From Psychrobacillus psychrodurans (GTDB lineage: Bacteria; Bacillota; Bacilli; Bacillales_A; Planococcaceae), in contig FOUN01000001.1 of the NCBI GenBank assembly GCA_900114885.1, positions 62,001 to 126,000 on the forward strand: a stretch of 64,000 nt of DNA. The letters run 5' to 3'. Under the pieces are notes generated by a model. It worked only from the letters and a program-made list of their open reading frames with translations. It did not search any database and was not told where the DNA came from. Shown piece by piece: positions 1-64,000 of the stretch; the first letter of the stretch is position 1; each line of letters opens with the position of its first letter. The translations under genes and the position numbers were made by a program.

Positions 1-304
1 TTTCTTTCCTATGCGTATCAAAGAGTTGGTTGAGTGCTCGTAATTTCTCGGCAGAAATTCCTTTGTTAAGTACCCCAGTCAGTATGCTTAGTTTTCCTGA
101 GGATTCATTAACTTGTGTATGCAGAATTGAGAAATATTCATCTTCATCTAAGGACATGCCAATATACTGGCAAACTAATTGAGGATATTTTAAGTTCTCT
201 CCGTCTAATGTTACTTGAGAAGGATCTCCTAAAGAATCTTTCAACCATAATCCGATATTAGATGAATCCCACGACTTCATCCTGATGGGATTTAAATTAA
301 CCAT
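1..304 (-). CDS. YceG-like stress protein, N-terminal part (cut by window edge)
   Basis: An open frame starts at ATG 304 with AGGAGGG seven bases upstream and runs off the left edge without a stop. The visible 101 residues begin MVNLNPIRMKSW and carry no motif I can name. The position, last in a TerD / HpcH / PRTase / StiP / HAD gene run, is where Bacillales usually place the YceG-family protein, normally followed by TelA. It starts 25 bp after the HAD gene and is probably in the same transcript. The family name rests on gene order, not on a recognised domain. Confidence 0.6.
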   Translation of the reverse strand, partial: MVNLNPIRMKSWDSSNIGLWLKDSLGDPSQVTLDGENLKYPQLVCQYIGMSLDEDEYFSILHTQVNESSGKLSILTGVLNKGISAEKLRALNQLFDTHRKE

Positions 305-329
305 GGGCTTTCCCTCCTATTCATACATA

Positions 330-1136
330 TTATAACAAATAATCGTTCACCTTTTTTAATATTTCTTCTCCTGCTAATACACCTGTTTGGGTTGTAATAG
401 ATACGTGAGGAGGAAGATGTACGCCTTTATGATTTGCTTCACCATGGGAAGGGATAAAACCATGAGTGGCACTTATAACCATATCGAAGTCGAGCATGGA
501 ATCCCCAGCGGCTATGACCGTATTTGCAGCAATTCGCTCTGCTACAAATTGGAGTGCAGCCGATTTGTTTATGCAAGTTGGCATGATATATACCTTTCGC
601 CCTTGGTGGGAAAGAGAGAAGCCTTGCTGATAAAAGATTTGAGAAAGATTTTCAAAATCCTCGACTGAAAATGCATGTTCATCAATAATTAGATATACAA
701 ACCATGATTCTGCTTGCATAACGTTAAGGACAAATTTGTTTTTTATATATGCATCCAGCTGAGGGAGTACATGTTCTATGGAGGTGCGATTCTGCTGCAT
801 TTGTGCGATTACTTTATCTGACCATTCTGCAAGCGGTTCGCCGTCCTGCAAAATAACAGCACCATTTGATACAACTGCATATTTTGGTTTTTCTACTGTA
901 TGATATAAACCTGTAATTCGATTGTATTGTTCAGCTGTTCTAGTTGTTACGGGCAAAAAGGTTGTAGAGGAGGCTATATGTTGAAACAACTGTAGACTTT
1001 TAATGGTCATAAATGCAGTTGGTTTTTCATCGACCCATTCTACAGCTACAAAATCTTCATTGCTAACTTCTTGTCCTCTTGAATTTTTACTATATATAAG
1101 TGTTCGATCTAAATCACTAGCAAATAGGATTGTCAT
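330..1136 (-). CDS. HAD-superfamily hydrolase (Cof-type) of the Ter stress operon
   Basis: 268 residues. Motif I, DLDRTL, is at residues 9-14 and gives the phosphorylated Asp and the second Asp. The C-terminal GDSMLDFDM supplies the motif IV acidic residues. The long middle part matches a C2-type cap, so the substrate is probably a small phosphorylated metabolite. The start codon overlaps the stop of the StiP gene by 4 bp (ATGA), which indicates translational coupling. HAD proteins in TerD clusters have been predicted to process a nucleotide-like or sugar-like product of the neighbouring phosphoribosyltransferase. The actual substrate cannot be read from the sequence. Confidence 0.85.
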   Translation of the reverse strand: MTILFASDLDRTLIYSKNSRGQEVSNEDFVAVEWVDEKPTAFMTIKSLQLFQHIASSTTFLPVTTRTAEQYNRITGLYHTVEKPKYAVVSNGAVILQDGEPLAEWSDKVIAQMQQNRTSIEHVLPQLDAYIKNKFVLNVMQAESWFVYLIIDEHAFSVEDFENLSQIFYQQGFSLSHQGRKVYIMPTCINKSAALQFVAERIAANTVIAAGDSMLDFDMVISATHGFIPSHGEANHKGVHLPPHVSITTQTGVLAGEEILKKVNDYLL

Positions 1137-2257
1137 ATTCGATCCTCCGATTCTATCAACCCGATGGCAAGGTAAAAGAGCCCTGGTACAATTTCAGTTG
1201 GAATATTTTTTTCCTTACATAAGAGGAGAATATGACGTAGGGATGGGTGTTTATCATCACTAAGTAATATTTTAAAAGGCTTTCTCCTTAACAGCACTCT
1301 AGTCGTTTCTCCAACACTTGGCTTTACTTTACTAATATCAGCATTCTTATAGAACTTACTGGCAATGGACTCCACTTCCTGCATGCCTTTCCAAGTCCGT
1401 ATGTTTGTGATTGGAAAATTTTTTATAAGTTCAGTTATGATTGGTTCCTGTTCTTGGAATCGACTGGATATATTTTCGATAAATTCGTTGGATACATCCA
1501 TTTCCTCAAGATCAACGTAATACTTAGCTCCGTGGTAATCATCTACATCTTGAAAGGCATTATTCAATACAGTTCGACTAACTAATCCTGAGACCGTTGA
1601 GTTCAAGCAAGCGTTCGGAATAAGAAAGTCTTCTCTTGTTGCAAATAATGTGGCACATTCGCCTGGATCGGTTAAAACGGCGAGGTCATCATTTAAGTTA
1701 AGGTTGTATGCTGCATTTAACTTTTGAATGGACTTAGTTAACTCGTTTTGTATAGCACCTTTTCCAGTCCACCCATCAACGAATTGAATATGGCTTTTCG
1801 GATATTGCTCTCTAATAGTTCGGACAGCCTTCTCATCGATTCCTTTTCCTCTTAGTATAGATATACTAAAGTGTGGCCATTTAAGTTTCATAAATTTTTC
1901 TGCGTATCGCTTCATTAATATCCCGATTGGGCTTCCTGCTCTTGCGAGTGAAACGATCACGACGTCATCAGTACCTGCATATCGTCTTACCCTTCTACAT
2001 AATACCCCTACTAATTGTGCGATATGATCAGCCGAATCCTGCATAGCCTGTTGATATAACTCCGTATACTCAGAGGTTGGTCGATTTTCAATGGGCAAAG
2101 TTTCGGAGTAGTGACTGCCTGTTTGAAATAGTTGTTCTCTAGATTCTACAGAAGACTCAATCTGAACACCCGATAAATCCTTAAGTAAGAAAGTGATGTC
2201 TTCCTTAGAGTAGCTTGATTTTACCAATCCATCTGTATTAATAGTCATTGTTTTCAC
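1133..2257 (-). CDS. StiP-family predicted cysteine protease with C-terminal PELOTA domain
   Basis: 374 residues. The N-terminal 280 residues match the StiP family found in Ter-linked operons, including a VVIVSLARAGSPIGI stretch around residues 100-115 and an LTDPGECATLFATRED stretch with the conserved Cys. The last ~80 residues (from about KPSVGETTRVLLRRKPF) look like a PELOTA RNA-binding fold. It overlaps the PRTase gene upstream by 20 bp and the HAD gene downstream by 4 bp, so the three are co-translated. The combination of protease-like and RNA-binding domains suggests RNA-linked stress control. This is family knowledge; catalytic activity is not shown here. Confidence 0.8.
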   Translation of the reverse strand: MKTMTINTDGLVKSSYSKEDITFLLKDLSGVQIESSVESREQLFQTGSHYSETLPIENRPTSEYTELYQQAMQDSADHIAQLVGVLCRRVRRYAGTDDVVIVSLARAGSPIGILMKRYAEKFMKLKWPHFSISILRGKGIDEKAVRTIREQYPKSHIQFVDGWTGKGAIQNELTKSIQKLNAAYNLNLNDDLAVLTDPGECATLFATREDFLIPNACLNSTVSGLVSRTVLNNAFQDVDDYHGAKYYVDLEEMDVSNEFIENISSRFQEQEPIITELIKNFPITNIRTWKGMQEVESIASKFYKNADISKVKPSVGETTRVLLRRKPFKILLSDDKHPSLRHILLLCKEKNIPTEIVPGLFYLAIGLIESEDRI

Positions 2258-3599
2258 CTCTAACTGGGTGAGTAAGAGATACCCACGAAACCGGCGCTAA
2301 CGTCTCCAAGTAGGAAAGAAGTGGAAACCAGGTGGCAGGTTCTTGAACAGACTCAGAAATAACAATGATTTGTTCGGCATCAATTTCTGAGAGGTTGTAT
2401 AAATATTGGTTAATACCTTTGGAATCAGGCAACATAAATTTACATTTATGCTGGATAGGATATAATTCTTCTGTTTTTGCTAAGATAGGACTTCTTGTGG
2501 TAGTTTGTACTTTTGTATTATTTCCAAAGGCAAGTGCAAATCTAAGCGGGAGATAAATGTTTTCTCCAATGCCTATAACTAGAGTGGATTTGCTCTTATT
2601 TAAATTAGGAAGCTTATTTATAAAACTTTCTATCCAAGCATCCATTTCTTCGTGAAGATTGCTTGATAAACCAAATCTCCCTGTGAAGTTACAATAGATT
2701 CCATGCTCACTCCGATGCTTAGAGGTAATTTCTAGAGCTGATTTTTCGTCAACGAAAACTGAAAATGGTTGCATACCGCTTAGAATAGGAGTGTCCTTTT
2801 CTTCGATTGATGCCTGATTTAGTAGAGTGAATTGGCCACCCATAATCGTAATAATTTCAGCAGAAATCTGATGTGTATTCATTAGTTCATTAAAATCATG
2901 TTGATGTGCTTTAGTTCTCCAGTCTAATATAGAGAGAATTTTATATTTTTTACCTGGAAAAGATTTATTTAATGCAACGATTAAATTGGAGAGTGTAAGA
3001 CCTGTCGTTATTTCATCATCTATTAACACAATCGTGTCCGCATCCTTTAGTGTTTGCTCAGGTGCATAGACTCTGTGAGAGGTTGCGTGTGAATGCTCTT
3101 CTTCAAAATAGAAGGAAGGTTCCATATGTAGAATTTCTTCTCTAGTTGTATGAATATAATAAGCGTCTTGAAAGTGATGAAATACTGCATGACCTAGGCC
3201 GGTTGCTGTTTCCGCAAATCCAATGAATACGGTCTTACTTGGTAAGTTGGACTTATAGCTTAAAGAGTCCAGACTTAGTTTTCGATTGGGTATTCCTGAA
3301 TTGATCATCTGAACGAGTTCATTTACTAATGGGTGAGTATCTAAGCTTTCATTCTTCATAAGCATTGAAGCTAGAATAGTTCCAGTACCTAGTGAAATAG
3401 CTGGATCCACTGCTAAATGCTTACCAAGAAGTCGACTTACGAATAAAAATTGGCGTTTTTTATTAATTCTCACAGCCATTTGGAAAAGTGCTTCCGGCGA
3501 GAAATTATAAGGATTATCTTTAATGTCTATTACTAGCTTTAAATCTCCATGTAAATTATAGGTTTTTGATGTATTGAAGGAAGTCGAGTGATGTAACAT
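2238..3599 (-). CDS. phosphoribosyltransferase-family protein with C-terminal TRSP domain
   Basis: 453 residues. The PRPP-binding loop is visible as VLIDDEITTGLT near residues 190-202, the usual two acidic residues followed by the T-T-G turn. The C-terminal part, including RSEHGIYCNFTGRFGLSS and VIGIGENIYLPLR, fits the TRSP extension found with these PRTases in TerD operons. The ATG at 3599 lies 44 bp inside the preceding HpcH-like gene and has only a weak GGGGTG ribosome site, but the N-terminus YNLHGDLKLVIDIKDN looks conserved, so I keep it. The likely role is forming a ribosylated metabolite under stress. The substrate is unknown. Confidence 0.83.
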   Translation of the reverse strand: MLHHSTSFNTSKTYNLHGDLKLVIDIKDNPYNFSPEALFQMAVRINKKRQFLFVSRLLGKHLAVDPAISLGTGTILASMLMKNESLDTHPLVNELVQMINSGIPNRKLSLDSLSYKSNLPSKTVFIGFAETATGLGHAVFHHFQDAYYIHTTREEILHMEPSFYFEEEHSHATSHRVYAPEQTLKDADTIVLIDDEITTGLTLSNLIVALNKSFPGKKYKILSILDWRTKAHQHDFNELMNTHQISAEIITIMGGQFTLLNQASIEEKDTPILSGMQPFSVFVDEKSALEITSKHRSEHGIYCNFTGRFGLSSNLHEEMDAWIESFINKLPNLNKSKSTLVIGIGENIYLPLRFALAFGNNTKVQTTTRSPILAKTEELYPIQHKCKFMLPDSKGINQYLYNLSEIDAEQIIVISESVQEPATWFPLLSYLETLAPVSWVSLTHPVRGENNDY

Positions 3600-4686
3600 T
3601 TTCTTTTAACACCCCATATATTTCTGCTTGAGCAATAATCTTCATAGCCCAGCTGTAGTGAGGTTTAACCTCATTCATTTTGTTTTTAGCAGAACTTCGC
3701 AAAACTCCATTTGTTTCAGCCTTATTTTCAATGATTAAACATGCATCTTCAAATAACTCCTTAGGCACTATATATCCACTATTTACGATATCGATTTGAG
3801 AAGGGTGTATACAGGTCTTTCCGTAGAAACCATTTAAAAGGTCGAGTTGAACCTCATTCCACAGTATGGACTCTATACTATTTACATCCGTGAAGAGACG
3901 AAAGGAATCTAGAGTTTCAAAGTACTCATAAACAGGTCCAGAAACGATGAAGTTATCTTCTTTACGATTGAATTTGTTTAATATATCGGTGAAACAATTG
4001 GTGATTAGTAGCAGTTCATAGATTGTTCTATTCCCAGGACGTCTTTGACTGAAAAGGCTGGTGAAATCCGTAGCACCAACTCGTATAGTTAGTACAAGGT
4101 CTTCAAACTGCTTGAAAACTGTATAAAGCTTAGAAAGTTCTTGCTCTCTAGTTTCTGTATAAATAATTTCTTTAGTTTCTAAAATAGGTAACCCATATAA
4201 ATGAGTAGAATACTGAAGATTAATACTTTCTAAACATAAAAAAAAGCTTTTTGCATTATAGGAGGTGCACTTTGGAAAAACGAATCCGGTAATATATTGA
4301 ATAGCACTTCCTAATAAAGTAGCAACCTTTTCTAGGTGTTGGACGGTTCTTATTCTGATAAATAAGAGAGGAATATTATTTATATCTATTAAGCTATTTT
4401 GATCATTTTGTTCAATTAATTTTAATTCATTTACAACGTTTAGTTCTGCTTCTAAAAGTTCCGAATCGGAGACAGCATCCTCTAAACAAATGATAGCACT
4501 TGTTAAATTCTTTAAATTATTTTTTGATAGTTTATCGGTGAAATTGGGCATTGAACCTGGTAAGTATAAAGCTGCTCCCATAGCCATCCCTAATTTTTTT
4601 CTTTCCAAATTTTTGGAAAAGTCGCTAGGTGGTATATGAAAGAATTGACGTATCTCTTTCTCACTAACCCCTCTGAATTGTCTCAT
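3556..4686 (-). CDS. HpcH/HpaI aldolase / citrate-lyase-beta-like protein of the Ter operon
   Basis: 376 residues from ATG 4686. The frame stays open to 4878, but that extension lies over the terD gene and the downstream terminator. ATG 4686 has AGGAG eight bases upstream. The TIM-barrel C-C lyase signature residues appear as CLEDAVSDSE near the N-terminus, RIRT in the middle and the late GKTCIHPSQI. It is the first gene after a terminator-like hairpin at 4761-4792 and overlaps the PRTase gene by 44 bp. It probably makes or cleaves a short-chain acid used by the neighbouring enzymes. The true substrate is not evident. Confidence 0.85.
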   Translation of the reverse strand: MRQFRGVSEKEIRQFFHIPPSDFSKNLERKKLGMAMGAALYLPGSMPNFTDKLSKNNLKNLTSAIICLEDAVSDSELLEAELNVVNELKLIEQNDQNSLIDINNIPLLFIRIRTVQHLEKVATLLGSAIQYITGFVFPKCTSYNAKSFFLCLESINLQYSTHLYGLPILETKEIIYTETREQELSKLYTVFKQFEDLVLTIRVGATDFTSLFSQRRPGNRTIYELLLITNCFTDILNKFNRKEDNFIVSGPVYEYFETLDSFRLFTDVNSIESILWNEVQLDLLNGFYGKTCIHPSQIDIVNSGYIVPKELFEDACLIIENKAETNGVLRSSAKNKMNEVKPHYSWAMKIIAQAEIYGVLKENVTSLDFLQYIKNL

Positions 4687-4760
4687 ATTTTCCACTCCTA
4701 AGAATGAAGAAGGAGTTATTAGGTATACCCAAATACCTCTACTTTCTTCAGATACTAAAA

Positions 4761-4792
4761 CAAAAAGCAAGGAAGCATACCCTTGCTTTTTG
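4761..4792 (-). terminator. Rho-independent-type hairpin between terD and the HpcH-like gene
   Basis: CAAAAAGCAAGG (4761-4772) pairs perfectly with CCTTGCTTTTTG (4781-4792). Read on the minus strand the stem ends in TTTTTG followed by TTTTAG. It lies 10 bp after the terD stop and inside the gene run, so it should reduce read-through from the two TerD genes into the enzyme genes. Confidence 0.75.
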
Positions 4793-4802
4793 AGAGAAGT
4801 TA

Positions 4803-5378
4803 TTAATTCAAGCCGAAGTCCGAAACTAATGCTCCAAGACCGCCTTGGTATCCACTTCCAATTGCATTGAATTTCCATTCGTTATTATGGCGATATAGCT
4901 CACCAACAACGACTGCAGTTTCAATGGAGAAATCTTCACCAAGATCATAGCGAATCAATTCTTCTTGTGTATCTGCATTTAAAATACGTACGTATGAATT
5001 GCTTACTTGGCCAAAGTTTTGTCCTCTGTCTTCTGCATCATGAATTGTGATACAAAAAGCAATTTTCTCCACAGAAGTTGGCACAGTCGACAGGTTAACG
5101 TTTACTTGCTCGTCATCTCCGTCTCCATCACCAGTCCGATTATCTCCTGTATGAACAACAGACCCGTTACCACCAGTAGTGTTGTTATAGAATATAAAGT
5201 CACCTTCTGAAGAACATTTGCTGTTACTGCCTAATAGAAATACAGAGGAGTCTAAGTCGAAGTCTTTCCCTCCGTCGTATTTATTTGTATCCCAGCCTAA
5301 ACCTACAGTTACGTTAACTAAACCAGGATTTGTCTTTGTTAAATCTACTTTTTGACCTTTTGATAAGTTAATGCCCAC
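4803..5378 (-). CDS. TerD-family stress protein (general stress protein 16U type)
   Basis: 191 residues, the standard TerD length. The N-terminal Ca-binding pattern is visible ([17 protein letters not shown], then [15 protein letters not shown]), as is the C-terminal [23 protein letters not shown] typical of the family. The start is GTG at 5378 with AGGAG nine bases upstream; no ATG fits. It sits 13 bp after the first terD gene and ends just before a terminator hairpin. TerD proteins bind calcium and act in cytoplasmic stress responses, including resistance to antimicrobials. The 'tellurium' name is historical. Confidence 0.95.
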
Positions 5379-5391
5379 TTTTAACCACTCC

Positions 5392-6009
5392 TTATAAGTA
5401 TTTGTTTGCTATTGATCCGATATCTAAATCTGATGTACCTTCACCAACTGCAGAGAATTTCCAATCTGATCCGTTACGGTATAGCTCTCCAGGAATAAGA
5501 GATGTTTTACCTGCATAGCTTTCGCTTAAATTATAATGAACTAATTCTTCTTTTGTACCATTATCCACTAGACGGATAAATGCATTTTGAATTAGTCCAA
5601 AGTCTTGTTTTCTTTGTTTTGCTTGATAAATGTTTACTACAAACACCAATCTATGTACAGATGGCGAAATAGCACTCAGATTCACGTTGATCACTTCGTC
5701 GTCTCCATCGCCGTCTCCAGTTAAATTATCTCCAGAATGGACAACGCTTCCATCTTGACTTGTTTTATTTCCAAAATAAATAACGTGCTGCTTAGATACT
5801 AATTTGCCCTTTTCATCTAATAAAAGTACTGATGCGTCACAATCGATAGCTGCTCCGCCACCACTGCCTCCACCTAGTAATCCACCTAAAAAACCACCGC
5901 TTTTTTTCTTTTCCACAGGGTCCCATCCTAGTCCTACCATAACACTTGAAAGGGAAGATCTACCCTTAGTTAAATCAATTTTTTGACCCTTAACTAAATT
6001 AATGCCCAT
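5392..6009 (-). CDS. TerD-family stress protein with Gly-rich insertion
   Basis: 205 residues, about 14 longer than its neighbour. The Ca-binding motif [15 protein letters not shown] and the C-terminal [18 protein letters not shown] identify TerD. Around residues 34-53 it carries a Lys run followed by a Gly/Ser-rich stretch ([15 protein letters not shown]) not present in the neighbouring TerD. This looks like a flexible loop inserted before the first acidic strand. ATG 6009 has GGAGG seven bases upstream. It is the first gene of the operon and lies behind an ECF-type promoter at 6041-6069. Confidence 0.93.
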
Positions 6010-6040
6010 TCTTTTACCTCCAAATTTTAGTCATACCATT

Positions 6041-6069
6041 TATACGAGGATACGATGCAATAAGTTTCA
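6041..6069 (-). promoter_or_regulatory. ECF sigma (SigW/SigM-type) promoter of the Ter operon
   Basis: On the minus strand TGAAAC (plus 6064-6069) is followed after 17 bases by CGTATA (plus 6041-6046), 31 bp before the first terD start. This matches the SigW-type consensus TGAAAC-N16/17-CGTA. The homologous yceC operon in B. subtilis is controlled by cell-envelope ECF sigma factors, so the site makes sense in context. Confidence 0.7.
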
Positions 6070-6190
6070 TAAAAAACAACGCATTCTTATGCAAAGGATA
6101 TTATAATTTTATCAGAATTTTTCAGCTTTTGCTATTAAGTTGAATAGCAAACACCTAGTGAATATTTTCAGGTTGGTGCATAATAAAAAT

Positions 6191-6234
6191 CGAAGCGGAG
6201 AAATATGTTTCTTATAACATATTTCTCCGCTTCG
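6191..6234 (-). terminator. Rho-independent terminator of the esterase gene
   Basis: A 19-bp perfect stem, CGAAGCGGAGAAATATGTT (6191-6209) with AACATATTTCTCCGCTTCG (6216-6234). On the minus strand it is followed by ATTTTTATTA. Confidence 0.9.
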
Positions 6235-6241
6235 AAAATAA

Positions 6242-6871
6242 TTAGTTTTTATTTAAAAATTCTACTAAGTCTTGATGATTTTCTGGTGTAACTCCATGAC
6301 CATCATTATATGATTTAAAAGTTACTTTTGCTCCCATTGCTTCAAAATAGTCATTACTTTCAATCCCCCACTGTGAAGGAATCACATAGTCATAATTGCC
6401 ATGTGAGATAAAGATGGATAAATGATTAACGTCTCGCTTGCTATATTCTGTTTTTACAAACTCAGGTATATATCCACTTAAAGCAACTACTTTACTAATT
6501 TCATTTCCCATTGTCAGCGCCACCGTTTGGGCAAGGATAGCACCTTGACTAAACCCTAGTATCGTAATGTTATCAGGATTTAAGTTGTACTCGACAATTG
6601 CCTCTCGAATGAATGCCTGAATATGCGTCACGATTTTGTCGAATATATCTCTAATTGGTTTTCCGATTTCTTCAATTTCGAAAAATGAATAGCCAGGTTT
6701 CTGTACTATTGGCCCACGTAAACTAAAAATATGATGGGTGTTCTCGAAATCTCTCACTAGCTGAGGTAGATCTGCTTCATTACTGCCCATACCATGTAGT
6801 AAAAATATAGCAGGTTGTTTTTTTGAAGTGTTGATGGGTGCTGTATGGTTAAATGTAAAAGGAGATTTCAT
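6242..6871 (-). CDS. alpha/beta hydrolase, carboxylesterase / phospholipase family (MhqD-like)
   Basis: 209 residues, typical for the small esterase/MhqD group. The oxyanion-loop motif LLHGMGSNEADL is near residue 24, the nucleophile elbow GFSQGA is near residue 107, and the catalytic His is in DGHGVTPE at the C-terminus. An Asp in HGNYDYVIP probably completes the triad. No signal peptide is present, so it is cytoplasmic. ATG 6871 has AGGAAG eight bases upstream. In B. subtilis MhqD belongs to the quinone-responsive regulon, and this window also carries other genes of that regulon at 28-32 kb; that link is inferred. Confidence 0.85.
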   Translation of the reverse strand: MKSPFTFNHTAPINTSKKQPAIFLLHGMGSNEADLPQLVRDFENTHHIFSLRGPIVQKPGYSFFEIEEIGKPIRDIFDKIVTHIQAFIREAIVEYNLNPDNITILGFSQGAILAQTVALTMGNEISKVVALSGYIPEFVKTEYSKRDVNHLSIFISHGNYDYVIPSQWGIESNDYFEAMGAKVTFKSYNDGHGVTPENHQDLVEFLNKN

Positions 6872-6890
6872 GTATCGTACTTCCTTTCAA

Positions 6891-7823
6891 TTAAAGTATA
6901 TCTATTTTATCATAAGTATTGATGGTAGCTTGTTGTGAAAGTTTTAGCTGATTTTTCTTGCCGTACAAATTAACAATAATGACGCTAGCGATTGCCACGA
7001 ATCCTCCTACAATAGAAAGAGCTGTAGGGAGTTCCTGCAACCAAATCCACGTCACGATAATCGCAACGACCGGTTCTAAATACAGGGAATTGGAAACAGA
7101 GCTTGCTTCACTATAGGACAATGCCATAGCCCAAGTTAAATACGCGATTGCAGTTGGGAATACTCCTATATAAACTGCAGATAAATTAGCCTCTATAGTC
7201 GCGTGCTGAATTTCTTCGAACAGTCCAGGTGCAAAGAACAAAAAAGGTATAGTACCTACCCAGGTAAAATAAGCCGTCAATTCAATGGCACTATACTTTT
7301 TGTACAAAGGCTTCTGGTAAACGAAAAAGATTGCGGTTGAAAAAGCTGCAATCAGAACTAAAAATACGCCTGGAGAAATACCAAAAGTGCTTCCGCCTGT
7401 CCCTATAGCTATTAAAATAATACCGACAAATCCAAAAGCTAATCCGAACCAACCGATTTTACCAAGTCGTTCCTTCAATACAATAATAGCGATAATAGTC
7501 GTGAAGATAGGCGCTGAACCAATCAGCATACCAGCCGTTCCGGCTGATATCGACAGTTGTCCAAACGTGATGCAAAGATGGTATATATTAATCCCGATAA
7601 AACCGAGAATTACAATTTTAAATATATCTTCCTTTTGAGGTAACTGAAATTTGACTCCAGGCCAAATTGCGATAACAAGAAATATAATAGAAGCAATCAG
7701 AAATCTAACTAATATTAAATGCCCTGCAGAATAGCCACCCTGTAAACTTGCGCTAATCGCTGCAAAAGAGGAACCCCAAATAGCGACGGTGAATAATGCA
7801 AGTGTTAATGCTTTTGTATTCAT
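6891..7823 (-). CDS. EamA/DMT-family transporter
   Basis: 310 residues with about ten hydrophobic segments in two similar halves (EamA repeats). The first starts ALTLALFTVAIWGSSFAAI and the second begins near GVFLVLIAAFSTAIFF. The conserved mid-repeat pattern APIFTTIIAIIVLKERLG is present, and its counterpart EPVVAIIVTWIWLQELP is in the second half. It is an inner-membrane drug/metabolite exporter of unknown substrate. It lies 19 bp upstream of the esterase gene on the same strand and probably shares its terminator. The start has GGTGGAAG upstream. Confidence 0.88.
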   Translation of the reverse strand: MNTKALTLALFTVAIWGSSFAAISASLQGGYSAGHLILVRFLIASIIFLVIAIWPGVKFQLPQKEDIFKIVILGFIGINIYHLCITFGQLSISAGTAGMLIGSAPIFTTIIAIIVLKERLGKIGWFGLAFGFVGIILIAIGTGGSTFGISPGVFLVLIAAFSTAIFFVYQKPLYKKYSAIELTAYFTWVGTIPFLFFAPGLFEEIQHATIEANLSAVYIGVFPTAIAYLTWAMALSYSEASSVSNSLYLEPVVAIIVTWIWLQELPTALSIVGGFVAIASVIIVNLYGKKNQLKLSQQATINTYDKIDIL

Positions 7824-8014
7824 TTTCTTCCACCAAACTTTCTAACAGTAATAATTATTGTTAATGCAAACAACTAATCGTACAACAAATTCCTATATCC
7901 CACAAGTAGAGGGAGATAGGGTTTTGAGTATCCTATACGCAAGTGCTTGGTGTTAGAAAGTAAGTAGTCAATTGTTAAGTATGATAAGCAATATTTAGCC
8001 GTGATAATGAAAAA

Positions 8015-8053
8015 GAGTAGAGTACCGCAAAATTAATCACGGTTCTCTACTCC
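8015..8053 (-). terminator. Rho-independent terminator of the M20 peptidase gene
   Basis: GAGTAGAGTACCG (8015-8027) pairs with CGGTTCTCTACTC (about 8040-8053). Read on the minus strand it is followed by TTTTTCATT. Confidence 0.8.
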
Positions 8054-8095
8054 TTGGGATTACTGGCAATTGAGTTGTTTAATTTGACTATAATA

Positions 8096-9265
8096 TTATT
8101 TACCTTGAAAGTTAATCGCGGCCATACCCAACGTTTTGGCAGCTATTAGCATTGCGCGTTCATCAAAATCGAACATAGGACTATGGTGAGGGAATACATC
8201 CCCTTCAGGCATAGCACCGGTAAAGAAGAACGTACCAGGGATTTCTTCTAAATAATAACCAAAATCCTCCCCGATCATCAATAATTCGGATTCATTGACT
8301 TTATTAACTCCTGGAACAGCTCTAGCAATGTCTGCAATATACTCTGTCTCCTCTTTATGATTAATTACTGGGGGATAGCCTCTTTCGTATAGGAAAGAAT
8401 AAGAACAATCCGCTGTATAGCATGTGCCTTCTATAACGCGTTTTAGTTCATTTTCCATTAAATCTCTAACATCTGGTTTAAATGTTCGAACGGTACCAGT
8501 CATTTTCACAGTGTCCGCAATAATGTTAAAGGCGTTATCCGCTATAAAAGAACCGACAGAAAGTACTGCAGATTCAGTAGGGTTCACACGTCTTGCCACT
8601 AATTGTTGCAAGTTTACAACTAATTGAGAAGCTATTACAATAGAATCTTTTGTGTCATGTGGATTTGCCCCGTGTCCACCTTTACCTTGGACTGTGATAG
8701 AAAAACGATCGGCTGCAGCCATAATGGGTCCGCTCTTATATTCGATAGTGCCTAAAGGAGTTTGGGACCATAAATGTGTACCGAAAATTACATCTACTCC
8801 ATCTAGACAACCAGCCTCAATCATCGGTTTAGCGCCACCGGGAGCATATTCTTCTGCATGCTGATGGATAAATACATATTCACCTGCGAGTTGGTCTTTG
8901 AATTCATTGATTGTACGGGCAAGTATGAGTAAAGCTGCAGTATGTCCATCATGACCACATGCATGCATAACTCCTGGAAAAGTCGATTTGTAGGGAACGT
9001 CTTTTTCGTCTTGGATTGGGAGAGCGTCAAAGTCTGCTCGAAGCGCAACGGTTTTACCTGGAAATGCACCTTTTATTCGAGCGACTACCCCATTACCGCC
9101 AACGTTAGCTTGGAAAGGTATTTCTAAATGTGTATAGAAATTTTGTATATATTTTGCTGTTTCGGTTTCCTGAAATGATACTTCGGGATGCATATGTAAA
9201 TAGCGTCGGATGCTGACCATTTCATCGTATGATGCCTCAAGCTGCTTTATAATATCCATACTCAT
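8096..9265 (-). CDS. M20-family metallopeptidase / amidohydrolase
   Basis: 389 residues from ATG 9265; the longer frame to 9343 has no ribosome site, whereas 9265 has AAGGGGAG ten bases upstream. The M20 metal site is visible as MHACGHDGHTAAL, followed by HQHAEEYAPGG and GTHLWSQTPLG; the dimerisation insert contains GKGGHGANPHDTKDS. The late GEDFGYYLEEIPG and HHSPMFDFDE complete the aminoacylase/IAA-hydrolase pattern. It is a cytoplasmic two-metal hydrolase of an N-acyl amino acid or peptide. The exact substrate (N-acetyl-diaminopimelate, hippurate or similar) is not resolved. Confidence 0.9.
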   Translation of the reverse strand: MSMDIIKQLEASYDEMVSIRRYLHMHPEVSFQETETAKYIQNFYTHLEIPFQANVGGNGVVARIKGAFPGKTVALRADFDALPIQDEKDVPYKSTFPGVMHACGHDGHTAALLILARTINEFKDQLAGEYVFIHQHAEEYAPGGAKPMIEAGCLDGVDVIFGTHLWSQTPLGTIEYKSGPIMAAADRFSITVQGKGGHGANPHDTKDSIVIASQLVVNLQQLVARRVNPTESAVLSVGSFIADNAFNIIADTVKMTGTVRTFKPDVRDLMENELKRVIEGTCYTADCSYSFLYERGYPPVINHKEETEYIADIARAVPGVNKVNESELLMIGEDFGYYLEEIPGTFFFTGAMPEGDVFPHHSPMFDFDERAMLIAAKTLGMAAINFQGK

Positions 9266-9400
9266 TTTTGATAATCTCCCCTTATCATTTTTAATTAAAT
9301 AAATTATATCAGAGATTGATTCCATTTTTATGAACTTACGCATATTTCACTTGAAATAGACCAAGCTATTTGTATAGCAAATCATAAGGAGGAAAGGTAA

Positions 9401-9958
9401 ATGAATAAACTACTGAAAATAGTATTTATGATGCTTCTAATCGGTATATTGACCGCTTGCGGAAATAATAATAACGATGAGGCAAAAGACAATGGTACGG
9501 ATAATGCAACAGAAAACACGGACACTGCAAATGAAGGTGCTAATGGAACAGATGCAGGTACTACTAATGATGATGCTACAAATGGTGGTACAGGTGATGA
9601 AGGTACTACAAACAACACAGAGGACCAAAATGTAGAAGTAGCGGATGAAGTAGCCGATGTAATAACAGAGTTAGAGGAAGTAGAGTCAGCAAGTGTACTA
9701 GTTACTGATAATAATGCATACGTAGCAGTAGAGCTAAGTGAAGGTACGGAAGAAACGGAAGAAATAAAAACTAAAATTTCCGATGCAGCAAAAGCAGAAA
9801 ATGTTGATTTCAACAATGTATATGTTTCTGCAAACCCTGATTTTAGCCAACAGTTTAGAGACTACGGTGACAGAATTAGAGCAGATGAGCCAGTTGAAGG
9901 CTTTTTTGATGAATTTACAGATACAGTAGAAAGAGTATTTCCCGACCAAGCCCAGTAA
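9401..9958 (+). CDS. YhcN/YlaJ-family sporulation lipoprotein
   Basis: 185 residues. A lipoprotein signal is clear: MNKLLKIVFMMLLIGILTAC with the lipobox LTAC and Cys at 20. Residues 21-75 are a low-complexity Asn/Asp/Thr/Gly spacer, probably disordered. The C-terminal half (VEVADEVADVITELEEVESASVLVTDNNAYVAVEL onward in part) fits the Spore_YhcN_YlaJ domain, which in Bacillus is found in the forespore inner membrane. AAGGAGG lies upstream of ATG 9401. A terminator follows 12 bp after the stop, so it is monocistronic. Confidence 0.88.
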   Translation: MNKLLKIVFMMLLIGILTACGNNNNDEAKDNGTDNATENTDTANEGANGTDAGTTNDDATNGGTGDEGTTNNTEDQNVEVADEVADVITELEEVESASVLVTDNNAYVAVELSEGTEETEEIKTKISDAAKAENVDFNNVYVSANPDFSQQFRDYGDRIRADEPVEGFFDEFTDTVERVFPDQAQ

Positions 9959-9970
9959 ATATGAATGAAG

Positions 9971-10001
9971 AAAACCGATTCCTCAAAGGAATCGGTTTTC
10001 T
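9971..10001 (+). terminator. Rho-independent terminator after the YhcN-like gene
   Basis: AAAACCGATTCCT (9971-9983) and AGGAATCGGTTTT (9987-9999) form a 13-bp perfect stem with a CAA loop, followed by CTTAG. Confidence 0.9.
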
Positions 10002-10009
10002 TAGTTAAA

Positions 10010-10100
10010 AAGGTATATAAAAATGTCTCGTGATCATAGGGTTCTTGATATATGATTTCAGCTTCAGGCGGACGCTTTCCCCGGACTTGGCTTTGTAGAG
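10010..10100 (+). repeat. dispersed repeat family A, copy 1 (left part only)
   Basis: TATAAAAATGTCTCGT followed ~40 bp later by TTCAGGCGGACGCTTTCC resembles the left part of the copies at 25.3 and 40.8 kb. The right-end motif GTCGCCACC is missing, so this copy is truncated. It lies in the 690-bp gene-free stretch 9959-10648. Confidence 0.65.
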
Positions 10101-10141
10101 AGCAACGATTTGTAATTCGATTTTACACATCCAGGCTGTGA

Positions 10142-10297
10142 ATTAGTAAAATTATCCATTCCGCAAGTAAAGGGGAGTAGACCGCAAGTAAATGTAGTCT
10201 TAGAGCAAGTAAATCATCTACGACCGCAAATAAGACAAAGTTGGAAGCGAGTAAAGAATGGGTGAGAGCAAGTAAAGGTAAAGTGAGATCAAATCAT
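10142..10297 (+). repeat. 21-bp phased tandem array with GCAAGTAAA core
   Basis: The core GCAAGTAAA occurs at 10163, 10184, 10205 and 10268, with one-or-two-base variants GCAAATAAG at 10226 and GCGAGTAAA at 10247. All six start exactly 21 bp apart. Degenerate flanking units sit in phase at 10142 (ATTAGTAAA) and 10289 (TCAAATCAT). The bases between cores vary but favour a purine-rich tract ending in AGA. No ORF with a ribosome site reads through it. Exact phasing with divergent spacers suggests selection on the core or an old tandem duplication. Confidence 0.8.
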
Positions 10298-10438
10298 TCA
10301 TTAAGTTTAAGGATGTTCATGCTACTTGAGTGCATAAAATCAGTATTTATAGTACCTTGATTGCAAAAAGGGTCTTCAACTAGTAAAAAAGTATCCGACA
10401 TAAAAATAGCTGGTATCTACCGTATAGAGTAGCGTTTG

Positions 10439-10465
10439 AGCCCCGTAATTGTATCTACGGGGGCT
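10439..10465 (+). other. orphan hairpin, terminator-like
   Basis: AGCCCCGTA (10439-10447) pairs with TACGGGGGCT (about 10456-10465), followed by the short T/C run TCCTT. No gene ends nearby on the plus strand. It could end an unannotated small RNA or be a leftover of a lost gene. Confidence 0.4.
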
Positions 10466-10498
10466 TCCTTAGATGGACAGATAAATGTCATAAGAAAA

Positions 10499-10536
10499 GA
10501 GAGGTTGGTCGTGACCTAAGCCACGACCAACCTCTC
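10499..10536 (-). terminator. Rho-independent terminator of the symporter operon
   Basis: GAGAGGTTGGTCGTG (10499-10513) and CACGACCAACCTCTC (10522-10536) form a perfect 15-bp stem. Read on the minus strand it is followed by TTTTCTTATG. It also forms the first part of repeat family B. Confidence 0.85.
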
Positions 10537-10640
10537 CAAAAAATCATTATATAGCAACAAGTTATCCGAAGCACTTTGGCAACTTTAAAAACAGGCTTTG
10601 AAACTTGAAGGGGGCTGGACATCTTTTTAGTCCGGGTTTT
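10499..10640 (+). repeat. dispersed repeat family B, copy 1
   Basis: A hairpin built on TTGGTCGTGAC is followed by ATATAGCAAC, a CTTTGGCAAC stretch and GGGCTGGACATCTTTT ending in GGGTTTTCTTA. The same order, with substitutions, recurs at 41095-41245 (hairpin, CATATAGCAAC, GGACTGGGCATCTTTT, TGGTTTTCTTA). In both places it lies just after a family A element. Confidence 0.6.
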
Positions 10641-10648
10641 CTTAAATA

Positions 10649-12172
10649 TTACTTTAACCCAATGTTTGCTTTTACATCTACTTCCGCATATTTTCGTTGA
10701 TCTGCACGGGCTCCTACTAGTGTGCCGATCCAACCACCTAAAAATCCAAGAGGAACCGAGACTAAGGCAGGGTTAGTAAGTGGGAAGAGAGCTTCCCCGG
10801 TGAAGGCCATGGAGCCGTCTGCAGCCCAAAGATTAGGACTTAGGGCAACTAGAACAAGAGCAGAAATCAGACCAGTGATGATAGCAGTCAAGGCACCGGT
10901 TGTATTAAAGTTTTTCCAGTAAATTGTGTAAATGATTACAGGAAGGTTTGCACTTGCCGCTATACAAAATGCAAGGGAAACTAAGAATGCCACGTTCATT
11001 GTTTGTGCGCCAAGTGCTAACAAAATAGAGAATACAGAAACACCAACAGAAGCAAGACGTGCGGCATTCATTTGTTCTTTTTCTGTTACTTTTCCTTTTT
11101 TGATAATTTGTCCATATAAGTCATGTGCGAAAGCGGATGCTCCTGATAAAACAAGACCTGCTACAACAGCTAAAATTGTAGCAAATGCAACAGCTGAGAC
11201 AAATGACATTAGTATGTCGCCACCTAAAGCCTGAGCAAGTAGAGGAGCAGCCATATTTCCAGCAGGATTAGCAGCTATAATTGCATCAGAACCAACAAAA
11301 GCAGCAGCGCCAAAACCTAAGAAAATAGTTAATACATAGAAGATACCTACAATCCAAGTAGCGTAAACAACAGAGCTACGTGCAGTTTTTGCATCTTTTA
11401 CAGTAAAGAATCGCATCAATATATGTGGTAGACCAGCAGTTCCAAGTACTAATGCAATCATCATAGATATCGTATCTAAGCCATTTGTATATTTCACACC
11501 AGGATGTAAGTATGCTTCACCATTAGCGGTTACAGATTTCATTTCTGTAAACATTCCTAAAATATTAAAATTGAATTTCCACAATACTAAAATAGAAATA
11601 AGTACAGTCCCTATCATCAACAAAGCAGCCTTTATAATTTGTACCCAACTAGTTGCAGCCATTCCGCCCCAAAGTACATAAATAGTCATCATAACACCGA
11701 CTAAAAGAACGGCAATCCAGTAGTCGATCCCTAATAATAATTGAATAAGTGCGCCTGCACCTACTAGCTGTGCAATCATATAAAATAAAACAATTGTTAA
11801 CGTACTTATTGCAGCAGCTGCGCGAATTTTCTTTTGATCAAATCGAGCAGTAATCATGTCAGCGAGTGTATATTTCCCGAGATTTCGTAGTGGTTCAGCT
11901 ACAATATATAACACAACCAAGTAAGCGACTAAATAACCAATGCTATAAAAGAAACCGTCAAAACCAAAAAGTGCTATTGCTCCAGCGATACCTAGGAAAG
12001 AAGCGGCAGATAAGTAATCTCCGGCAATCGCGATCCCATTTTGCCAACCAGATAATCCTCCGCCCGCAGTATAGAATTCACTAGCTGAGTTTGTCCGTTT
12101 GGAGGCAATGTATGTAACGAATAAAGTTAGTCCTACTATTGCTACAAAAAAAGATAATCCTATTGCATTCAT
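10649..12172 (-). CDS. sodium:solute symporter, acetate-permease-like (ActP/YwcA family)
   Basis: 507 residues with about 13 membrane segments. The SSS-family start (SEFYTAGGGLSGWQNG, then AGDYLSAASFLGIAGAI) is present, followed by YTLADMITARF in the first cytoplasmic loops. It is an inner-membrane Na+-driven uptake system for acetate or another small monocarboxylate. It overlaps by 4 bp the upstream DUF485 gene, the same pairing as yjcH-actP in E. coli and ywcB-ywcA in B. subtilis. A strong terminator lies 113 bp downstream. Confidence 0.9.
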   Translation of the reverse strand: MNAIGLSFFVAIVGLTLFVTYIASKRTNSASEFYTAGGGLSGWQNGIAIAGDYLSAASFLGIAGAIALFGFDGFFYSIGYLVAYLVVLYIVAEPLRNLGKYTLADMITARFDQKKIRAAAAISTLTIVLFYMIAQLVGAGALIQLLLGIDYWIAVLLVGVMMTIYVLWGGMAATSWVQIIKAALLMIGTVLISILVLWKFNFNILGMFTEMKSVTANGEAYLHPGVKYTNGLDTISMMIALVLGTAGLPHILMRFFTVKDAKTARSSVVYATWIVGIFYVLTIFLGFGAAAFVGSDAIIAANPAGNMAAPLLAQALGGDILMSFVSAVAFATILAVVAGLVLSGASAFAHDLYGQIIKKGKVTEKEQMNAARLASVGVSVFSILLALGAQTMNVAFLVSLAFCIAASANLPVIIYTIYWKNFNTTGALTAIITGLISALVLVALSPNLWAADGSMAFTGEALFPLTNPALVSVPLGFLGGWIGTLVGARADQRKYAEVDVKANIGLK

Positions 12173-12579
12173 TCATAATCACCGGCCTTTTCTTTGTCAA
12201 AAATCTTCTCAGCATCTTTATCAAATTCATTAGCTCTGCGTACATAAATCATGCATAACACCCAGGTCATCACAAAAAGTGCAAAGGCATAAATCCAAAC
12301 CCAAGCAATATCACCAAAAGCATTATTATTTAAAATAGTCGTATAAGAAGTCAAAATAGGTAGCAAAATATAACTTAGTAAGAAAAATATTGTAATAGGT
12401 AAAATAAATTTATTCTTTTTCTTTTTTAATGCTTTGAATTCTTCACTCTCTGCTATTGCAGAATAATTTGTCATACCAACAGTTGGAGAAGGTCTGAGAT
12501 TAGAACTTTTTGACGAATTCTGTTTCCTTTTTTCTAGGGAACTTACTGAGTTAACAGAGCTTTCGATATTATTAGCCAT
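12169..12579 (-). CDS. DUF485-family membrane protein (YjcH/YwcB-like)
   Basis: 136 residues. A Ser/Asn-rich N-terminal tail of about 50 residues precedes the DUF485 core, which has two membrane helices (FILPITIFFLLSYILLPIL and IAWVWIYAFALFVMTWVL) and ends with a charged C-terminus. DUF485 proteins are nearly always encoded before an acetate-type symporter and probably assist it. The tail makes it longer than the usual ~100 residues. ATG 12579 has AGGAGG seven bases upstream, and its stop overlaps the symporter start. Confidence 0.88.
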   Translation of the reverse strand: MANNIESSVNSVSSLEKRKQNSSKSSNLRPSPTVGMTNYSAIAESEEFKALKKKKNKFILPITIFFLLSYILLPILTSYTTILNNNAFGDIAWVWIYAFALFVMTWVLCMIYVRRANEFDKDAEKIFDKEKAGDYE

Positions 12580-12840
12580 TCATGTTCCTCCTAAAATATA
12601 TTCAGTATTTAGAATTTTCAGCCAAAAACTGTAATTCTATCATAATAAACATTAAAAGAGATAACAATAAAAATTCACAAAAAATACATAAATATACCTA
12701 AAGAAACTATTGAAATGATATTTAAGTAGTGCTTTTTAGAATTTAGATAAGTTGGATTATGCAATTTCTAAGGTAAAAATGATAACATAGACAAGTTGGA
12801 CAAATTACGTAATCACTACAATAAAGAAGGAGGGTTGTTC

Positions 12841-15800
12841 ATGAGCCAATCAGCAACCTTAGTTAAAACGATGCGCTGCAATTTAATGATTACAAATAAG
12901 GCACGCAAAGGAATTCAGGAATGGTCAACTGATGAACATGCCTTTTTTAACATACAAAATTCTTTTGAGGTATACATTGAAAAACGCCCAGTAAATAATC
13001 ATGGAAATACATCACTTTCCATATATTTTGATAATGTAACGAACGTTAAGTTAGCGGAAAAAGTAGATAGTCGAGTAGTCGTGATGGAGTGCATCCTGCA
13101 AAAGGATGGTTTACTCGCAACGGGTTTACATGTTAGAGGTCCTAAAGTTCCTGTACGTACTAATCGTCGTCTTGCGGTTGATTTGGATTTTGTTACTACT
13201 AGAAATAATGGAGCAGGAATGCCACTTGTGTTGCACACCAAAATTCAAGATCTTCCTGTTGCAGAAGAGCGTTCAGAGTATGTAAAAAAACGGATTTCTA
13301 GCTGGGAAGGTTACTTGAAGATTCAAGAACGTAATGCCGATATTGCAGATATAGCAAGTCCTTATTCAAAACTTGCTTTCAATGCGGATTTTAGTCGTAT
13401 GACATTGCATGGCTGCACGATGAATGCCAACGAATGGAAAAACCTAAGAGGCCTCAGTGTGACGTTAAAGGGATTTCAAAATGACGTAGGAGATATTTTG
13501 AAAGCAGATCGGGCAAAACAAACAATTGAAGTAGAGATTAAACCAAAGTTTAGAGAATTAGCAAGGAAAAATCAGTGGAATCCCAAATCGAAAGAGGTAG
13601 TTTTTAGTAATTTCGCATCCCTAAGCCAAATTAGACGACTTCGAAAGGGTTTTGAAGATTTACAAAATGGACTCGCAGCCAATCCAAATCTGGAAAAGAT
13701 CTTATTTGAAGATCGACCAACCATTCGCGTGAATGCAAAACGTCGAGAATTAGAATTCCATAACCAGCTAAACGAATTTCAACAAGAAGCGGTTGTTGGT
13801 GCCATGTCGGCTGAAGATTTATATGTAATTCAAGGCCCACCAGGAACTGGGAAAACGACGGTGATTTCTGAAATATGTCAGCAAAATGCGAAGGCTGGCT
13901 TACGTACACTTGTAGCATCCCAGTCTAATTTAGCAGTAGACAATGCCCTTAGTAGATTACTTTCAAACAAAGAAATTCGTATTTTACGATTCGGTAGGAC
14001 AGAAAGTATTGAAGAGGAAGGCAAAAGGTTTATTGAAGAAAATGTCGGACTGTACTGGAAAGAGCAAACGTTAATTTCTTTAAAGAAAGAATTGGACGAG
14101 CATTCTTTAAGAGAAGGTCAGCTTCTTGAACAAATAGCTGGATGTGAGTGTCGAATTGAAGAACTTAGTAAAGAACAAATATTAATAAAAAAAGCTATTG
14201 AACAAAAAGCGGAAGCAAAAGTGGAACACGAAGTTAGATTAGAAGAAATTAAACAGTTAAAAAAGCAAATAGTTTTATTAAAAAAAGATCGTGAGGAGCT
14301 AGAAATAAGTCTTTACGACGTACGAGTAAAGTCGGAAGCTTTAGCTCATGAATTAGAAACAATGGATCGATTTATCCAAACTAATCCTACAAGGGAAGAG
14401 CTAAACTCAGAGATAGATCAATTTATGGTAAAGATAAAGGATATTCAAAATTATATACTATATAAAGAAACTATAGATTCCCTGCAGCAAACAGAAATAA
14501 ATGTGGAGACATATAGAGAAAAATATCAAGAGGTACTGGTCAAGCTAAATCATTTAGAAATGTTAAAGAGTGATATTGATTCTATTCGCAAGGTTGATCA
14601 ATTGAAAAGTAAAATGAATGAATATGAAATAGAATGTTCTTCTCAGCTGCAGTTTCAGATGACTGAATTAGACGAGCTAATTGGTAAGATATTAGCTTTC
14701 ACTGATTGGCAAGAGCTAAACTCTCGCTTATTCGCAGCAATAGATTATGTAGAAAAGCTTCTTCAGAAATATAAGTTTCCTTTTGAAAATGTTAAAAATA
14801 ATATGGGGAGAAGTGGCATTCTATTTGATTCTGAATACACAGTGAAAGAAATTCATCAGTTTATGAATCGGATGAAACATATAATGACAGCTGATGATGA
14901 ACTTACTACCGAAAAGTTAGCTATTTTGCTTGAAGGATTATATGTAAGAGAAAAATTTGTTATAAAACAGAAATCAACCGTTCAAATGGCAAAAAATAGT
15001 TCCATAACTAAATTTCAATCGATTAAGTCTCAAGTCCTCAGTGATACCAATAGAGAGATGATGTCACTGCAACATCTGAAAACTGAATTAGCTAATAAGG
15101 CTATAAATGAAAAGAATCAATTAGACTTTCTACAAAAAACAGTGAAGCAGCTAGAGATAGAAATTGATACAACCAAACTACTTTCTACCTCAGCAGAACT
15201 AAAAGACAAGAAATTGGAGATGGAAAGCTCTATTGTAGCATTGAAAAAAACGGAAGAAACCGTAACAAGCTATATGGAACAACTGGAAATGAAAAAGAGA
15301 GATCTTCAAAAGGTAACCAAGGAACTAGAAGAGAAAGAAGCAGTTCTCCAAGACAATGAACTAAAAACTAAACAAGTGAATGCAGATGGTTTAGAGCAAG
15401 AGCGCATACTAAAAGCTTTAGATGAAATATTGCTTCAAAATCCAGAGCAAGCACTCGAAAATACGGTGGAAGCGATAAAAGGAACTAAAGGGGAAATGGT
15501 AAAACTTCAACTAGAGAAGGATCATCTTCCGATCACCCAAGCAGTTCAAAATGAGTGGTACTTATTATTGAAAGAAGCAAATGACCACGATTTAGATGAA
15601 ATTCGTAAGCTATATGTTCGACATGCTAATGTAATCGGAACAACATGTGTTGCATCAGCTCGTAAAGAGTTTATGGAAAACTATCCTGTTTTCGATGTTG
15701 TTATTATTGATGAGGTTTCTAAAGCAACACCACCTGAGTTGCTTCTGCCAATGTTAAAAGGTAAGAAGATTATCTTAGTAGGTGACCATCATCAGCTTCC

Positions 15801-16659
15801 TCCACTAGTCGGTGAAGACACTCTAGATGAAACACTTCAGGCAATACTAGAAGAAAGTGATAATCTAGAAGAAAAAGACGAGTTGAAAAAGCTTTTGAAG
15901 GAATCATTATTCGAACGTTTATTCAAAAATTTACCAAAGACGAGCAAGACGATGCTAGCAATTCAATATAGAATGCATGAAAGTATAATGGAGACTATCA
16001 CTCCATTTTATGAGGAAGAAAATTATCGACTACAATGCGGGTTGGCCGATTCAGATACTGCTCGTGATCATCTACTTGAGTCCAGATATGTGAAAAGAAA
16101 AGACCATTTGCTATGGCTAGATATGCCAAGCGAAAAACCATATTTTGAAGAACGTATGAAGGATGGCAAAAGTAGATTCAACCAAGCAGAGTTAGATGCT
16201 ATCCGTGATGTACTAATCGATTTGAATGATGCTACAGCTAATGCAAAAAAAGAAGGAAGAATGGATCCAGATGAACGTAAAAGTATTGGGGTCATTAGTT
16301 TTTATGGAGAACAGGTTAAACGAATTGACCGTCTTATAGGGCAACAAGCAAACTTATCACATTTGACCTTCAGAACTGGAACTGTAGACAAGTTTCAGGG
16401 GATGGAAATGGATGTCATTCTCTTAAGTATGGTAAGAAACAATCAAGAAAAGAGTGGAGATATTGGATTTGCAAATGATTATCGCCGCTTAAACGTTGCA
16501 TTATCACGAGCAAGAGAGCTACTTATCTTAGTAGGAAGCTCCCATATGTTCACAAAACGAGCAAAACAAAGAACCTCTAGAGAAATGTATGAACGCTTGC
16601 TTCAAATTGTAAAAGGGAATAATGGACTGATTAACTTTCAGAAAGACGGTAATAAATAA
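12841..16659 (+). CDS. SF1 (UPF1/COG1112-like) helicase with long coiled-coil insertion
   Basis: 1272 residues from ATG 12841 (AGGAGGG six bases upstream; an in-frame ATG at 12796 lacks one). Residues 1-320 are an unassigned N-terminal region. The Q-like motif NEFQQEAV and Walker A GPPGTGKTT (from residue 332) follow, then motif Ia ASQSNLAVDN. Residues ~415-915 are Glu/Lys/Leu-rich heptads, a very long coiled coil. The second half resumes with motif II DEVSK (Asp 957), GDHHQLPP, QYRMHESIM, TVDKFQGMEMDVI and RRLNVALSRAREL, so all SF1 motifs are intact. It should be an ATP-dependent RNA or DNA translocase. The insertion recalls SMC/Rad50-like spacing. It is followed by a winged-helix gene 27 bp downstream. 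Confidence 0.88.
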   Translation: MSQSATLVKTMRCNLMITNKARKGIQEWSTDEHAFFNIQNSFEVYIEKRPVNNHGNTSLSIYFDNVTNVKLAEKVDSRVVVMECILQKDGLLATGLHVRGPKVPVRTNRRLAVDLDFVTTRNNGAGMPLVLHTKIQDLPVAEERSEYVKKRISSWEGYLKIQERNADIADIASPYSKLAFNADFSRMTLHGCTMNANEWKNLRGLSVTLKGFQNDVGDILKADRAKQTIEVEIKPKFRELARKNQWNPKSKEVVFSNFASLSQIRRLRKGFEDLQNGLAANPNLEKILFEDRPTIRVNAKRRELEFHNQLNEFQQEAVVGAMSAEDLYVIQGPPGTGKTTVISEICQQNAKAGLRTLVASQSNLAVDNALSRLLSNKEIRILRFGRTESIEEEGKRFIEENVGLYWKEQTLISLKKELDEHSLREGQLLEQIAGCECRIEELSKEQILIKKAIEQKAEAKVEHEVRLEEIKQLKKQIVLLKKDREELEISLYDVRVKSEALAHELETMDRFIQTNPTREELNSEIDQFMVKIKDIQNYILYKETIDSLQQTEINVETYREKYQEVLVKLNHLEMLKSDIDSIRKVDQLKSKMNEYEIECSSQLQFQMTELDELIGKILAFTDWQELNSRLFAAIDYVEKLLQKYKFPFENVKNNMGRSGILFDSEYTVKEIHQFMNRMKHIMTADDELTTEKLAILLEGLYVREKFVIKQKSTVQMAKNSSITKFQSIKSQVLSDTNREMMSLQHLKTELANKAINEKNQLDFLQKTVKQLEIEIDTTKLLSTSAELKDKKLEMESSIVALKKTEETVTSYMEQLEMKKRDLQKVTKELEEKEAVLQDNELKTKQVNADGLEQERILKALDEILLQNPEQALENTVEAIKGTKGEMVKLQLEKDHLPITQAVQNEWYLLLKEANDHDLDEIRKLYVRHANVIGTTCVASARKEFMENYPVFDVVIIDEVSKATPPELLLPMLKGKKIILVGDHHQLPPLVGEDTLDETLQAILEESDNLEEKDELKKLLKESLFERLFKNLPKTSKTMLAIQYRMHESIMETITPFYEEENYRLQCGLADSDTARDHLLESRYVKRKDHLLWLDMPSEKPYFEERMKDGKSRFNQAELDAIRDVLIDLNDATANAKKEGRMDPDERKSIGVISFYGEQVKRIDRLIGQQANLSHLTFRTGTVDKFQGMEMDVILLSMVRNNQEKSGDIGFANDYRRLNVALSRARELLILVGSSHMFTKRAKQRTSREMYERLLQIVKGNNGLINFQKDGNK

Positions 16660-16686
16660 CGTTTTTAGCTATAGGAGTAAATTAAA

Positions 16687-17445
16687 ATGATTGATTTAGA
16701 AAAACGTCTAAAAAAAGAATTACAACAAAATGTACAAGCTAAGATAGTTTCGTCCACTGCATGGACGATTCCACTTCATACAATTGAAGTGGAATACAAA
16801 CCTGTAAAGCGTATTAAAATGGATGTTCTCATGAAAATGATGTTGATAACATGCCAAAAAGCAGAATTAACAAGTGGTAAACAAATCAGTGAATTATTGC
16901 TTGTAGAGCAGCTATTTATGGAAGACTTGATCAATATTATGAAGAGAACTCGTTTAATCGAAATAAAAAACCAAATACTTACGCTGACCGAAAAAGGGTG
17001 CAATCAACTGGAAGAAGGAATATTTGAAGAAGAACTAGATGCCCGAAGTCAAAATTTACTTTATAGCCCAAGTCATTGTAGCTTTTTGCAAGGTGAAATA
17101 AAACCAGCACTGGACGGCGAGGAAACACTGAACCTATATCGTTATACTTCTGAGGAAAAGGTGAGGTTAAAGTGGGAAGATGCGGTTCTAATAGACGCCC
17201 TCCAAACAAAAGGGATGGAAACTGTGGATGGAGATCTTCAAACAGTAGTTTCTGAAATTGTATCCAGCTCTGAATTATATGTGGATGATGTTCCCTGCTT
17301 TGAGTTTATTTTGCACAATAAATCAGAGGATCTTCTATACGCCCGGGTATGGAATACATTTCTTGACCAATGGGATGAAACACTAGAAAATGAGTTGAAT
17401 GAAAGAGAACGAGTTGTTTGGCGGGAGAAATATTTAAAAGAGTAA
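16687..17445 (+). CDS. winged-helix partner of the SF1 helicase, unknown function
   Basis: 252 residues, no family recognised. Residues ~45-110 have the pattern of a winged helix-turn-helix: MKMMLITCQKAELTSG, then QISELLLVEQLFMEDLINIM, then a beta wing IEIKNQILTLTEKG. The C-terminal 140 residues are acidic and include CFEFILHNKSEDLLYARVW and an Asp/Glu/Trp-rich end. No membrane segment or signal peptide is present. It starts 27 bp after the helicase stop, with AGGAG upstream, and ends before a terminator, so the two form a closed operon. A DNA- or RNA-binding or adaptor role for the helicase is inferred from context only. Confidence 0.75.
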   Translation: MIDLEKRLKKELQQNVQAKIVSSTAWTIPLHTIEVEYKPVKRIKMDVLMKMMLITCQKAELTSGKQISELLLVEQLFMEDLINIMKRTRLIEIKNQILTLTEKGCNQLEEGIFEEELDARSQNLLYSPSHCSFLQGEIKPALDGEETLNLYRYTSEEKVRLKWEDAVLIDALQTKGMETVDGDLQTVVSEIVSSSELYVDDVPCFEFILHNKSEDLLYARVWNTFLDQWDETLENELNERERVVWREKYLKE

Positions 17446-17755
17446 GAAAAGAGAATGGGTTGTCCTGTTGGAAGAATTTAATAATATCAAATATGAATAT
17501 TAATCAAAGTCTGTTTCGCTTAGTTGCGAAATAGACTTTTTTTATCGGCTTTTCGATTTTCAAAAGGTGTTGCGATAATATCATTATTTTAGCGATTTAT
17601 AGGCAAAACGTTATGGATATTCGATCCAATTTAAAAATATAGAGTATGGAATTTAGGTAGATTAGTACTATTTTTTTGAGTGTTCTTCAAGTAAATTAGT
17701 AGTACGAAATAAAAGTTTGAAAAATCTATAAATTTGATTGTTAGGAGACTAGGAT
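17446..17755. other. 310-bp intergenic region before the kinase operon
   Basis: It holds the terminator at 17507-17543 and then AT-rich sequence leading to the kinase start at 17756 (TTAGGAG upstream). I see no small ORF and no convincing promoter hexamers. Confidence 0.6.
17507..17543 (+). terminator. Rho-independent terminator of the helicase operon
   Basis: AAAGTCTGTTTCGC (17507-17520) pairs with GCGAAATAGACTTT (17526-17539) with one mismatch near the base, followed by TTTT. Confidence 0.85.
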
Positions 17756-20700
17756 ATGAATATCAAGAAAAAATTAACCTTAGGATTCCTGGCGTTAATA
17801 CTTATATTAAGTCTTGTTGCAGGTATTGGGATTAGATCAGTAATGGAAACGTTCAATAAAATGAACGATATAGTTAATGATGAATATAAAAAAATTGGTC
17901 TTATATCTGACATACGTTATGAATTCAATAATAAAGCAAAAGGAATTTCATATCTCATATTAACTGAATCCGAAAGCGAAACTAAAAGTGAAATAAATAA
18001 TATCCGTGTAGCAGGGGATAGAGGGAGGATGGCGATAGAGGAGCTTGAAAGATTAGTCAATACAGAAGAGGGAGAAAAACTTTTATTAGAAATTAAGCAA
18101 AAACAAATAAATTTTAACGATTTTGTGGAAAAGGAAATTACTTTGGTACAAGCTGGTAGCAAACAGGAAGCATCTGAGCTTGTTAGAACTGAGGGAAAGT
18201 TGATACAAGAGGAGTACTTCAATTCACTGTTCAACCTTGTTAATTACTATGAAATTGACATGGATGCAGCACTTGTTAAAGCGGATTCTGACTACCAGAA
18301 AACCTCAATGATTTTAACTATTCTCGCTCTAATAGGAATTGCAGTTGGCATTATTATTTCTATCATTATAACGAGAGGTATTGTCAAAGGAATCAATCAT
18401 ATTTCAAGTGTTATGGGTGACTTTTCGTCAGGACAATCTAAGTTGTCTAGCCGTATAGATAATATAACCAATGATGAACTAGGACACCTGTCTATTTCGT
18501 TTAACACCATGGCAGATGCGCTTGAAAATCAAGTGAAAAAAGCACTTGAAATAAGTACTAGAAATGAAGAGCAAGCCTGGATGATGAAAAACCTCGCTAA
18601 TTTAACTACTTATCTCCAAAGCTCAAAAGACTTAATCTCATTTTCTCACACCTTTATGCAAGAAATTACTCCAATAGTTGGTGGTAAATATGGTGTCTTT
18701 TATTTAAATGAAGAAAATGATGGAGAGACCTTATTTAGTCTGACTGGTGCTTATGCATATAAGCAACTAGACGATAAAAATAGCACTATTAGGTTAGGAG
18801 AAGGTTTGATAGGTCAGAGTGCATTGTCTAAAGAGACGATCAGCCTTGTAGATATACCAACAAACTATACTCATATCGCTTCTGGAGTCGGGCAAGCTAT
18901 TCCCAAGCAAATTCTCATAATACCAATAGTATTTGAGGACAAGGTTAGAGCTGTTTATGAAATTGCTTCCTTCCAAAAGTTTAGTAGTATTGAACGGAAG
19001 TTATTAGAAGAGCTGGCGGACTATTCAGGTATCATAATTGACAATATTGCAGGTCGACACAAAATGATGGAATTACTTCAGGAATCACAAACAATGACAG
19101 AAGAACTACAAACACAGTCAGAAGAGTTATCTACCCAACATGAGGAATTGAAGCGTTTTAATGAAGAATTGGAAACTCAGACAACAGCATTAATACAATC
19201 CGAGCTAATGCTTCAACAGCAGGCAAGAGAATTAGAGCAAACTAATAGTGAACTAGAAGAAAAAGCAATCTTACTTGAAGAACATAATCAAAAATACAAG
19301 GTAAAAAACAGGGAGGTAGAAAGAGCGAAGACTGAGTTAGAGGAGAAGGCGACACAATTAGAGTTAACTTCTAAATATAAGTCAGAATTTTTAGCTAATA
19401 TGTCGCATGAATTGAGGACACCTTTAAATAGCCTACTCATTTTATCGAAGTTATTGGCAGATAACAATTCTCGTAACTTATCTGCTAAGCAAGTTGAATA
19501 TGCGCATACGATAAACTCAGCTGGCTGCGATCTGTTAGATCTCATCAACGATATTCTCGATTTGTCTAAAATTGAATCAGGAAAGTTAGATATCCATGTC
19601 AATGAAGTGAAAATCCAAGATATTACTGATTATGTCGAAAGAAACTTTAATGCTATTGCATACGAAAAGGGTCTTACGTTTCACGTAGTAAAAGATTTCC
19701 TGGAGGAGGAGATTCTTTACACAGATGAAAAAATACTTCAGCAAATACTAAAAAACCTAATCGCAAATGCTATTAAATTTACGGATAGTGGTAGCGTTAC
19801 ACTGCAGGTATCGCATGTTGCAGAAGATAGCTTAGATTTAAATATGGAAGAAGAAACAGATTATATTTCCTTTTCTGTAACAGATACAGGAATTGGAATT
19901 CCTAAAAATAAACAATCAATTATTTTTGAGGCTTTTCAACAAGCTGATGGAACTACTAGTAGGAAATACGGAGGAACTGGGCTTGGACTATCAATAAGTA
20001 GAGAGCATGCTTCTTTATTGAACGGGAAGATTGTTGTCGACAGCACTGAAGGAAGAGGGAGTACGTTTAAGCTATTCATACCAACTGATTTGAATCAGAG
20101 AGTTGAGGTAGTTGAAAAGGAAGTAGCGAGTACTATAGAAAAGGTCGCAGTTTACGATGATAGAGAACTTTATGATGTAGGAAGTCAATTATTAATTGTC
20201 GAAGATAGTATTATCCAGCGAGAGAGTATAAAAGAGCTTATTTCTTCAAATTACTCTAATATTACGCTAACAGCTGTTACTTCGGGAAAAGAAACTTTAA
20301 ATGCGTTACATGTAAAACATTATGACTGTATTATATTGGATCTTGGATTAGAGGATATGACGGGGATTCAATTACTAAAGCATATAAAAGAACATGGCGA
20401 ATGGATTAATACCCCAGTTATTATTTATACAGGGAAGGAATTGACGGTAAGAGAAGAAATGGAACTAAAGCATTTTACAGAGATAATAATTGTCAAAGGA
20501 ATAAACTCATCTGAACGTCTGCTTAACGAAATTTCTCGATTCATTGCACAAGAGTATAGAGGTAATAGTAATATAGATGAATTTTTACTTAGACCGACTA
20601 CTCCCGTTAATTCAAATAAACTGTTCTTTAGTGGTAAAAAAATCTTAATAGTGGATGATGATGTTCGGAATGTCTTTGCTCTATCTAGTATTTTAGAAGA

Positions 20701-21001
20701 ATATGAGATGAGTGTGCTTTTTGCTGAAAACGGTCGGGAAGCTCTGAGTACATTAAGTATAAATACTGATATCGACCTAGTGTTGATGGATATTATGATG
20801 CCTGAAATGGATGGCTTCGAAGCCATAACAAAGATACGAGAAATGGAACAATTCGAAGATCTACCAATCATAGCGTTAACCGCTAAAGCAATGCAAGAAG
20901 ATCGCGAGAAGTGTATTTCAGTAGGAGCTTCCGACTATATTTCGAAGCCAATAGTCAACGATCAGCTTTTATCATTGATGAGAGTTTGGCTATACACATA
21001 A
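17756..21001 (+). CDS. hybrid sensor histidine kinase with HAMP, GAF and two receiver domains
   Basis: 1081 residues. Membrane helix 1 (7-27), an extracytoplasmic four-helix-bundle region (~30-180) and helix 2 (~186-207) are followed by HAMP (~208-260), GAF (~280-430) and a Gln/Glu-rich coiled coil (~440-545). The HisKA H-box MSHELRTPLN places the phospho-His at 551. The HATPase boxes NLIANAIKF, DTGIGIP and GGTGLGLS are intact. Two receivers follow, with phospho-Asp at about 862 (ILDLGLED) and 1012 (MDIMMPEMDG). It is a membrane sensor with internal phosphorelay. It is followed 12 bp later by cheR and then a c-di-GMP enzyme, so the operon couples signal sensing to methylation and second-messenger output. 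Confidence 0.93.
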   Translation: MNIKKKLTLGFLALILILSLVAGIGIRSVMETFNKMNDIVNDEYKKIGLISDIRYEFNNKAKGISYLILTESESETKSEINNIRVAGDRGRMAIEELERLVNTEEGEKLLLEIKQKQINFNDFVEKEITLVQAGSKQEASELVRTEGKLIQEEYFNSLFNLVNYYEIDMDAALVKADSDYQKTSMILTILALIGIAVGIIISIIITRGIVKGINHISSVMGDFSSGQSKLSSRIDNITNDELGHLSISFNTMADALENQVKKALEISTRNEEQAWMMKNLANLTTYLQSSKDLISFSHTFMQEITPIVGGKYGVFYLNEENDGETLFSLTGAYAYKQLDDKNSTIRLGEGLIGQSALSKETISLVDIPTNYTHIASGVGQAIPKQILIIPIVFEDKVRAVYEIASFQKFSSIERKLLEELADYSGIIIDNIAGRHKMMELLQESQTMTEELQTQSEELSTQHEELKRFNEELETQTTALIQSELMLQQQARELEQTNSELEEKAILLEEHNQKYKVKNREVERAKTELEEKATQLELTSKYKSEFLANMSHELRTPLNSLLILSKLLADNNSRNLSAKQVEYAHTINSAGCDLLDLINDILDLSKIESGKLDIHVNEVKIQDITDYVERNFNAIAYEKGLTFHVVKDFLEEEILYTDEKILQQILKNLIANAIKFTDSGSVTLQVSHVAEDSLDLNMEEETDYISFSVTDTGIGIPKNKQSIIFEAFQQADGTTSRKYGGTGLGLSISREHASLLNGKIVVDSTEGRGSTFKLFIPTDLNQRVEVVEKEVASTIEKVAVYDDRELYDVGSQLLIVEDSIIQRESIKELISSNYSNITLTAVTSGKETLNALHVKHYDCIILDLGLEDMTGIQLLKHIKEHGEWINTPVIIYTGKELTVREEMELKHFTEIIIVKGINSSERLLNEISRFIAQEYRGNSNIDEFLLRPTTPVNSNKLFFSGKKILIVDDDVRNVFALSSILEEYEMSVLFAENGREALSTLSINTDIDLVLMDIMMPEMDGFEAITKIREMEQFEDLPIIALTAKAMQEDREKCISVGASDYISKPIVNDQLLSLMRVWLYT

Positions 21002-21013
21002 GGAGGTTAAGAA

Positions 21014-21874
21014 ATGAAGTCAAAGAGTGACTTACCTCAAGAGTGTTTAGAAAGTAACTCTAGGACAGAAAAAATAGAAATAACTTTACTTTTAGAAGGT
21101 ATATTCCAACGTTATGGTCATGATTTTCGGGGTTACTCTTATCCTTCTATTAATAGAAGAATTAAATATCGTATGGAATTAGAAGGATTAACCTCTATTT
21201 CTTATCTTCAACAAAGGGTACTATACGAACCTAAGATGATGAGAAAACTACTCAAAGATTTTTCTATAAATGTCACTGAAATGTTCAGAGATCCAGAATT
21301 TTATTCATCGTTTCGTAAACGTGTAGTTCCACTTTTGCATTCCTATCCATTTATAAGGATCTGGCATGCGGGCTGCTCCACGGGTGAAGAGGCATATTCA
21401 ATGGCTATCCTTTTGTATGAAGAAGGCCTTTATAAAAAAAGTAAAATTTATGCAACCGATATGAATATGGATGTGTTAGAAAAGGCCGAAAAGGGAATTT
21501 TTTCTTTTGAAAAAATGAAACAGTACACAAGCAATTATCAAAAAGCTGGGGGATTACATGCCTTTTCGGAATACTATACTGCTGATCAATACGGAGTTAA
21601 ATTTAAACCTTTCTTAAGTGAAAATATTGTTTTTGCTAGGCATAATCTTGTAACAGATAGTTCCTTTAATGAATTTAACGTAATTATATGTAGGAACGTA
21701 TTAATCTATTTTGATAAACAGCTACAAAATCAGGTCCATGGATTATTTCAAGAAAGTCTAAGTAGGTTTGGCGTCCTAGGCTTAGGTAGCAAAGAATCTA
21801 TAAGGTTTTCTCCTTATATGGCATGTTACGAGGAAATAGATGCAGAAAACAAACTATATAAAAAGATAGATTAA
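21014..21874 (+). CDS. CheR-type protein-glutamate methyltransferase
   Basis: 286 residues. The N-terminal CheR helical domain (FQRYGHDFRGYSYPSINRRI) precedes a SAM-binding domain with WHAGCSTGEEAYSMAI, then the acidic YATDMN and the late NVIICRNVLIYFD. These are the standard CheR motifs. It should methylate Glu residues of a receptor, or of the neighbouring sensor kinase, using S-adenosylmethionine. No CheB methylesterase lies beside it. It is 12 bp after the kinase gene with AGGAGG upstream, and its stop overlaps the start region of the next gene. A stand-alone CheR next to a hybrid kinase suggests a non-chemotaxis role. Confidence 0.9.
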   Translation: MKSKSDLPQECLESNSRTEKIEITLLLEGIFQRYGHDFRGYSYPSINRRIKYRMELEGLTSISYLQQRVLYEPKMMRKLLKDFSINVTEMFRDPEFYSSFRKRVVPLLHSYPFIRIWHAGCSTGEEAYSMAILLYEEGLYKKSKIYATDMNMDVLEKAEKGIFSFEKMKQYTSNYQKAGGLHAFSEYYTADQYGVKFKPFLSENIVFARHNLVTDSSFNEFNVIICRNVLIYFDKQLQNQVHGLFQESLSRFGVLGLGSKESIRFSPYMACYEEIDAENKLYKKID

Positions 21875-21903
21875 TGAAAAAAACTAAAGTGAGGATGTGC
21901 AAT

Positions 21904-24042
21904 ATGGAGAAGTACATCGAAAAAGTAAATGTGTTATTAGTAGATGATCGTCCAGAAAATTTGCTTGCTCTGGAAGCTGTATTAGGCGACCTAGATTACA
22001 ATCTAATTAGAGCATATTCGGGAGAAGAGGCGCTAAAATGCTTATTAAAGGATGATTTTGCTGTAATTTTGTTAGATGTACAAATGCCTGGATTAAATGG
22101 TTTCGAGACAGCAAAAATTATTAAATCTAGACCGAAGACAAAGGATACTCCGATTATTTTTATTACAGCGATTAGTAAAGCCCCAGAAAATGTTTATACC
22201 GGGTATTCCGTTGGAGCGATAGATTATGTATTCAAACCATTTGAACCAGATGTCCTTAAATCTAAAATTGAAAGTTTTACTGCTATTCACCGAAACAAAA
22301 AAGGACTAGAAGAATATACGGAACTATTGCTTGAAAAAACACAGAGCTTAGAAAAAGCCAATCAAGATCTAATAGAAACTACGCTCAAATTAAAGAAGTC
22401 TGAAGCTTTGAATGGGATTATCAAAAATACCTCTATAGACGCGATGATTACATACAATGAATCATTTGAAATTTTAACAGTCAATCCCGCTACTAAGCGG
22501 ATGTTTGGGTACGAAGAGGTAGATTTAATTGGGCAAAAGATTATGCAAATTATTCCTGCAGCAACCTTGGCGATAGAATTTGGACATGAATTTGGAAAAA
22601 GATTAGAAGTTACGGGTGTTCGGAGTGATTCTAGTAACTTTCCTGTGGAGGTTCAATTAGGGAATGCAACTATTGATAATCATAGTATATATGCATGTAC
22701 TATTAGAGATATTAGTGAACTTAAAACTCAAATGAATGCTTTAGCTCATCAAGCTTTGCATGACTCACTCACATCTCTTCCTAATCGCAATTTGTTATAT
22801 GATCGATTGGAACAAGGAGTTAAAGCGGCGAAAAATGATCATAGCAATTTCTCTCTAATATTGATTGACTTGAATCACTTCAAAGTAATAAATGATACAC
22901 TTGGTCATCACTTTGGAGATTTGTTACTTCAACAAGTTGGAAATAGACTGGTTGAAATTGTAAATGTAAAAGATACGGTAGCTCGTTTAGGCGGGGATGA
23001 ATTTGCGCTTTATTTACCGACAGCAACGAAAGAACAGACGATAGATATAGCTAAGAAAGTAATACACACTATGGAACAACCTTTCATACTAGACGATCAT
23101 GTTCTTTCTATTAGTTTGAGTCAAGGAATTGTCTTTTATCCAGACCATGGGGATAATGTGCAAACCCTAATGAAAAAAGCAGATATCTCGATGTATACCG
23201 CCAAGAAAAAGGATAGTGGCTACTGTATCTTTTCATCTGAACTAGACACGCATACAATAGAAGAACTTAGTTTAGTAGGAAGTCTCAAAGAAGCAATAGA
23301 AAATGATAGGCTAGAGCTTCACTATCAACCACAGGTCGATATGAAAACAAAAAAAGTGACCGGTGTCGAAGTGTTATTGAGGTGGATTCATCCTACCTAT
23401 GGATTTATACCGCCAGATCGGTTCATACCTATAGCAGAACAAAATGGCCTAATGAAAAAGCTGACAATCATGGTTCTCGAAAAAGCATTGCAGCAAAGTA
23501 AAAAGTGGTTAGAAGATGGATTAGAATTACAAATTTCGGTTAACCTATCCGCTTCAAATCTTCAAGATATGCAACTTTCAGATGACATACAAATTTTAAT
23601 GAATAAATACAATATGAACCCTAAGACACTTACTTTGGAAATAACGGAAAGTTTTATTATGAGTAATCCAGCTAGAGCGAAAGGAATATTACAAAACTTA
23701 TCCTCAATGGGTATAAACCTCTCAATAGATGACTTTGGTACAGGCTATTCTTCTTTAGCCTACTTAAAAAAGCTTCCAGTCAATGAAATAAAAGTGGATA
23801 AATCCTTTGTAATAGACATGTTAGATAGTAAAAGTGATGAAATAATCGTCAATACGGTTATCAATCTGGCCCATAACTTAGGACTTCAAGTAGTGGCGGA
23901 GGGTATAGAAAGTAAGGAAGTGTGGGATAATCTGCAAGCAATAAATTGTGATACAGCACAAGGTTACTATTTAAGCAAACCTGTGCCAGCTGAATCTTTT
24001 TATTTATGGTATATGAATCATAATGGAGTATTTGCAACATAA
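21904..24042 (+). CDS. REC-PAS-GGDEF-EAL bifunctional c-di-GMP enzyme
   Basis: 712 residues from ATG 21904 (GAGGA eight bases upstream; the earlier ATG at 21874 overlaps the cheR stop and lacks a ribosome site). An N-terminal receiver carries LLVDDRPEN and phospho-Asp in ILLDVQMPG. A short coiled coil and a PAS domain (~145-260) follow. The cyclase motif GGDEF is intact (ARLGGDEFAL). The phosphodiesterase domain has EVL in place of EAL, but the metal and catalytic residues in NLSASN, EITES, DDFGTGYSS and KVDKSF are all present, so activity is plausible. Its receiver probably takes phosphate from the hybrid kinase two genes upstream, setting c-di-GMP level. Confidence 0.93.
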   Translation: MEKYIEKVNVLLVDDRPENLLALEAVLGDLDYNLIRAYSGEEALKCLLKDDFAVILLDVQMPGLNGFETAKIIKSRPKTKDTPIIFITAISKAPENVYTGYSVGAIDYVFKPFEPDVLKSKIESFTAIHRNKKGLEEYTELLLEKTQSLEKANQDLIETTLKLKKSEALNGIIKNTSIDAMITYNESFEILTVNPATKRMFGYEEVDLIGQKIMQIIPAATLAIEFGHEFGKRLEVTGVRSDSSNFPVEVQLGNATIDNHSIYACTIRDISELKTQMNALAHQALHDSLTSLPNRNLLYDRLEQGVKAAKNDHSNFSLILIDLNHFKVINDTLGHHFGDLLLQQVGNRLVEIVNVKDTVARLGGDEFALYLPTATKEQTIDIAKKVIHTMEQPFILDDHVLSISLSQGIVFYPDHGDNVQTLMKKADISMYTAKKKDSGYCIFSSELDTHTIEELSLVGSLKEAIENDRLELHYQPQVDMKTKKVTGVEVLLRWIHPTYGFIPPDRFIPIAEQNGLMKKLTIMVLEKALQQSKKWLEDGLELQISVNLSASNLQDMQLSDDIQILMNKYNMNPKTLTLEITESFIMSNPARAKGILQNLSSMGINLSIDDFGTGYSSLAYLKKLPVNEIKVDKSFVIDMLDSKSDEIIVNTVINLAHNLGLQVVAEGIESKEVWDNLQAINCDTAQGYYLSKPVPAESFYLWYMNHNGVFAT

Positions 24043-24110
24043 GGTGTTACCACATAAAGTGAAGTCTAAATGCTTATTATGTAGTGTAACAAAATTCGTT
24101 GATTCCAAGA

Positions 24111-24150
24111 AATAACAAAGTCTGCTTCAATTGAAGTAGATTTTGTTATT
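24111..24150. terminator. bidirectional terminator between converging genes
   Basis: AATAACAAAGTCTGCTTCAA pairs with TTGAAGTAGATTTTGTTATT, a 20-bp stem with few mismatches and T-rich tails on both strands. It separates the plus-strand signalling operon from the minus-strand protease. Confidence 0.8.
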
Positions 24151-24949
24151 TTTGCGCATTGAAGTATTCCTCAATCGGTACAAACAGTCCAACTTTTCCA
24201 TGCTCATCATGATCTAAAGTGGCAAATACAACACCGATTACTTCTCCTTTATCGTCTATAACAGGACTTCCACTATTTCCTCTATATACGGGAGCTTCCA
24301 TCATCATGACTGGGACATCCCAATCACTTAATTGATGAAAATCAATTAATGATCCCTCATTCGCAATGCTAGTAAATTTTAATGGATTTCCGATAAAGGT
24401 GATGTGATCGCCGAACTCATAAGACGGGTTTTCCGAAAGCTCTAAATAAGGCAAGTCCTTTTCATCCACTTGCAAAATTGCAAGATCAATATCTGGGTAA
24501 ATCTCTATAACATCCGCGGTAAAGCGTCCTGCTTCTGGAAAACCAACTATTACGTTGTCGTTGTCCTCCACTACATGATAATTGGTAATAACCTTTCCTT
24601 CACTTGAAATAGAAAATCCAGTTCCTTTACTATCATCCGTTAAAACAACAACAACAGCCTCTTTATAATTAGCGATATCTTCCTGTGTTGATAACCTAGC
24701 GGAGGTCTTGATAAATTCAATGGCTGGAATGGAGTAAATTTGAAAAATCATCGCAAATGTATTGACGAATAAGGCGAAAGCAATTATCCAAAATATCCAC
24801 CTTGGAAAAGGTCGCTTTAGTTTTGGTCTTGTTTTTTCTAACGCTTCTTTTTCAAGTGCCTCCCGTTGTGCTTCAAGAACTAGTAGCTGTAATTCTTCAT
24901 CACTTATTTCTTCAAAATCATCGTCTGATTGTTTTTTATTCAAATCCAC
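24146..24949 (-). CDS. membrane-anchored trypsin-like serine protease (S1C, no PDZ)
   Basis: 267 residues from GTG 24949, which has a GGATGTGAT ribosome site at good spacing; an upstream TTG at 24970 is the alternative. The cytoplasmic N-terminus is strongly acidic (DDDFEEISDEELQ), followed by one membrane helix (WIFWIIAFALFVNTFAMIF). The outside part is a trypsin-fold protease: catalytic His in TNYHVVED, Asp in DIDLAIL and Ser in GNSGSPV. There is no PDZ domain, unlike HtrA/DegP, so substrate choice must come from the protease itself or a partner. It probably acts at the outer face of the membrane in protein quality control. Confidence 0.88.
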   Translation of the reverse strand: MDLNKKQSDDDFEEISDEELQLLVLEAQREALEKEALEKTRPKLKRPFPRWIFWIIAFALFVNTFAMIFQIYSIPAIEFIKTSARLSTQEDIANYKEAVVVVLTDDSKGTGFSISSEGKVITNYHVVEDNDNVIVGFPEAGRFTADVIEIYPDIDLAILQVDEKDLPYLELSENPSYEFGDHITFIGNPLKFTSIANEGSLIDFHQLSDWDVPVMMMEAPVYRGNSGSPVIDDKGEVIGVVFATLDHDEHGKVGLFVPIEEYFNAQK

Positions 24950-24970
24950 TTCATCACATCCCCCATCCAA

Positions 24971-25279
24971 GCATTTCTGTATTATCTATTATACCTAATT
25001 TTAAAATGAAATCATTTCCATTGAAATGTTTGTGAGAAGGGTTTAATATATAAACATAAGCTGCATTGTACGTATGGATATTAAGTTTTAACCTTTAAGC
25101 TGTAACAGGGAGTTTTATATAGAGCTGGAATGACACGCCTTATTCTCTTTTAGACAATAAGGACATGCAGGATAGTTTCTGCGAACACCCACTTTGAGGA
25201 GTGGTGGTTTAAAACTTTCTAATGAATGTACGGCAAAGGCGGCTTACTTAAAAAGACTATTATAGCAACGTTTATAGAG
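24971..25279. other. gene-free stretch with no recognised feature
   Basis: About 300 bp upstream of the protease gene. I see short inverted segments, for example CACCCACTTTGAGGAGTGG, but no ORF with a ribosome site on either strand. It ends in a terminator-like hairpin at 25280. It probably holds the protease promoter and decayed sequence. Confidence 0.5.
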
Positions 25280-25311
25280 CACCCTTGCCAGGAATGGTAA
25301 GGGTGTTTTTT
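25280..25311 (+). terminator. Rho-independent terminator without an upstream gene
   Basis: CACCCTTGCC (25280-25289) pairs with GGTAAGGGTG (25296-25305), followed by six T. Nearly the same hairpin stands at 31718-31742. No plus-strand gene is visible before it, so it may end a small RNA or a lost gene. Confidence 0.6.
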
Positions 25312-25315
25312 GGAA

Positions 25316-25560
25316 ATATAAAAATGTAGCGTAAACACTGAGCTCGTGGGACTATATTATAGGGATAGTATAGCTGATTTCCGTTTCAGGTGGACGCGTT
25401 CCGCAGGGTGAGCGATGAACCAGCACCGTCCCTTCGGGTGCGTTGTGATGTTTCATCTGTCTCACTGATCCTGCTGGAGTCGCCACCTTCCACTACAATG
25501 AGAGTGTAGTACTTCCTATAAGAGGTAGCATAGCTTATCGCTTAGATGATAAGATTGGTT
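25316..25560 (+). repeat. dispersed repeat family A, copy 2 (full length)
   Basis: Left end TATAAAAATG, then CGTAAACACTGAGCTC, then GATTTCCGTTTCAGGTGGACG at about 25375-25395. The right end contains GGAGTCGCCACCTTCCACT. The middle differs completely from the other copies and contains its own imperfect hairpin. After the right end, AGCTTATCG... also matches the 41.0-kb copy. Confidence 0.75.
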
Positions 25561-25954
25561 GAATTTTAGAGGGTGATAAATAATTTGTAATCGCTTTTGA
25601 ATTACAAATAAGTTTTGCCAATGATAGAGGCAGAAAGCAGACTTACTATTATACTAGTGGAAATAAATGGGGATAATAAGTGTTTGTTTAATAAAGAAGT
25701 GAAATAGTGAACGAAATTGTATCTTCGAGAGCTTACTCTATCAAAAGGAAATTAACTCATCTATAGTTATCAGAAAATTAAAAATTCAATCGGTAAAAAT
25801 ATTGCGAAATGTCAGTCCAAAACTCTTCGAAAACGATTGAAACAGTTTTACTTTAAAGCACTTTCGTGGTGAATGACGATTATTTTTTTTAAAGATTCAC
25901 TTTTACAATAGTAGTGTTTTCATTATTCATGACCTTACCGAATTGGTTTTTGTA

Positions 25955-25984
25955 TAAAAAAACAAGTAGGCTTTAACCCACTTG
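25955..25984 (-). terminator. Rho-independent terminator of the 58-codon gene
   Basis: CAAGTAGG (25963-25970) pairs with CCCACTTG (25977-25984) through one G-U. On the minus strand the stem is followed by seven T. It lies 3 bp after the stop of the small gene. Confidence 0.85.
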
Positions 25985-25987
25985 CGC

Positions 25988-26164
25988 TCAACTATTTATT
26001 AATTGTTTGGAAACACTCCATTGTTTAGATGGAATTATATTTTGGTTTAACTGTTTCACAAACTTCAATGCTACATCTTTATCCGAAAAAGTTTTATCCA
26101 ATTGGCTATTTGATGATTTTAAAACCTCTGTTGCTCCATTTATATTTCGTGTGATAACGAACAT
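25988..26164 (-). CDS. 58-residue conserved-looking small protein, unknown function
   Basis: ATG 26164 has AGGAG seven bases upstream, and the TGA at 25988-25990 is followed at once by a perfect terminator. The protein begins MFVITRNINGATEVLKSSNS and ends SVSKQLINS. It is basic and soluble, with a beta-strand-like start followed by a predicted helix around DKDVALKFVKQLNQN. I do not recognise the family. Ribosome site, ORF and terminator together make it a real gene although it sits in a decayed region. A plus-strand frame over the same bases has no ribosome site and is rejected. Confidence 0.8.
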   Translation of the reverse strand: MFVITRNINGATEVLKSSNSQLDKTFSDKDVALKFVKQLNQNIIPSKQWSVSKQLINS

Positions 26165-26471
26165 GGTACAACTCCTAGTTACGACTTCAACAATTTTATT
26201 GTTGTATAATGATTATCTCATTAAGAGAACTTAAAGTATGCAATATATGGAATTTGTAATTCATTTGTAATGAAAATCATAGCTATGAAACATTTAAAGT
26301 TGTTGGATCGTAATAAGTGCTTAGTAATAAATTTTAGAAACATGTAATGCGTAAGGGGAAATTAATAGTTACAACGTAAGAGCGTTCCAATTGGAGCGTT
26401 TTTTTTTTTTTTTTATATTTTATTAAACAGAGAAATATTGAGATGTGGAATGACGTTGTGGAGGCTAATAA

Positions 26472-26709
26472 GTGGATATTTGGAAAGATGTATTTAATAA
26501 AGACGTTCTGATACACCAAATAAGAGACAAACGGCTAATAGATGGCCGTGATATTATAATTTGAAAGAAGGCGTAAGGAAATTAAAGGCGGTACCAAATG
26601 GAAAAGACGAGCGAGCGTCAATTCTTTTATTGTTGTTGTCGGTGGAGCAATAGCAGTGTTTTTTGCAGTATTACGATTAACTACCGTTTATGAATATCAA
26701 CTTCGTTAG
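26472..26709 (+). pseudogene. decayed phage membrane protein (XhlA-like or similar), frameshifted
   Basis: A frame starting at GTG 26472 (VDIWKDVFNKDVLIHQIRD) stops at 26562. The reading continues in a second frame (NLKEGVRKLKAVPNGKDERAS) and then a third (RRASVNSFIVVVGGAIAVFF) ending at TAG 26707. Joined, these give a ~78-residue protein with a charged N-terminus and one C-terminal membrane helix. That is the layout of phage lysis accessory proteins encoded just before the holin and endolysin. At least two frameshifts make it inactive. Confidence 0.65.
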
Positions 26710-26772
26710 CAAACTATCCATTTTGGGAGACTTTATTTGGTTTTGTAGGATTGATAAGTTAATAACTCATGT

Positions 26773-26916
26773 CTAATAGATTTGGCTGAATATAATAACT
26801 ATGTGGATGCATTTATGTTAGTTTTGCTTGCTGGGTGAGTAGTTGCAAATCCAACGACAAAGGGATTATCTGATAGTGAACAAGCATTAAATTATAATAA
26901 ACCAAAGAAGAAATGA
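26773..26916 (+). pseudogene. phage holin remnant with in-frame stop
   Basis: One frame reads LIDLAEYNNYVDAFMLVLLAG, then TGA, then VVANPTTKGLSDSEQALNYNKPKK and stop at 26914-26916. The second part is the characteristic C-terminal tail of Firmicutes phage holins (NDPTTKGLSDS pattern). The N-terminal half is lost or scrambled. It ends 9 bp before the endolysin gene, the usual holin-endolysin order. Confidence 0.75.
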
Positions 26917-26925
26917 GGTGAGATT

Positions 26926-27720
26926 ATGGTAGTATCAGTAGATATATTAATAGATCGGTCTGTCAATCGCATTGGAGCTGTTCATCCTTCATTGAAGGAA
27001 TATACTATTGAATTAATTAAGCGTTGTTACAATGAAGGTATTAAAATCCAAATATCATCTGGATTCCGTTCAAATGAGGAACAAGCCTATATTTATGGTC
27101 AAGGTAGACCGAATTATATTTGGAATGGCAAAAAGTATGGTTCAAAAGGAAGTATCGTTTCGAACGCAATGCCGGGAACGTCCGTCCACAATTATGGGCT
27201 AGCTATCGATTATTTTTTAGTTAGTGATGATGGTAATAAATCATTGTGGACGGTCAACGATAAATGGAGGCGTGTTGCAGCTATCGCTAAATCAATGGGC
27301 TTTGAATGGGGTGGAGATTGGAAGAGTTTTGAAGATTATCCTCATTTGCAATACACCACAGGATTAACAATTGCTCAGTTGAGAGCTGGTCATAGACCTG
27401 TATTTTTACCGTTAAAAGCACTTGAGAGTGTTCCAGATGATAAAATTATGTGGGGTAAAACAGAGTTAGTAAAAGGTCAAATAGGTAAAGTAACTATCTT
27501 AAAGCGTATTAACCTGTGGCAAGATAACCCACATGAAAATGGACGACTTCAAATGGTTCGTGTACTGAATCCCGGTGAAGAATATCGAGTCTACCGATAT
27601 CGGGAAGATCATGGTGGTCAATATAATGTTGGCAGCGGTATGTGGGTTACTAAGATGGACGGGTATATTAAGTATGAAACACCATCCAAAGCGATGTTAG
27701 CAAAATTAAATAGTAAATGA
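26926..27720 (+). CDS. phage-type endolysin, M15C L-Ala-D-Glu peptidase
   Basis: 264 residues. The N-terminal catalytic domain has SSGFRSNEEQ (near residues 44-53), the metal-binding SVHNYGLAIDYF and the late WGGDWKSFEDYPHLQ. These are the VanY/CwlK-type zinc residues His, Asp and His. Residues ~160-264 are a separate C-terminal part, probably a cell-wall-binding domain, not assigned. There is no signal peptide, as expected for an enzyme released by a holin. GAGGTGAG lies upstream of ATG 26926. It is intact although the two genes before it are broken, so it is a prophage survivor that may have been kept for another use. Confidence 0.88.
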   Translation: MVVSVDILIDRSVNRIGAVHPSLKEYTIELIKRCYNEGIKIQISSGFRSNEEQAYIYGQGRPNYIWNGKKYGSKGSIVSNAMPGTSVHNYGLAIDYFLVSDDGNKSLWTVNDKWRRVAAIAKSMGFEWGGDWKSFEDYPHLQYTTGLTIAQLRAGHRPVFLPLKALESVPDDKIMWGKTELVKGQIGKVTILKRINLWQDNPHENGRLQMVRVLNPGEEYRVYRYREDHGGQYNVGSGMWVTKMDGYIKYETPSKAMLAKLNSK

Positions 27721-27726
27721 TTCTAT

Positions 27727-27758
27727 AGCCCCGCTAATTAATTTAACGGGGCTTTTTT
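27727..27758 (+). terminator. Rho-independent terminator of the endolysin gene
   Basis: AGCCCCG (27727-27733) pairs with CGGGGCT (27747-27753), with extra A-T pairs inward, followed by TTTTTA. Confidence 0.9.
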
Positions 27759-27917
27759 ATTGAATGAAATTAAATGAATTGTTAGAATATTATTATTCCT
27801 AATTGGTGCATTAGAAAAATTATAGTGGAGCTAAGGTAACCCTATATTCTTGTTGTACTAAAGGGACTGTTTACTTTAAGAAGCTGCTGAGTGTTAAATG
27901 TATTAGGATTTAATATG

Positions 27918-27965
27918 TTGACATTGAGATTTCTTATATGATATTATTATCTCGAATTAAAGATA
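27918..27965 (+). promoter_or_regulatory. SigA promoter overlapped by an MhqR-like operator
   Basis: TTGACA (27918-27923), 18-bp spacer and TATTAT (27942-27947) form a good promoter. Directly after the -10 lies TATCTCGAATTAAAGATA (27948-27965), which matches the B. subtilis MhqR consensus tATCTcgaAtTCgAGATa at 16 of 18 positions. A repressor there would block transcription of the FMN reductase gene 240 bp downstream. The rest of 27759-28205 shows no other gene. Confidence 0.7.
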
Positions 27966-28205
27966 TATTAATTAAAGGTAATATTGAAGGGAATTAAACG
28001 ACTGAATTACTCGGAAATTGAACATCATGCAAAGAGGGTATGAATTTTTTTAACTAAATACCTCGGATTCAAGACTTAACTGTAAAAAAGGATTGTACTT
28101 GTATTAACGATTACAGGTAATTGTAAGGAGGTGAAAAAAGAAAAAATGGGTTTATTAAATAAATTATTTGGAACACAAGGACAACAACAAGAGGAGGAAA
28201 AAACA

Positions 28206-28751
28206 ATGACAAAATCAAATATAGGAATTATTTTAGGATCAACACGTGAAGGACGTGTAAGTCCACAAGTAGGAGCATGGGTAAAAGAACTAGCAGATAA
28301 ACGTGGGGATGCAAACTACACTATTATCGATATCGCAGAATATAAATTACCACTTTTAGGTGAAGCTGGCGGCGATGCATCAGGTGCAGCAGCGTGGTCA
28401 GAAATCATTTCTAAACAAGACGGATTCGTATTCATCGTTCAAGAATACAATCACTCTATAACCGGTGCACTAAAAAATGCATTAGATTACTTACGTGAAG
28501 AGTGGAACAACAAAGCAGCAGGTATCGTATCTTATGGTTCTGTAGGTGGAGCGCGTGCAACAGAACATTTACGTGGTATTTTAAGTGAGTTATTAGTAGC
28601 GCATGTCCGTGTACACCCAGCATTATCCCTATTTACTGACTTCGAAAAAGGTACAGATTTCAAACCAGCTGCAGTACAAGCAGATTCAGTGAACCAAATG
28701 TTAGACCAAGTGATTCCGTGGACAACTGCATTAAATACTATACGTAAATAA
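28206..28751 (+). CDS. NADPH-dependent FMN reductase / quinone reductase
   Basis: 181 residues from ATG 28206, which has AGGAGG eight bases upstream. The flavodoxin-like fold shows as IGIILGSTREGRVSPQVG (phosphate-binding loop), then FVFIVQEYNHSITGALKNALDYL and VSYGSVGGARA. This is the usual length and pattern of NADPH:FMN/azo/chromate reductases of the YieF/ChrR type. The frame is open upstream to GTG 28131 and includes an ATG at 28146 with a distant AAGGAGG, which would add a short MGLLNKLFG leader. With the MhqR-like operator upstream and ring-cleaving dioxygenases downstream, two-electron reduction of quinones is the likely role. Confidence 0.88.
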   Translation: MTKSNIGIILGSTREGRVSPQVGAWVKELADKRGDANYTIIDIAEYKLPLLGEAGGDASGAAAWSEIISKQDGFVFIVQEYNHSITGALKNALDYLREEWNNKAAGIVSYGSVGGARATEHLRGILSELLVAHVRVHPALSLFTDFEKGTDFKPAAVQADSVNQMLDQVIPWTTALNTIRK

Positions 28752-28920
28752 TTTTAACTTAATGCAGCAAATTTTTTTGCGAAAGTTGTGCAAGAGCAGA
28801 AGGATGCCGCGTCCTGCGGCAATCCCTAACCGTTTAACATCCTGTTGATTTAAGGCCTCGAGCTTGATAAAAATTTGGAAGTATTACGCCGAGATGTAAG
28901 TATTTACATTTCTATAATTC

Positions 28921-28958
28921 ACAAAATGTGCATTAGCACATGCACATTTTGTTTTTTT
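28921..28958 (+). terminator. Rho-independent terminator after the FMN reductase gene
   Basis: CAAAATGTGCA pairs with TGCACATTTTG around a short loop, followed by seven T. The stretch before it (28790-28870) is locally GC-richer and holds an imperfect repeat around GCCGCGTCCTGCGGC. Confidence 0.88.
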
Positions 28959-29037
28959 ATAAATAAATTTTGAGCAAAATACTATCAAGTAGATTGAAGG
29001 TTTTGTTCAGAATTTATAAAGAAAGGGAGGAACGATA

Positions 29038-29979
29038 ATGAACAATATAGCAGGACATCATCATATTTCTATGATTACGAAAAAAGGACAACAAAACAAT
29101 CAGTTTTACCAAAATGTCCTCGGACTTCGTAGAGTGAAAAAAACGGTCAATCAAGATGATCCGAGCATGTATCATCTGTTTTATGGGGATTTAACTGGAA
29201 GTGCTGGGACAGAACTATCCTTTTTTGAAATCCCAATGGTGGGAAGCACAAAGAGAGGGACGAACGCTATAACACAAATCGGGTTACTAGTGCCGTCGTA
29301 TGACAGCTTACTATATTGGAAGAAAAGATTTGAAGTACTCGATGTGAAGCATGGGGAGCTAACTATGTATGCAGGACGTGATGCACTTCATTTTGAGGAT
29401 TGCGAAGGCTTACGACTAGTCCTTTTAAATAATAGTGGCGATGAGGTACCAGCATTTTGGCGGTCTTGGGGTGATTCAGTTGTTTTAGAGGAACATCGTA
29501 TTCTTGGAATTGGTGCTGTAGAAATGACTGTGCAATCGCTTGATAGCCTAGCGAATACATTAGAAAACCTATTTGGGTATGTACTTGCATCGCATATGGG
29601 AAACAAAGCTATTTATCAATCTGTGAAAGGGCAGGCTTTTGGTGAAATTGTCATTGTGGAGCAAGACGGTCCTAAAGAAAAACCTGGAAAAGGCAGTGTA
29701 CATCATATAGCTATCCGTGTAAAAGATGGCAAGGAGCTAAGAGAGTGGCACCAGCGTATTCGAGACTTTGGTTTTGAGGTGATGAAAATTACAGACCGTT
29801 ACTATTTTGAGAGTTTATATTTTAGAGAAGAAAATGGTATTTTATTTGAGTTGGCGACAGAAGGACCGGGCTTTACAGTGGACTCTACCATTGAATCGCT
29901 AGGTAAAGAGTTAGACCTACCGCCATTTTTGGAAGTTAAGCGCGCGGAAATCGAGGAGAAATTAGAACCGATTGAGTGA
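29038..29979 (+). CDS. ring-cleaving extradiol dioxygenase, MhqO/MhqA family (paralogue 1)
   Basis: 313 residues made of two vicinal-oxygen-chelate modules. Metal ligands appear as GHHHISMITK near the N-terminus and SVHHIAIRVKDG in the second module, with the acidic ligand in ENGILFELATEGPG. It should open hydroquinone or catechol rings using Fe or Mn and O2. GGGAGG stands upstream of ATG 29038. The next gene is a close family member, so the pair may cover different ring substrates or be a duplication that diverged. Confidence 0.9.
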   Translation: MNNIAGHHHISMITKKGQQNNQFYQNVLGLRRVKKTVNQDDPSMYHLFYGDLTGSAGTELSFFEIPMVGSTKRGTNAITQIGLLVPSYDSLLYWKKRFEVLDVKHGELTMYAGRDALHFEDCEGLRLVLLNNSGDEVPAFWRSWGDSVVLEEHRILGIGAVEMTVQSLDSLANTLENLFGYVLASHMGNKAIYQSVKGQAFGEIVIVEQDGPKEKPGKGSVHHIAIRVKDGKELREWHQRIRDFGFEVMKITDRYYFESLYFREENGILFELATEGPGFTVDSTIESLGKELDLPPFLEVKRAEIEEKLEPIE

Positions 29980-30128
29980 AGGTAGGTGAAATAGACATCT
30001 GCAAGTAACTTTTTAAAAGAAGTGAAAATGACAGAAAGTTTTTAAAACCAATTTGTGAAGATTTAAAGCTTATATGGTTACCATAGCCAGTCGATGAATT
30101 TGAGAGATTTATCAAATAGGAGGAAATA

Positions 30129-31070
30129 ATGATGAAAAAACATACTGCGGGAATTCACCATATTACAGCTATCGTTGGTCATCCACAAGAAAATATTGAT
30201 TTTTATGCAGGGGTATTAGGTTTACGTTTAGTCAAACAAACTGTGAATTTCGATGATCCAGGAACATATCACTTGTACTTTGGAGATGGTGGGGGGAAAC
30301 CTGGTACAATTATTACTTTTTTCCCTTGGGTAAATGCTTATCAGGGACAAATTGGAGACGGTCAAGTTGGAGTTACAACATATGTAGTACCTACAGGATC
30401 ATTTAACTTTTGGGTAAACCGTTTGGCAACAAATGCAATTCCGTTTAAAAAAGCAGAACGTTTTGGAGAACGAGTGATTCAGTTTGATGATCCGCATGGC
30501 TTACATCTAGAACTTGTCGAACGTGCAGAAGGTGAACAAAATAACTGGAATTTTGGTGGAGTAACACCAGAAGTTGCGATTAAAGGCTTTGGTGGTGCAA
30601 CACTTTACTCAAGCAGACCTGAAGAAACGGCTAAAACATTAACTGATGTAATGGGGCTTGAATTAGTTGGAACTGAAGGTGATTATACACGCTTTAAAGC
30701 TTCAGCAGATATCGGCAACATTATAGATTTAAAAATGGTAACAGGTGTAAGCGGTTCGATGGGTGTTGGTACCGTTCATCATATCGCATGGCGTGCACAA
30801 GATGATGCAGATCATGTTGAATGGCAACAACATACCATGAATAGTGGTCAACATGTAACAGAGTTAAAGGATCGTAACTATTTTAACGCATTGTATTTCC
30901 GTGAATCCGGAGAGATTTTGTTTGAAATTGCAACAGATCCTCCAGGGTTTGCACATGATGAATCGCTGGAAACGATGGGGACTCAATTGATGTTACCAGC
31001 ACAATTTGAGCAACACCGTGAGCGATTAGTAAGCTCGCTTATTCCAATTCAAGTGCGTCCAATCGACTAA
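30129..31070 (+). CDS. ring-cleaving extradiol dioxygenase, MhqO/MhqA family (paralogue 2)
   Basis: 313 residues with two chelate modules: GIHHITAIVGHPQENIDFYAG at the start, DPHGLHLELVERAEGE, GTVHHIAWRAQDD and GEILFEIATDPPGF. The sequence is much closer to the B. subtilis MhqA/MhqO proteins than paralogue 1 is. It is cytoplasmic and metal-dependent, detoxifying quinone-like compounds. GGAGG lies upstream of the start. It is followed 16 bp later by a flavin reductase gene, so the two are co-transcribed. Confidence 0.92.
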   Translation: MMKKHTAGIHHITAIVGHPQENIDFYAGVLGLRLVKQTVNFDDPGTYHLYFGDGGGKPGTIITFFPWVNAYQGQIGDGQVGVTTYVVPTGSFNFWVNRLATNAIPFKKAERFGERVIQFDDPHGLHLELVERAEGEQNNWNFGGVTPEVAIKGFGGATLYSSRPEETAKTLTDVMGLELVGTEGDYTRFKASADIGNIIDLKMVTGVSGSMGVGTVHHIAWRAQDDADHVEWQQHTMNSGQHVTELKDRNYFNALYFRESGEILFEIATDPPGFAHDESLETMGTQLMLPAQFEQHRERLVSSLIPIQVRPID

Positions 31071-31086
31071 GGAAGGGGAAGAAGAA

Positions 31087-31692
31087 ATGATTTCTATTGA
31101 CCCAAAACAAAATAGTGAGAGAGATAACTATAAACTTTTAATTGGTTCTATTATTCCTAGACCCATTGCTTTTGTTACAACACAGTCTGAAGATGAGATT
31201 GTTAATGGGGCCCCGTTTAGCTATTTCAATATTGTTTCATCCAATCCGCCAATGGTGTCACTTGCTATCCAAAGGCCAGGAGGAAGAGTGAAAGATACTG
31301 CTCGCAATATTTATGGCAACCAACAATTTGTTGTCCATATTGTGGATGATGAGAATGTAGCTAAAATTAATGAAACAGCAGCATCATTACCAGCAGCGGT
31401 AAGTGAAATCGAATTGGCGAACCTAACGCTCGTACCGAGTGAATATATTTCTGTACCAGGTGTAAAGGAAGCGAAAGTACGAATGGAATGTAGACTAATA
31501 CAAGCAATTCCTTTAGGTGGAGAAGAGCCAGGAAGTGATTTATTCATTGGAGAAGTAGTTCGATTTCATATAGATGAAGCAATTTATGAAAATGGGAGGA
31601 TTGATCCAAAGGGTTTAAATGCTATCAGCCGCCTAGCAGGATCTAGTTATGCAACCATTGGTGATATTTTTTCAATTGAAAGACCTAAATAG
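31087..31692 (+). CDS. flavin reductase-like FMN-binding protein (DIM6/NTAB family)
   Basis: 201 residues. The split-barrel flavin reductase pattern is clear: YKLLIGSIIPRPIAFVTTQ, GAPFSYFNIVSSNPPMVSLAI and the late GEVVRFHID. Such proteins bind FMN and supply reduced flavin or reduce small electrophiles. It follows a ring-cleaving dioxygenase by 16 bp with AAGGGGAAG upstream, so it belongs to the same detoxification operon. A terminator starts 25 bp after the stop. Confidence 0.88.
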   Translation: MISIDPKQNSERDNYKLLIGSIIPRPIAFVTTQSEDEIVNGAPFSYFNIVSSNPPMVSLAIQRPGGRVKDTARNIYGNQQFVVHIVDDENVAKINETAASLPAAVSEIELANLTLVPSEYISVPGVKEAKVRMECRLIQAIPLGGEEPGSDLFIGEVVRFHIDEAIYENGRIDPKGLNAISRLAGSSYATIGDIFSIERPK

Positions 31693-31717
31693 TGAGTTTA
31701 ATTAAAGCTTGTTTCAG

Positions 31718-31747
31718 CACTCTTGCCAAATTGGTAAGGGTGTTTTT
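31718..31747 (+). terminator. Rho-independent terminator of the dioxygenase operon
   Basis: CACTCTTGCC (31718-31727) pairs with GGTAAGGGTG (31733-31742), followed by five T. It is nearly the same hairpin as at 25280. Confidence 0.85.
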
Positions 31748-31817
31748 ATATGCATTCACTCTGTAAAAAGAATGAATTGTAAATTACTTTACAAATTCAA
31801 ATAAGTGTTATTTAATT

Positions 31818-31838
31818 AATTAGGTTAACTAACTAATT
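31818..31838 (+). promoter_or_regulatory. inverted repeat before marR, probable autoregulatory operator
   Basis: AATTAG (31818-31823) and CTAATT (31833-31838) flank a TTAACTAA-like core. The site lies 27 bp before the MarR start, the usual place for MarR autorepression. Confidence 0.5.
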
Positions 31839-31864
31839 TTCATGATAATAAAGGAGGGGTTTAT

Positions 31865-32275
31865 ATGAATTCGATGTTTGCTAAATTTAAAATTCTTCAA
31901 CGACCTTATGCGAATGGTCTTCAGGAGGTGTTGAGTCCTTTTCAAATGTCAGAAGCCCAGTGGGGATTAATAAGATACATTTATGAAGTTGGTCCTGCGA
32001 CAAATTCAGAAATTGCCCTGTATTGGAGTGTTGAGAAGCCTTCTGTCACAGCACTTGCGCAGAAGCTTATTGATCAACAATTAATATACGTAGTTTACGG
32101 AACAGATAAACGAAAAAAAGTAATGCATTTAACGGAGAACGGTATAGCTAAATATCAACAATTAAAAGAAGCGGTTCATACTTTCCAATCTTCGCTTTTA
32201 GAAGGCATTACTAAAGAAGAATGTGAGATTGTGGAAAAGGTTTTAGAAAAATTGCAACAAAATATTAGGAAGTAG
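31865..32275 (+). CDS. MarR-family transcriptional regulator
   Basis: 136 residues with a central winged helix: SEAQWGLIRYIYEVGPATNSE, then KPSVTALAQKLIDQ (recognition helix) and a wing around YGTDKRKKVMHLTENG. There is no Cys in the N-terminal sensing position, so a ligand rather than thiol oxidation is the likely signal. AAAGGAGG lies upstream of the start. The MFS gene follows 9 bp later, giving the classic MarR-pump pair. It could also serve as the MhqR-type regulator of the upstream operator, but that is untested. Confidence 0.9.
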   Translation: MNSMFAKFKILQRPYANGLQEVLSPFQMSEAQWGLIRYIYEVGPATNSEIALYWSVEKPSVTALAQKLIDQQLIYVVYGTDKRKKVMHLTENGIAKYQQLKEAVHTFQSSLLEGITKEECEIVEKVLEKLQQNIRK

Positions 32276-32284
32276 TGGTAGTTT

Positions 32285-33475
32285 ATGAACAAAGAAAAAC
32301 TTTGGACGAAGGAATTTACAATCGTTTCAACTATAAATTTTTTAGCAACATTAGTATATTTTTTATTATTGGTAACAATCGCATCTTATGCAACAACGGA
32401 ATTTGGAGCCTCTACTAGTACGGCGGGCTTAGTATCAAGTATTTTTATTATTGGCTCATTGTTGGGTAGACTTGGTGCTGGACGTTTTATCGGACAAAAA
32501 GGGCCGATTAAAGTATTGTGGCTAGGTTTAACTTTCTTTGCCATTACATCGGCACTTTACTTCTTGGCGAACAGTATTCCACTGCTGTTAATCAACAGAT
32601 TAGCGCAAGGGATTGCAGTAGGAATTATTGGTACTGCAACGGGTACTATTGTGGCTCATATATTGCCAAGTGCGCGTAAAGGAGAGGGGATTGGCTATTT
32701 TAGTTTAAGTGCTATATTAGCAACAGCTGTTGGTCCCTTTATAGGGATTCTACTGATGAATATGGACAGTGGCTTCACGATCATGTTTGTGATGAACCTA
32801 TTTTTGTCGCTCATATGTATGCTATTCTTAGCAGCTGTAAAACTAAAATTAGCTCCAATTAAACAACCAGAACAAACAGAAGTAAAAAGCTCAATTTTAT
32901 CTCAATTTATCGAACCGAAAGCAGTGCCTATTTCTTTTATTGCATTGATCATCGGTTTTAGTTATTCAGGCGTTATGACCTTTTTGTCTTTTTATGCGGA
33001 GTCTATTAATCTAGTTAGTGCAGCTAGTTATTTCTTTTTAGTCTATGCTGTTGTTATTATTTTCTCTCGTCCATTTACAGGTAAAATAATGGATTCTAGA
33101 GGTGCAAACGTTATTGTCTACCCATGCATAGTTATATTTGCTATCGGGATGTTTTTCTTTAGCCAAGCTTCGGCAGGTTGGATGTTACTTCTTGCAGCAG
33201 CATTTATAGGGTTTGGTTATGGTAACTTTAATTCAGTTGCACAAACGATCGCAGTTAAAGTAACAGAGCCACATCGTTTCGGTTTAGCTACTGCAACCTA
33301 TTTTATACTATTCGATTTGGGTTTAGGCATAGGCCCATACGTTTTAGGCTTTATCGTACCCGAGACGGGATACCGTACAATATTTGTAGCAATGGTTGTA
33401 GTAATTATACTTTGTATTCCTCTATACTATTTAATGCATGGTAGAAAAGATAAGGAATTAATGAAAAATGCATAA
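32285..33475 (+). CDS. MFS drug/metabolite exporter
   Basis: 396 residues with 12 membrane helices. The MFS loop 2-3 signature appears as GRLGAGRFIGQKGPIK, with the antiporter-type segment GTIVAHILPSARKGEGIGYFS after helix 4. A second copy of the loop, RPFTGKIMDSRGANVI, stands in the C-half. It belongs to the DHA1-type exporters. It is co-transcribed with the MarR regulator and probably pumps the ligand sensed by it. The specific substrate is unknown. Confidence 0.9.
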   Translation: MNKEKLWTKEFTIVSTINFLATLVYFLLLVTIASYATTEFGASTSTAGLVSSIFIIGSLLGRLGAGRFIGQKGPIKVLWLGLTFFAITSALYFLANSIPLLLINRLAQGIAVGIIGTATGTIVAHILPSARKGEGIGYFSLSAILATAVGPFIGILLMNMDSGFTIMFVMNLFLSLICMLFLAAVKLKLAPIKQPEQTEVKSSILSQFIEPKAVPISFIALIIGFSYSGVMTFLSFYAESINLVSAASYFFLVYAVVIIFSRPFTGKIMDSRGANVIVYPCIVIFAIGMFFFSQASAGWMLLLAAAFIGFGYGNFNSVAQTIAVKVTEPHRFGLATATYFILFDLGLGIGPYVLGFIVPETGYRTIFVAMVVVIILCIPLYYLMHGRKDKELMKNA

Positions 33476-33506
33476 TAACCTCGTAACAAAAAAGTAAAAA
33501 CAATAT

Positions 33507-33544
33507 AAAATGCCTAACGAAATATCATATTCGTTAGGCATTTT
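33507..33544. terminator. bidirectional terminator between MFS and SLAP genes
   Basis: AAAATGCCTAACGA (33507-33520) pairs perfectly with TCGTTAGGCATTTT (33531-33544). T-rich ends are present on both strands, and it serves converging genes. Confidence 0.9.
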
Positions 33545-33549
33545 ACTAT

Positions 33550-33936
33550 TTAAGAAGTTGTTTGCAATTCTAAATTTCCATTCCCATTGATTTCTTTCAT
33601 TCTCAAACTTTCGACAGGGAAGATAAATGTCCAAGGCATACTGGTTTTAGGTTTAATAATTAACTTAGGAACAGTAAAAGTGTGTTCTGCAATAATTGTT
33701 TCCTTTTCTATATATGCAATTTTTTGTTTCTGAAAAATTTGCTCAATATCTGCAAAGTTATGAATCAAGACAGTAACTAATATCTCTCCTTTATAATTCA
33801 GAGCTTCCCAAATGGGTACCAACCGAATATTTTGTCCATCTATCATATTACTATCTTGAAAAATTTCTGTTATTAGCTCTCTATCTTTGATAGCAATAGT
33901 TTTTTCCCACGAAGATTCAAATTGTAAAGTTTGCAT
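33550..33936 (-). CDS. SLAP-domain-containing protein
   Basis: 128 residues, cytoplasmic, with no signal peptide. The middle part (IRLVPIWEALNYKGEILVTVLI) and the end MPWTFIFPVESLRM match the SLAP domain of Bacillales, a beta-sheet domain named after S-layer accessory proteins. Its role as a stand-alone protein is not known. ATG 33936 has GGAGG upstream. Confidence 0.7.
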   Translation of the reverse strand: MQTLQFESSWEKTIAIKDRELITEIFQDSNMIDGQNIRLVPIWEALNYKGEILVTVLIHNFADIEQIFQKQKIAYIEKETIIAEHTFTVPKLIIKPKTSMPWTFIFPVESLRMKEINGNGNLELQTTS

Positions 33937-34477
33937 TCCATAATTCCTCCAATTTAATCTCTTTTAACCGTACCAATAAACTTCATAGAATAAAATCCTT
34001 TAACTTTTTAGCTATGATATATAGTAGAAGACAACTTTGTTCCATTCAACAAATTGGAAACTAATTAATTTAGAAACTAATTCTAAAGTTATGGTAAAAG
34101 GTTAGGTTAATAGTGAAAATGTACTTCCTATTTTAAATGAAGCAAAATAATGAGTTTTTTAATGAAAAACGTTGAAAAATACTGGTTTAACTTCATTTTT
34201 AAGTATATATTTATTAGTTAGTAAGGACTACTTTAAAATATCGGTAAATTTCGTGGGCTACTCACATAAATTAGAAGTAGGGATAATTGTTTATTTATTC
34301 TAAAAGTACAAAAAACGTCTATTAATAAACAAAAAAATATCATTTGTATATTTCTTAGTAGTACCAACGGTTCTTTTGAAACTTTTCTAATAATATAATT
34401 CTGCGAGTAGAGACTATTAACCTATTAAAAAAATGTTAAAAATAGTTTATATTTATTATTTTTGAATATTCGGATAA

Positions 34478-34500
34478 TTGTCGACAGATTTCGACAGAAT
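34478..34500 (-). promoter_or_regulatory. tandem Spo0A-like boxes upstream of bpr
   Basis: TCGACAGATT (34481-34490) is followed directly by TCGACAGAAT (34491-34500), a 10-bp direct repeat. On the minus strand the second unit with its neighbour reads TGTCGAA (34490-34496), the exact Spo0A box; the first differs by one base. It stands 168 bp before the bpr start. The remaining gap 33937-34667 is AT-rich, with no ORF that has a ribosome site. Confidence 0.5.
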
Positions 34501-34667
34501 TTTATATGAACTTCGTCTATTGTTATAGATACACCTAGAGAGATTTAGATTGTCACCATTGATTCTATTTACCAAAATTTTTTGGGAAGGAGGATAAGGT
34601 GTTTTTTTATGGCCTTTTGTAAGTTTTATTGGTAAAAAATCTTTGAAAAATTTAGGGAGGAATGAAA

Positions 34668-37600
34668 TTGAGGAAGAAAAAAAGTCAAACTAAAGTTCTT
34701 AGTGTTGTAGCTAGCGTACTTATGACATTTTCACTTGTTGCGCCAAACGTAGTTAGTGCGGAAACAGCAAACAAACTTCACCAATCATTCAGAGATTCAA
34801 GCTCTAGTTCTATTTCAGCAAAGGACAAGCTAAATAGTCGGTTACTGGAAAGCTTCAAAAGCGATGATAAAGTTACATTTCTAATAAAATTCAAGGAAAA
34901 AGCAGATTCTTTACAAGTAGCGGAGAATGCAAGAAAGAATGCTGAAAAGGCAAACTTATCTTCTCACAATGCTAAGCTAATCCAACGATCTGCTGTTGTA
35001 TCGGAACTGAAATCCACTTCCTTGGAGTCTCAGCAAACCGTTACAGATTTTCTAGAGCAAGAAGTTGATAAAGGCAATGCAAAAGATATTGAATCCTACT
35101 ATATAGTAAACGGTATGTCTGTTACAGCGACGAAAGAAGTTGCTGAAAAATTGACTACATTCCCAGAGGTAGAAAAAATTTTACCAAATGAAACCCGTCA
35201 ATTATTTACTACAAAAACAGAGAATGCAGTTGTACCCAAAGCAGAAACTGCAAATGTAGAATGGAACGTGGAACGGGTCAAAGCTCCAGAAGTGTGGGAG
35301 ATGGGAATTGACGGAGCAGGAACAGTAGTAGCAAGTATTGATACAGGTGTTCAATGGGATCATCCTGCTTTAAAAGAAAAGTACCGTGGCTATAATAAGG
35401 CGAGTGGCGCAGTTTCTCATGACTATAACTGGTTTGATGCAACAGCAGGGCAGGCTACACCATATGATGACCAAGGACATGGAACACATGTAACGGGAAC
35501 AATGGTTGGTAGTGAACCTAATGGCGCGAACCAAGTCGGGGTAGCACCAGGAGCTAAATATATTGCTGTTAAAGCATTTACCGCAAGTGGGGGGTCAGAT
35601 ACTGACTTACTCGAAGCAGCTGAATGGATTTTAGCTCCAACTGATGCAGAAGGTAATGCACGAGTTGATATGGCACCTGATGTAGTGAATAACTCATGGG
35701 GTGGCGGAGCAGGACTTGATGAGTGGTACCGTGATGTTGTAGTAAACTGGCGTGCAGCAGAGATCTTCCCAGAATTCTCTGCAGGGAATACTACCCTTAC
35801 AAATCCTGGTGGAGCAGGTTCTGTAGCAGCACCAGCTAATTATCCAGAATCTTTTGCAACAGGAGCGACGGATATTAATAACACTGTAGCGAATTTCTCG
35901 TTACGTGGACCATCCCCGTATGCAGAAACTAAGCCGGATATATCTGCACCTGGTGTGAATATCCGTTCATCTGTACCTGGAGGAATCTATGAAGGTGGTT
36001 GGAATGGTACATCGATGGCAGGACCAGCTGTAGCAGGTGTAGCAGCATTGCTGAGACAAGTGGATGCTGACCTAACTGTAAATGAGATGGAAGAGATTCT
36101 CCTAAACACTGCAAATCCTTTGACAGATTCGGAGTATACAACGGTTCCGAATCACGGATATGGTCATGGTTTAGTAGATGCATATGAAGCAGTGGCGTCT
36201 ATTATTACAGGTCTTGGAACGTTAAAAGGACAAGTTTCACAGCAAGGTGATGATACAGAGGCTCCAGTATTTGAACATACTGCTCCTAATGAGACGTATG
36301 AAGGAATGGATTTACCTCTAACAATCTCCGTTACTGATAACATCAGTGTTTCATCAGTTGGCTTAAACTATAAAGATGCAGATGGTGCATGGCAATCAAT
36401 TGAAGCTGGGCGCACATCTGGAGACTATACGGATGGTGAATATACTGTAGTAGTACCTGGAGAATTAATAACAGGGGAATCTTTTACTTACAAATGGACG
36501 ATAAATGACTTTGGGAATAATGAAGTAGTAAGCGAAGAATACGAGATTCAAGTGAATCCAGGAATCACAGTTGGTTATTCAGAAGATTTTGAAGCAACTC
36601 CTATTGGATGGACTTCTTTCGGAGAGAAAAATAGCTGGGAATGGGGTACTCCAACTGCGGGTCCAGAAAATGCAGCGTCTGGAGAAAAAGTCTATGCTAC
36701 CAATTTAGATGGACCTTATGAAAGCTCTATGAATGCTACGCTTGTTATGCCTCCAGTAGACTTGCCAGAAGGGAATTCATACCTCCAATTCAAGCAATGG
36801 CATGAATTCGAACAATCTTCAGCAGGAAGAGCGTATGATTATGGAAATGTTTTCGTTTCTACTGATCAGGTAGAATGGACACAATTATTGACGGTTCAAG
36901 GTACATCTGCTGGCTGGATTGAAGCAGAAGTTGATCTATCGGCATATGCAGGTCAACGTATATATATCGGATTCAATGCTTTCTCAGATGGAAGTGTTGT
37001 GAAAAATGGCTGGTATCTTGATGACGTTAATTTAGCAGACGTTTCTCAAACTGGGAAAGTATCTAAAGGAAATAGTGCAAAACAAAGTAATAACGGCAAT
37101 AAAGCTGGAAATAGTGGTAGCAAAGCAAACAAAGACAATAATAAAGAAACAGACAAAAAGTCATTTAAAGAAGCAATAGACCCTAAAACAATTAGACCTG
37201 TAATGTCTGTTAAAGAAGCACCTCCAGTGGTAGATACAATTGTTAATCCAACACTTTTACCATTAGGTGCTCAGGTAAGCGTATTAGAATCTGGCCGCTC
37301 GGTTTATTCGAACCCAGCAGATGGTTCGTATTCACTTACTCATGGTGCGGGTACTTTTACTACTAAAGCAGAAGCTTACGGATTTGAGTCGGAAGAAAAA
37401 TCTGTAACTATTGAAGCAGATGGTGTTACAACTGCTAATTTTACGTTAATGGAAATGGCAGAAAATATGGTAAGTGGTGTAATTACTGATCAATCGACGG
37501 GAGAGGGGATTGAAGGAGCAACCATTATCCTGGTCGAGGATGCAAATGTAACGCCTGTATTAACGGATGCATCTGGTAATTACTCATTGACTGCATATGA

Positions 37601-39113
37601 GGGAGAATACACTCTTAAAATAATCGCTCGAGGTTATCATAGTCAAGAAGTGTCGATCACAATCGGTTCGGATGCGACTACACAAAATATTGCATTAGAA
37701 CCTTTCTACACATATCCAGGTGGAGAAATTGGATATGATGATGGAACAGCGGAAAATGCACGGGCATTCAATGCAGCAGGCAACGCTTGGGCTGTGAAAA
37801 TGTCACTTCCTGAAGGCAAAGAGAATGGAATTGTTACAGATGGAGTTTTCCGTTTCTGGGATACAGAATGGCCAATTCCAGGTGGTACGGAGTTTGCTGT
37901 AGAGGTTTGGGATGCTAGGGGTGCAGATGGAACACCTGGTAAAAAACTAGCTGGTCCTATTGATGCAACAGCGCTTCGTAATGGCGAGTGGACTGTAGTT
38001 GATCTTACGGAACACAATATTACAGTGAATGGTGACTTCTATATGGTATATCGTCAAACCGTAGCAAATCCTAATTCACCTGGACTTGCAACTGATGAAA
38101 ACGGAGTAAATGCAGAAAGAAGTTATCAAGGTGTATCCGGAGCATGGTCACCATCTCCTGCAGTAGAAGGGAATTATATGATTCGTGCTCGTGTTAGCTA
38201 TGAAGTATCGGGTCCGGTTATAACTTCACCAGAAGCTGGTTTAATAACAAATGAAAAGCAGTTTAATGTAGAAGGAACTGCTTCACCTACAACTACAATT
38301 GAATTAAAACAAAATGGAGAAGATGCGGGTTCAGTAGTAGTCGGAGAGGACGGGAAGTTCTCAATTGCAACTGAATTAACAGAAGGATCCAATGAGTTTG
38401 TAGCAGTTTCCGTATTGGATGACCGAGTAACAGGGCAATCTGAACCAGTTACAGTAGTTTTGGATACTGTTAAGCCAGAACTAACTATCGATAACCCAGT
38501 AGACGGAGAAAAAATAAATCGTGAAACTGTAACTGTTCAAGGTACTATTACAGATGAAAATATAGATTTCGTTCATGTTAATGGTCAAGCTGCAACAGTA
38601 TCAGACGGTAAATACTCTAAACGAATTCTTCTAGATGAAGGCATCAATAAAATCGTAGTGGAGGCTCGTGATAAAGCTGGTAATAGTGAATCGAAAACAG
38701 TCACTGTTACAGCAGATTACAACGCTCCGGAAATTACTAATCTGAAGCCAGAAAATGATCTTTATTTGGCAACAGGAAGAAGTGTTAAAATTGAATTTGA
38801 TAGTAATCCAGGATTAAAAACTTCATTTGTCATCCATATGCCACTAACTAATGTAGGACAAGTAAACAATGCAACTGAGCTACCTATGATGGAACAGGGT
38901 GCAGGTCATTACGTTGGTTACTGGACAGTACCTGCTGATACTGTTGCAAATGGAGCAGTTATCGAGGTCAAAGTGGTAGATGAATTTGGAAATGAAACAC
39001 GTCAAAAGGCTGAAGGTAAACTGTTTGTCAATGTTCCAGCACCAACGGAACAACCTAAAGAAGATGAGACGGAAGTAAAAGATGAAGCACCAATAAAGGA
39101 TTTAGAAGAATAG
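34668..39113 (+). CDS. bpr: bacillopeptidase F, secreted subtilisin-type serine protease
   Basis: 1481 residues from TTG 34668, chosen because GGAGG is seven bases before it; the ATG two codons earlier is only one base from the ribosome site. The B. subtilis Bpr N-terminus also starts MRKK. A signal peptide (cleavage near VSA-ET) is followed by a propeptide I9 region. The S8 domain carries Asp 225 (ASIDTGV), His 271 (GHGTHV) and Ser 449 (GTSMAGP). Beyond ~residue 510 come Ig-like, MAM-like, carboxypeptidase-regulatory and further Ig-like modules. Identity to Bpr runs the full length. It is an extracellular protease, monocistronic, with Spo0A-like boxes upstream. Confidence 0.96.
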   Translation: MRKKKSQTKVLSVVASVLMTFSLVAPNVVSAETANKLHQSFRDSSSSSISAKDKLNSRLLESFKSDDKVTFLIKFKEKADSLQVAENARKNAEKANLSSHNAKLIQRSAVVSELKSTSLESQQTVTDFLEQEVDKGNAKDIESYYIVNGMSVTATKEVAEKLTTFPEVEKILPNETRQLFTTKTENAVVPKAETANVEWNVERVKAPEVWEMGIDGAGTVVASIDTGVQWDHPALKEKYRGYNKASGAVSHDYNWFDATAGQATPYDDQGHGTHVTGTMVGSEPNGANQVGVAPGAKYIAVKAFTASGGSDTDLLEAAEWILAPTDAEGNARVDMAPDVVNNSWGGGAGLDEWYRDVVVNWRAAEIFPEFSAGNTTLTNPGGAGSVAAPANYPESFATGATDINNTVANFSLRGPSPYAETKPDISAPGVNIRSSVPGGIYEGGWNGTSMAGPAVAGVAALLRQVDADLTVNEMEEILLNTANPLTDSEYTTVPNHGYGHGLVDAYEAVASIITGLGTLKGQVSQQGDDTEAPVFEHTAPNETYEGMDLPLTISVTDNISVSSVGLNYKDADGAWQSIEAGRTSGDYTDGEYTVVVPGELITGESFTYKWTINDFGNNEVVSEEYEIQVNPGITVGYSEDFEATPIGWTSFGEKNSWEWGTPTAGPENAASGEKVYATNLDGPYESSMNATLVMPPVDLPEGNSYLQFKQWHEFEQSSAGRAYDYGNVFVSTDQVEWTQLLTVQGTSAGWIEAEVDLSAYAGQRIYIGFNAFSDGSVVKNGWYLDDVNLADVSQTGKVSKGNSAKQSNNGNKAGNSGSKANKDNNKETDKKSFKEAIDPKTIRPVMSVKEAPPVVDTIVNPTLLPLGAQVSVLESGRSVYSNPADGSYSLTHGAGTFTTKAEAYGFESEEKSVTIEADGVTTANFTLMEMAENMVSGVITDQSTGEGIEGATIILVEDANVTPVLTDASGNYSLTAYEGEYTLKIIARGYHSQEVSITIGSDATTQNIALEPFYTYPGGEIGYDDGTAENARAFNAAGNAWAVKMSLPEGKENGIVTDGVFRFWDTEWPIPGGTEFAVEVWDARGADGTPGKKLAGPIDATALRNGEWTVVDLTEHNITVNGDFYMVYRQTVANPNSPGLATDENGVNAERSYQGVSGAWSPSPAVEGNYMIRARVSYEVSGPVITSPEAGLITNEKQFNVEGTASPTTTIELKQNGEDAGSVVVGEDGKFSIATELTEGSNEFVAVSVLDDRVTGQSEPVTVVLDTVKPELTIDNPVDGEKINRETVTVQGTITDENIDFVHVNGQAATVSDGKYSKRILLDEGINKIVVEARDKAGNSESKTVTVTADYNAPEITNLKPENDLYLATGRSVKIEFDSNPGLKTSFVIHMPLTNVGQVNNATELPMMEQGAGHYVGYWTVPADTVANGAVIEVKVVDEFGNETRQKAEGKLFVNVPAPTEQPKEDETEVKDEAPIKDLEE

Positions 39114-39123
39114 AATTATAGTA

Positions 39124-39164
39124 AAAATGCCAAAGAGGAAAATATCCTCTTTGGCATTTTTTTA
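39124..39164 (+). terminator. Rho-independent terminator of bpr
   Basis: AAATGCCAAAGAGGA (39125-39139) pairs perfectly with TCCTCTTTGGCATTT (39145-39159), followed by TTTT. Confidence 0.93.
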
Positions 39165-39241
39165 TATGGCCAAAAACCTAAACATCACTTATGGAAGTTT
39201 CACTTTATTGAAGCATATGATGGTGTAAAAGGAGTGTAAAC

Positions 39242-40705
39242 TTGAATGAGTATGTAAATGTGCTATTAAATTTTCTGCCTCCAACTGCAACAATCCTGGA
39301 ATTGTCAGGACTTCCCAATAATCCAGCAGTGTTGTTAGCGGATATTGATGGTGATCAGAAAAATGAATTAATCGGAGCATACAAATATAAAGATCAAAAT
39401 TTCCTAGTTATACTAAAAAATATCCATAACCAGTGGCTGCCTTTAATACATATAAAAGGAAACGGATATGGAATTTCAAGTCTAATGGCGGTACCAATTA
39501 CAACTAATTGGGTGAATACACTTATTGTTGGCTGGCAGATAGGTAGCGAATGGTCCAAGTTGGATTTGTTGCAATGGGTGGACGGTGAAATTATTCGATT
39601 ACCTACTTCCAATATAGCTTATAGTAAATTGGAAGTGGAAGACATGCCTGGACTATACGGTCCTGATGGTCAATACGAACTCGCGATTTGGGTCCATGAT
39701 ACAGGAGAGGCATACAAAGTAGATGTATATCGTTTTGAAGAAAATAAGCTAGTTTTAGCGAAGGATGTATATCCGTATTACTTTAAGAGAGTTGAGGATT
39801 ATTATGAAAGACTGCTACAATCCAATGATTTCTCCTACTATTGGTATTATTTAGCTGAAGCGCAAAAGAAGGCAGGGGATTTAGAGCAGTTTATGATTTC
39901 TATTAATAAGGCTTTGGCTTTCAGTGAACCGTATCCATCTTTGGAATTTTTGTTAAATATGAGGCGACAAGTGTTAGAGATCATGCAAAATAATAATCAT
40001 AAAAATGATGAGATTATTGTGTATTCCAGAGGTGATTTGACAGGGGATGGCTTTTTAGACACAGTTTACCTAACTGGGGAGAAGACTGAAGGGAGTCCGT
40101 TTTGGCAAAACATCTCTTTAAATGTTTTGTATCAACATGAAAATACGTTAGAGAGAATTTATCTGAAACAAAGTGCTGGATATAATCCGACCATTTTTCT
40201 TGGTGACTTTACTGGTGACCAAGTGGATGACATTTTAGTTGTTATAGATACTGGAGGGAGTGGAGGGACAATTTATGCATTTGTCTTTTCCTATACTAAT
40301 GGAAATATACAACAAATCTTTGACGTGGAAGAGTTCAATGAAACCTCCAAATATGAAGTAGATTATGATAATTACTACCAAGTCAATGTAGTTAGCTCTT
40401 ATCCAAGTAAGCAATATAAATTGGACTTAACATATAAAGGAAAAGAATATTTATCGGAAATTTATGATGAAGATGGAATTCTAAAAGAACCGATAGAAGG
40501 CTGGGTTGATCCTGTCGGTGGCTTGTATCCTATTGACTTTGATAGAAACGGCACCTATGAACTAATGTCTTTTCAAGAAATTGCAGGAAGATATCATGCA
40601 GATGGATTAGGGTATGTTCAAACAGTACTGAAATGGGATGGACGGAAATTTATCTCTGATAGGCAGAATGTTTCTATCTATGGAGAAGATATTTCTTCTC
40701 ATTAA
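39242..40705 (+). CDS. VCBS/FG-GAP-repeat-like protein without signal peptide
   Basis: 487 residues starting at TTG 39242 (AAAGGAG seven bases upstream). Three Asp-rich calcium-loop-like segments are visible: DIDGDQKNEL near residue 36, DLTGDGFLDTVY near 262 and DFTGDQVDDILVV near 325. A late DFDRNGTYELM makes a fourth. Between the first and second lies a helical TPR-like stretch (YYWYYLAEAQKKAGDLEQF). The modules resemble integrin-like blades, but no export signal or lipobox is present, so a cytoplasmic or spore-associated location is likely. The function is not known. Confidence 0.75.
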   Translation: MNEYVNVLLNFLPPTATILELSGLPNNPAVLLADIDGDQKNELIGAYKYKDQNFLVILKNIHNQWLPLIHIKGNGYGISSLMAVPITTNWVNTLIVGWQIGSEWSKLDLLQWVDGEIIRLPTSNIAYSKLEVEDMPGLYGPDGQYELAIWVHDTGEAYKVDVYRFEENKLVLAKDVYPYYFKRVEDYYERLLQSNDFSYYWYYLAEAQKKAGDLEQFMISINKALAFSEPYPSLEFLLNMRRQVLEIMQNNNHKNDEIIVYSRGDLTGDGFLDTVYLTGEKTEGSPFWQNISLNVLYQHENTLERIYLKQSAGYNPTIFLGDFTGDQVDDILVVIDTGGSGGTIYAFVFSYTNGNIQQIFDVEEFNETSKYEVDYDNYYQVNVVSSYPSKQYKLDLTYKGKEYLSEIYDEDGILKEPIEGWVDPVGGLYPIDFDRNGTYELMSFQEIAGRYHADGLGYVQTVLKWDGRKFISDRQNVSIYGEDISSH

Positions 40706-40706
40706 T

Positions 40707-40752
40707 AAAAAGAATTGCTACCATGTCATCAATTTGGGGCAATTCTTTTTTT
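40707..40752 (+). terminator. Rho-independent terminator after the VCBS-like gene
   Basis: AAAAAGAATTGC (40707-40718) pairs with GCAATTCTTTTT (40739-40750) across a 20-base loop, with a T run. Confidence 0.75.
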
Positions 40753-40769
40753 GTAAAAGAATAAAAAAG

Positions 40770-41000
40770 TATAAAAAATGTCCCGTAAACACTGAGTTCA
40801 AGATGCTTTATAGAATGAATGATCCTACTGATTTCCGTTTCAGGCGGACGCTTTCCGCAGGCGTTGCCTCAGCCTCCTCGCTCGGAAAACATATGCTCCT
40901 GCGGTTACTCGTCGCAAAGACATTACCCAAACAAAGTCCGGTCAATGTCTTCGCCTAACGCTTTTCCGGTTAGACTCGCCACCTTTCACTCCAATTAATA
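40770..41000 (+). repeat. dispersed repeat family A, copy 3 (full length)
   Basis: Left end TATAAAAAATGTCCCGT, then AAACACTGAGTTC, GATTTCCGTTTCAGGCGGAC and GCTTTCCGC near 40828-40860. The right end is CTCGCCACCTTTCACTCC. The GC-rich middle is unrelated to the other copies. A 106-codon frame through it has no ribosome site and is not a gene. Confidence 0.75.
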
Positions 41001-41094
41001 TAGTGAGTAGTACATAAGATTAAGCGGAGCTTATCGTTTAGAAATTGTAGGAGGGCGAGGGATAGACAAACGCTATAAGATTACAGAAAAAAAG

Positions 41095-41245
41095 TGATAT
41101 TGGTTGTGACGAATGTCATAACCAATATCAATAAAAATTTACTCGGTAATCATATAGCAACCGTCTGCCAAAGTCCTTTTATAAACGATAGACTCTGGTT
41201 TGGAACGTAAAGGACTGGGCATCTTTTCTGTATGGTTTTCTTATA
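41095..41245 (+). repeat. dispersed repeat family B, copy 2
   Basis: The hairpin GATATTGGTTGTGAC / GTCATAACCAATATC is followed by CATATAGCAAC, GCCAAAGTCC and GGACTGGGCATCTTTT, ending in TGGTTTTCTTA. The order matches copy 1 at 10499-10640. The paired bases in the hairpin differ in both arms (compensating changes), which points to selection for the structure. Confidence 0.65.
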
Positions 41246-41291
41246 TGATTATAAAAATACATTCCACACTGTTAGAAAATTATTGCACATT

Positions 41292-41326
41292 TATGTCACG
41301 TCGTGATATAGTCGTAACGTGACATA
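41292..41326 (+). promoter_or_regulatory. PadR operator, nested palindromes
   Basis: TATGTCACGT (41292-41301) and ACGTGACATA (41317-41326) are perfect inverted repeats. A second palindrome, TCACG-T-CGTGA, shares the left arm. The block ends 13 bp before the PadR start and contains ATGT/ACAT ends, as known for PadR operators. Confidence 0.7.
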
Positions 41327-41339
41327 GTGGAGGTGCAAA

Positions 41340-41663
41340 TTGGAAAAATTACTTAAAAAATATATACCGATGACCGAAACAGCATTTTATATACTGCTTT
41401 CTTTAACAGAACCATCCCACGGCTACGGCATTATTAAACGTGTGGAGGAATTAACCAACTGTAGATTAAAGCTAGGTTCAGGTACGATTTATGGTACTTT
41501 AACAAAAATGCAAAGTGATGGAATGATTGTCGTATTTTCAGATGAAAAACGTAAAACCATTTATGAAATTACTCAGCTTGGCAAAACTGTGATGAGAGCA
41601 GAAATTGGTCGTTTAAAAGAATTGCACTCAAATGCCTTACGATTGGAGGGGGAATTCAAATGA
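41340..41663 (+). CDS. PadR-family transcriptional regulator
   Basis: 107 residues, TTG start at 41340 with GGAGG six bases upstream. The PadR winged helix is clear: MTETAFYILLSLTEPSHGYGIIKRVEEL at the start (in part), then KLGSGTIYGTLTKMQSDGMI and RKTIYEITQLGK as the wing. The short C-terminal helix puts it in the small PadR-s2 class. Its stop overlaps the next gene by 4 bp. PadR/DUF2812 pairs are common in Bacillales; the regulator probably represses its own operon through the nested palindrome upstream. Confidence 0.9.
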   Translation: MEKLLKKYIPMTETAFYILLSLTEPSHGYGIIKRVEELTNCRLKLGSGTIYGTLTKMQSDGMIVVFSDEKRKTIYEITQLGKTVMRAEIGRLKELHSNALRLEGEFK

Positions 41664-42760
41664 AAAAAATGAGGTGGCTTTGGAGTTATCGAATTGATTC
41701 GACTGAAATATGGCTAGAAGATTTAATGAATAAAGGTTTTCACTTAAAAAGTCTTAACCGTTTTTCGAGGGTTTTTACATTTGAGCAAGGGGATTCAATA
41801 AAGAAAAAAGTACGTATTCATTATGGTGAAAAAACAATTGCTCCTCAGCTCTCTTCTGCTGGTTGGGAAAGTGCGGCAAATTCGGGTAAATGGCAAGTGC
41901 TCACAAATGAAGGGCAGCATGTTTCCATTTTTCCTAATAAGGATCAATTGTTCAAGCGCACTCGAATACATGCTTATTTGTATTTCTTAATCTCCACCTT
42001 CTACTTAACATCTTATTTATCGTTTATATTGTTATTTGGTCTTATTTTGAATATTTTTAGTGAAACTTTTCAAATTGGTCCATTATTATTGCCAGTAATT
42101 ATTTATACGGGACTAGTCGCATTAACCATTTTCGTCTTTAGAGCTTATCGCACTTTTGAAAAGCAGATACTCGGTACTGACGTCAAAAAATCTAGAACGA
42201 AGAAAATTCGTAAAATTCGTCCTGCTTGGATGTATGAACCGTTACGAACGACGATTTGGCTCGAGGAGATGGCAGAACGGGGTTATGAACTTGAATCTGT
42301 TTTTGCAACGATTTTTACATTCCGACCAAAGGAAAAAAATAATATTACTTATGAGGTTACGTTTGAACCGAAAGTTAATGCAAATTACTTTCAGTTTCAC
42401 AAGGATGTTGGGTGGGAGTTAAAATACACTTCCAATATAACATGGCTTAACTATACAATTTGGGGGATGTCTTATGAAGAGGGAGAAGAAAAACCTGCAT
42501 TTTCATATGATGAGCTAGAAAGAAGAAAAGTTGCTAAAAAGGCTTTTTTTATGAATTGTGGAATGTCTTTATTCGTTTTATTAATTTGCGCTCAGTCTAT
42601 ATATATGAATACGGTCACAATTGACCGACCATTTTTGGACTGGTCATATATGGGAGTTATTCGTATCATGCTTGTGGTTATGAGTGTGTTTTGGATTTTT
42701 ATGTTTGTCCGTATTGTTTCAGGCTATCGAAAAGAGTTGAAATTAATAAGTGGAGCTTAG
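41660..42760 (+). CDS. DUF2812 membrane protein, two DUF2812 units
   Basis: 366 residues. Two copies of the DUF2812 soluble module are visible: one at the start (STEIWLEDLMNKGFHLKSL) and one in the middle (RTTIWLEEMAERGYELESV). Each is followed by a pair of membrane helices (around 110-170 and 295-360). Gene order PadR-DUF2812 is typical. The proteins are thought to act in membrane stress, but no activity is known. The ATG overlaps the PadR stop (ATGA), so the two are coupled. Confidence 0.85.
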   Translation: MKKMRWLWSYRIDSTEIWLEDLMNKGFHLKSLNRFSRVFTFEQGDSIKKKVRIHYGEKTIAPQLSSAGWESAANSGKWQVLTNEGQHVSIFPNKDQLFKRTRIHAYLYFLISTFYLTSYLSFILLFGLILNIFSETFQIGPLLLPVIIYTGLVALTIFVFRAYRTFEKQILGTDVKKSRTKKIRKIRPAWMYEPLRTTIWLEEMAERGYELESVFATIFTFRPKEKNNITYEVTFEPKVNANYFQFHKDVGWELKYTSNITWLNYTIWGMSYEEGEEKPAFSYDELERRKVAKKAFFMNCGMSLFVLLICAQSIYMNTVTIDRPFLDWSYMGVIRIMLVVMSVFWIFMFVRIVSGYRKELKLISGA

Positions 42761-42842
42761 TTTGATTAGGAATCATCAAAATTCCTAATGCTGCTACATC
42801 AATTAAGGTTCTTACTTTAGCCCGTATACATCCATTATTCTC

Positions 42843-42894
42843 GTTCACAAAAAGGACAAAAATAATTGACAAAATTGTGAACGTAGTGAATAAT
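42843..42894 (+). promoter_or_regulatory. promoter with flanking inverted repeat before a small membrane gene
   Basis: TTGACA (42866-42871), 17 bp and AATAAT (42889-42894). A perfect inverted repeat GTTCACAA (42843-42850) / TTGTGAAC (42875-42882) brackets the -35 box and reaches into the spacer, so a bound repressor would cover the promoter. Confidence 0.6.
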
Positions 42895-42918
42895 ATATGT
42901 ATAAAGGGGTGCTACAAT

Positions 42919-43152
42919 ATGGAAAGTTACGTAAAAATGTTACACGCTACTAAATTTGTTGGAGCTACTTTACTTACGATAGGAATTGCTATCTTTTTAT
43001 ACGGAGCATTATTTAGTGAATTAAGTACAGTTATAGGTGTTGGGATAGGCGTTGTTATGGGAGCTGTTTTCATCTTTTTAATCGGAATGATTTTAGTTGC
43101 CTCAGAAGAAATGATTCTTAACTCCAATCAATATAAAAAAGAGAGTGTCTAA
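42919..43152 (+). CDS. small two-helix membrane protein, unknown
   Basis: 77 residues from ATG 42919 (GGGGTG seven bases upstream; the frame is open to GTG 42877 but without a ribosome site and inside the promoter). Two membrane segments, FVGATLLTIGIAIFLYGAL and VIGVGIGVVMGAVFIFLIGMILV, are joined by a short loop; the C-terminus is charged. The family is not recognised. It has its own promoter with an inverted repeat and its own terminator, so it is a regulated single gene. Confidence 0.75.
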   Translation: MESYVKMLHATKFVGATLLTIGIAIFLYGALFSELSTVIGVGIGVVMGAVFIFLIGMILVASEEMILNSNQYKKESV

Positions 43153-43192
43153 TACTAAAAGAAAGAGTTGGGACATAATTAGTTTCAGTTCA

Positions 43193-43233
43193 CGCAAAAA
43201 GAGAAATTGCACTATGCAATTTCTCTTTTTGCG
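43193..43233 (+). terminator. Rho-independent terminator of the small membrane gene
   Basis: CGCAAAAAGAGAAATTGC (43193-43210) pairs perfectly with GCAATTTCTCTTTTTGCG (43216-43233), followed by TTTT. Just before it stands GAGTTGGGACATAATT, a variant of the GAGGCTGGGACAAAA motif found inverted at 43671-43693. Confidence 0.85.
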
Positions 43234-43501
43234 TTTTGAACCTTCACTAGCTTTTGTACACAATATACGCAACGGACAACCTGTACAGGCCTCGCATTCA
43301 TACACTTTAAATTGGAGTTTGAATTGGCTTAATGTGGCGATTCGGTAAAATCAGTTGATTCATTTTATTATCTTTAAACATAAGGACACTTCTTTCGTTT
43401 AGAATTTGGTAGTAGGATACTTAAACTTTTACGGAAGATGTCCTTTATTGTGCCTGAATCTATGCGGAAATTCACTTGTTATAGAAGAAATATTAGTTGT
43501 T

Positions 43502-43600
43502 TGGAGTGAAGGTGGCGACTCCCAGGGGACAAGCGCGTGGGAGAGACTATAGGCTCGACCCGTGCCCCCAGGAAAGCGTCCGCCGTAACGGAAAACAACG
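43502..43600 (-). repeat. dispersed repeat family A, copy 4 (inverted)
   Basis: On the minus strand TTTTCCGTTACGGCGGACGC is followed by a GC-rich middle and GGGAGTCGCCACCTTCACTC. This copy is in the opposite orientation to the other three and lies in the 563-bp gap between the small membrane gene and qoxD. No other gene is visible in that gap. Confidence 0.75.
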
Positions 43601-43620
43601 GCTATGAAATATATAAAAAT

Positions 43621-43664
43621 AAAGCAGTTCAAATTTTACTCCATCGTAAAATTTGAACTGCTTT
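43621..43664 (-). terminator. Rho-independent terminator of the qox operon
   Basis: AAAGCAGTTCAAATTTTAC (43621-43639) pairs perfectly with GTAAAATTTGAACTGCTTT (43646-43664), with TATTTTTATA after it on the minus strand. A second, shorter hairpin GAGGTGGG...CCCAGCCTC (43671-43693) precedes it. Confidence 0.88.
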
Positions 43665-43715
43665 TAATTTTGAGGTGGGTTTTGTCCCAGCCTCTTCATA
43701 TTTTCTTCCGAAATA

Positions 43716-43997
43716 TTACATATCCCAAACTAATACAAGTAGCGTACCGAAAATTGTAATTAAAGCAATGAGTAGAGCGTAGTAGATATTGAGATAAATA
43801 GAACCTTTATCTTTAGTCTCTCCAGCATGCATAAAGACAACTACTTGTAGTCCCGCTTGAACAAAAGCAGTTATTAGAAGTACTGTCATTCCTACTGTGT
43901 AGGACATATCTGTAAAATAAACTAAAAGCGCTATGACTGTTAGGATTAACGAAAATGCAAAGCCCATTACTTGTTTAATAGGGAATAATTCTTTCAT
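43716..43997 (-). CDS. qoxD: cytochrome aa3 quinol oxidase subunit IV
   Basis: 93 residues with three membrane helices. The subunit IV pattern is seen in KQVMGFAFSLILTVIALLVYF, then QAGLQVVVFMHAGE and a last helix with ALITIFGTLLVLVWDM. It is a small structural subunit of the heme-copper oxidase. It is last of the four qox genes, one base after qoxC, and the terminator lies 50 bp on. Confidence 0.93.
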   Translation of the reverse strand: MKELFPIKQVMGFAFSLILTVIALLVYFTDMSYTVGMTVLLITAFVQAGLQVVVFMHAGETKDKGSIYLNIYYALLIALITIFGTLLVLVWDM

Positions 43998-43998
43998 A

Positions 43999-44595
43999 TT
44001 ACATCATTCCTTTCAAGTAGATGAAGCTGAAGATGAAAATCCAAATAATGTCTAGGAAATGCCAATAAAGTGAGAAAATAAATGATTTATTTGCTGTTTC
44101 CGGGGTCAACCCGCGTTTTTTAATCTGAATAAGGATAAATAATCCCCAGAAAAATCCTAATGTCACATGCAAACCATGCGTTCCTAAGGTCGTCAGCAAA
44201 GCAGCTGTAAATGCACTAGTTTGTAGTCCTGCACCAACATGTACATAATGTGTGAATTCGTAGATTTCGAAGCCTAAGAATGCTGCTCCTAAAATCAGTG
44301 TGACGATAAAGAATCCCATTGTTGCCTTTTTCTTATTCAATCGCATGGCATGAATAGCAAGCCCAATTGTAAAGCTACTTGCTAAAAGTAAAATGGTTTC
44401 CACAAGCACTGGGGCTATTTCAAAAATGTCAGCACCAGTTGGTCCGTTGCCAGTACGATTCTCTAATGTGAAATATGCAGTGAAAAGTGTTGCGAAAAGC
44501 ATAATTTCTGCACCTATGAAAATCCAAAAACCTAGGATCTTCAGGTTATTTTCTTCCGTACTATATTCTAGTGGAAGCGAGTTATCTACCTTCAT
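43999..44595 (-). CDS. qoxC: cytochrome aa3 quinol oxidase subunit III
   Basis: 198 residues with five membrane helices, as in quinol oxidase subunit III (cytochrome c oxidases often have seven). LKILGFWIFIGAEIMLFATLF at the start and THGLHVTLGFFWGLFILIQI near residue 135 are typical, as is the final YWHFLDIIWIFIFSFIYL. It is co-translated with qoxB through a 4-bp overlap. Confidence 0.94.
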   Translation of the reverse strand: MKVDNSLPLEYSTEENNLKILGFWIFIGAEIMLFATLFTAYFTLENRTGNGPTGADIFEIAPVLVETILLLASSFTIGLAIHAMRLNKKKATMGFFIVTLILGAAFLGFEIYEFTHYVHVGAGLQTSAFTAALLTTLGTHGLHVTLGFFWGLFILIQIKKRGLTPETANKSFIFSLYWHFLDIIWIFIFSFIYLKGMM

Positions 44596-46541
44596 TTTTT
44601 AGCACCTCGCAATCTTGTTTCTGTTTCTTTAATTTCTTCGACAGAAATATATCTTCCATGGTCTTTCTCAAATGAACGGTAAGCTAAACAACCTAGAATA
44701 CCGATTAATGTGATGATTGCTAGTGGCCATATGCTAAAAATCATGGCAAATCCAAACACAAAGAAAATACAACTCATGATAAATGGTAAACCACTGTTAT
44801 TTGGCATATGAATTTTTTCTATGTCACCTTTAAATAACTGATGTCCATTTTTCTTTGAGTCCCAGAATGGTTGTGTAGATTCAACCTGTGGTGTAATCGC
44901 AAAGTTATATTCTGGTACTGGTGTGTGTGTAGCCCATTCAAGTGAACGTGCATCCCATGGGTCACTACCAATATTTCTTGGAGAATAACGAATACTATAG
45001 TAAATGTTATAAACAAGAAGAACAAAAGCAATTGCCATAATTGCAGCACCGATAAATGAAACCATATTCATAGCACTAAACCCAGTAGATTCAGAGTACG
45101 TATACATACGACGTGCCTGACCATCTAAACCAGTAATATACATTGGTATGAAGGCTAATACAAAGCCTACTGAAAGCAACCATGCTGTCCATTTACCAAG
45201 TTTTTCATTTAACATAAAGCCAAAGATTTTTGGCCAATAGAACGTTAGACCAGCAAGCATGGCATAAACTACTCCAGGAATAATTACGTTATGGAAATGA
45301 GCAACTAAGAACATCGTATTATGATATTGATAGTCAGCTGCTGACATCGCTAGCATTACACCGGTAACTCCACCTAAGGTAAACAGTGGAATAAAGAGCA
45401 TCGAATAGAGCATTGGAGTAGTAAATTCGATTTTCCCTTTCCATAAGGTGAATAACCAGTTAAATATTTTAACGCCGGTTGGTACAGCAATCGCCATAGT
45501 TGTAATAGAGAATATACTGTTTGCTAATGGACCTTGACCCATTGTAAAGAAATGGTGAGCCCAGACGAAAAATGAAAGTAGAGAAATAACTACCATTGAA
45601 GCAACCATTGACTTATAACCATAAAGATTACGTCGAGCAAACGTTGAAATAATTTCACTGTATAGACCAAATGCAGGTAATATTAAAATATATACTTCAG
45701 GATGTCCCCAAACCCAAAACAGGTTAGCCCAAAGCATATCCATACCACCGTTATCCGTAGTAAAGAAGTTGGTTCCAAATAATCTGTCCATGGTTCCCAT
45801 TGCTAGTAATACTGTTAATACTGGGAAAGCAAAAACAATGATTACATTTGCGATAAAAGCAGACCATGTGAACATTGGCATTTTCATAAGCTTCATGCCT
45901 GGTGCTCTCATTTTTAAAATAGTTGTTATAAAGTTAATACCAGTCATTAATGTACCGATACCAGCTATTTGAATAGCAATCATGTAATAGTTCGTCCCAA
46001 CAGACGTACTAAATTCATTCCCTGCTAGTGGGAAGTAAGAAGTCCAACCTGCATCAGGTGACCCACCTACTATGAATGAGATGTTGAATAACCCCATACC
46101 CATAAAGAATAACCAAAAACTTAGTGCATTTAGACGTGGAAATGCAACGTCCCGTGCTCCAATTTGTAGTGGTACAAGGTAGTTAAAGAAAAATATAATG
46201 AATGGCATAGCCATAAACAATATCATAACTACTCCGTGTGTGGAGAAGACTTCATTGTAATGTTGTGAATCTAGAAATGTATTTTCAGGCATTGAAAGTT
46301 GATAACGCATCATAACTGCATCTACGCCACCACGGAAAAGCATTAGTAACGCTGATAGCAAATACATAATACCAATTCGTTTATGGTCAACAGTCGTTAT
46401 CCATTCACGCCATAGGTAACCCCATTTCTTAAAGTAGGTAATTCCTACAACTATAGCGAGCATTGTTAGCCCGATACCAACCATGGATGCATATATTAAA
46501 AAGCTTGGATGTGGTACTGCAAAACGATCAAAGAAATCCAT
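44592..46541 (-). CDS. qoxB: cytochrome aa3 quinol oxidase subunit I
   Basis: 649 residues, about 14 membrane helices. Heme and CuB ligands are visible: FSTHGVVMI (low-spin heme His), WVWGHPEVYILILP (CuB His and the cross-linked Tyr), VWAHHFFTMG (two CuB His) and AHFHNVIIPG (heme a3 and low-spin heme His). It is the catalytic subunit that reduces O2 to water and pumps protons, fed by menaquinol. It is encoded 35 bp after qoxA. Confidence 0.97.
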   Translation of the reverse strand: MDFFDRFAVPHPSFLIYASMVGIGLTMLAIVVGITYFKKWGYLWREWITTVDHKRIGIMYLLSALLMLFRGGVDAVMMRYQLSMPENTFLDSQHYNEVFSTHGVVMILFMAMPFIIFFFNYLVPLQIGARDVAFPRLNALSFWLFFMGMGLFNISFIVGGSPDAGWTSYFPLAGNEFSTSVGTNYYMIAIQIAGIGTLMTGINFITTILKMRAPGMKLMKMPMFTWSAFIANVIIVFAFPVLTVLLAMGTMDRLFGTNFFTTDNGGMDMLWANLFWVWGHPEVYILILPAFGLYSEIISTFARRNLYGYKSMVASMVVISLLSFFVWAHHFFTMGQGPLANSIFSITTMAIAVPTGVKIFNWLFTLWKGKIEFTTPMLYSMLFIPLFTLGGVTGVMLAMSAADYQYHNTMFLVAHFHNVIIPGVVYAMLAGLTFYWPKIFGFMLNEKLGKWTAWLLSVGFVLAFIPMYITGLDGQARRMYTYSESTGFSAMNMVSFIGAAIMAIAFVLLVYNIYYSIRYSPRNIGSDPWDARSLEWATHTPVPEYNFAITPQVESTQPFWDSKKNGHQLFKGDIEKIHMPNNSGLPFIMSCIFFVFGFAMIFSIWPLAIITLIGILGCLAYRSFEKDHGRYISVEEIKETETRLRGAKK

Positions 46542-46576
46542 GCTTTGTCACTCCTTTCGAGAATTTATGGTACCTT

Positions 46577-47509
46577 TTAATGATTAGTATGTTCTGAATG
46601 TTCATCAGAATCATGAGATTCGTGTTCGTTATGCTGTTCATGTTCTGATTCATTCGTATTGTTATCTGTAGAACCATGGTCATGTTCTGGTGCTGGAGCG
46701 AATTCTAAGTGAGTTCCTGTATAGGTAGAGCGCCCAAGATGTCCTGGCTCTAATAGTTCCTCGAATTTATCTTCTGTAAGAGCTGGAGCAGTTTCATGTA
46801 CCTCTTCTACCCAATCTAAGTAATCAGCAGGTGTCATAGCCGTAACTTCAAAAGTGTTTTCTGCAAATCCAGCTCCACTGAAGTTAGCATTTCTACCACT
46901 AAACTCTCCAGGTGCATCGGCTGCTAAGTGCAAAGTTGTGACCATATCTGACATCGCGTATTTTTGCCCGCCTAGCTGGGGAATCCAGAAACTAGTAATG
47001 GGTCCATACGAATATAATTTAAACTCAATTGCGCGGTCCGCAGGGATGTATAGATAGTTAACAGTTTCAATATTTTCTTCCGGATAACTAAAATGCCATT
47101 TCCAGTTAGATGAGGAAGCATAAATAACTAAAGGCTCTTGATCTTCATAGCCTGCTGGAGTTGCTTCGACCTCATAGTTACTTTTGACAGAAACGATAGA
47201 TAGGAAGATAACAATAATAATAGGAATACCAATACAAATTGCTTCAACAATCGGACTTCCTTCAATATGTGGTGGCTCGTAATCTTTCGGTTGATTAGAA
47301 GCGCGGTATTTTAATAAGACGAACACTAAAATAGCTAAAACGACAATAACTATACCTAACATAAGCCAAATAGATAACATAATATCGTCAGCTTGTGTTT
47401 TGGCTTGTGGCCCTTTCGGATCTAAAACTAGTAATGGTTCACAACCGGTTAACACGGTGGAAATAGTGATAACCATCGTTAAAAGAATCCATTTCATTTT
47501 TAATTTCAT
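46577..47509 (-). CDS. qoxA: cytochrome aa3 quinol oxidase subunit II with His-rich tail
   Basis: 310 residues. A lipoprotein signal (VITISTVLTGC) is followed by two membrane helices and a cupredoxin domain. The CuA Cys-rich motif of cytochrome c oxidases is absent, and no heme-c CXXCH domain is present, so this is a quinol oxidase subunit (QoxA), not CtaC. SFWIPQLGGQKYAMSDM and FSGAGFAEN are typical. The last ~40 residues, after LEFAPAPEHDHG, are a His/Glu/Asp/Ser/Asn-rich tail with about ten His, unusual and perhaps metal-binding. The start has GGAAGGGG upstream, and a long structured leader precedes it. Confidence 0.95.
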   Translation of the reverse strand: MKLKMKWILLTMVITISTVLTGCEPLLVLDPKGPQAKTQADDIMLSIWLMLGIVIVVLAILVFVLLKYRASNQPKDYEPPHIEGSPIVEAICIGIPIIIVIFLSIVSVKSNYEVEATPAGYEDQEPLVIYASSSNWKWHFSYPEENIETVNYLYIPADRAIEFKLYSYGPITSFWIPQLGGQKYAMSDMVTTLHLAADAPGEFSGRNANFSGAGFAENTFEVTAMTPADYLDWVEEVHETAPALTEDKFEELLEPGHLGRSTYTGTHLEFAPAPEHDHGSTDNNTNESEHEQHNEHESHDSDEHSEHTNH

Positions 47510-47542
47510 AGTTCTACCCCTTCCCAGAATATTTATCCCGCA

Positions 47543-47672
47543 TTAACGGGCACTAATACTCCCACTTCAAGTATTGGTCTAGTAACAAAGCATAAGTGGG
47601 AGAAAACTGCCCGTAAATGCCCGAATGGTTCAACTAACAATCAGTGGGGGATAAAGAAAACCCTCACTGATT
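47543..47672 (-). promoter_or_regulatory. structured 5' leader of qoxABCD
   Basis: On the minus strand three stems can be drawn. Stem 1 pairs 47661-47672 with 47639-47650 (AATCAGTG / CACTGATT plus GGG/CCC). The outer stem 2 pairs 47608-47617 with 47543-47552 around ACGGGCA/TGCCCGT. Inside it CTCCCACTT / AAGTGGGAG (47559-47567 with 47594-47602) is a perfect 9-bp stem. The block lies between the promoter at 47728-47755 and the qoxA start. It is not terminator-like, as no T run follows. Confidence 0.6.
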
Positions 47673-47727
47673 GAAGTTTCACTTTATATAAACGCATAGC
47701 AAACAGATATTGTCTCTGTATGCCTCT

Positions 47728-47755
47728 ATCTTATTCCCATGAATTGAAAAAACAA
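47728..47755 (-). promoter_or_regulatory. likely SigA promoter of qoxABCD
   Basis: On the minus strand TTGTTT (plus 47750-47755), 16 bp, TAAGAT (plus 47728-47733). This would give a leader of about 210 nt. Further upstream GTTCA-N8-TGAAC and several TTCACAA-type words (47770-47845) may bind a redox regulator. Confidence 0.4.
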
Positions 47756-47878
47756 AATGAAAAAAAGCAACTTCACAAAACGTTCATGAAGATGTGAACA
47801 AATTAAAGTAAATTGGTAACGTAATTGTGAAGTGTACGGAGATAATGGAAATCTAGGGGAAAAACGGGCAAGCTAAAA

Positions 47879-47906
47879 GGCCACAGTACAACTATGTGCT
47901 GTGGCC
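47879..47906 (-). terminator. Rho-independent terminator of yunC
   Basis: GGCCACAG (47879-47886) pairs with CTGTGGCC (47899-47906); the minus strand continues TTTTAGC. Confidence 0.8.
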
Positions 47907-47929
47907 TTAGTTAATGATTGCTTTTTGTG

Positions 47930-48232
47930 TTAAACCATTTTTAGTAGGGCATCTCTTCCGATCATACCTTGAGTAATACCGAGTTCTTCCGCTTCGTAGG
48001 TGATGGATTCAAGCGGGGCGTCCAGAAGCTGAGAAATTGTTTTTACTCCAACGGCCCTTCCAGCAACTACCTTTCTATCCTTTAATTTTTCATTTAATAG
48101 TGCGACGTCTAAAGCACCGCACATTATATACCCTTTGTCATTAGTGACAACTAGTAAGTTCGTTTTAGGTAACTCTACAGAAATCGATAAAAACGTATGT
48201 CCATCAATATTAATTGGTTCCATGTTAATCAT
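47930..48232 (-). CDS. yunC: DUF1805-family protein YunC
   Basis: 100 residues, matching B. subtilis YunC over its full length: KTNLLVVTNDKGYIMCGALD, LLNEKLKDRKVVAGRAVGVK and QLLDAPLESITYEAEELGI, ending GRDALLKMV. It is a small cytoplasmic alpha/beta protein with unknown biochemical role. The start is ATG 48232 with GGGAGGA upstream; the next in-frame ATG three codons later is less likely. It is a single gene with its own terminator. Confidence 0.92.
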   Translation of the reverse strand: MINMEPINIDGHTFLSISVELPKTNLLVVTNDKGYIMCGALDVALLNEKLKDRKVVAGRAVGVKTISQLLDAPLESITYEAEELGITQGMIGRDALLKMV

Positions 48233-48339
48233 GACTAAGCAGTCCTCCCTTTCCTATCTCTACAATTTATGTATTCAATAGAAAAAGCGTGTTTTTTTGT
48301 GCGAACTAAGCCGTAATTACCATTATTAAAGGCTTTACT

Positions 48340-48516
48340 TTATTTATATTGAAAGAATTCATGGAAATCTGTTTTAGGCAGTTTTTCTAAGTCCAATTCG
48401 AACTCATACCATTTGCGTTCATCCCCCGTCATACTATTTACTATGAATGGGATATTATTATCCTTTGCGATTTCTTTTATTTGATTACCTATGTAAAGGT
48501 CATTTTCCGACAAATT
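48340..48516 (-). other. in-frame coding extension behind a TAA stop
   Basis: Directly after the TAA at 48517-48519 the same frame stays open for 58 codons to a TAA at 48340-48342. It reads NLSENDLYIGNQIKEIAKDN... and ends EKLPKTDFHEFFQYK. The composition is protein-like (helix, then mixed charged end) and continues the soluble domain of the gene before it. Either the stop is a recent nonsense mutation or the tail is a leftover. Confidence 0.65.
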
Positions 48517-49197
48517 TTAAAACCTATAGAGCACGTCTTTATTTGAATAAGATTCTATAACCATTGCCCAAGAAATATGTGTTTCATCACTTGTATTGCT
48601 TAAGGAGGCATAGTGAACATAAGGATCTATATAAATTCGACTGACGTTCTCCCAAGGGATAGATTCTTCAACACCATTCCATTTGTTGGTGATCAAACCT
48701 CCGTCTGCATGAATTCCTCTATAATCTTCCCAGAGAACATACAAAGAGGTGCTATATGCAGTAAGAGTAATTAAGATTAATAAGTTAGGTATCCATTTCC
48801 GACGTATATCCGAACTGAATATGCGTATAGAAACAAATAAGATCAGAGAGAGCATAAAACCAAGAGAAATACCTCCTCCATTAACCGAGGAAGTCGACTC
48901 AAATAAAATGAAGTGCTCGTTAAAAGTATCAGTTTTTAATTGTTCATATTGTGTGTAGCTAAAAAATAGAAGTGGTATGAGCAATGCAACAAATGCATAA
49001 GCGAAAGACCATATTATTACCTTCTCTTTGAAAATTATTAAAGTTCTTCGTAATCGGTGTCCTATTATGTAAAGCGGAAAGCTGACTAAAATTATAATTA
49101 GTATGTAAGTTAGGATATTCTCAGGCAAACTTTGCAAATTAACATAAGCAATAACAATACTTAATCCTATAAGTATTTTTCCAATAAAGTTTTTCAT
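48517..49197 (-). CDS. multi-pass membrane protein with soluble C-terminal domain, apparently truncated
   Basis: 226 residues up to TAA 48517. About five membrane helices (first IGKILIGLSIVIAYVNL) are followed by a soluble part with HADGGLITNKWNGVEESIPW and ISWAMVIESYSNKDV. Family unknown. The frame continues for 58 more codons after the stop (48340-48516), so the ancestral product was about 285 residues. The start ATG 49197 has GAGGTGAG upstream. Activity of the shortened form is uncertain. Confidence 0.6.
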   Translation of the reverse strand: MKNFIGKILIGLSIVIAYVNLQSLPENILTYILIIILVSFPLYIIGHRLRRTLIIFKEKVIIWSFAYAFVALLIPLLFFSYTQYEQLKTDTFNEHFILFESTSSVNGGGISLGFMLSLILFVSIRIFSSDIRRKWIPNLLILITLTAYSTSLYVLWEDYRGIHADGGLITNKWNGVEESIPWENVSRIYIDPYVHYASLSNTSDETHISWAMVIESYSNKDVLYRF

Positions 49198-49257
49198 TAA
49201 CTCACCTCAAATACTTTACGGAATAACTTAAAATAGGTTTCAATTGTATAATCGAAA

Positions 49258-49292
49258 TAGCTAGCCTAGTATTTTTCATACTGGGCTAGCTA
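49258..49292 (-). terminator. Rho-independent terminator of tlp
   Basis: TAGCTAGCC (49258-49266) and CTGGGCTAGCTA (49281-49292) form a 12-bp stem with one G-U, extended by AGTAT/ATACT. TTTCG follows on the minus strand. Confidence 0.8.
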
Positions 49293-49299
49293 GAAATGA

Positions 49300-49521
49300 T
49301 TATAGGTATCCTTTTAATCCGGATTTTTCAGCTGCCTTCATTTCTTTCTCCAAACCTTCTACGCTTTCTGCACGCTGTTCATTTTTCTTTTTAATGGCAG
49401 CAACGTCTTTTTCAGAAGCATATTCCATAGCTATTTCAGCGGCTTCCATATGTCTAATTGTTTTCTTTAGTCTTTCTTCACTATTCGAACGATCATTAGG
49501 ACCACGTCTGGTTTTTGGCAT
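49300..49521 (-). CDS. tlp: Tlp-family small acid-soluble spore protein
   Basis: 73 residues. The Tlp pattern is recognisable: NDRSNSEERLKKTI, then HMEAAEIAMEYASEKD (compare EEAEASMEFASGED in B. subtilis Tlp) and IKKKNEQRAESVEGLEKEM. It is about ten residues shorter than the B. subtilis protein and more basic at its N-terminus. It is expected to be made late in the forespore. AGGAGG lies upstream of ATG 49521. Confidence 0.8.
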   Translation of the reverse strand: MPKTRRGPNDRSNSEERLKKTIRHMEAAEIAMEYASEKDVAAIKKKNEQRAESVEGLEKEMKAAEKSGLKGYL

Positions 49522-49679
49522 AATATTTCCTCCTTATAATTTAAACCTTTCAATAGATAGTGTTTCCTAATACAACAAGAATATGAGTATTCATGTAACT
49601 CCGATGTTAATTTACGAATGAATAAATATAGGGTGAAGTTGCCATATTAATGCTAGCAAAAGATAAGGAGGACTTTAAT

Positions 49680-49937
49680 ATGGATCACACACAAATGAGT
49701 TGGAAAGAAGATAATGTTCTTGCACGATTACACAATTCTGTGGATAATGTCACGCTCGCTGTTGGTCAAGCTTTAACAAATCCTACAGAACAGTCCATCC
49801 AAAATGCAGAGGATATGATTGAACGTGCCAATCGATCTGTTGCAATGGCACTAGAAAGTAGAGGGAAGATGGAGCCTATAAGTACACTACAGGAACAGTT
49901 GGACCAAAACAGAGAGAGACTAAATACTTTGCAGTAG
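49680..49937 (+). CDS. 85-residue all-helical protein, unknown
   Basis: The start ATG 49680 has AGGAGG eight bases upstream (the frame is open earlier but without a ribosome site). The protein, MDHTQMSWKEDNVLARLHNS..., is made of two or three amphipathic helices with repeated Asn/Ala/Gln and ends RERLNTLQ. It has no membrane segment. It resembles the small helical proteins of sporulating Bacillales, but I cannot name the family. A terminator follows 24 bp after the stop. Confidence 0.75.
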   Translation: MDHTQMSWKEDNVLARLHNSVDNVTLAVGQALTNPTEQSIQNAEDMIERANRSVAMALESRGKMEPISTLQEQLDQNRERLNTLQ

Positions 49938-49960
49938 TTAGTTCGATATTTTAAACGATA

Positions 49961-49995
49961 AACCTACCGCCGCTATTTAAGGCAGTAGGTTTTTA
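49961..49995 (+). terminator. Rho-independent terminator
   Basis: AACCTACCGCC (49961-49971) pairs with GGCAGTAGGTT (49981-49991), followed by TTTTA. Confidence 0.85.
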
Positions 49996-50134
49996 TGCAT
50001 GAGGCTCTTTCGCGTGTCCGATACATATATCTATTAACTTATTGTAGTTGCTTAGTAATTTATCAGATAAATGGTAAAATAATTAGGGGGTTTATTTACG
50101 AAATTTTCTAAATATATATGGAGGGAATATTGAA

Positions 50135-51085
50135 ATGGCAAATAAGTATCCGAAAAAGTTAAATGAAAGAATTTATTTAATCGATGGATTTGATATGGGA
50201 GAGTCAGAACGCACCGGAACGTATGTCATCGATGAACAAGAACTTACAATAATAGAAACTGGACCAAGCCCGTCGGTAAAACATGTAAAAAGTGGTATGG
50301 AATCATTAGGTTTTTCATTAGACCAAGTTAAATACATAATAGTTACTCATATACATTTGGATCATGCGGGAGGAGCGGGACTTCTATTAAAGGATTGCCC
50401 AAATGCCAGGATTGTTGTTCACCCAAAAGGGATAAGACATCTGGCGGAACCAGAAAGATTGATAGCTGGAGCGAAGGCTGTTTACGGAAATAAGTTTAAG
50501 GAATTATTTGATCCCATCATTCCGATACCTCATGAGCGAATGATTATAAAAAATGATGGGGATTTATTGAAGATAGGAGCAACTTGTATATTAAAATTTT
50601 TTGATACTCCTGGTCATGCTAATCATCATTTTAGTATTTATGATCCGATTAGTAATGGAATGTTTACGGGTGATACGGTTGGTGTTCGCTATGAACAACT
50701 CATACCAGATGGTGTTGCTTTCTTTTTACCATCTACTTCACCAAACCAATTTAATCCAGCTGCAATGCAAAGAGCAATAGATCATTTTGCAGAAATGAAT
50801 CTTCAATATATTTATTATGGACATTTTGGAGTAACTAACTCTCCCTCAGAAGCACTTTCTCAAGTTTCGATGTGGTTAAATATTTTTATGACAGAAGCAG
50901 AGGCTGTGTATGCAGAGGCAAAGGGATATCGTGAGCTAGCAAATAGGCTCGAAATATTAGTAAAAGAACACCTGAAGAATCAAGGTATTTCAGAAAATCA
51001 TGATGTATTTAGAATAATTGAATTAGATTTAGAAGTAAGTGCTATGGGAATGATGGATTATTTAGTCAATAAAGAAAAGAGGTGA
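50135..51085 (+). CDS. MBL-fold metallo-hydrolase
   Basis: 316 residues. The two-metal signature THIHLDHAGGAG is near residue 72, followed by DTPGHANHHFSIYD and FTGDTVGVRYE. This is the glyoxalase-II/lactonase type of the metallo-beta-lactamase fold. The last ~90 residues form an added helical region. The protein is cytoplasmic. GGAGGGAA lies upstream of ATG 50135. It has its own terminator at 51252, so it is separate from the GntR operon. The substrate is unknown. Confidence 0.9.
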   Translation: MANKYPKKLNERIYLIDGFDMGESERTGTYVIDEQELTIIETGPSPSVKHVKSGMESLGFSLDQVKYIIVTHIHLDHAGGAGLLLKDCPNARIVVHPKGIRHLAEPERLIAGAKAVYGNKFKELFDPIIPIPHERMIIKNDGDLLKIGATCILKFFDTPGHANHHFSIYDPISNGMFTGDTVGVRYEQLIPDGVAFFLPSTSPNQFNPAAMQRAIDHFAEMNLQYIYYGHFGVTNSPSEALSQVSMWLNIFMTEAEAVYAEAKGYRELANRLEILVKEHLKNQGISENHDVFRIIELDLEVSAMGMMDYLVNKEKR

Positions 51086-51251
51086 ATATTGTCATATAGA
51101 AGTTTTAGCTGAAGTTACTGAATTAGCTTTTAACAAAGGAATCGCTACTTTTCCATCATTCAGTTTTCTTGAACTAAAATAAGACTGTCAAAAGCGCATT
51201 GAAAAGAAGATATTATTGGATTTATTGTTTAGAAATCTAATGGCGCATAAT

Positions 51252-51293
51252 ATAAAGAGGTAAAATAGAGAGCTAAATATTTTATCTCTTTAT
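51252..51293 (+). terminator. Rho-independent terminator of the MBL-fold gene
   Basis: ATAAAGAGGTAAAATA (51252-51267) pairs with TATTTTATCTCTTTAT (51278-51293) with one G-U, then ATTTTTG. The 160 bp between the stop and this hairpin hold only a short frame without a ribosome site. Confidence 0.75.
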
Positions 51294-51358
51294 ATTTTTG
51301 TCTATCAAAATAGTAAGAATATTTAAAATAAACCCTTTTATTTTATGTTAAAGAGATT

Positions 51359-51383
51359 TATAATTGGTATAGACAACTATACC
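51359..51383 (+). promoter_or_regulatory. promoter -10 with GntR-type operator before gntR
   Basis: TATAAT (51359-51364) is overlapped downstream by GGTATAGACAACTATACC (51366-51383), a perfect inverted repeat with a 4-base centre. The -35 region is poor. The half site GGTATAG/CTATACC recurs in front of the EIIB gene, which points to the linked GntR protein as the binder. Confidence 0.7.
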
Positions 51384-51455
51384 GAGCGTAAGAAACCATA
51401 CTTTGAATATGTATCTTTTCGCGTGGATTAACTGTAATAGAAGGAGGTGAGAAGA

Positions 51456-52178
51456 TTGATAGATAAAAGTTCCCATGTGCCAATCTATGTTCAAATAGAG
51501 GAATTATTAAAAAAACGTATTTATATGGAAGAGTTTAAAATAGGCGAGAGTATACCTTCGGAGCGAGAATTATCAGAACAATTAGGTGTGAGTCGCATGA
51601 CTGTTAGGCAATCTGTTACAAACTTAGTGAATAGCGGCTTGCTCTACAGAGAAAAAGGGAGAGGCACATATGTTGCTAATCCAAAGTTAGAACAGCCTTT
51701 AAATGGGTTAACTAGTTTTACAGAGGATATGAAAGCTAGAGGTATGCAACCAAGTAGTAAATTAATACATTTCGAAAAGGTTATACCATCAGTTGATATT
51801 GCGAGGGACTTGCAATTAGAGCAGGAAGAATTGGTCTTCTATGTTGTTCGTATCCGATATGCTGATCGTAAACCCATGGCTATTGAAAGAACCTATATAC
51901 CAGTAAAAGTATTCCCTGAACTTGATGAAAAGAAAATTATGGGATCGCTCTATGCCTTAATAGAAGGGAATTACCGTCAGAAAATTGGAAATGCAATTCA
52001 ACAAATGGAGGCAGCAATTGTTACAAAAGAGGATAGTAAATATCTTCAAATAAATAATTCCTCTGCCGTGCTCATTATTAAAAGGACTAGTTTTTTGGCA
52101 GATGGAGTTCCATTTGAATTGGTACGTAGCACATATCGTGCGGATCGATACAAGTTCATAAGTGAAATCCAGAGGTGA
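51456..52178 (+). CDS. GntR-family regulator (HutC/YvoA type, UTRA domain)
   Basis: 240 residues, TTG start at 51456 with GGAGG eight bases upstream; the GTG at 51447 touches the ribosome site. The N-terminal winged helix has the motifs ESIPSERELSEQLGVS and RMTVRQSVTNLV. The UTRA sugar-sensing domain begins near LTSFTEDMKARGMQPSS and includes YADRKPMAIERTYIP. It is the same type as the N-acetylglucosamine regulator NagR/YvoA. It is the first gene of the PTS operon and probably responds to a phosphosugar made by it. Confidence 0.92.
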   Translation: MIDKSSHVPIYVQIEELLKKRIYMEEFKIGESIPSERELSEQLGVSRMTVRQSVTNLVNSGLLYREKGRGTYVANPKLEQPLNGLTSFTEDMKARGMQPSSKLIHFEKVIPSVDIARDLQLEQEELVFYVVRIRYADRKPMAIERTYIPVKVFPELDEKKIMGSLYALIEGNYRQKIGNAIQQMEAAIVTKEDSKYLQINNSSAVLIIKRTSFLADGVPFELVRSTYRADRYKFISEIQR

Positions 52179-52182
52179 CAGT

Positions 52183-52317
52183 ATGCAATATGGACCCTCA
52201 TCTACAGTGGTAGGTTCATGGTGTATTACCAGTCTTGAAAGTGCTAACGTTTCAAAAGATCAATCACAGTTTTTACAGTTTTCGCTAAATTTAGGAAGTC
52301 ACATTAAGTTTGAATAA
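52183..52317 (+). CDS. 44-residue ORF between gntR and the HPr gene
   Basis: ATG 52183 has GAGG seven bases upstream inside the gntR end. The product MQYGPSSTVVGSWCITSLES... ends LNLGSHIKFE and matches no family I know. The stop lies 20 bp before the HPr start. It may be a real small protein, a leader peptide or a broken gene remnant. Evidence is limited to the ribosome site and the packing between two genes. Confidence 0.35.
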   Translation: MQYGPSSTVVGSWCITSLESANVSKDQSQFLQFSLNLGSHIKFE

Positions 52318-52337
52318 TAATACTGGAGGTTTTAAGA

Positions 52338-52607
52338 ATGGAAAAAACATTTAAAATTACTACACCCGAGGGATTACATGCTAGACCATCGACACTGTTA
52401 GTTTCTGCAGCAACAGCCTTTTCCTCAAATGTACTACTTTCCTATAATGATAAATCGGTGAACTTGAAATCAATTATGGGGGTAATGGCGCAAGGTATCG
52501 CACCAGGTTCAGTTGTGACAATCTCGGCTGAAGGGATGGATGAAGAAGAAACAATTATAAAGTTAACTGAAACAATGATTTCAAATGGAATTGGAGTAGA
52601 AATCTAG
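52338..52607 (+). CDS. HPr-family phosphocarrier, operon-specific paralogue
   Basis: 89 residues. The phospho-His site is GLHARPST (His 15), and the regulatory Ser site is KSIMGVMAQGI (Ser near 46). Both are intact, so it could serve both EI-dependent phosphotransfer and HPr kinase control. It sits between gntR and the PTS genes, which suggests a dedicated HPr rather than the housekeeping ptsH, which is normally beside ptsI. GGAGG is upstream of ATG 52338. Confidence 0.92.
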   Translation: MEKTFKITTPEGLHARPSTLLVSAATAFSSNVLLSYNDKSVNLKSIMGVMAQGIAPGSVVTISAEGMDEEETIIKLTETMISNGIGVEI

Positions 52608-52668
52608 AGATTAATGGGATTGATTCTAGCTTCCTACTACATTTAGTTTGTAAGGAGTGAAAGGCCAT

Positions 52669-53844
52669 ATGAAAATTCAATTAGTACCTGCAACAGATTA
52701 TGAACAAGTACATCAATTAAGGGATTATAGTTTTCCAAGCAAATATGAGGGAACACGTCGTGATGATTTTCAGTACTGGATGGAAAATAGTACGACGATT
52801 GGTGCCTATGACCACCAAAAGCTAGTGGGCCAATTATTAGTACTCCCATTGAATATGACGGTACAAGGTGTAAGCTATGAAATGGGTGGGATAGGTTTTG
52901 TATCTACTTACCCAGAATACAGAAATCAAGGAATCACGAAGAATCTAATGATAAGATCCCTAGAAGAAATGCGCAAAAACCATCAATATATATCTGTGTT
53001 AGCTCCATTTTCCGTCTCGTTCTATCGCCATTTTGGTTGGGAGTTGTTTTTTGATAAGTTGCATTATTCGATTCCGGCAGAATCATTCCCACAGTATGGT
53101 AATAGAATAGATAAAATGAAACGTTTCAGTTTTGAATGGATAGATGAAGCTACTTTTCTCGAGGTTCAACAATTTCATAACGAACAGGCACTAAAAAACA
53201 ATGGAGGTATGCAAAGAGATGCTTCTTGGTGGAAACGTATTGCCAGAAGAGAGCCTGACTGCCATTTTGCAGCTTATTTTGATGGAGAAACAATATTGGG
53301 CTATATCCGCTATAGGATAAAAAACTTAACATTTACTATTCAAGACTTTGTGACAAAGGATATGCAAGCTGAACAGGCAATGTGGCGCTTTATAACATCT
53401 CATAAAAGTAGTGTTCATACAATTGAAGGTGATACTTCAACTGCTAGTCATTTTGGATTTTATTTTGAACAGCCACAATTCAAAAAAGAAGTTTCACAGG
53501 ATGTCATGGTAAGAATTGTCGATGTATTCGCGTTCCTTAAGAAATATTCGTGGAGTAAGCTAAATGATTCTTTATATCTGTACATCCAAGATACTTTCGC
53601 TCCTTGGAACGAGAAATTATTTCATATAAATAAAAATGGAGAAATCGGCATAATTGAGGAAAGTTTAATAGATAAGAAACATATCTTATCTTTACCAATC
53701 ACTATATTTTCAGCAATGATTGTAGGTTATTTATCTATAAGAGAAACTTTATTGTTTGCAAAACATTCAATAGATGAAGAAACGGAAGAAAAATGGAAGA
53801 ATGCAATTAATTATGATCCTCCGACATTTTATGAGTATTTTTAA
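52669..53844 (+). CDS. Eis-like GNAT N-acetyltransferase
   Basis: 391 residues from ATG 52669 (AAGGAG upstream; GTG 52657 is too close to it). The N-terminal GNAT fold has the acetyl-CoA loop in GIGFVSTYPEYRNQGITKNLM, followed by a second GNAT-like half and a C-terminal SCP2-type domain, as in the Eis group. It is cytoplasmic. It lies inside the PTS operon and may acetylate an amino sugar or peptide derived from the imported compound. Eis-family members often have broad amine specificity, so this is inferred. Confidence 0.85.
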   Translation: MKIQLVPATDYEQVHQLRDYSFPSKYEGTRRDDFQYWMENSTTIGAYDHQKLVGQLLVLPLNMTVQGVSYEMGGIGFVSTYPEYRNQGITKNLMIRSLEEMRKNHQYISVLAPFSVSFYRHFGWELFFDKLHYSIPAESFPQYGNRIDKMKRFSFEWIDEATFLEVQQFHNEQALKNNGGMQRDASWWKRIARREPDCHFAAYFDGETILGYIRYRIKNLTFTIQDFVTKDMQAEQAMWRFITSHKSSVHTIEGDTSTASHFGFYFEQPQFKKEVSQDVMVRIVDVFAFLKKYSWSKLNDSLYLYIQDTFAPWNEKLFHINKNGEIGIIEESLIDKKHILSLPITIFSAMIVGYLSIRETLLFAKHSIDEETEEKWKNAINYDPPTFYEYF

Positions 53845-53884
53845 CAAAAAACAGGCTTAAATTAATTTTTTTTGATTTTTTTTG

Positions 53885-53896
53885 TGGACTATACCA
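53885..53896 (+). promoter_or_regulatory. GntR-type (dre-like) operator 2
   Basis: TGGACTATACCA carries the same half sites as the gntR operator (reverse complement TGGTATAGTCCA) and resembles the YvoA/DasR dre site TGGTCTAGACCA. It begins 41 bp after the GNAT stop, in the 212-bp gap before the EIIB gene. Confidence 0.6.
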
Positions 53897-53989
53897 CCCT
53901 GTAAAATAATCAGAAATTTCAAGTATTTGTAAGGTAGTCCAATTATATTTTATGAATTATATGGAAAATAGTTATGTAAAAAGTAGTTG

Positions 53990-54001
53990 TGGTATATACC
54001 G
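53990..54001 (+). promoter_or_regulatory. GntR-type operator 3
   Basis: TGGTATATACCG contains the perfect 10-bp palindrome GGTATATACC (53991-54000). It lies 105 bp after operator 2, ten helical turns, so looping between the two is possible. Confidence 0.6.
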
Positions 54002-54022
54002 ATAAATGATATTCTCATTTAA

Positions 54023-54036
54023 AGAAAGCGATTACA
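54023..54036 (+). promoter_or_regulatory. cre site (CcpA catabolite control) before the PTS genes
   Basis: AGAAAGCGATTACA matches the cre consensus TGWAANCGNTNWCA at 13 of 14 positions. It lies 20 bp before the EIIB start, downstream of the presumed promoter, so CcpA binding would block elongation when a better carbon source is present. Confidence 0.7.
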
Positions 54037-54056
54037 TTGATAGGGGAGTGCTAATG

Positions 54057-54368
54057 ATGAAAAACATTATGTTAGTTTGCGTGGCAGGGATGAGCACTAG
54101 TTTATTAGTGTCAAAAATGCAAAAATCGGCAAATGAACAAAACTTAGAAGCAGAAATTTTTGCTATAGCAGAGAGTGAAGTGGATAAAACTCTAGCAAAC
54201 AAAAATGTGGATGTTATGTTACTTGGTCCACAGGTACGTTATTTAAAAGGAACATATCAATCAAAATACAAAGAGAAAAATATTCCTATTGAAGTTATTA
54301 ATATGATGGACTATGGAATGATGAACGGTGCAAATGTATTGAAACAAGCACTAGAGTTAATGGGATAA
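54057..54368 (+). CDS. PTS lactose/cellobiose-family EIIB
   Basis: 103 residues from ATG 54057 (GGGGAG eight bases upstream; a further ATG at 54054 is possible; the longer frame from 54006 covers the cre site). The phospho-Cys lies in LVCVAGMSTSLL (Cys 8-9), as in the lichenan/cellobiose EIIB proteins. It accepts phosphate from EIIA and passes it to the incoming sugar. It is followed by eiiA after 12 bp. Confidence 0.93.
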   Translation: MKNIMLVCVAGMSTSLLVSKMQKSANEQNLEAEIFAIAESEVDKTLANKNVDVMLLGPQVRYLKGTYQSKYKEKNIPIEVINMMDYGMMNGANVLKQALELMG

Positions 54369-54380
54369 GGGGTGTATCAA

Positions 54381-54701
54381 ATGGAAGAATCGGTTTTAAT
54401 GCAATCAATTATGGGGTTAATATTGCATAGTGGAAATACAAAGAGTGATTGTATGGAAGCTATTCAACTTGCTAAAAAAGGGGAATTTTTAGCTGCTAAA
54501 GATAAGGTTGAAACAGCAAATGAATCACTGGTGAAAGCACATCATTCTCAAACAGCTTTATTAACACAAGAAGCTAGAGGTGAGAAGGTGGAAGTAACTA
54601 TGATGCTTATACATGCGCAAGATCACTTGATGAATTCTATTACCTTTCGTGATTTAGCCGTAGAAATAATAGAGTTATATGAGAGAGTATTGGGGGAATA
54701 A
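54381..54701 (+). CDS. PTS lactose/cellobiose-family EIIA
   Basis: 106 residues from ATG 54381 (AAGGGGTG upstream; GTG 54372 overlaps the ribosome site). The active-site pattern IHAQDHLMNSI with its phospho-His and the trimeric helical fold (CMEAIQLAKKGEF at the start) are typical of EIIA-Lac. It receives phosphate from HPr, perhaps the HPr encoded in the same operon. Confidence 0.93.
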   Translation: MEESVLMQSIMGLILHSGNTKSDCMEAIQLAKKGEFLAAKDKVETANESLVKAHHSQTALLTQEARGEKVEVTMMLIHAQDHLMNSITFRDLAVEIIELYERVLGE

Positions 54702-54750
54702 CGTCAGCAATGATGTTAAATATATAAAAGAACAAAGGGGAGTGTGTTGA

Positions 54751-56028
54751 ATGTTCAGTTTTTTAGAGAAATATTTTGTGCCGGTTGCATCGCGAATTGG
54801 TAGTCAGCGTCATTTAGTAGCAATTCGTGATGGTTTTATTGCCATCATGCCACTTACTATTATTGGTTCATTTGCTGTATTGATTAACAACTTACCTGTT
54901 AAAATGTATCAAAATGCACTTGATTCCATTTGGGATCATGGCACCTGGACACAATGGGGAGGTAATATGTGGGGAGCAACATTTGGTATTATTTCCATTT
55001 TATTAGCCTTCTGTGTTGCTTATCAATTAGCAAAAAGCTATAACAAAGATGGTCTCTCAGCAGGGGTTATTGGTTTATCAAGTTATATGACATTTGGTAC
55101 TTTCGGTGAGGGTGGTTTATCCGGTTTATCAACCGGAACGGGTGGTTTGTTTGTAGCCATAATTATAGCATTACTATCTTCTGAGTTGTTTTCCCGTTTA
55201 TCAGGGAATAGTAAACTAATAATTAAGATGCCAGAAACTGTACCACCAGCAGTTTCAAGGTCATTTGCAGCTTTATTGCCAGCTATTATTACAGTATCGT
55301 TATTTGCGTTAGTCCGCACTATCATTTCAGCAGGATTTGATATTCCAGATATTATTGGCTCCTTTTATACAGCAATCCAAGAACCATTTATGGGCTTAAC
55401 AAATACATGGGTTGCGGCCTTAATCTTAGCATTCATCCCGGTATTCTTATGGACACTTGGCGTACATGGTGCTAACATTATCGAACCATTTATGCAGTCT
55501 ATTAACTTACCAGCAATTGATGCAAATGTTGCAGCAATTACTGCAGGAGAAGTAGCACCATATATTATCAATAAACCGTTCTTTGATGCTTTTGTTAATA
55601 TGGGCGGATCAGGAACTACAATCGCTTTAATTATCGCAATTTTCATAATTGCAAGGAAGAACAAACAGTATAATACTGTAGGGAAAATATCCACAGGACC
55701 GGGACTTTTCAATATTAATGAACCATTATTGTTCGGTTTACCAATTGTATTAAATCCTGTACTGTTTATCCCATTTATATTGACACCGATGGTTAATGTA
55801 TCGATTGCTTATTTCGCGACAAAGTGGGGTATGGTTCCAGCAGCAACAATTGCAGCACCTTGGACAACACCACCGATAATTAATGGATTCTTAGTTACAC
55901 AGTCGTGGGCAGGAGCAGTACTAAGTTTACTTCTAATCATAATTTCAGTTTGTATCTATTTACCATTCGTAGCTATGGCAAATCGTACAACAAAAGCTCA
56001 GGAAAATAAAGCAGCTGCATCCAAATAA
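54751..56028 (+). CDS. PTS cellobiose-type EIIC permease
   Basis: 425 residues, about ten membrane segments. The EIIC-Lac family signs are the start MFSFLEKYFVPVASRIGSQRHL, the conserved MPETVPPAVSRSF and the substrate-loop sequence GLFNINEPLLFGLPIVLNP. It forms the membrane channel for a beta-linked disaccharide. It ends 31 bp before mupG, so uptake and cleavage of the phosphorylated disaccharide are linked. Confidence 0.93.
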   Translation: MFSFLEKYFVPVASRIGSQRHLVAIRDGFIAIMPLTIIGSFAVLINNLPVKMYQNALDSIWDHGTWTQWGGNMWGATFGIISILLAFCVAYQLAKSYNKDGLSAGVIGLSSYMTFGTFGEGGLSGLSTGTGGLFVAIIIALLSSELFSRLSGNSKLIIKMPETVPPAVSRSFAALLPAIITVSLFALVRTIISAGFDIPDIIGSFYTAIQEPFMGLTNTWVAALILAFIPVFLWTLGVHGANIIEPFMQSINLPAIDANVAAITAGEVAPYIINKPFFDAFVNMGGSGTTIALIIAIFIIARKNKQYNTVGKISTGPGLFNINEPLLFGLPIVLNPVLFIPFILTPMVNVSIAYFATKWGMVPAATIAAPWTTPPIINGFLVTQSWAGAVLSLLLIIISVCIYLPFVAMANRTTKAQENKAAASK

Positions 56029-56059
56029 GGAATATAGGTGGTAAGCGGAGGTATTCAAA

Positions 56060-57154
56060 ATGAGAAGATTAGGAATTTCGATATATCCTCAACATAGTAC
56101 AATAGAAGAAATGCAAAGTTACATTTTGTTAGCGCACAAGAATGGCTTTGATCGAATCTTTACTTGCTTAATGTCTATGAAAAATAATGAGGAAAGAGAA
56201 AAACTTCAACAAATCAATCAATTTGCACAACAACTTGGCTTTGATATTTCAGCGGATATTGCACCGCAAGTGTTTGAAGAATTAGGTCTAACTTATAGAG
56301 ATATTGGCTATTTAAAGGAACATTATTATTTAGATTCTTTACGCTTAGATATGGGTTTCTCAGGTCAAGAGGAGGCGTTCATGTCACTGGACGCTTCCAA
56401 TTTGAAAGTAGAGCTTAATATTAGTAATGGTACGAAATATGTAGAAAATATATTGTCGTACAAGCCGAACAGGGAAAATATCATCGGTTGTCATAATTTT
56501 TATCCAAGAAAGTATACTGGGCTTTCGAGAAAGCATTTCTTGGAATCTTCAAAGCTATATAAAGATAATCATATTCGGACAGCGGCAATGATTTCTTCTG
56601 AATATGCAAAGTTTGGTCCTTGGGAAGTAACACTCCATGGTTTACCAACATTAGAAGAACATCGTCATCTGCCAATCGCTGTTCAGGCAAAAGATTTATG
56701 GCATACAGGTTTAATTGATGACTTAATCATTGGTAATATGTATGCTTCCGAGGAAGAACTAAAAATATTAGGTAGTTTGAATCGCAGTAAACTAGAGCTG
56801 ACAGTAGTAACGTCTCCACAAACAACAAGTTTGGAAGAAAAAGTGATTTTTAATGAATTACATTTTAATCGTGGTGACGTTTCTGAATATGTGATTCGTA
56901 GTACGCAATCTAGAGTAAAGTATAAAAATGATTTCTTTCCAGCCCATAATACAACTGATATTATGACAGGAGATGTAACGATTGACAACGACTTGGATGT
57001 CCGTTACAAAGGTGAGTTGCAGGTAGCTCTAAAAGCTATGCCGAATTCTGGATGTTCAAATGTTGTAGGGAAAGTGGTGCCGGATGAACATTTTCTATTA
57101 GAACGCATAGAACCATGGGAGTCGTTTGGTTTTATTAAGTCACATAATTTATGA
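56060..57154 (+). CDS. mupG: MupG-family (DUF871) TIM-barrel hydrolase
   Basis: 364 residues. The family pattern is plain: MRRLGISIYPQHSTIEEM, then GFDRIFTCLMS, GCHNFYPRKYTGLS and ETALGDVS-like residues in HFNRGDVSEYVIRSTQSR, ending in a small C-terminal barrel. In Staphylococcus aureus MupG is a 6-phospho-N-acetylmuramidase that splits MurNAc-6P-GlcNAc taken up by a PTS. Here a cellobiose-type PTS precedes it, so the imported sugar may be the cell-wall disaccharide or a relative. No murQ etherase is seen, so the pathway is not complete in this window. Confidence 0.8.
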   Translation: MRRLGISIYPQHSTIEEMQSYILLAHKNGFDRIFTCLMSMKNNEEREKLQQINQFAQQLGFDISADIAPQVFEELGLTYRDIGYLKEHYYLDSLRLDMGFSGQEEAFMSLDASNLKVELNISNGTKYVENILSYKPNRENIIGCHNFYPRKYTGLSRKHFLESSKLYKDNHIRTAAMISSEYAKFGPWEVTLHGLPTLEEHRHLPIAVQAKDLWHTGLIDDLIIGNMYASEEELKILGSLNRSKLELTVVTSPQTTSLEEKVIFNELHFNRGDVSEYVIRSTQSRVKYKNDFFPAHNTTDIMTGDVTIDNDLDVRYKGELQVALKAMPNSGCSNVVGKVVPDEHFLLERIEPWESFGFIKSHNL

Positions 57155-57163
57155 TAGGGAAGG

Positions 57164-57197
57164 GATTGGGCATATCTTATGCTCAATCTTTTTATTT
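57164..57197 (+). terminator. Rho-independent terminator of the PTS operon
   Basis: GATTGGGC (57164-57171) pairs with GCTCAATC (57181-57188) with one G-U, followed by TTTTTATTTT. Confidence 0.8.
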
Positions 57198-57338
57198 TAT
57201 CCATTTTTAATACAAGCATTCAATTTTTGTTTTCTTCTTATACTTCTTCAAATTAACAAAATTTAATCATTATTTTTTCTGTGTAATCCTTTGATGGAAG
57301 GTGATACTACGAAGAGTTAGACGAAGGAGGAAGGTATT

Positions 57339-58133
57339 ATGACGATAAATAAAGACATTGAAGCATTAAAATCATACGTAAGTGTAGATCGAAGTGTTTT
57401 GAGTATTTATTTGAATACAAATCCGGCTGATCCAGAGCAACTAAATGGTGCTTGGGGGATTCATCTAAAAAGTGGTTTGAAGCGTATCGGAGAGTATATA
57501 GAAGCTTCAGGTGATGAAAAGGAATTAAAAGCATTTAATCATGTAAAGGATAAAATAAAAAATGAAATGGAAAAAAACTCATTGGAATTACGTAAAGGGG
57601 CAGTTATTTTTGCCAGTGCAAATGATGATTTATGGTCTGTTCATTATGTGCAAGTACCTGTAAAAACCAACTTATATTGGGAAAATCACCCTGTTACAGA
57701 ACAACTGGAGTATATGTATAAAGCATATCCAGAAGCCGGTATAATCATGCCTAGCTTTGGAGAAGTTCGAATTTTAGACACGGCATTAGGATTTGTGAGG
57801 GACGATGTAACATTTAAATTTGATCCAGTATCCGAGACCTGGAATGAAAAAGTTAAATTGGATAGTCGAGGAAGACGTGCAACAGCAGATAGCAAAACAG
57901 CTGTATTAGACACAAAATATAGATCCAATGCAAGTACTTTTTATAAAGGGATGAGAACAACAATTGAACAATTAAAGAAAAAACGAGGGTGGAGGGAATT
58001 TCATGTAGCAGGAGAGGCCGAAATGGCGAATGCATTTACCGAGACACTAAGGGATTCACCAGCAAGCTGTATTTACAAAAATTTAAACAATAGTAAAGCG
58101 AATGAAGTGATTCACCAAATACTTGAAAAGTAA
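57339..58133 (+). CDS. VLRF1-family aeRF1-type peptidyl-tRNA release factor
   Basis: 264 residues. The start MTINKDIEALKSYVSVDRSVLSIYLNT (in part) and the later RRATADSKTAVL and FHVAGEAEMANAF fit the aeRF1/VLRF1 family related to eukaryotic release factor 1 and Vms1. Such proteins are thought to free peptidyl-tRNA on stalled ribosomes. I see no GGQ motif; the Arg/Gly-rich SRGRRAT loop near residue 175 may correspond to the Gln-bearing loop in relatives. The start has GGAGG upstream. Confidence 0.7.
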   Translation: MTINKDIEALKSYVSVDRSVLSIYLNTNPADPEQLNGAWGIHLKSGLKRIGEYIEASGDEKELKAFNHVKDKIKNEMEKNSLELRKGAVIFASANDDLWSVHYVQVPVKTNLYWENHPVTEQLEYMYKAYPEAGIIMPSFGEVRILDTALGFVRDDVTFKFDPVSETWNEKVKLDSRGRRATADSKTAVLDTKYRSNASTFYKGMRTTIEQLKKKRGWREFHVAGEAEMANAFTETLRDSPASCIYKNLNNSKANEVIHQILEK

Positions 58134-58232
58134 TCAGCAACACTTGAAAGATATTACCAAAATTTCTTGTTTTATTAACTAGTATAAATGATAAAAAAAA
58201 ACACAATATAAGCTTACAAGGAGGTGAACAAC

Positions 58233-58436
58233 ATGCCAAACAGTAATTCAAATCAACTTCTAGTACCAGGCGTAAAACAAGCCCTTGACCAAATGAAATA
58301 TGAAATCGCACAAGAATTCGGTGTTCAACTTGGAGGAGAAGCTTCAGCGCGTGCTAACGGTTCCGTTGGCGGAGAAATTACAAAGCGTTTAGTAGCTCAA
58401 GCCCAATCACAAATGAACGGAAATCAATTTAGCTAA
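58233..58436 (+). CDS. alpha/beta-type small acid-soluble spore protein
   Basis: 67 residues from ATG 58233 (GGAGG eight bases upstream). Both SASP motifs are present: the GPR cleavage-site-like [20 protein letters not shown] and the DNA-binding [12 protein letters not shown]. It coats spore DNA and protects it from UV. It is a single gene with its own terminator. Confidence 0.96.
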
Positions 58437-58448
58437 ATTATATTTGGT

Positions 58449-58473
58449 CGGTGGAAAATTCCACCGGCTTTTT
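58449..58473 (+). terminator. Rho-independent terminator of the SASP gene
   Basis: CGGTGGAA (58449-58456) pairs with TTCCACCG (58459-58466), followed by GCTTTTT. Confidence 0.88.
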
Positions 58474-58554
58474 CTGTTCTTTAAAAAAGCCGAGGAGATT
58501 CCAAAAGCTTGTAGTTGCTAATGAATTTTGCAATACATAAGTCAGTGGTAATTT

Positions 58555-58689
58555 CTAATAACTTACGTTAATGGATAAGCACCGGCGAGCAATTTCGGTT
58601 TCTAATAGCTCTAAAAATTCTGGACTTAATTTTAATTTTTTTGCTTCTAAATAAGACTCGATTAAAAGATCGTCAGACATTTTACTCAT
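58555..58689 (-). CDS. sda: Sda checkpoint protein (sporulation histidine kinase inhibitor)
   Basis: 44 residues, MSKMSDDLLIESYLEAKKLK... ending RRCLSINVSY. It aligns with B. subtilis Sda (LSDELLIESYFKA, FIELIENEIKRRSL) over its helical hairpin. Sda binds the sporulation kinase KinA and stops phosphate flow to Spo0A when DNA replication is active or damaged. GGAGG lies 11 bases before ATG 58689; the ATG three codons later is an alternative start. The upstream region holds DnaA boxes, as at sda in B. subtilis. Confidence 0.9.
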   Translation of the reverse strand: MSKMSDDLLIESYLEAKKLKLSPEFLELLETEIARRCLSINVSY

Positions 58690-58872
58690 AAAACCTAGCA
58701 CCTCCGTTTTTATTAACTAAAATGGAACAATATGTATCTGCTTCTGAGTAAGTTGGTATAACTACTAAAAGGTTCAAAACTGGCGTTTAATAAGTCGTCA
58801 ATTAGATAAGAATTTCAGATATCTTTCATAAGACTAATTTAACAAATATTGAATTCAAGAACAACTGTTCTG

Positions 58873-59243
58873 ATATCCACAGGTATAAGTGGATAATATG
58901 TTAATAAGTTGTTCATAGATGTTAAAAGCTCTTATATATCAGTGTGAATTATGTGTATAAAGTTATCCACATTTATTGAAAAATCGAATTTTGTCGAAAC
59001 ATTTCCTTAAAATTCAATATAAAAAAGGTTCTAAAACACATTTTCTATGAAAAAAATAGAATTATTTTGAGTTTTATCTAAATTAACCCTAATTTAAAAT
59101 ATGTTTTGGATGTAGCCATGAAAAGATTGTTAATATCTAAATGTTTATCCACAACATTCGGTGGATAAAATGTGGATTACGGTTAATTTATTCACTTTTA
59201 TATAGATATAACGTAATCTAAACTGTGCATAAAGTTATCCACA
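58873..59243. promoter_or_regulatory. DnaA-box cluster upstream of sda
   Basis: Perfect TTATCCACA boxes stand at 58963-58971, 59145-59153 and 59235-59243. One-mismatch boxes are at 58873-58881, 58888-58896 (reverse), 58952-58960 (reverse), 59160-59168 (reverse), 59171-59179 (reverse) and 59224-59232 (reverse). Nine in 370 bp is far above chance. B. subtilis also has a DnaA-box cluster at the sda promoter that ties sda expression to replication. The 640-bp gap 58690-59329 holds no gene. Confidence 0.88.
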
Positions 59244-59269
59244 GTAGTAAATTAACTGTATTTGTCGAA
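58991..59269 (+). promoter_or_regulatory. two Spo0A boxes within and beside the DnaA-box cluster
   Basis: TTGTCGAA occurs at 58991-58998 and 59262-59269, both preceded by T and followed by A (Spo0A core TGTCGAA). Both point the same way and frame the inner DnaA boxes. Confidence 0.6.
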
Positions 59270-59329
59270 AATTGAGTGTAATAGGACAATCCAATGACAA
59301 CATATTTTGGAGTAAATCATTAAAAGGAA

Positions 59330-59404
59330 GTGAATAGTATATCTAATAAAAAGTGTAAAAAATGCAACAAATTAAATGGGAAAGGAACTTGTCCATGTAA
59401 ATAA
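59330..59404 (+). CDS. 24-codon Cys-rich micro-ORF
   Basis: From GTG 59330 the frame reads MNSISNKKCKKCNKLNGKGT and ends CPCK before TAA 59402. The CKKC and CPC pairs suggest a metal-bound mini-protein. AAGGAAGTGA covers the GTG itself, so translation may begin at the in-frame ATA 59339 (eight bases after the ribosome site), giving a 21-residue product. The stop is directly followed by a terminator. A start other than ATG/GTG/TTG would be unusual. Confidence 0.45.
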   Translation: MNSISNKKCKKCNKLNGKGTCPCK

Positions 59405-59446
59405 AAAGCCATAGCCTCCACAATAATAGTGGGGGCATGACTTTTT
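59403..59446. terminator. bidirectional terminator
   Basis: AAAAAGCCATAGCCTCCAC and GTGGGGGCATGACTTTTT form a stem with few mismatches; T runs exist on both strands. It ends the micro-ORF on the plus strand and the lipoprotein gene on the minus strand. Confidence 0.8.
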
Positions 59447-59477
59447 ATGATTATAATATTCAAGATCTTAATCCATG

Positions 59478-59693
59478 TTATTCTTTATCTTCAACATCAT
59501 CTTTTTCGACGTCATTATCTTCAACATTTTCATCGTCTTCAATATTTACATCCACATCTTCTTCTACGGGATTATCATCCAGATTGTCATCATCATTGTT
59601 ATCGTCCCCGCAAGCTGCTAATAATCCTACTGTTAGAAATGCTGCGGTACCGATTTTCCACCATTTTTGTCCTGTAATTGAATTGATAGCCAT
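59478..59693 (-). CDS. small acidic lipoprotein, paralogue 1
   Basis: 71 residues. The start MAINSITGQKWWKIG is followed by a hydrophobic stretch and the lipobox LAAC-G (Cys near 28). Everything after is a run of Asp, Glu, Asn and Val, probably disordered and strongly acidic. The start and signal part are nearly the same as in the upstream neighbour, so this is a tandem duplicate. AGGAGG is upstream. It is exported and anchored; calcium binding or wall spacing is possible, but the function is unknown. Confidence 0.8.
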   Translation of the reverse strand: MAINSITGQKWWKIGTAAFLTVGLLAACGDDNNDDDNLDDNPVEEDVDVNIEDDENVEDNDVEKDDVEDKE

Positions 59694-59718
59694 ACTTATT
59701 ACCTCCTAAGGTTAAAGT

Positions 59719-59892
59719 TTACTCTCCGTCTTTATCTTCCTCTTCAAGCTCTTGTTCTACATCCTCTTCCATATTATCATCTACATCAGACTCGTTTTCT
59801 CCATCACCGCACCCCGCTAATAAACCTACTGATAGGAATGCAGCTGCACCTATCTTCCACCATTTTTGTCCTGCAATAGAATTTTTAATCAT
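59719..59892 (-). CDS. small acidic lipoprotein, paralogue 2
   Basis: 57 residues from ATG 59892, which has GGAGG eight bases upstream; the ATG at 59907 is inside that ribosome site. MIKNSIAGQKWWKIGAAAFL is the signal start, and the lipobox is LAGC-G. The mature part is mostly Asp and Glu (DVDDNMEEDVEQELEEEDKD). It is 25 bp from paralogue 1 on the same strand, so both are co-transcribed. The GQKWWKIG start is shared and unusual for a signal peptide n-region. Confidence 0.8.
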   Translation of the reverse strand: MIKNSIAGQKWWKIGAAAFLSVGLLAGCGDGENESDVDDNMEEDVEQELEEEDKDGE

Positions 59893-60085
59893 GTTAATTT
59901 CCTCCATTTTCTAATTATTTCTTGTGTATTAGTAAGTACTTACCCCAGATGCATTCTGTTGTAAACATCTTCTATGAGATGACACATGCTCGTTATGTTA
60001 TTAACATATTTGTAACAAAAGGGTCGTTCAAAAAGATACCACCAACATGACTCCAAAAAACTTAAACTTGGTAAAATAGCCATAA

Positions 60086-60108
60086 GAAAAACCAGGCAAA
60101 AGCCCGGT
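60086..60108 (-). terminator. Rho-independent terminator of the hut operon
   Basis: ACCAGGC (60091-60097) pairs with GCCCGGT (60102-60108) with one mismatch; TTTTTCTTAT follows on the minus strand. Confidence 0.75.
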
Positions 60109-60118
60109 CCTTTTAAGG

Positions 60119-61645
60119 TCAAAACTTATTTCTATTGTTTTCGAATGCTTGAAACTTAAGAGCAGTCTCCTTTTTTAAAAATGTGTGCGTTTTTTCTATA
60201 TCAATACTAAAAACACGATCTTCTGTAATTGAAGGGACAATCCCTCTTATTTCTTCCCACTTGTTCTTTAAAAGAGGAGACATGTGGATATTTCCTCTAT
60301 ATTCAACTCCTTGCACAGCACAAATTGCTTCGATTGCGATGACTTTACGGCTATTTTGAATGATTTGATTGGCATGTCTTGCTCCAATTGTTCCCATGCT
60401 TACATGGTCTTCCTGGTTTGCAGAAGAAGGGATAGAGTCAACTGATGCAGGGTGGGCCAAGGTCTTATTTTCAGAAACAAGGCTTGCTGCTGCATATTGT
60501 AAAATCATTGCCCCCGATTGTAATCCAGGTTCTGGGCTTAAAAAGGGGGGTAATCCTTCGTTTAAATGTGGATTAACTAATCGTTCGATTCGTCGTTCAG
60601 ATACATTTGCAAGTTCAGCAATTGCAACCTTTAAGAAATCCATGGCAAATGCAATTGGTTGACCATGAAAGTTCCCCCCTGAAATAATCTCTTTTCCATC
60701 TTCTAAAATTAACGGATTATCAGTAGCTGCATTCATTTCAATTTCTAGTTTTTCCTTTACATAACTCAAGACCTGCCAGCTAGCTCCATGAATTTGCGGT
60801 ATACATCTAATAGAGTAAGCATCTTGAACGCGTTTTTCACCTTGTTTAGTTACTAGTTGACTGCCCTCAAGCCATTGGAGCATTCTTTTCGCAACTTTCA
60901 CCTGTTCAGGATAGCCTCTTGCTTCATGAATAGCTGGATGGAAAGCATCGGTAATACCATATAGAGCTTCCATTGTCATGGCAGCAATCCATTCACATTG
61001 ATAGGCAAGTGTTTCAGATTCAAGCCAGTTGATTACTCCTTGAGCGGTCATCGCTTGCGTTCCATTTATCAGCGCAAGACCTTCTTTAGCTTCTAACACA
61101 ATGGGGCTTATATTATGCTTCTCCCAAACTTTATGAGATGGAATTTGATTGTCACCGTCCCAAACAAATCCTTCTCCTATCAAAACTAAAGCAAGGTGAG
61201 AAAGGGGAGCTAAGTCACCGGAAGCTCCAAGAGAACCCTGCTGAGGAATTACAGGATGAATACGGTTGTTTACCATGTATGCTAATCTCTCTAATACCTC
61301 TAAACGAATACCAGAGAAGCCTTTAAGTAATGCGTTTAAACGAAGTACTACCATTGCGCGTGATACAACTTCCTCAAAAGGTTCCCCGATGCCACATGCA
61401 TGGGAACGAATAAGGTGTAATTGCAAGGCGTGAACATCAGATTCGTTTATACTCACATCACTAAATTTTCCAAAACCAGTGTTGATGCCATAGACGGTGT
61501 GACCAGCTTCAACAATCTGTTCAACGACCTTGCGACTTTTTACAACATTTTCCTTAGCACAATCATCTATTTTGATTTGTTCATTCTGATATAAAATTGC
61601 TCGCATATGCTCTAGGGTAAGTCCGTTTCCTTTTAGGTTAATCAA
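60119..61645 (-). CDS. hutH: histidine ammonia-lyase
   Basis: 508 residues, full length. The ASGD stretch that forms the MIO cofactor lies in [15 protein letters not shown] near residue 142. Other conserved parts are [28 protein letters not shown] and [10 protein letters not shown]. It removes ammonia from L-histidine to give urocanate, step 1 of histidine use. It is the last gene of the minus-strand run hutU-hutI-hutH, 54 bp after hutI, unlike B. subtilis, where hutH comes first. Confidence 0.97.
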
Positions 61646-61699
61646 GATTTTTCACATTCTTTCTAAGTTGTATTATTTGAATGCAGGTAAGCAAAAAAA

Positions 61700-62959
61700 T
61701 TAACCTACCACCTTTACTCCTTTTTTCCACACACTATTCACATGATTTACTCCAAACAAATACTGTAATTGCTGGTAATTTGGAACGTTCCAGAGCACAA
61801 TATCTGCTTGTTTACCTATTTCTAAAGAGCCGACTTTATCCTCCATTTGAATAGCACAGGCTGCATTGTATGTTGCCGCACATAAGCTCTCAGCGGGAGT
61901 AAGTCTCATCGAAATACAGGCTAGATTCATCACAAGCGGCATGGAAGTCGTGGGTGAGGAACCAGGATTGCAATCGGTTGAAATCGCAACTGGCACACCA
62001 GCATCGATCATTTCGCGACCCCTCGCAGGATTCTCTCGTAAATACAAAGCTGTTGCAGGCAATAGGCATGCGATAACTCCTTGCTTGGCCATTGCAGCAA
62101 TACCGCTATCTGATGCCTTCAATAAATGCTCTGCAGAAATAGCTCCCACTTCCGCCGCAAGCTCGGCTCCTCCATAAGGTTCAATTTCATCTGCATGAAT
62201 TTTAGGTACCAATCCAAGAGCCTTCCCAGCCTCTAAAATTCGCTTTGATTGCTCAGGGGTAAAGACGCCTACTTCACAGAAGACATCATTAAACTTAGCG
62301 AGCTTTTCACCGGCTACTCTAGGCAGCATATCATTCACTATCAAATCAACGTATTCATCTTCTTTACCTTTAAATTCAGCGGGAACAGCATGTGCCCCCA
62401 TAAAAGTTGGAACAATATCTATTGAATGTTCTGTCTGCAACCGCTGCATAACACGAAGTTGTTTTATCTCCGTTTCAACATTTAAACCATATCCACTTTT
62501 CCCTTCTACAGTAGTAACGCCATGAGCTAAAAAAGAGTCTAGTCTTTTCTTTGTTTGGGCGAAGATATCTTCCTCAGTTGCTTCTCGTGTCATCCTACTA
62601 GTCGCATGGATACCTCCGCCTGCGTTCATAATATCCATATAAGTGGCGCCTTCTAGACGCATTTCAAATTCACGCTCACGACTTCCACCGTATGCGACAT
62701 GCGTATGAGGATCAACAAGTCCTGGTGTGACAAGTTTTCCAAACGCATCAATAATTTCCGCTTCATCTATACGAGTTGCATACTTTCTTTGCAACTCCTC
62801 TGTTGTACCTATAGCTTGAATCAATTCATTTTCTATCCATATACTTCCATCTTCAATGATAGACAGCTTACTCATGGCTTCATTCGTTCGTGGACCTTTA
62901 TGCTCGGTAGCCAAGGTAACTAATTGTGATGCATGTTTAATCCATACAGGATTACTCAT
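61700..62959 (-). CDS. hutI: imidazolonepropionase
   Basis: 419 residues, amidohydrolase fold. Metal ligands appear as VDPHTHVAYGGSRE near residue 78, IHADEIEPYGGAELA and STDCNPGSSPT. It hydrolyses imidazolone-5-propionate to N-formimino-glutamate, step 3. It starts 5 bp after hutU, with the GGAGG site inside the end of hutU, so the two are tightly coupled. Confidence 0.97.
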   Translation of the reverse strand: MSNPVWIKHASQLVTLATEHKGPRTNEAMSKLSIIEDGSIWIENELIQAIGTTEELQRKYATRIDEAEIIDAFGKLVTPGLVDPHTHVAYGGSREREFEMRLEGATYMDIMNAGGGIHATSRMTREATEEDIFAQTKKRLDSFLAHGVTTVEGKSGYGLNVETEIKQLRVMQRLQTEHSIDIVPTFMGAHAVPAEFKGKEDEYVDLIVNDMLPRVAGEKLAKFNDVFCEVGVFTPEQSKRILEAGKALGLVPKIHADEIEPYGGAELAAEVGAISAEHLLKASDSGIAAMAKQGVIACLLPATALYLRENPARGREMIDAGVPVAISTDCNPGSSPTTSMPLVMNLACISMRLTPAESLCAATYNAACAIQMEDKVGSLEIGKQADIVLWNVPNYQQLQYLFGVNHVNSVWKKGVKVVG

Positions 62960-62964
62960 ATGCT

Positions 62965-64000
62965 TTAGTCCTCCTTTTCCATCATTGGAATATGGACGCC
63001 TTTAGCACGAGCTGTCTTTTCTGCCAGCTCATATCCAGCGTCAAAATGACGAACAATTCCCATACCCGGATCTGAAGTGAGGACTCGTTCTAATCTTGCT
63101 TCGGCTTCTTTTGTTCCATCAGCCACTATGACCATACCAGCATGAATGGAATATCCCATTCCGACCCCGCCTCCGTGGTGTACGGAAACCCATGTTGCAC
63201 CACCAACAGCATTTATCATGGCATTTAAAATAGGCCAATCTGCCACTGCATCTGAGCCATCTTTCATCGCCTCTGTTTCGCGATTAGGAGAGGCCACTGA
63301 TCCTGAATCTAGATGATCTCGTCCAATGACGATGGGAGCACTTAAGTCACCAGAGGCAACCATATCATTGATAATTTTCCCAAAGCGTGCTCGTTCACCA
63401 TAACCTAACCAGCATATTCTGGAAGGAAGTCCTTGGAATTGGATTTTTTCACGAGCCATTTTAATCCAATTGCATAGATGTGTGTTATAGCTAAATTCGC
63501 GTAAAATTACTTCATCCGTTTTATATATGTCTTCAGGATCACCAGACAATGCGACCCATCTGAAGGGACCTTTGCCTTCACAAAACTGTGGACGGATATA
63601 AGCAGGGACAAATCCAGGGAAGTCAAACGCACGATCAAACCCTTCATCCTTGGCCACCTGGCGTATATTATTGCCATAATCGAATGTTATGGAACCTTTA
63701 TCCATTAACTCGACCATAGCACGCACATGCACGGTCATAGAGGTCTTAGAGCGCTTTATATAATCGCTAGGATTTTCTTGGCGTAAGAGTATTGCTTCCT
63801 CTAGGGACGTTTGAGAAGGAATATAGCCGTTTAATGGATCATGCGCTGAAGTTTGATCGGTCAATACATCTGGTGTAAAACCACGAGTAATCATTTCAGG
63901 TAAAATATCCGCAGCATTTCCAACAAGTCCTATGGATAGAGGTTTCCCAGCTAGCTTTGCTTCTTCTGCTAGTTGAATTGCCTCATCTAATGTATGCGCT
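62965..64000 (-). CDS. hutU: urocanate hydratase, C-terminal part (cut by window edge)
   Basis: 345 codons are visible; the frame is open to the right edge (…[20 protein letters not shown] before the first internal Met), so the 5' third is missing. NAD-binding and active-site parts present include [12 protein letters not shown], the active-site Cys in [13 protein letters not shown], and the Gly-rich [11 protein letters not shown]. It turns urocanate into imidazolone propionate, step 2. It is upstream of hutI in one operon. Confidence 0.97.

What the first reader, a model, noticed from the sequence alone, without database searches (positions are those of the whole stretch)
12841..17445. Two-gene operon: coiled-coil-split SF1 helicase plus winged-helix partner
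All SF1 motifs are intact, but motifs Ia and II are about 590 residues apart and the space between is mostly long heptad-rich coiled coil, giving an SMC-like shape on a UPF1/COG1112-type helicase. The partner is a winged-helix protein I cannot place. The pair has its own terminator and no household neighbours. Helicases of the COG1112 group occur in known anti-phage systems such as Mokosh, so a defence or RNA-surveillance role is possible. No nuclease domain is seen, and this is not an obvious defence island.
Basis: partly seen in the sequence, partly recalled or inferred. Interest (0 to 1): 0.7.

Follow-up and report, generated by a model that had tools for sequence, protein, structure and literature searches.

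The report
Long-armed UPF1-like helicase with adaptor
A pair of bacterial genes makes a UPF1-like helicase with a long coiled-coil arm plus a small winged-helix adaptor; its relatives look like anti-phage weapons, but here the adaptor ends without a recognised killing domain and nearly every sampled species of the family keeps the pair.

Summary
HEL (12841-16659) is a complete UPF1/IGHMBP2/Sen1-type SF1 helicase whose first RecA domain is split by an insert of about 485 residues, predicted as two long helical arms with a helical tip. PAR (16687-17445) is a winged-helix protein. It resembles the adaptor half of MkoB (Mokosh) and, by published description, CnuE (CoCoNuT), but ends where those add an effector. 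The nearest plasmid relatives with equally long inserts, in cyanobacteria, have partners ending in DarT or PLD; the Nostoc copy lies inside a BREX locus. Against a simple defence reading: PAR is in 237 of 261 species genomes of the order (an MkoB profile in 4 of the same 261), flanks are shared within several groups of genera, neighbours are ordinary, PAR gives no plasmid or phage match, and core and PAR show purifying selection. Best reading: an effector-less, core-genome branch of a module otherwise linked to defence, doing nucleic-acid surveillance. Unexpectedly, the tip-bearing part of the insert exists in two divergent allele classes within one genus, hinting that the tip recognises a target. 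Function is inferred only. New variant of a known kind.

The parts
12828..12834 (+). Shine-Dalgarno-like GGAGG before HEL
   Evidence: read from sequence
12841..16659 (+). HEL: UPF1-type SF1 helicase, 1272 aa from ATG 12841
12841..13260 (+). HEL N-terminal domain, residues 1-140, no family found
   Evidence: Pfam: no match for the window protein, 7 single-member weak hits among 23 members; PDB profile: one hit at E 0.83
13261..13809 (+). HEL residues 141-323, stalk/1B-like region before Walker A
   Evidence: model start (protein residue 140) aligns to UPF1 residue 295; domain names recalled
13810..14070 (+). front of RecA1 with Walker A and motif Ia (residues 324-410)
   Evidence: 89% mean identity to the window protein
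13999..14583 (+). outgoing helical arm (residues 387-581)
   Evidence: AlphaFold helices, pLDDT mostly 70-90 with a dip at the base
14593..14892 (+). helical tip between the arms (residues 585-684)
   Evidence: residues 561-740 (tip and adjoining arm) have dN/dS 0.075-0.104 in the three comparisons with dS under 1
14908..15573 (+). returning helical arm (residues 690-911)
14278..15180 (+). distal insert (residues about 480-780), two divergent allele classes in the genus
15574..16620 (+). back of RecA1 and RecA2 with motifs II-VI (residues 912-1260)
   Evidence: AAA_12, motifs
16687..17445 (+). PAR: 252-aa winged-helix adaptor protein
16816..17022 (+). PAR winged helix (residues 44-112)
17023..17442 (+). 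PAR beta-rich C-terminal half (residues 113-252), no catalytic domain recognised
17506..17539 (+). terminator-like hairpin with T run

Best explanation
HEL and PAR form an effector-less, core-genome branch of the UPF1-like-helicase plus winged-helix-adaptor modules known from CoCoNuT (CnuH-CnuE) and Mokosh (MkoA-MkoB). Shown: a complete UPF1-type helicase core, a long insert predicted as two helical arms with a tip, a tightly paired adaptor without a recognised effector, near-universal retention in the family and purifying selection. Inferred: HEL translocates on single-stranded nucleic acid, probably RNA; the arms carry the tip to a protein or nucleoprotein target such as a stalled polymerase or ribosome; PAR docks on HEL near the head and couples or regulates it, with clearance or remodelling by the motor as the output rather than cleavage by its own nuclease. 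What it works like: Sen1/UPF1 surveillance, or HelD-style rescue by a motor with long helical arms.
Against: No assay and no known target. The nearest plasmid relatives carry DarT or PLD partners, one inside BREX, so the ancestral use may be defence and an effector could act in trans. Two divergent tip alleles would also fit an arms race. The MkoB match is modest and not exclusive: the retron-type profiles WH_III-A and PRTase_III-A match 12 and 8 of 32 PAR members too, and the PAR profile finds L222, L220 and Aliarcobacter partners poorly or not at all. RNA rather than DNA is inferred from the family. Absent from the 8 sampled genomes of genus g4 and the 8 of g9. One of 80 named loci has PAR without HEL in the fetched stretch.
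Confidence: 0.5

Rival explanations
1. It is an active anti-phage or anti-plasmid system: HEL recognises foreign nucleic acid or nucleoprotein through its tip and PAR recruits an effector encoded elsewhere, or the motor alone blocks replication or transcription.
For: MkoA and MkoB similarity; long-arm relatives with DarT or PLD partners beside BREX, hsdR or toxin-antitoxin genes; two divergent distal-insert allele classes in one genus.
Against: Near-universal and conserved in place within groups of genera; among 91 flanking proteins in Bacillaceae loci few strong defence matches and mostly ordinary families; PAR absent from plasmids and phages; no elevated dN/dS.
Confidence: 0.28
2. It is an SMC- or Rad50-like DNA machine built on a helicase: the arms tether or entrap DNA and PAR plays the part of a winged-helix (KITE-like) subunit in repair or chromosome maintenance.
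For: The coiled coil separates Walker A from Walker B as in SMC/Rad50 (SMC topology recalled); Foldseek lists Wadjet JetC and MukB, with TM-scores of 0.12 or less; conserved and chromosomal.
Against: The head is SF1, not ABC; the JetC and MukB rows reflect little more than long helices; no gene cluster recurs beside the pair across the family.
Confidence: 0.12
3. PAR is a transcription regulator that merely shares an operon with the helicase.
For: The wHTH resembles CggR and MarR.
Against: Strict pairing (79 of 80; 41 of 41), similarity to MkoB-type proteins encoded downstream of helicases, long strands outside the wHTH.
Confidence: 0.07

Closest known systems
CoCoNuT CnuH-CnuE (PMC11090510, passages seen)
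   Same: UPF1-like SF1 helicase with a helical, partly coiled-coil insertion after Walker A, followed by a gene for an elongated wHTH protein
   Different: In the paper most CnuE proteins carry HEPN or PLD nucleases and the system includes CnuB/CnuC; here no recognised effector and no fixed third gene. The paper calls the CnuH coiled coils shorter than those of CnuA and CnuB; the CoCoNuT-like comparator L226 has an insert of 194 aa against 485 here
Mokosh type I (MkoA, MkoB)
   Same: HEL scores 373 bits with MkoA; the two MkoB profiles match 17 and 16 of 32 PAR members
   Different: MkoA of comparators L224 and L222 scores 745 and 770 bits and both have N-terminal kinase matches; partners L220 (over the Pfam cut-off) and L224 (below it) match PLD; five comparator inserts are 40-175 aa
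Long-arm helicases with longer partners (plasmids of Nostoc sp. C052, Cyanobacterium sp. HL-69, Aulosira laxa NIES-50; locus L225)
   Same: Inserts of 437-650 aa; on the same side as HEL of a 100/99 branch, apart from three MkoA comparators and L226; partner N-termini match the PAR profile, weakly in Nostoc (E 0.0027)
   Different: Partners add DarT (Nostoc) or PLD (HL-69, Aulosira) or an extension of about 200 residues without a Pfam match (L225); plasmid-borne or rare
UPF1, IGHMBP2, Sen1
   Same: Helicase fold
   Different: No comparable coiled-coil insert and no such adaptor partner, by recall
HelD (PMC7749165, abstract and section list seen)
   Same: A motor protein with long helical arms, there recycling RNA polymerase in Bacillus subtilis
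   Different: Different SF1 branch by recall; similarity of arrangement only

Membership tests
UPF1-like SF1 helicases (COG1112) | SF1 motifs and the two-RecA fold of UPF1, IGHMBP2 and Sen1 | tested here: met
Mokosh type I | extra N-terminal kinase or NERD domain on MkoA (kinase seen in comparators; NERD listed in PMC10952713) | tested here: not met
   no such Pfam match in HEL; comparator L224 shows Pkinase, L222 matches kinase families
Mokosh type I | PLD nuclease domain | tested here: not met
   no PLD in 32 PAR members. Control is uneven: PLDc_2 over its cut-off in L220, below it in L224, none in L221, L222, L223
Mokosh type I | N-terminal adaptor half of MkoB | tested here: met
   17 of 32 and 16 of 32 PAR members at E <= 0.01, best 1.4e-08; other defence-linked wHTH profiles match some members too
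CoCoNuT type II/III | helical coiled-coil insertion after Walker A of the helicase | tested here: met
CoCoNuT type II/III | downstream wHTH fused to a nuclease effector | tested here: not met
   wHTH present, no effector domain recognised; a divergent one in residues 113-252 is not excluded
CoCoNuT type II/III | adjacent CnuB/CnuC (McrBC-type) genes | tested here: not met
   no gene cluster recurs beside the pair across the family in 41 loci
SMC/Rad50 | ABC-type ATPase head | tested here: not met
   SF1 helicase domains instead
SMC/Rad50 | coiled coil separating Walker A from Walker B | tested here: met
   Walker A 332-340, arms 387-911, motif II 957; arrangement only
HelD | HelD fold and RNA polymerase binding | tested here: inconclusive
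   not among the listed structural matches, which does not exclude it; binding not testable

The most novel reading that the evidence does not exclude
A defence module turned into a core cellular surveillance machine: a bacterial UPF1-like motor with an arm of roughly 30 nm and an exchangeable tip that recognises stalled or abnormal ribonucleoprotein complexes, freed of its effector and kept by nearly a whole bacterial family.
Probability: 0.3. Interest if true: 0.8.

Novelty: new variant of a known kind. Interest (0 to 1): 0.56.

Why it matters
Helicase-adaptor-effector modules are known or predicted as weapons. A branch without the effector that keeps motor and adaptor under purifying selection and is near-universal in a bacterial family would show what the sensing half does on its own, and may be a bacterial counterpart of UPF1-type surveillance. 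Because the helicase is the only AAA_12 protein in its genome and strictly paired, one deletion would test it. The mosaic tip points at the part that may meet the target.

Tried and rejected
Patchy horizontally spread defence system: rejected as the leading reading because. Membership in Mokosh or CoCoNuT proper: defining features not met (Membership tests). PAR as a nuclease: no Pfam nuclease among 32 members; single weak hits such as Autophagy_act_C (one member, E 0.0021) and DUF4796_C (two members) were not followed; no PDB sequence match at E up to 1. Folds outside the winged helix of PAR were barely tested by the structure search; the viral library gave nothing at E <= 0.001. HelD does not appear among the listed structural matches. 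The HEL N-terminal domain found no family. Positive selection on the insert: not seen, arm parts reach dN/dS 0.41 in the closest comparisons. No Rfam match in 9000-22000. Promoter scan uninformative, 20 sites against 19.1 expected. Paper searches: searches found no paper; one search gave mostly unrelated papers.

Rows dropped or subsets: A1 and A2 hold 32 of 41 loci; A3 holds 75 sequences and A4 63, from the window and the 80 named loci; one search used 91 of the 97 neighbour proteins listed (the six of L181 were left out); one search used 26 of 41 loci plus L227 and seven comparators, one search used 14 loci and left out comparators L221 and L223; dN/dS was computed for the window against 11 loci, most of the six distant ones saturated; one search used seven loci, and its flanking-gene tree only five. 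The search for related loci kept the best 80 of 169. Only one of the two MkoB profiles (PDLC03922) was used; it matched 2 of 249 phylum genomes. Neighbour scans used strict limits (1e-15, 1e-8) and list only the first 25 of 26 and of 89 families.

Full report
Observation. HEL (ATG 12841, stop 16659) and PAR (16687-17445) are as described. HEL has AAA_11 and AAA_12 and conserved SF1 motifs in 32 aligned members. It is the only AAA_12 match in its genome.

Host. That this family is Planococcaceae is recalled.

Partner. PAR (mean pLDDT 91, pTM 0.75) has a long strand at 18-44, a winged helix at 44-112 of MarR/CggR type, a long strand at 184-211 and a C-terminal helix. The two MkoB profiles match 17 and 16 of 32 members; WH_III-A and PRTase_III-A profiles match 12 and 8, so part of the signal is a shared wHTH type. 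In relatives with longer partners the PAR profile matches the part before the extension: L225 positions 43-190 of the profile (E 1.7e-11), HL-69 61-156 (1.7e-8), Aulosira 4-133 (1e-5), L224 52-117 (5e-6); L226 (0.0016), Nostoc (0.0027), L220 (0.055) and L222 (0.13) are weak, and Aliarcobacter gave none. PAR thus looks like the adaptor half alone.

Distribution. HEL and PAR are in the same 62 of 121 relatives: 62 of 73 family genomes, 19 of 19 of the genus, 0 of 48 outside. PAR is in 237 of 261 order genomes; 20 of the 24 genomes without it are listed, among them the 8 of genus g4 and the 8 of g9. In a phylum sample 4 of 398 matched: own, one of the family, one strong match in another family (G695, whose contig length equals that of Bacillus sp. 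ISL-37) and one weak partial match. Named loci include scattered Bacillaceae such as Halalkalibacter, Domibacillus, Metabacillus and Mesobacillus (family names recalled). HEL lies directly upstream in 79 of 80 named loci, shortened in L155 and L181 (L181 continues in another frame); L129 has none in the fetched stretch. Over the same 261 genomes the MkoB profile PDLC03922 matches 4 and the L225 partner 1, both at E <= 1e-15. PAR: 0 of 72,556 plasmids, 0 of 50,697 phages. HEL as query: 29 plasmid records and 1 phage record at E <= 1e-20, none covering 80%.

Context. In Psychrobacillus the downstream cluster 2 is present in 18 of 19 loci and the upstream clusters 4 and 5 in 14 of 19 each. Genera g10, g13, g15 and g18 share clusters 12 and 13 (five loci); g5 and g17 share 17, 18 and 19 (four loci); g6 and g14 share 58-63 (two loci). 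This is not general: L063 of Psychrobacillus and the three g3 loci show other flanks, and no cluster recurs beside the pair across the family. Among 91 flanking proteins in Bacillaceae loci, PADLOC matches at E <= 1e-15 are mad3 for two proteins and one protein each for the other families shown (25 of 26 shown), mostly helicase families as one SNF2 helicase would give, and one Csa3 match (the single SNF2 member is); Pfam shows S-layer, hydrolase, transport and metabolic families (25 of 89 shown).

Relatives. In a tree of helicase cores the HEL members and L225 lie on one side of a 100/99 branch, apart from five MkoA-type comparators and L226. With plasmid relatives added, the three cyanobacterial helicases (inserts 437, 585, 650 aa), HEL, L225 and the Aliarcobacter helicase (insert 46 aa, long branch) lie on one side and three MkoA comparators with L226 on the other (100/99); the tool warns of long branches, and the order within the first side is unresolved. 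Nostoc sp. C052 has the pair between pglX and pglZ of a BREX locus, its partner carries DarT and an ADP-ribosylglycohydrolase follows; HL-69 and Aulosira partners carry PLD just over the Pfam cut-off; HL-69 lies beside hsdR and toxin-antitoxin genes. The Aliarcobacter helicase lies near qatC.

Selection and exchange. In the five closest comparisons dN/dS is 0.006-0.087 in the core, 0.20-0.41 in the arm parts 411-560 and 741-895, and 0.087-0.104 in residues 561-740 where dS is under 1 (0.075 between L068 and L074); PAR has 0.067-0.135, and 0.12 and 0.22 against the exchanged L065 copy. Within six related species the distal insert falls into two classes, {window, L068, L074} and {L065, L069, L066}: in residues 481-720 third-position identity is 40-60% between classes and 58-93% within them; in the other windows, apart from 721-780 (48-80%), it is 55-90%. 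Head and block trees reject each other: AU p 0.0007 and 4e-11 with 19 genomes, 0.0015 and 1e-43 with seven and the 5-prime head alone; there the head tree is poorly resolved, and the flanking symporter tree (five of seven) is weakly supported. Exchange of a divergent segment is the simplest reading; long-lasting old alleles or a rate burst are not excluded. Separately, window and L065 share a tract at about 15,700-17,435 of 96-100% DNA identity against about 87% in flanks, so exchange also reached the RecA2 half and PAR. PAR therefore does not track the tip class, which suggests that it contacts HEL away from the tip (inference).

Literature. Passages of PMC11090510 describe CnuH insertions, downstream wHTH-effector CnuE genes and an AlphaFold multimer suggestion that the wHTH meets the insertion. 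A passage of PMC10952713 lists NERD and PLD-like domains for Mokosh type I. Passages of PMC11291487 say that Mokosh degrades viral transcripts. In PMC12839542 a term search found no UPF1 or SF1 helicase. Abstract and section list of PMC7749165 on HelD. Searches aimed at this family gave only the CoCoNuT papers and one unrelated review.

Verdict. Real, ordinary in its parts, unusual as a whole: a core, effector-less, long-armed branch of a defence-type module. Function remains inference.

Noticed in passing
window 15700-17435 and locus L065: Recent exchange tract between two Psychrobacillus species: 96-100% DNA identity against about 87% in the flanks.
   Followed up: partly
window 14278-15180: Distal part of the helicase insert exists in two divergent allele classes in one genus; head and insert trees reject each other.
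   Followed up: yes
window 17756-24042: Three signalling genes (hybrid histidine kinase with GAF and receiver domains, CheR, receiver-PAS-GGDEF-EAL) lie between PAR and the cluster-2 gene, which follows PAR directly in 13 of 18 congeners.
   Followed up: no
L237 4867-11615: Nostoc plasmid BREX locus with a long-insert UPF1-like helicase, a partner carrying DarT and an ADP-ribosylglycohydrolase between pglX and pglZ: a possible toxin-antidote version of the module.
   Followed up: partly
L225 5597-10777: Genome G050 also holds a rare relative: helicase with a 516-aa insert and a 453-aa partner with an extension of unknown kind; partner found in 1 of 261 genomes.
   Followed up: partly
L226 5365-13900: CoCoNuT-like locus in G050: helicase, partner, an AAA_5 protein and a further large gene.
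   Followed up: no
L129 5995-6762: PAR homologue in a record titled Arthrobacter beigongshangensis without a helicase nearby; the title may be a misnamed genome.
   Followed up: partly
L155: Pair with a shortened helicase ORF in a record titled Planctomycetes bacterium AG-333-L23, perhaps contamination.
   Followed up: no
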